Of a DNA stretch of 5,897 bases, positions 1-5,897 are shown piece by piece. Under the pieces are notes generated by a model. The model made no database searches, was not told the origin of the DNA, and worked only from the letters and a program-made list of their open reading frames with translations. Origin of the DNA: a bacterium (GTDB taxonomy: Bacteria > Patescibacteriota > WWE3 > 2-01-FULL-39-13 > JAQBTZ01); contig JAQBTZ010000039.1 in NCBI GenBank assembly GCA_027624675.1, positions 1 through 5,897 on the forward strand. Reading direction: 5' to 3'. Each line of letters starts with the position of its first letter. Position 1 is the stretch's first letter. A program made the translations under genes and the position numbers.

Positions 1-20
1 GATATCGTATAAAATTAAGT

Positions 21-26
21 TACAAT
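21..26 (+). promoter_or_regulatory. Possible -10 box for the DsbA-like gene
   Basis: TACAAT at 21-26 matches the TATAAT consensus at five of six positions and lies 31 bases before the ATG at 58. An overlapping alternative, TATAAA, sits at 8-13. Any -35 element would fall at or before the window edge, so the promoter cannot be confirmed. The same TACAAT hexamer recurs at 4718-4723 in front of the last gene. Confidence 0.25.
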
Positions 27-57
27 GGACACTACGTTTTAAATTAGAAATTATATT

Positions 58-819
58 ATGGACAAATTACTTACACCTTTATCAATAATTATAGCTGGCG
101 GACTTATTGGTCTTTCAGTTATCTTTTCAAATAATCCTAGTATCTTAGGAATGAAAAATACAGTAAATAAAGCTGATATTCAAAAAATTACAGACACTGT
201 TGCAGGTCAACCTACCCCAACAAATCTACCAGCACCAGTTCCTAGTATTTTAGAGGTACAGTTAGATGATGATGCAGTTTTAGGTAATGCTGATGCACCA
301 GTTACATTAATCGAGTTTAGTGATTACGAGTGTCCATTTTGTAAAAGTTATTTTACAAACACATTTCCAGATATAAAGAAAAATTATATTGATACAGGCA
401 AAGTAAAGGTTGTATTTAGAGATTTCCCCTTAGGATTTCATAATCCATTGGCAACAACTGAGGCTATAGCAGCAGAATGTGCTAGAAAACAGGGCGGAGA
501 CCAGATTTATTTTGATTATCACGATAAAATATTTACAAATACTAATTCAAATGGAAATGGCTTAACAGTTGATCAATTATATGGATTTGCAACAGATTTA
601 GGATTAGACTCAGCAGGGTTAAAGACATGTGTAGAGGCAAAAGAATTTGAAGAAGAGGTGAAAGCAGATTTTGCTTACGGAAGTAGCGTAGGTGTGTCTG
701 GTACACCATCTTTCTTTGTTGGTAAATCAGGTAAAACATCAATTACAGGTGAATTAGTAGTCGGTGCACAACCATTTGCAACATTTAAACAGCTTATTGA
801 TAAATATCTAGAGAATTAA
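58..819 (+). CDS. Membrane-anchored DsbA-family thiol:disulfide oxidoreductase
   Basis: This 253-residue protein probably makes or isomerises disulfide bonds in exported proteins on the outer face of the cytoplasmic membrane. Residues 4-24 are a hydrophobic N-terminal segment with no clear cleavage site, so it is best read as a signal anchor. A Pro-rich linker follows (about 51-63), then a thioredoxin fold. The redox motif CPFC is at residues 92-95 after a typical strand (TLIEFSDYE). The cis-proline loop is SGTPSFFVG, with Pro217. Cys141 and Cys191 sit in the helical insertion, where many DSBA-like 'Thioredoxin_4' proteins carry a second Cys pair. Start choice: the only earlier in-frame ATG, at 25, hits TAA at 40, so ATG 58 is the first usable start; no Shine-Dalgarno sequence precedes it. 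In many bacteria such proteins work with a VKOR or DsbB-type reoxidant, which is not visible here. The family is clear; the oxidase-versus-isomerase role is not. Confidence 0.92.
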   Translation: MDKLLTPLSIIIAGGLIGLSVIFSNNPSILGMKNTVNKADIQKITDTVAGQPTPTNLPAPVPSILEVQLDDDAVLGNADAPVTLIEFSDYECPFCKSYFTNTFPDIKKNYIDTGKVKVVFRDFPLGFHNPLATTEAIAAECARKQGGDQIYFDYHDKIFTNTNSNGNGLTVDQLYGFATDLGLDSAGLKTCVEAKEFEEEVKADFAYGSSVGVSGTPSFFVGKSGKTSITGELVVGAQPFATFKQLIDKYLEN

Positions 820-832
820 GAGTTAAATCAGT

Positions 833-862
833 TTGGTTCAAAAAATTAAAAAGGATTGTAAT
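833..862 (+). promoter_or_regulatory. Candidate promoter for the 866-1008 RNA or leader
   Basis: TTGGTT (833-838) and TGTAAT (857-862) are separated by 18 bases. The -10 matches consensus at five of six positions, the -35 at three. The predicted transcription start, about seven bases downstream, falls at about 868-870, exactly where the first stem begins (GCTCTC at 869). That coincidence is the main support. A shared 11-mer at 821-831 lies just upstream and recurs before the typA promoter. Confidence 0.35.
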
Positions 863-873
863 GAGAAAGCTCT

Positions 874-894
874 CGCAGATTGATTTGCGTTTTT
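874..894 (+). terminator. Small intrinsic-terminator-like hairpin
   Basis: CGCAGA (874-879) can pair with TTTGCG (884-889), including one G-U pair, around a TTGA loop. Five T residues (890-894) follow directly. This could terminate transcripts leaving the DsbA-like gene 54 bases upstream. The stem is short, and its bases also form the 5' arm of the longer 869-923 stem, so the two folds are mutually exclusive. Confidence 0.35.
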
Positions 895-963
895 GATACA
901 GATATATTTAATCAATCGAGAGCGCAGGAAGTAAGGGGCACATTGTTTATTGTTGTCCAAGTG

Positions 964-992
964 TTACTTAACTTCCGGTTTCGAATTATAAT
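964..992 (+). promoter_or_regulatory. Candidate promoter for the ABC transporter gene
   Basis: A perfect TATAAT is at 987-992, 28 bases before the ATG at 1020. A weak -35 candidate, TTACTT (964-969), lies 17 bases upstream. The predicted start, near 999-1000, would give a leader of about 20 bases. The box overlaps the 3' end of the structured region, so the gene may have its own short transcript besides any long-leader transcript. Confidence 0.35.
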
Positions 993-1019
993 TCTTTTTA
1001 ATTTTTTCTTAAGTAATTT

Positions 1020-2792
1020 ATGAAAAATATCAAACAAATAATTTTAATAGCAAAGCCATTATACAAGGTAATGTATCTAATTACTTTTTTAATTTTTATT
1101 GGTGCTATTATTCAGCAGGTTTCACCAATTGTTTCTAAATTAATTGTCGATGAAATTGTCTCAAATATTAATATTGGTCAAAATGGCAATTTAAATACAT
1201 TAATCCTATTGTTAGCAATTAGTTTTATAGTTGGGCTAGTTGATATTGCTCTTTCTTCTGTAAGTTCAAGAATGGGTGATCATCTATCAGGCGAGCTTGA
1301 AAAGTTTTTATCAGAAAAGTTTTATAAAAAAGTTTTAACTTTACCTCAGCAATATTTTGATGGTGAGATATCAGGAAAGATAGTCAACCAACTTTCCCGA
1401 GGCATAACATCAATTAAAGATTTTATTAATACCTGTACAAACTTTTTCTTTCCTATTATTTTTCAAAGTATTTTTACGGTAATTGTATTAGCATATTATA
1501 ATTTACAAGTCGCATTTTTTATCGCAATTTTATTTCCAATTTATATAGCACTAAGTTACATTTCTACTAAAAAGTGGGGAGAGCGTGAAACTCTAAAAAA
1601 TCAGATACAAGACACCACAAGAGGCAGAGTTCAAGAATCTATCTTAAATATTAAGGTAGTTAAGATGTTTTTAAATGAGCTAAACGAACTAAATTTTTTA
1701 GCAAAAAATCTTAAAAATTCAAACGACATATATGCAAAACAGAGTAAAACATTTCATATTTTCGACTTTTTACGAAACTTATCTTTAAATGTAGTGTTAC
1801 TAATTGTAAATGTTATAGTTTTTTATAATGCATTTAAGGGGAGTTTAACAATAGGTGAAATGGTTTTAATTATCCAGCTTGTAACATTAGCAAGAAGACC
1901 ATTATTTGCAATGTCATTTATTTTAACAAGGTTTCAACAGGCTGAAAGTGGCTCAAAAGAATTTTTCGAGATATTAAACCTAAAAGGTGAAGAAGACCTT
2001 GATCAAAAGGTTAAGGTAGTAAAGCTTGAAAATCCAATTTTAAAATTTGAGAATTTAAATTTTAGTTACGAAGAGTCAAAATCTATAATTACAAATCTAA
2101 ATTTTGAGATAGGAAACTTTGAAAAAGTTGCTTTAGTTGGACATAGTGGTGCAGGAAAGTCTACTATTGTTAATTTAATAATGAAATTTTATAAACCTGA
2201 AAGTGGCAAAGTCTTTTTAAATAATAAGGATTATAACGATATAACATACCAGCAAGTACGAGGAAATATATCGATGGTATTTCAAGATAGCGAACTTTTT
2301 TCAACAAATGTAAAAGATAATGTTTCTTATGGAAAAGAAAATGCAACTGAACAGGAAATTATTAAAGCACTTAAAGTGGCTAATGCTTACGATTTTGTAA
2401 TGGGATTTGAAAAAGGGCTAGATACGCAGATAGGTGAAAGAGGTATTAAGTTATCAGGTGGGCAAAAACAAAGAATTCAGATTGCAAGAGCAGTACTTCA
2501 TAACTCACCAATATTAATCTTAGACGAGGCAACAAGTAGTTTAGACTCTGCATCAGAACTAGAAGTACAACTTGCGTTAGAAAATTTAATGAAAGGTAAG
2601 CTTGTTATAATCATTGCACATAGGTTTTCAACAATACAAAATGTAGATAAGGTTATAGTAATAAATCAGGGGCAGGTTGAAGATATTGGTACACCAAAAG
2701 ATCTGTCTGTTAAACCAGGTACTTACCAAACACTTTTACAGTATCAGATACAAGGCAATAAAAAATTACTTAAGGATTTTGATATTTATTAA
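1020..2792 (+). CDS. ABC exporter half-transporter (MsbA/multidrug type), fused membrane and ATPase domains
   Basis: This 590-residue protein is a complete half-transporter that should work as a dimer, using ATP hydrolysis to export a lipid, drug or peptide from the cytoplasmic membrane. The N-terminal membrane domain (about 15-310) has six hydrophobic segments, roughly at 18-33, 58-78, 143-160, 163-182, 253-275 and 280-300. The nucleotide-binding domain (about 340-575) is intact. It has an A-loop Tyr350, Walker A GHSGAGKST (374-382), Q-loop Gln422, signature LSGGQ (478-482), Walker B ILILDE (498-503) with catalytic Glu503, D-loop SSLD (506-509) and H-loop His534. The length is normal for the family. 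An in-frame TAA at 1014-1016 fixes ATG 1020 as the earliest start; no Shine-Dalgarno sequence is present. No partner half-transporter or substrate gene adjoins it, so a homodimer is likely and the substrate is unknown. Confidence 0.93.
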   Translation: MKNIKQIILIAKPLYKVMYLITFLIFIGAIIQQVSPIVSKLIVDEIVSNINIGQNGNLNTLILLLAISFIVGLVDIALSSVSSRMGDHLSGELEKFLSEKFYKKVLTLPQQYFDGEISGKIVNQLSRGITSIKDFINTCTNFFFPIIFQSIFTVIVLAYYNLQVAFFIAILFPIYIALSYISTKKWGERETLKNQIQDTTRGRVQESILNIKVVKMFLNELNELNFLAKNLKNSNDIYAKQSKTFHIFDFLRNLSLNVVLLIVNVIVFYNAFKGSLTIGEMVLIIQLVTLARRPLFAMSFILTRFQQAESGSKEFFEILNLKGEEDLDQKVKVVKLENPILKFENLNFSYEESKSIITNLNFEIGNFEKVALVGHSGAGKSTIVNLIMKFYKPESGKVFLNNKDYNDITYQQVRGNISMVFQDSELFSTNVKDNVSYGKENATEQEIIKALKVANAYDFVMGFEKGLDTQIGERGIKLSGGQKQRIQIARAVLHNSPILILDEATSSLDSASELEVQLALENLMKGKLVIIIAHRFSTIQNVDKVIVINQGQVEDIGTPKDLSVKPGTYQTLLQYQIQGNKKLLKDFDIY

Positions 2793-2809
2793 TTTCCCAT
2801 ACAAACATT

Positions 2810-2820
2810 AGTTAAATCAG
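2810..2820 (+). repeat. 11-base direct repeat shared with 821-831
   Basis: AGTTAAATCAG occurs here and at 821-831. Each copy lies just upstream of a candidate -35 box: two bases before TTGGTT in the first gap and six bases before TTGTGT in this one. It could be a shared upstream promoter element or operator, or chance in AT-rich DNA. Confidence 0.35.
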
Positions 2821-2825
2821 CTGTT

Positions 2826-2853
2826 TTGTGTTAGTATTTATTGTTTATATAAC
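2826..2853 (+). promoter_or_regulatory. Candidate typA promoter
   Basis: TTGTGT (2826-2831) and TATAAC (2848-2853) are 16 bases apart, within the 73-base gap between the ABC gene and typA. The predicted start, near 2860, leaves only about six bases before the ATG at 2866. The message would be nearly leaderless, which fits the absence of a Shine-Dalgarno sequence. No convincing terminator separates it from the ABC gene, so read-through is possible. Confidence 0.4.
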
Positions 2854-2865
2854 GATAAGATTATT

Positions 2866-4686
2866 ATGAATATTAGAAATGTAGCGATAATAGCTCACGT
2901 TGACCACGGAAAGACAAGTCTAGTTGACGGACTATTGAAACAATCAAAAACCTTTCGAGAAAACGAACATTATATGTCCGATACTCTTATTATGGATTCA
3001 AATGATCAAGAAAGAGAAAGAGGCATTACCATTTTAGCTAAAAATACCACAATAAATTATAACGACTATAAAATTAATATAATCGATACTCCAGGTCACT
3101 CAGATTTTAGTGGAGAGGTAGAAAGAACGCTAAACATGGCAGAAGGTGCAATCTTAGTTATAGATGCAAAAGAAGGACCAATGCCTCAGACAAAGTATGT
3201 TTTAAAAAAAGCGCTAGAATTAAATCTTAAAATCATAGTTGTTATAAATAAAATTGATAAAAAAGATTGTGATCCTGCAAAAGCATTACATAGAACTTCG
3301 GACCTATTTTTAGATTTAGCAAAAAGTGATCATCATCTAGATTTTCCAGTTTACTATGCAATAGGTCGAGATGGAAAGTCATGGGAAAACATGCCAGAAG
3401 ATATTAATGCACCAGCAGATTTAAAACCAATATTCGAGGCAATTATTAAACACATACCAGAGCCTGTTATCTCATCGGATCAGGGGTTTCAGATGTTAGT
3501 TTCAAGCTTAGATTACGATAACTATAAAGGTAAATATGCTATCGGTAAGGTTTTTAGAGGTGAGATAAATACAGATGCTAAGGTTGCTTTGATGAAATCA
3601 AATGGTGAGATAATTTCATGTTTTGTAGAAAAAATATACACAAACCAGGGTTTAAATAGAGTAGAGATAGATAAAGGTGTAACCGGCGATATTGTTTATA
3701 TAACAGGGATAAAAGAAGCATCAATTGGAGATACAATTACAGATTTTGATAAGCAAGAGGCGTTGCCATCAATTTCAATCGAAGATCCAACTTTAAAAAT
3801 TTCAATTTCAGCAAATACTTCGCCTTTTGTAGGTAGAGAAGGTAGTTTAGTAAACGCTAGACAGATAGCAGAAAGAATAGAAAAAGAGGTACAGACTAAT
3901 ATTTCATTAAAATTCGAAAAAAATATTAATGGTGAATTTGAAGTAGCAGGTAGAGGCGAACTACATCTTTCAGTATTTTTAGAAAATTTAAGAAGAGAAG
4001 GTTATGAGATGCAAGTTAGCAAACCTCAAGTTATTCAAAAAATAGTAGATGGTGAAACTCAAGAACCATACGAAGAATTATTTGTAGAGGTTCCAACAGA
4101 ATATGCAAACTCAATAATTGGAGAGGTAGCAAAAAGAGGGGGAATGTTAACAGATCAAGCTGAAAACGATGATAAAACTACTAATATAGTATTTGAGATC
4201 TCAACCCGAGGAACATTAGGACTTAGAAACATACTACTTACTATGTCAAAAGGAAATTTAGTTTTTAATACCAGCTTTTTAGAATACAGAAAAGTAACAG
4301 GAAATATTCCAAGACTACGAAACGGAGTATTACTAGCTTCAACAGGTGGTAAAGCTACAGGGTTTGGATTAAATGTGGCACAAGGCAGGGGGATCACATA
4401 CATTGCCCCCCAGACTGAGGTATACGAAGGAATGATTATTGGTTTAAATAGCAGAACAGAAGATATTGAGATTAATGTAATAAAAGGTAAACAGTTAACC
4501 AATATTAGAGCCTCAGGAAACGATGATGCGTTAATATTAGTCCCGCCAACAATAATGGATTTAGAACAAAGCTTAAACTTTATTGAAGATGATGAATTAC
4601 TTGAAATTACCCCAAAAAATATTAGGTTTAGAAAAAAAATCTTAAACGCTGATTTAAGAATGAAGACTCGAAATAAAGAAAAATAA
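2866..4686 (+). CDS. typA: Translational GTPase TypA/BipA
   Basis: TypA/BipA is an EF-G-like GTPase that binds the ribosome and is linked to 50S assembly and stress or cold adaptation. The 606-residue protein has normal length and every domain. The GTPase motifs are AHVDHGKTS (10-18), RERGITI (50-56), DTPGH (74-78) and NKID (128-131). A beta-barrel domain II (about 205-300) and EF-G III-like (about 305-385) and V-like (about 397-475) domains follow. The BipA-specific C-terminal domain (about 485-600) is recognised by RGITYIAP, VYEGMIIG, LTNIRASG and the ELLEITP-KNIRFRKK tail. The G5 loop reads YAIGRDG (164-170) in place of the usual SA-type motif. The start MNIRNVAIIAHVDHGKT is typical of the family; no Shine-Dalgarno sequence precedes it. 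A degenerate second copy of its last codons lies at 5806-5874, beyond the next gene. Confidence 0.97.
   Translation: MNIRNVAIIAHVDHGKTSLVDGLLKQSKTFRENEHYMSDTLIMDSNDQERERGITILAKNTTINYNDYKINIIDTPGHSDFSGEVERTLNMAEGAILVIDAKEGPMPQTKYVLKKALELNLKIIVVINKIDKKDCDPAKALHRTSDLFLDLAKSDHHLDFPVYYAIGRDGKSWENMPEDINAPADLKPIFEAIIKHIPEPVISSDQGFQMLVSSLDYDNYKGKYAIGKVFRGEINTDAKVALMKSNGEIISCFVEKIYTNQGLNRVEIDKGVTGDIVYITGIKEASIGDTITDFDKQEALPSISIEDPTLKISISANTSPFVGREGSLVNARQIAERIEKEVQTNISLKFEKNINGEFEVAGRGELHLSVFLENLRREGYEMQVSKPQVIQKIVDGETQEPYEELFVEVPTEYANSIIGEVAKRGGMLTDQAENDDKTTNIVFEISTRGTLGLRNILLTMSKGNLVFNTSFLEYRKVTGNIPRLRNGVLLASTGGKATGFGLNVAQGRGITYIAPQTEVYEGMIIGLNSRTEDIEINVIKGKQLTNIRASGNDDALILVPPTIMDLEQSLNFIEDDELLEITPKNIRFRKKILNADLRMKTRNKEK
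4618..4686 (+). repeat. typA 3' end, upstream copy of an imperfect direct repeat
   Basis: The last 23 codons of intact typA (from the Asn of KNIRF to the stop) are matched by 5806-5874. From TTT (4627) to AGA (4659), 28 of 33 bases agree with 5812-5844, including an exact 12-mer, GCTGATTTAAGA, at 4648-4659 and 5833-5844. After that point mainly the encoded residues are conserved. Confidence 0.75.
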
Positions 4687-4689
4687 AAA

Positions 4690-4723
4690 TTGACAAAGTC
4701 TCAAAAGTTTATTATTCTACAAT
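4690..4723 (+). promoter_or_regulatory. Promoter for the dihydroorotate dehydrogenase-like gene
   Basis: A perfect TTGACA (4690-4695) begins four bases after the typA stop. Two -10 choices exist: TATTCT (4713-4718) at the ideal 17-base spacing but with four of six matches, and TACAAT (4718-4723) with five of six matches but a long 22-base spacing. Either way this gene seems to carry its own promoter and need not be co-transcribed with typA. Confidence 0.5.
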
Positions 4724-4745
4724 AGAAAGTTATAAATTACAGTGA

Positions 4746-4850
4746 ATAATAATCATTTATAATAATAAAGAATCCATAGAAATTAACACTTTCTATGGAC
4801 CATATTGGAATGCATCGTTTCCAAATTTACCTGAAATAGATTCAGATGTA
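4746..4850 (+). other. Probable coding N-terminus of the dihydroorotate dehydrogenase-like gene, without a canonical start
   Basis: The frame of the downstream gene stays open back to TGA at 4743-4745, adding up to 35 codons. The translation includes YNNKESIEINTFYGPYWNA and then leads directly into the conserved FLGHKLNTPFGIPA. The spacing of Y, S, E, N and GP resembles the N-terminus I recall for Patescibacteria members of this family (Y-x4-S-x-E-x-N-x3-GP). No ATG, GTG, TTG or CTG occurs in frame here; the first codons are ATA ATA ATC ATT TAT. Initiation may use ATC (4752) or ATT (4755). Alternatively, GTG 4742 in another frame would need a one-base shift before its TAA at 4760. A mutation or sequence error is also possible. 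Confidence 0.55.
4773..4799. repeat. Perfect 10-bp inverted repeat (hairpin)
   Basis: TCCATAGAAA (4773-4782) and TTTCTATGGA (4790-4799) are exact reverse complements around a seven-base TTAACAC loop. There is no T-run after it, so it is not an ordinary terminator. It lies about 50 bases after the candidate promoter, either in the 5' leader or in the first codons of the next gene. A second ATAGAAA at 4722-4728, near the predicted transcription start, could compete for the 3' arm. Confidence 0.6.
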
Positions 4851-5807
4851 TTGTTTTTGGGGCATAAGCTAAATACCCCTTTTGGAATACCTGCATGTCC
4901 ATTAACCTCTAACTCTCGATATGTAGAATTTTATTCTAAATTAGGGTTTGATTTACTTACATTTAAAACTTTTAGAAGCATAGAATGGAGAGGTTTTGAT
5001 TCCCCTAATTTATTATATGTAAACCTACCTTATCAATTAAAATTAGAGGATTTAAATACAACTTTAATTTCTAATATAAAACCTTTTTCAGATCAAGGTG
5101 TATCTATAGCAAATAGTTTTGGTGTTCACTCAACTAGACCAGAGTATTGGATAAAAGAATATGAGCTAGCAAAAAGCAGGTTAAAAAAAGGTCAATTATT
5201 AATTTTATCTCTAATGATATCTGATATAAAAGGTAAGACACAGATTGAAAATGCAATTGAGTTAGCGGGACTTGCTAATCAAACATCTGCAACTATTGTT
5301 GAGATAAATTTTGCATGTCCAAATACAGATGGGCATGGATTAATATATGAAGATATAGATTTAACCTTCAAAATATGTTACGAAATGTACAAAGTACTTG
5401 AAAATAAAAAATTATTAGTCAAAGTTGGATTTTATAAAGATCAACTAAAAATCAAAGAATTTTTATATAAAACAAAAGGTATTATATCGGGACTTTCTAG
5501 TACTAATACTTATGGTATGAAAGTGCTTAATACTCAAGGTGATCCAGCATTTGGAAATAGTAGGTTAATAGCTGGGATCTCAGGTACGGCTATAAAAAAC
5601 CTGTCAATAGGCCAAGTAAAAAATATTTTAGCTTATAAAGAGGAACTTAGTTTAGTAGATTTTATTGTAATTGGTATTGGTGGTATTATGCAACCAACAG
5701 ATGCAATGGAATATTTATCTTTAGGGGTTAATGCTGTTCAATCAGCTACAGGCACTTGGGTTAATCCATATTTAGCCTTAGAATTTAGAAATATATATTT
5801 TAGGTAA
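4851..5807 (+). CDS. pyrD: Dihydroorotate dehydrogenase-like FMN flavoprotein
   Basis: This is a TIM-barrel FMN enzyme of the dihydroorotate dehydrogenase family, expected to oxidise dihydroorotate to orotate in pyrimidine synthesis. Numbering from TTG 4851 (318 residues), visible family features are TPFGIPA (9-15), Lys39 in FKTFRS, IANSFG (86-91), EINFACPNT with the probable catalytic Cys156 (class 1 type), VKVG with Lys191, SSTNT (216-220), IAGISGTA (240-247), the phosphate-binding GIGGI (275-279) and VQSATG (296-301). There is no N-terminal membrane helix, which also fits class 1. TTG 4851 is the first conventional start in frame, but recognisable family sequence lies upstream (4746-4850), so the true protein is probably about 350 residues. 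The gene has its own TTGACA promoter and sits between two copies of the typA 3' end. No other pyrimidine gene is present, so the exact substrate is unproven. Its TAA overlaps the typA remnant. Confidence 0.8.
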   Translation: MFLGHKLNTPFGIPACPLTSNSRYVEFYSKLGFDLLTFKTFRSIEWRGFDSPNLLYVNLPYQLKLEDLNTTLISNIKPFSDQGVSIANSFGVHSTRPEYWIKEYELAKSRLKKGQLLILSLMISDIKGKTQIENAIELAGLANQTSATIVEINFACPNTDGHGLIYEDIDLTFKICYEMYKVLENKKLLVKVGFYKDQLKIKEFLYKTKGIISGLSSTNTYGMKVLNTQGDPAFGNSRLIAGISGTAIKNLSIGQVKNILAYKEELSLVDFIVIGIGGIMQPTDAMEYLSLGVNAVQSATGTWVNPYLALEFRNIYFR

Positions 5808-5874
5808 TATGTTTAGTTAAAAAACCCTAAATGCTGATTTAAGATCTAAAAGCAGAAATAGAAATCCAAGTTAG
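5806..5874 (+). pseudogene. Degenerate remnant of the typA 3' end
   Basis: In frame, this segment reads N-M-F-S-stop-K-T, then LNADLRSKSRNRNPS and a TAG. The intact typA ends NIRFRKKI, LNADLRMKTRNKEK and a TAA. One codon is missing, one Lys codon has become TAA (AAA to TAA, 5818-5820), and several differences are synonymous (TTA/CTA, AAC/AAT, CGA/AGA). Conservation of frame, residues and end position argues for true homology and not a chance AT-rich match. It is too short and too broken to be functional. The likely origin is a duplication of typA, or insertion of the dehydrogenase gene at the typA terminus from a related genome. Confidence 0.75.
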
Positions 5875-5897
5875 TTTTTTGTATAGCTTTTTGATTG

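What the first reader, a model, noticed from the sequence alone, without database searches (positions are those of the whole stretch)
5806..5874. A second, decayed typA 3' end lies beyond the dehydrogenase gene
Codons 5806-5874 align with the last codons of typA (4618-4686): 28 of 33 bases match in the core, with an exact 12-mer, and both stop at nearly the same place. Synonymous changes next to one premature stop suggest an old coding sequence that decayed after it lost its 5' part. This leftover explains otherwise featureless intergenic DNA.
Basis: partly seen in the sequence, partly recalled or inferred. Interest (0 to 1): 0.75.

Follow-up and report, generated by a model that had tools for sequence, protein, structure and literature searches.

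The report
Displaced typA tail beside gained gene
Directly behind a dehydrogenase gene that none of 44 searched relatives of the same class carries lies a broken copy of the last 20 or so codons of the neighbouring typA gene, most likely the original end of typA, probably pushed aside when the dehydrogenase gene was inserted there.

Summary
Bases 5808-5844 match typA 4623-4659 at 31 of 37 positions; 0 of 5000 dinucleotide shuffles score as well. The match starts at the dehydrogenase stop codon. Read as codons it gives FS*KTLNADLRSKSRNRNPS*. In the seven residues after the shared core it matches six sister TypA tails at 5-6 of 7, the window's own TypA at 3 of 7. So it is a typA 3' end of this clade, sister-like in its last codons. 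The dihydroorotate-dehydrogenase-like gene between the two copies is absent from 44 of 44 other genomes held for the class; its best database relative is 54% identical, while typA and the ABC gene have sisters above 80%. Best explanation: DNA carrying the dehydrogenase gene and a short typA-like tail integrated by one crossover at the typA 3' end. typA took the incoming tail and stayed whole; its old tail was left downstream and decayed. This is a known kind of event. No integrase gene lies in the window, no repeat of this kind was found behind typA in 20 relatives, and the contig stops 23 bases after the remnant, so the crossover itself is inferred.

The parts
2866..4686 (+). typA (BipA) gene, intact, 606 aa
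   Evidence: ORF; BipA_C and GTP_EFTU domains above Pfam cut-offs; 64.5% identical to the nearest held relative
4623..4659 (+). left copy: part of the typA tail shared with the remnant, with the 12-mer core at 4648-4659
   Evidence: 31 of 37 identical to 5808-5844
4660..4686 (+). last codons of the intact typA (MKTRNKEK and stop); inferred to have come in with the insert
   Evidence: DNA identity to the remnant 11 of 21 here; residues differ from six of the sister tails more than the remnant's do
4687..4745 (+). spacer between typA and the dehydrogenase frame, with a promoter-like site at 4690-4718 (TTGACA, 17, TATTCT)
   Evidence: consensus scan, 9 such sites found in the region against 7.5 expected from shuffles, so weak
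4746..5807 (+). dihydroorotate-dehydrogenase-like gene, the inferred insert; open frame from 4746, start codon unclear, stop 5805-5807
   Evidence: DHO_dh E 5e-19; absent from 44 of 44 other class genomes; N-terminal residues like those of homologues
5808..5874 (+). remnant: displaced, decayed typA 3' end with a premature stop at 5818-5820 and a final stop at 5872-5874
5833..5844 (+). 12-mer core identical to typA 4648-4659; inferred neighbourhood of the crossover
   Evidence: crossover inferred

Best explanation
The stretch 5808-5874 is a decayed typA 3' end, and it is most likely the original end of this typA, displaced when DNA carrying the dehydrogenase gene was probably inserted there by a single crossover. 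In this model the incoming DNA held a short typA-like tail next to the dehydrogenase gene, as a circle or an equivalent. A crossover in the shared core, by homologous recombination or a site-specific recombinase, joined the resident typA to the incoming tail, so typA stayed whole, and left the resident tail directly behind the dehydrogenase stop. That leftover has no start and no 5' part, and it has since gained a premature stop. Shown: the two tails, the gene between them, its absence from the relatives searched, and the sister-like codons after the core. Inferred: the single crossover, the incoming tail, the order of events and the recombinase.
For: Two tails 1185 bases apart in the same orientation, 31 of 37 identical, 0 of 5000 shuffles. 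The remnant starts at the base after the dehydrogenase stop. The dehydrogenase gene is missing in 44 of 44 other genomes held for the class and has no relative above 54% in the protein database, while TypA has nine at 83-97% over residues 400-606 and the ABC protein seven at 82-98%. After the core the remnant matches sister tails at 5-6 of 7 (P0037-P0042) and the own TypA at 3 of 7, as expected if the remnant is the resident tail and the own tail came in. Tyrosine-recombinase genes exist elsewhere in the genome (4 matches over the cut-off). Homologous recombination genes and natural DNA uptake are reported for Patescibacteria (PMC12455944, passages).
Against: No integrase or other mobile gene in the window; the two tails are 84% alike, not identical, over the shared part, so no clean attachment site. 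No comparable repeat behind typA in 20 of 20 relatives examined. The gene's codon usage is not foreign (0.150, within the range of blocks of the neighbours, maximum 0.156). P0042 also has M at the first residue after the core, and the tail is variable in sisters, so the own tail may simply have drifted. The contig ends 23 bases past the remnant and sister DNA could not be read, so the empty site was not seen.
Confidence: 0.6

Rival explanations
1. A second, whole or long typA copy once stood downstream (tandem duplication), and arrival of the dehydrogenase gene or a deletion removed all but its 3' end. This is closest to the first reader's picture.
For: The remnant is a true typA 3' end that lacks its 5' part and differs from the own tail as a paralogue might.
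Against: Needs two events where one will do; in the own genome the DNA search found only this second tail, and the other TypA-protein matches there are far weaker (best 3.4e-32), which fits other translation factors. The remnant starts exactly at the dehydrogenase stop.
Confidence: 0.15
2. The dehydrogenase gene was inserted with a long target duplication, or the typA tail was copied behind it by a local duplication, so both tails descend from one resident tail and differ by later drift alone.
For: Both tails are of this clade; the tail is variable among sisters, so drift of the own tail is possible.
Against: Target duplications of nearly 70 bases would be unusual (recalled); identity drops from 31 of 37 to 11 of 21 at the end of the 12-mer, which fits two origins of the last codons better. 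No terminal inverted repeats at the ends of the insert stood out.
Confidence: 0.15
3. Assembly artefact: a chimeric contig end joins the dehydrogenase gene to a tail from another strain.
For: The remnant lies 23 bases from the contig end, and it resembles sister tails.
Against: The premature stop and the changes in the remnant match none of the nine sister tails seen, as a copy from a living strain's typA should. The identical ABC, TypA and dehydrogenase proteins are each listed with a longest contig of 8701 bases, so a longer contig probably holds the typA-dehydrogenase part; whether it holds the remnant is not visible.
Confidence: 0.06
4. Chance resemblance in AT-rich DNA.
For: A genome-wide hit of nearly the same bit score exists on an unrelated contig (38.3 against 41.9 bits).
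Against: 0 of 5000 shuffles in the local test, 0 of 1000 for the whole typA gene, 0 of 300 for the tail against the window without typA, and the match of the codons beyond the DNA match to sister tails (1 of 200,000 random draws reached 5 of 7, none 6 of 7).
Confidence: 0.02

Closest known systems
Integrative elements (IMEs, ICEs, genomic islands) inserted at the 3' end of a housekeeping protein gene by tyrosine recombinases
   Same: A gene 3' end is the target, the gene stays whole because one repeat supplies its end, and a second copy of the end lies beyond the insert; direct repeats are generally 8-60 bp (PMC5704250, passages read)
   Different: Here the insert is about 1.1 kb with one gene and no recombinase gene, the repeats are 31 of 37 identical and not exact, and no target use was seen in 20 relatives
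Single-crossover (Campbell-type) integration by homologous recombination (recalled)
   Same: One crossover gives a complete gene, the new DNA, and a truncated second copy of the gene
   Different: The shared stretch now seen is short; recombination at such a length was not tested here
Partial duplications (merodiploids) made by natural transformation (PMC3784515, passages read)
   Same: Uptake of partly homologous DNA leaves a partial duplicate; one small additive insertion without flanking repeats is described there
   Different: Those are long recent duplications; here the copy is short and decayed

Membership tests
typA 3' end (homology of the remnant) | DNA match to the typA tail above chance, in the same codon register and orientation | tested here: met
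   31 of 37, 0 of 5000 shuffles; codon table
typA 3' end (homology of the remnant) | Residues beyond the DNA match agree with TypA tails of the clade | tested here: met
   5-6 of 7 with P0037-P0042, 4 of 7 with P0043 and P0044, 2 of 7 with P0045
3'-end-integrated mobile element | Identical or almost identical direct repeats at both ends | tested here: inconclusive
   12-mer exact, 31 of 37 overall; divergence could be decay
3'-end-integrated mobile element | A recombinase gene inside the element | tested here: not met
   The window's genes are DsbA-like, ABC transporter, typA and dehydrogenase; the 4 tyrosine-recombinase matches lie on contigs C10, C17, C20 and C98. I therefore do not file it as such an element
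3'-end-integrated mobile element | Empty site in a relative | not testable with these tools
   no sister DNA could be read; only protein tables
Dihydroorotate dehydrogenase (PF01180) | Family profile and similarity to solved enzymes | tested here: met
   E 5e-19, above the cut-off; 5ue9 at 1e-6, 1jub at 1.4e-6, 1ep1 at 7.1e-6
Dihydroorotate dehydrogenase (PF01180) | Enzyme activity on dihydroorotate | not testable with these tools
   -

The most novel reading that the evidence does not exclude
The typA 3' end is an attachment site for small, integrase-less gene cassettes in this candidate-phylum lineage: single metabolic genes arrive between two typA tails, moved by recombinases encoded elsewhere in the genome, and each arrival swaps the last codons of a core translation factor.
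Probability: 0.1. Interest if true: 0.6.

Novelty: new member of a known kind. Interest (0 to 1): 0.33.

Why it matters
A 67-base scar would record how a gene entered a very small genome and which end of typA is the older one. If sister DNA confirms it, it is a base-level example of gene gain in a reduced lineage and of a core gene that received its last codons from incoming DNA. As a mechanism it adds an example to a known kind.

Tried and rejected
Integration hot spot: the typA tail has no comparable second copy downstream in 20 of 20 relatives (1.4 to 8.1 kb read behind typA). The one score above its 100 shuffles (L147, 33 against 45 in the window) is a 22-column match built on a 15-mer, without TypA-like translation, and was set aside as chance among 20 tests.

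Dehydrogenase gene as a mobile cassette elsewhere: direct repeats around homologues were sought in 98 loci; 8 gave no usable plus-strand match, 3 had too little flank, and 4 of the remaining 87 (L070, L090, L100, L115) exceeded all of 60 shuffles, where one or two are expected. Looked at one by one, their arms lie 58 to 507 bases before and 86 to 491 bases behind the gene and do not abut it; those of L090 (40) and L115 (46), which score like the window's (44), are G+C-rich.

typA next to the dehydrogenase gene elsewhere: of 102 loci with a dehydrogenase match held, five also had a TypA match at E 1e-15: four copies of this contig, and L063 with a short GTPase match over 6 kb away.

Conserved neighbours: the ABC gene was not found within the 1.5 kb or so beside typA in any of 30 relative loci, and a DsbA-like gene in 3, so wider synteny did not help to tell what used to follow typA.

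Foreign composition of the dehydrogenase gene: not seen. A first version of this test used a wrong frame for that gene and is superseded.

Viral contigs: the TypA alignment found 15 loci, 14 at 43-47% and one short match at 56%, none near this lineage; the dehydrogenase protein found none. Three of the loci end at the typA stop; I took this as trimming at gene ends and did not pursue it.

Papers: none held all of dihydroorotate dehydrogenase, Patescibacteria and horizontal gene transfer. Searches on islands with gene attachment sites (24 papers, 12 listed), partial duplication (10 listed), typA or bipA with pseudogene or truncated copy (8 listed) and gene transfer in this phylum (10 listed) showed in their listings no displaced typA end. 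Of three papers passages were read, none whole.

Full report
Setting. The window is the whole of contig C34 (5897 bases) of a 725,728-base draft genome in 126 contigs, about 84% complete. Some of the roughly 60% identical TypA proteins bear names such as Patescibacteria group bacterium, Berkelbacteria or Saccharimonadales, so I take the genome as a member of Patescibacteria; this is inferred. The contig carries a DsbA-like gene (58-819), an ABC transporter gene (1020-2792), typA (2866-4686) and a dihydroorotate-dehydrogenase-like gene ending at 5807.

The observation. The typA tail aligns with 5808-5844 over 37 ungapped columns, 31 identical, including an exact 12-mer. None of 5000 dinucleotide-preserving shuffles of the 90-base region scored as high (44 against a maximum of 37); for the whole typA gene none of 1000 did, and for the tail against the window without typA none of 300 did. 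Against over-reading the score: the own-genome search gave a 38.3-bit match between the end of the dehydrogenase gene and an unrelated contig, close to the 41.9 bits of the typA match.

Limits of the homology. In register, 15 of 19 bases match upstream of the LNADLR codons, better than at any of 5800 other positions of the window; the 11 bases before that match at 3, and the 30 before those at 10. So the remnant begins at 5808, the base after the dehydrogenase stop. Downstream of the 12-mer, DNA identity to the window's own typA is 11 of 21, reached by 159 of 5790 other positions too.

Which typA. Nine database proteins, P0037 to P0045, are 83-97% identical to this TypA over residues 400-606 (P0038 is a fragment of 398 aa). 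Their tails read LNADLRSKNRNKNS (P0037, P0039, P0040), LNSDLRSKSRNKNNW (P0038), LNADLRSKSRNKN (P0041), LNADLRMKSRNKNQG (P0042), LNSGLRAKSRNKK (P0043, P0044) and LNPDLRAKSNKNK (P0045); the window's own is LNADLRMKTRNKEK. The remnant reads FS*KTLNADLRSKSRNRNPS*. Over 18 residues it matches P0041 at 14, P0037-P0040 and P0042 at 13, the own TypA at 11, P0043 and P0044 at 10 and P0045 at 9; no other of the 120 listed proteins exceeds 9. In the seven residues after the core it matches P0037-P0042 at 5 or 6, P0043 and P0044 at 4, the own TypA at 3 and P0045 at 2. Random codons of the local base composition reached 5 of 7 against SKSRNKN once in 200,000 draws and 6 of 7 never. This agreement lies outside the DNA match that drew attention to the place. 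Most of the held relatives read LDP or the like in place of LNADLR (where plus-strand loci were printed). So the remnant is a typA 3' end of this clade, and its last part keeps the form seen in sister genomes.

The gene between the copies. No match to the dehydrogenase protein was found at E 0.001 in the 44 other genomes of the order and class, nor at 1e-10 when the class was searched as such (1 of 45, the own genome; the same genomes). In the phylum sample 18 of 378 other genomes have one at E 1e-20, the full-length ones at 31-40% identity. A scan of named genomes kept 80 of 95 loci, scattered over Roizmanbacteria, Chlamydiae, Rickettsiella, Leptospirillum, Planctomycetes and others, at 26-35% identity; records of the own or a very near genome may be left out there. 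In the protein database its best relative besides itself is 54% identical. As a control, the ABC protein has seven relatives at 82-98% and one at 76%, and TypA nine at 83-97%. The contig lengths 18,233 and 25,455 recur in both lists, so these two genes probably lie together in sisters; none of the contig lengths of the nine TypA sisters occurs in the dehydrogenase list of 35. This suggests a gain after the split from these sisters. It is an argument from tables without gene order; a sister contig could end at typA. Codon usage of the gene is not foreign.

Mechanism. One crossover between the resident typA 3' end and an incoming DNA with a short typA-like tail beside the dehydrogenase gene gives this layout: a complete typA with incoming last codons, the new gene, and the resident's old last codons without their 5' part. 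It accounts for the remnant abutting the new gene, for its sister-like part after the core, and for typA being whole. Whether a site-specific recombinase or homologous recombination did it is open: four tyrosine-recombinase matches lie on other contigs, none in the window. A review of integrative and mobilizable elements describes repeats of generally 8-60 bp and integration in 3' ends of housekeeping genes without disrupting them (PMC5704250, passages). For Patescibacteria, retained homologous recombination genes and natural DNA uptake are reported (PMC12455944, passages).

Tests of generality. No comparable repeat lies behind typA in 20 of 20 relatives (the L147 score was looked at). Repeats around dehydrogenase homologues exceeded all shuffles in 4 of 87 usable loci of 98 given, none of them abutting the gene. 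So this looks like a single event, which lowers the odds of a cassette system.

Rivals. A second whole typA, a long duplication and an assembly artefact are weighed in their own section; none is excluded. The contig end 23 bases after the remnant is the main weakness. The identical ABC, TypA and dehydrogenase proteins are each listed with a longest contig of 8701 bases, which suggests a longer assembly of this locus that I could not read.

Judgement. It is most likely an ordinary kind of event in an unusual lineage; interest is moderate to low.

Noticed in passing
window 835-1010, + strand: The stretch between the DsbA-like and ABC genes folds strongly as RNA (-54.3 kcal/mol, z -5.57, 0 of 200 shuffles): a long A+U stem closing two hairpins. 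No Rfam match at gathering score; two chance-like ones below it. Possibly an unnamed structured RNA.
   Followed up: partly
window 4742-4760: The dehydrogenase frame is open from 4746 and reads IIIIYNNKESIEINTFYGPYW, like the N-termini of homologues, but has no in-frame ATG or GTG there; the GTG at 4742 is off by one base. A rare start codon, a frameshift or a sequence error.
   Followed up: partly
window 4773-4799: A perfect 10-bp inverted repeat with a 7-base loop near the start of the dehydrogenase frame; the region as a whole does not fold unusually well (z -1.30).
   Followed up: no
whole genome G000: No match to orotidine phosphate decarboxylase (PF00215) in this 84% complete genome, while the control rings in 14 of 14 genomes, so the dehydrogenase may act outside a complete pyrimidine pathway.
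   Followed up: no
L163, L164, L167 (viral contigs): In three viral-collection contigs with a typA gene the held sequence ends at or right after the typA stop, which could be trimming or a provirus edge at the typA 3' end.
   Followed up: no
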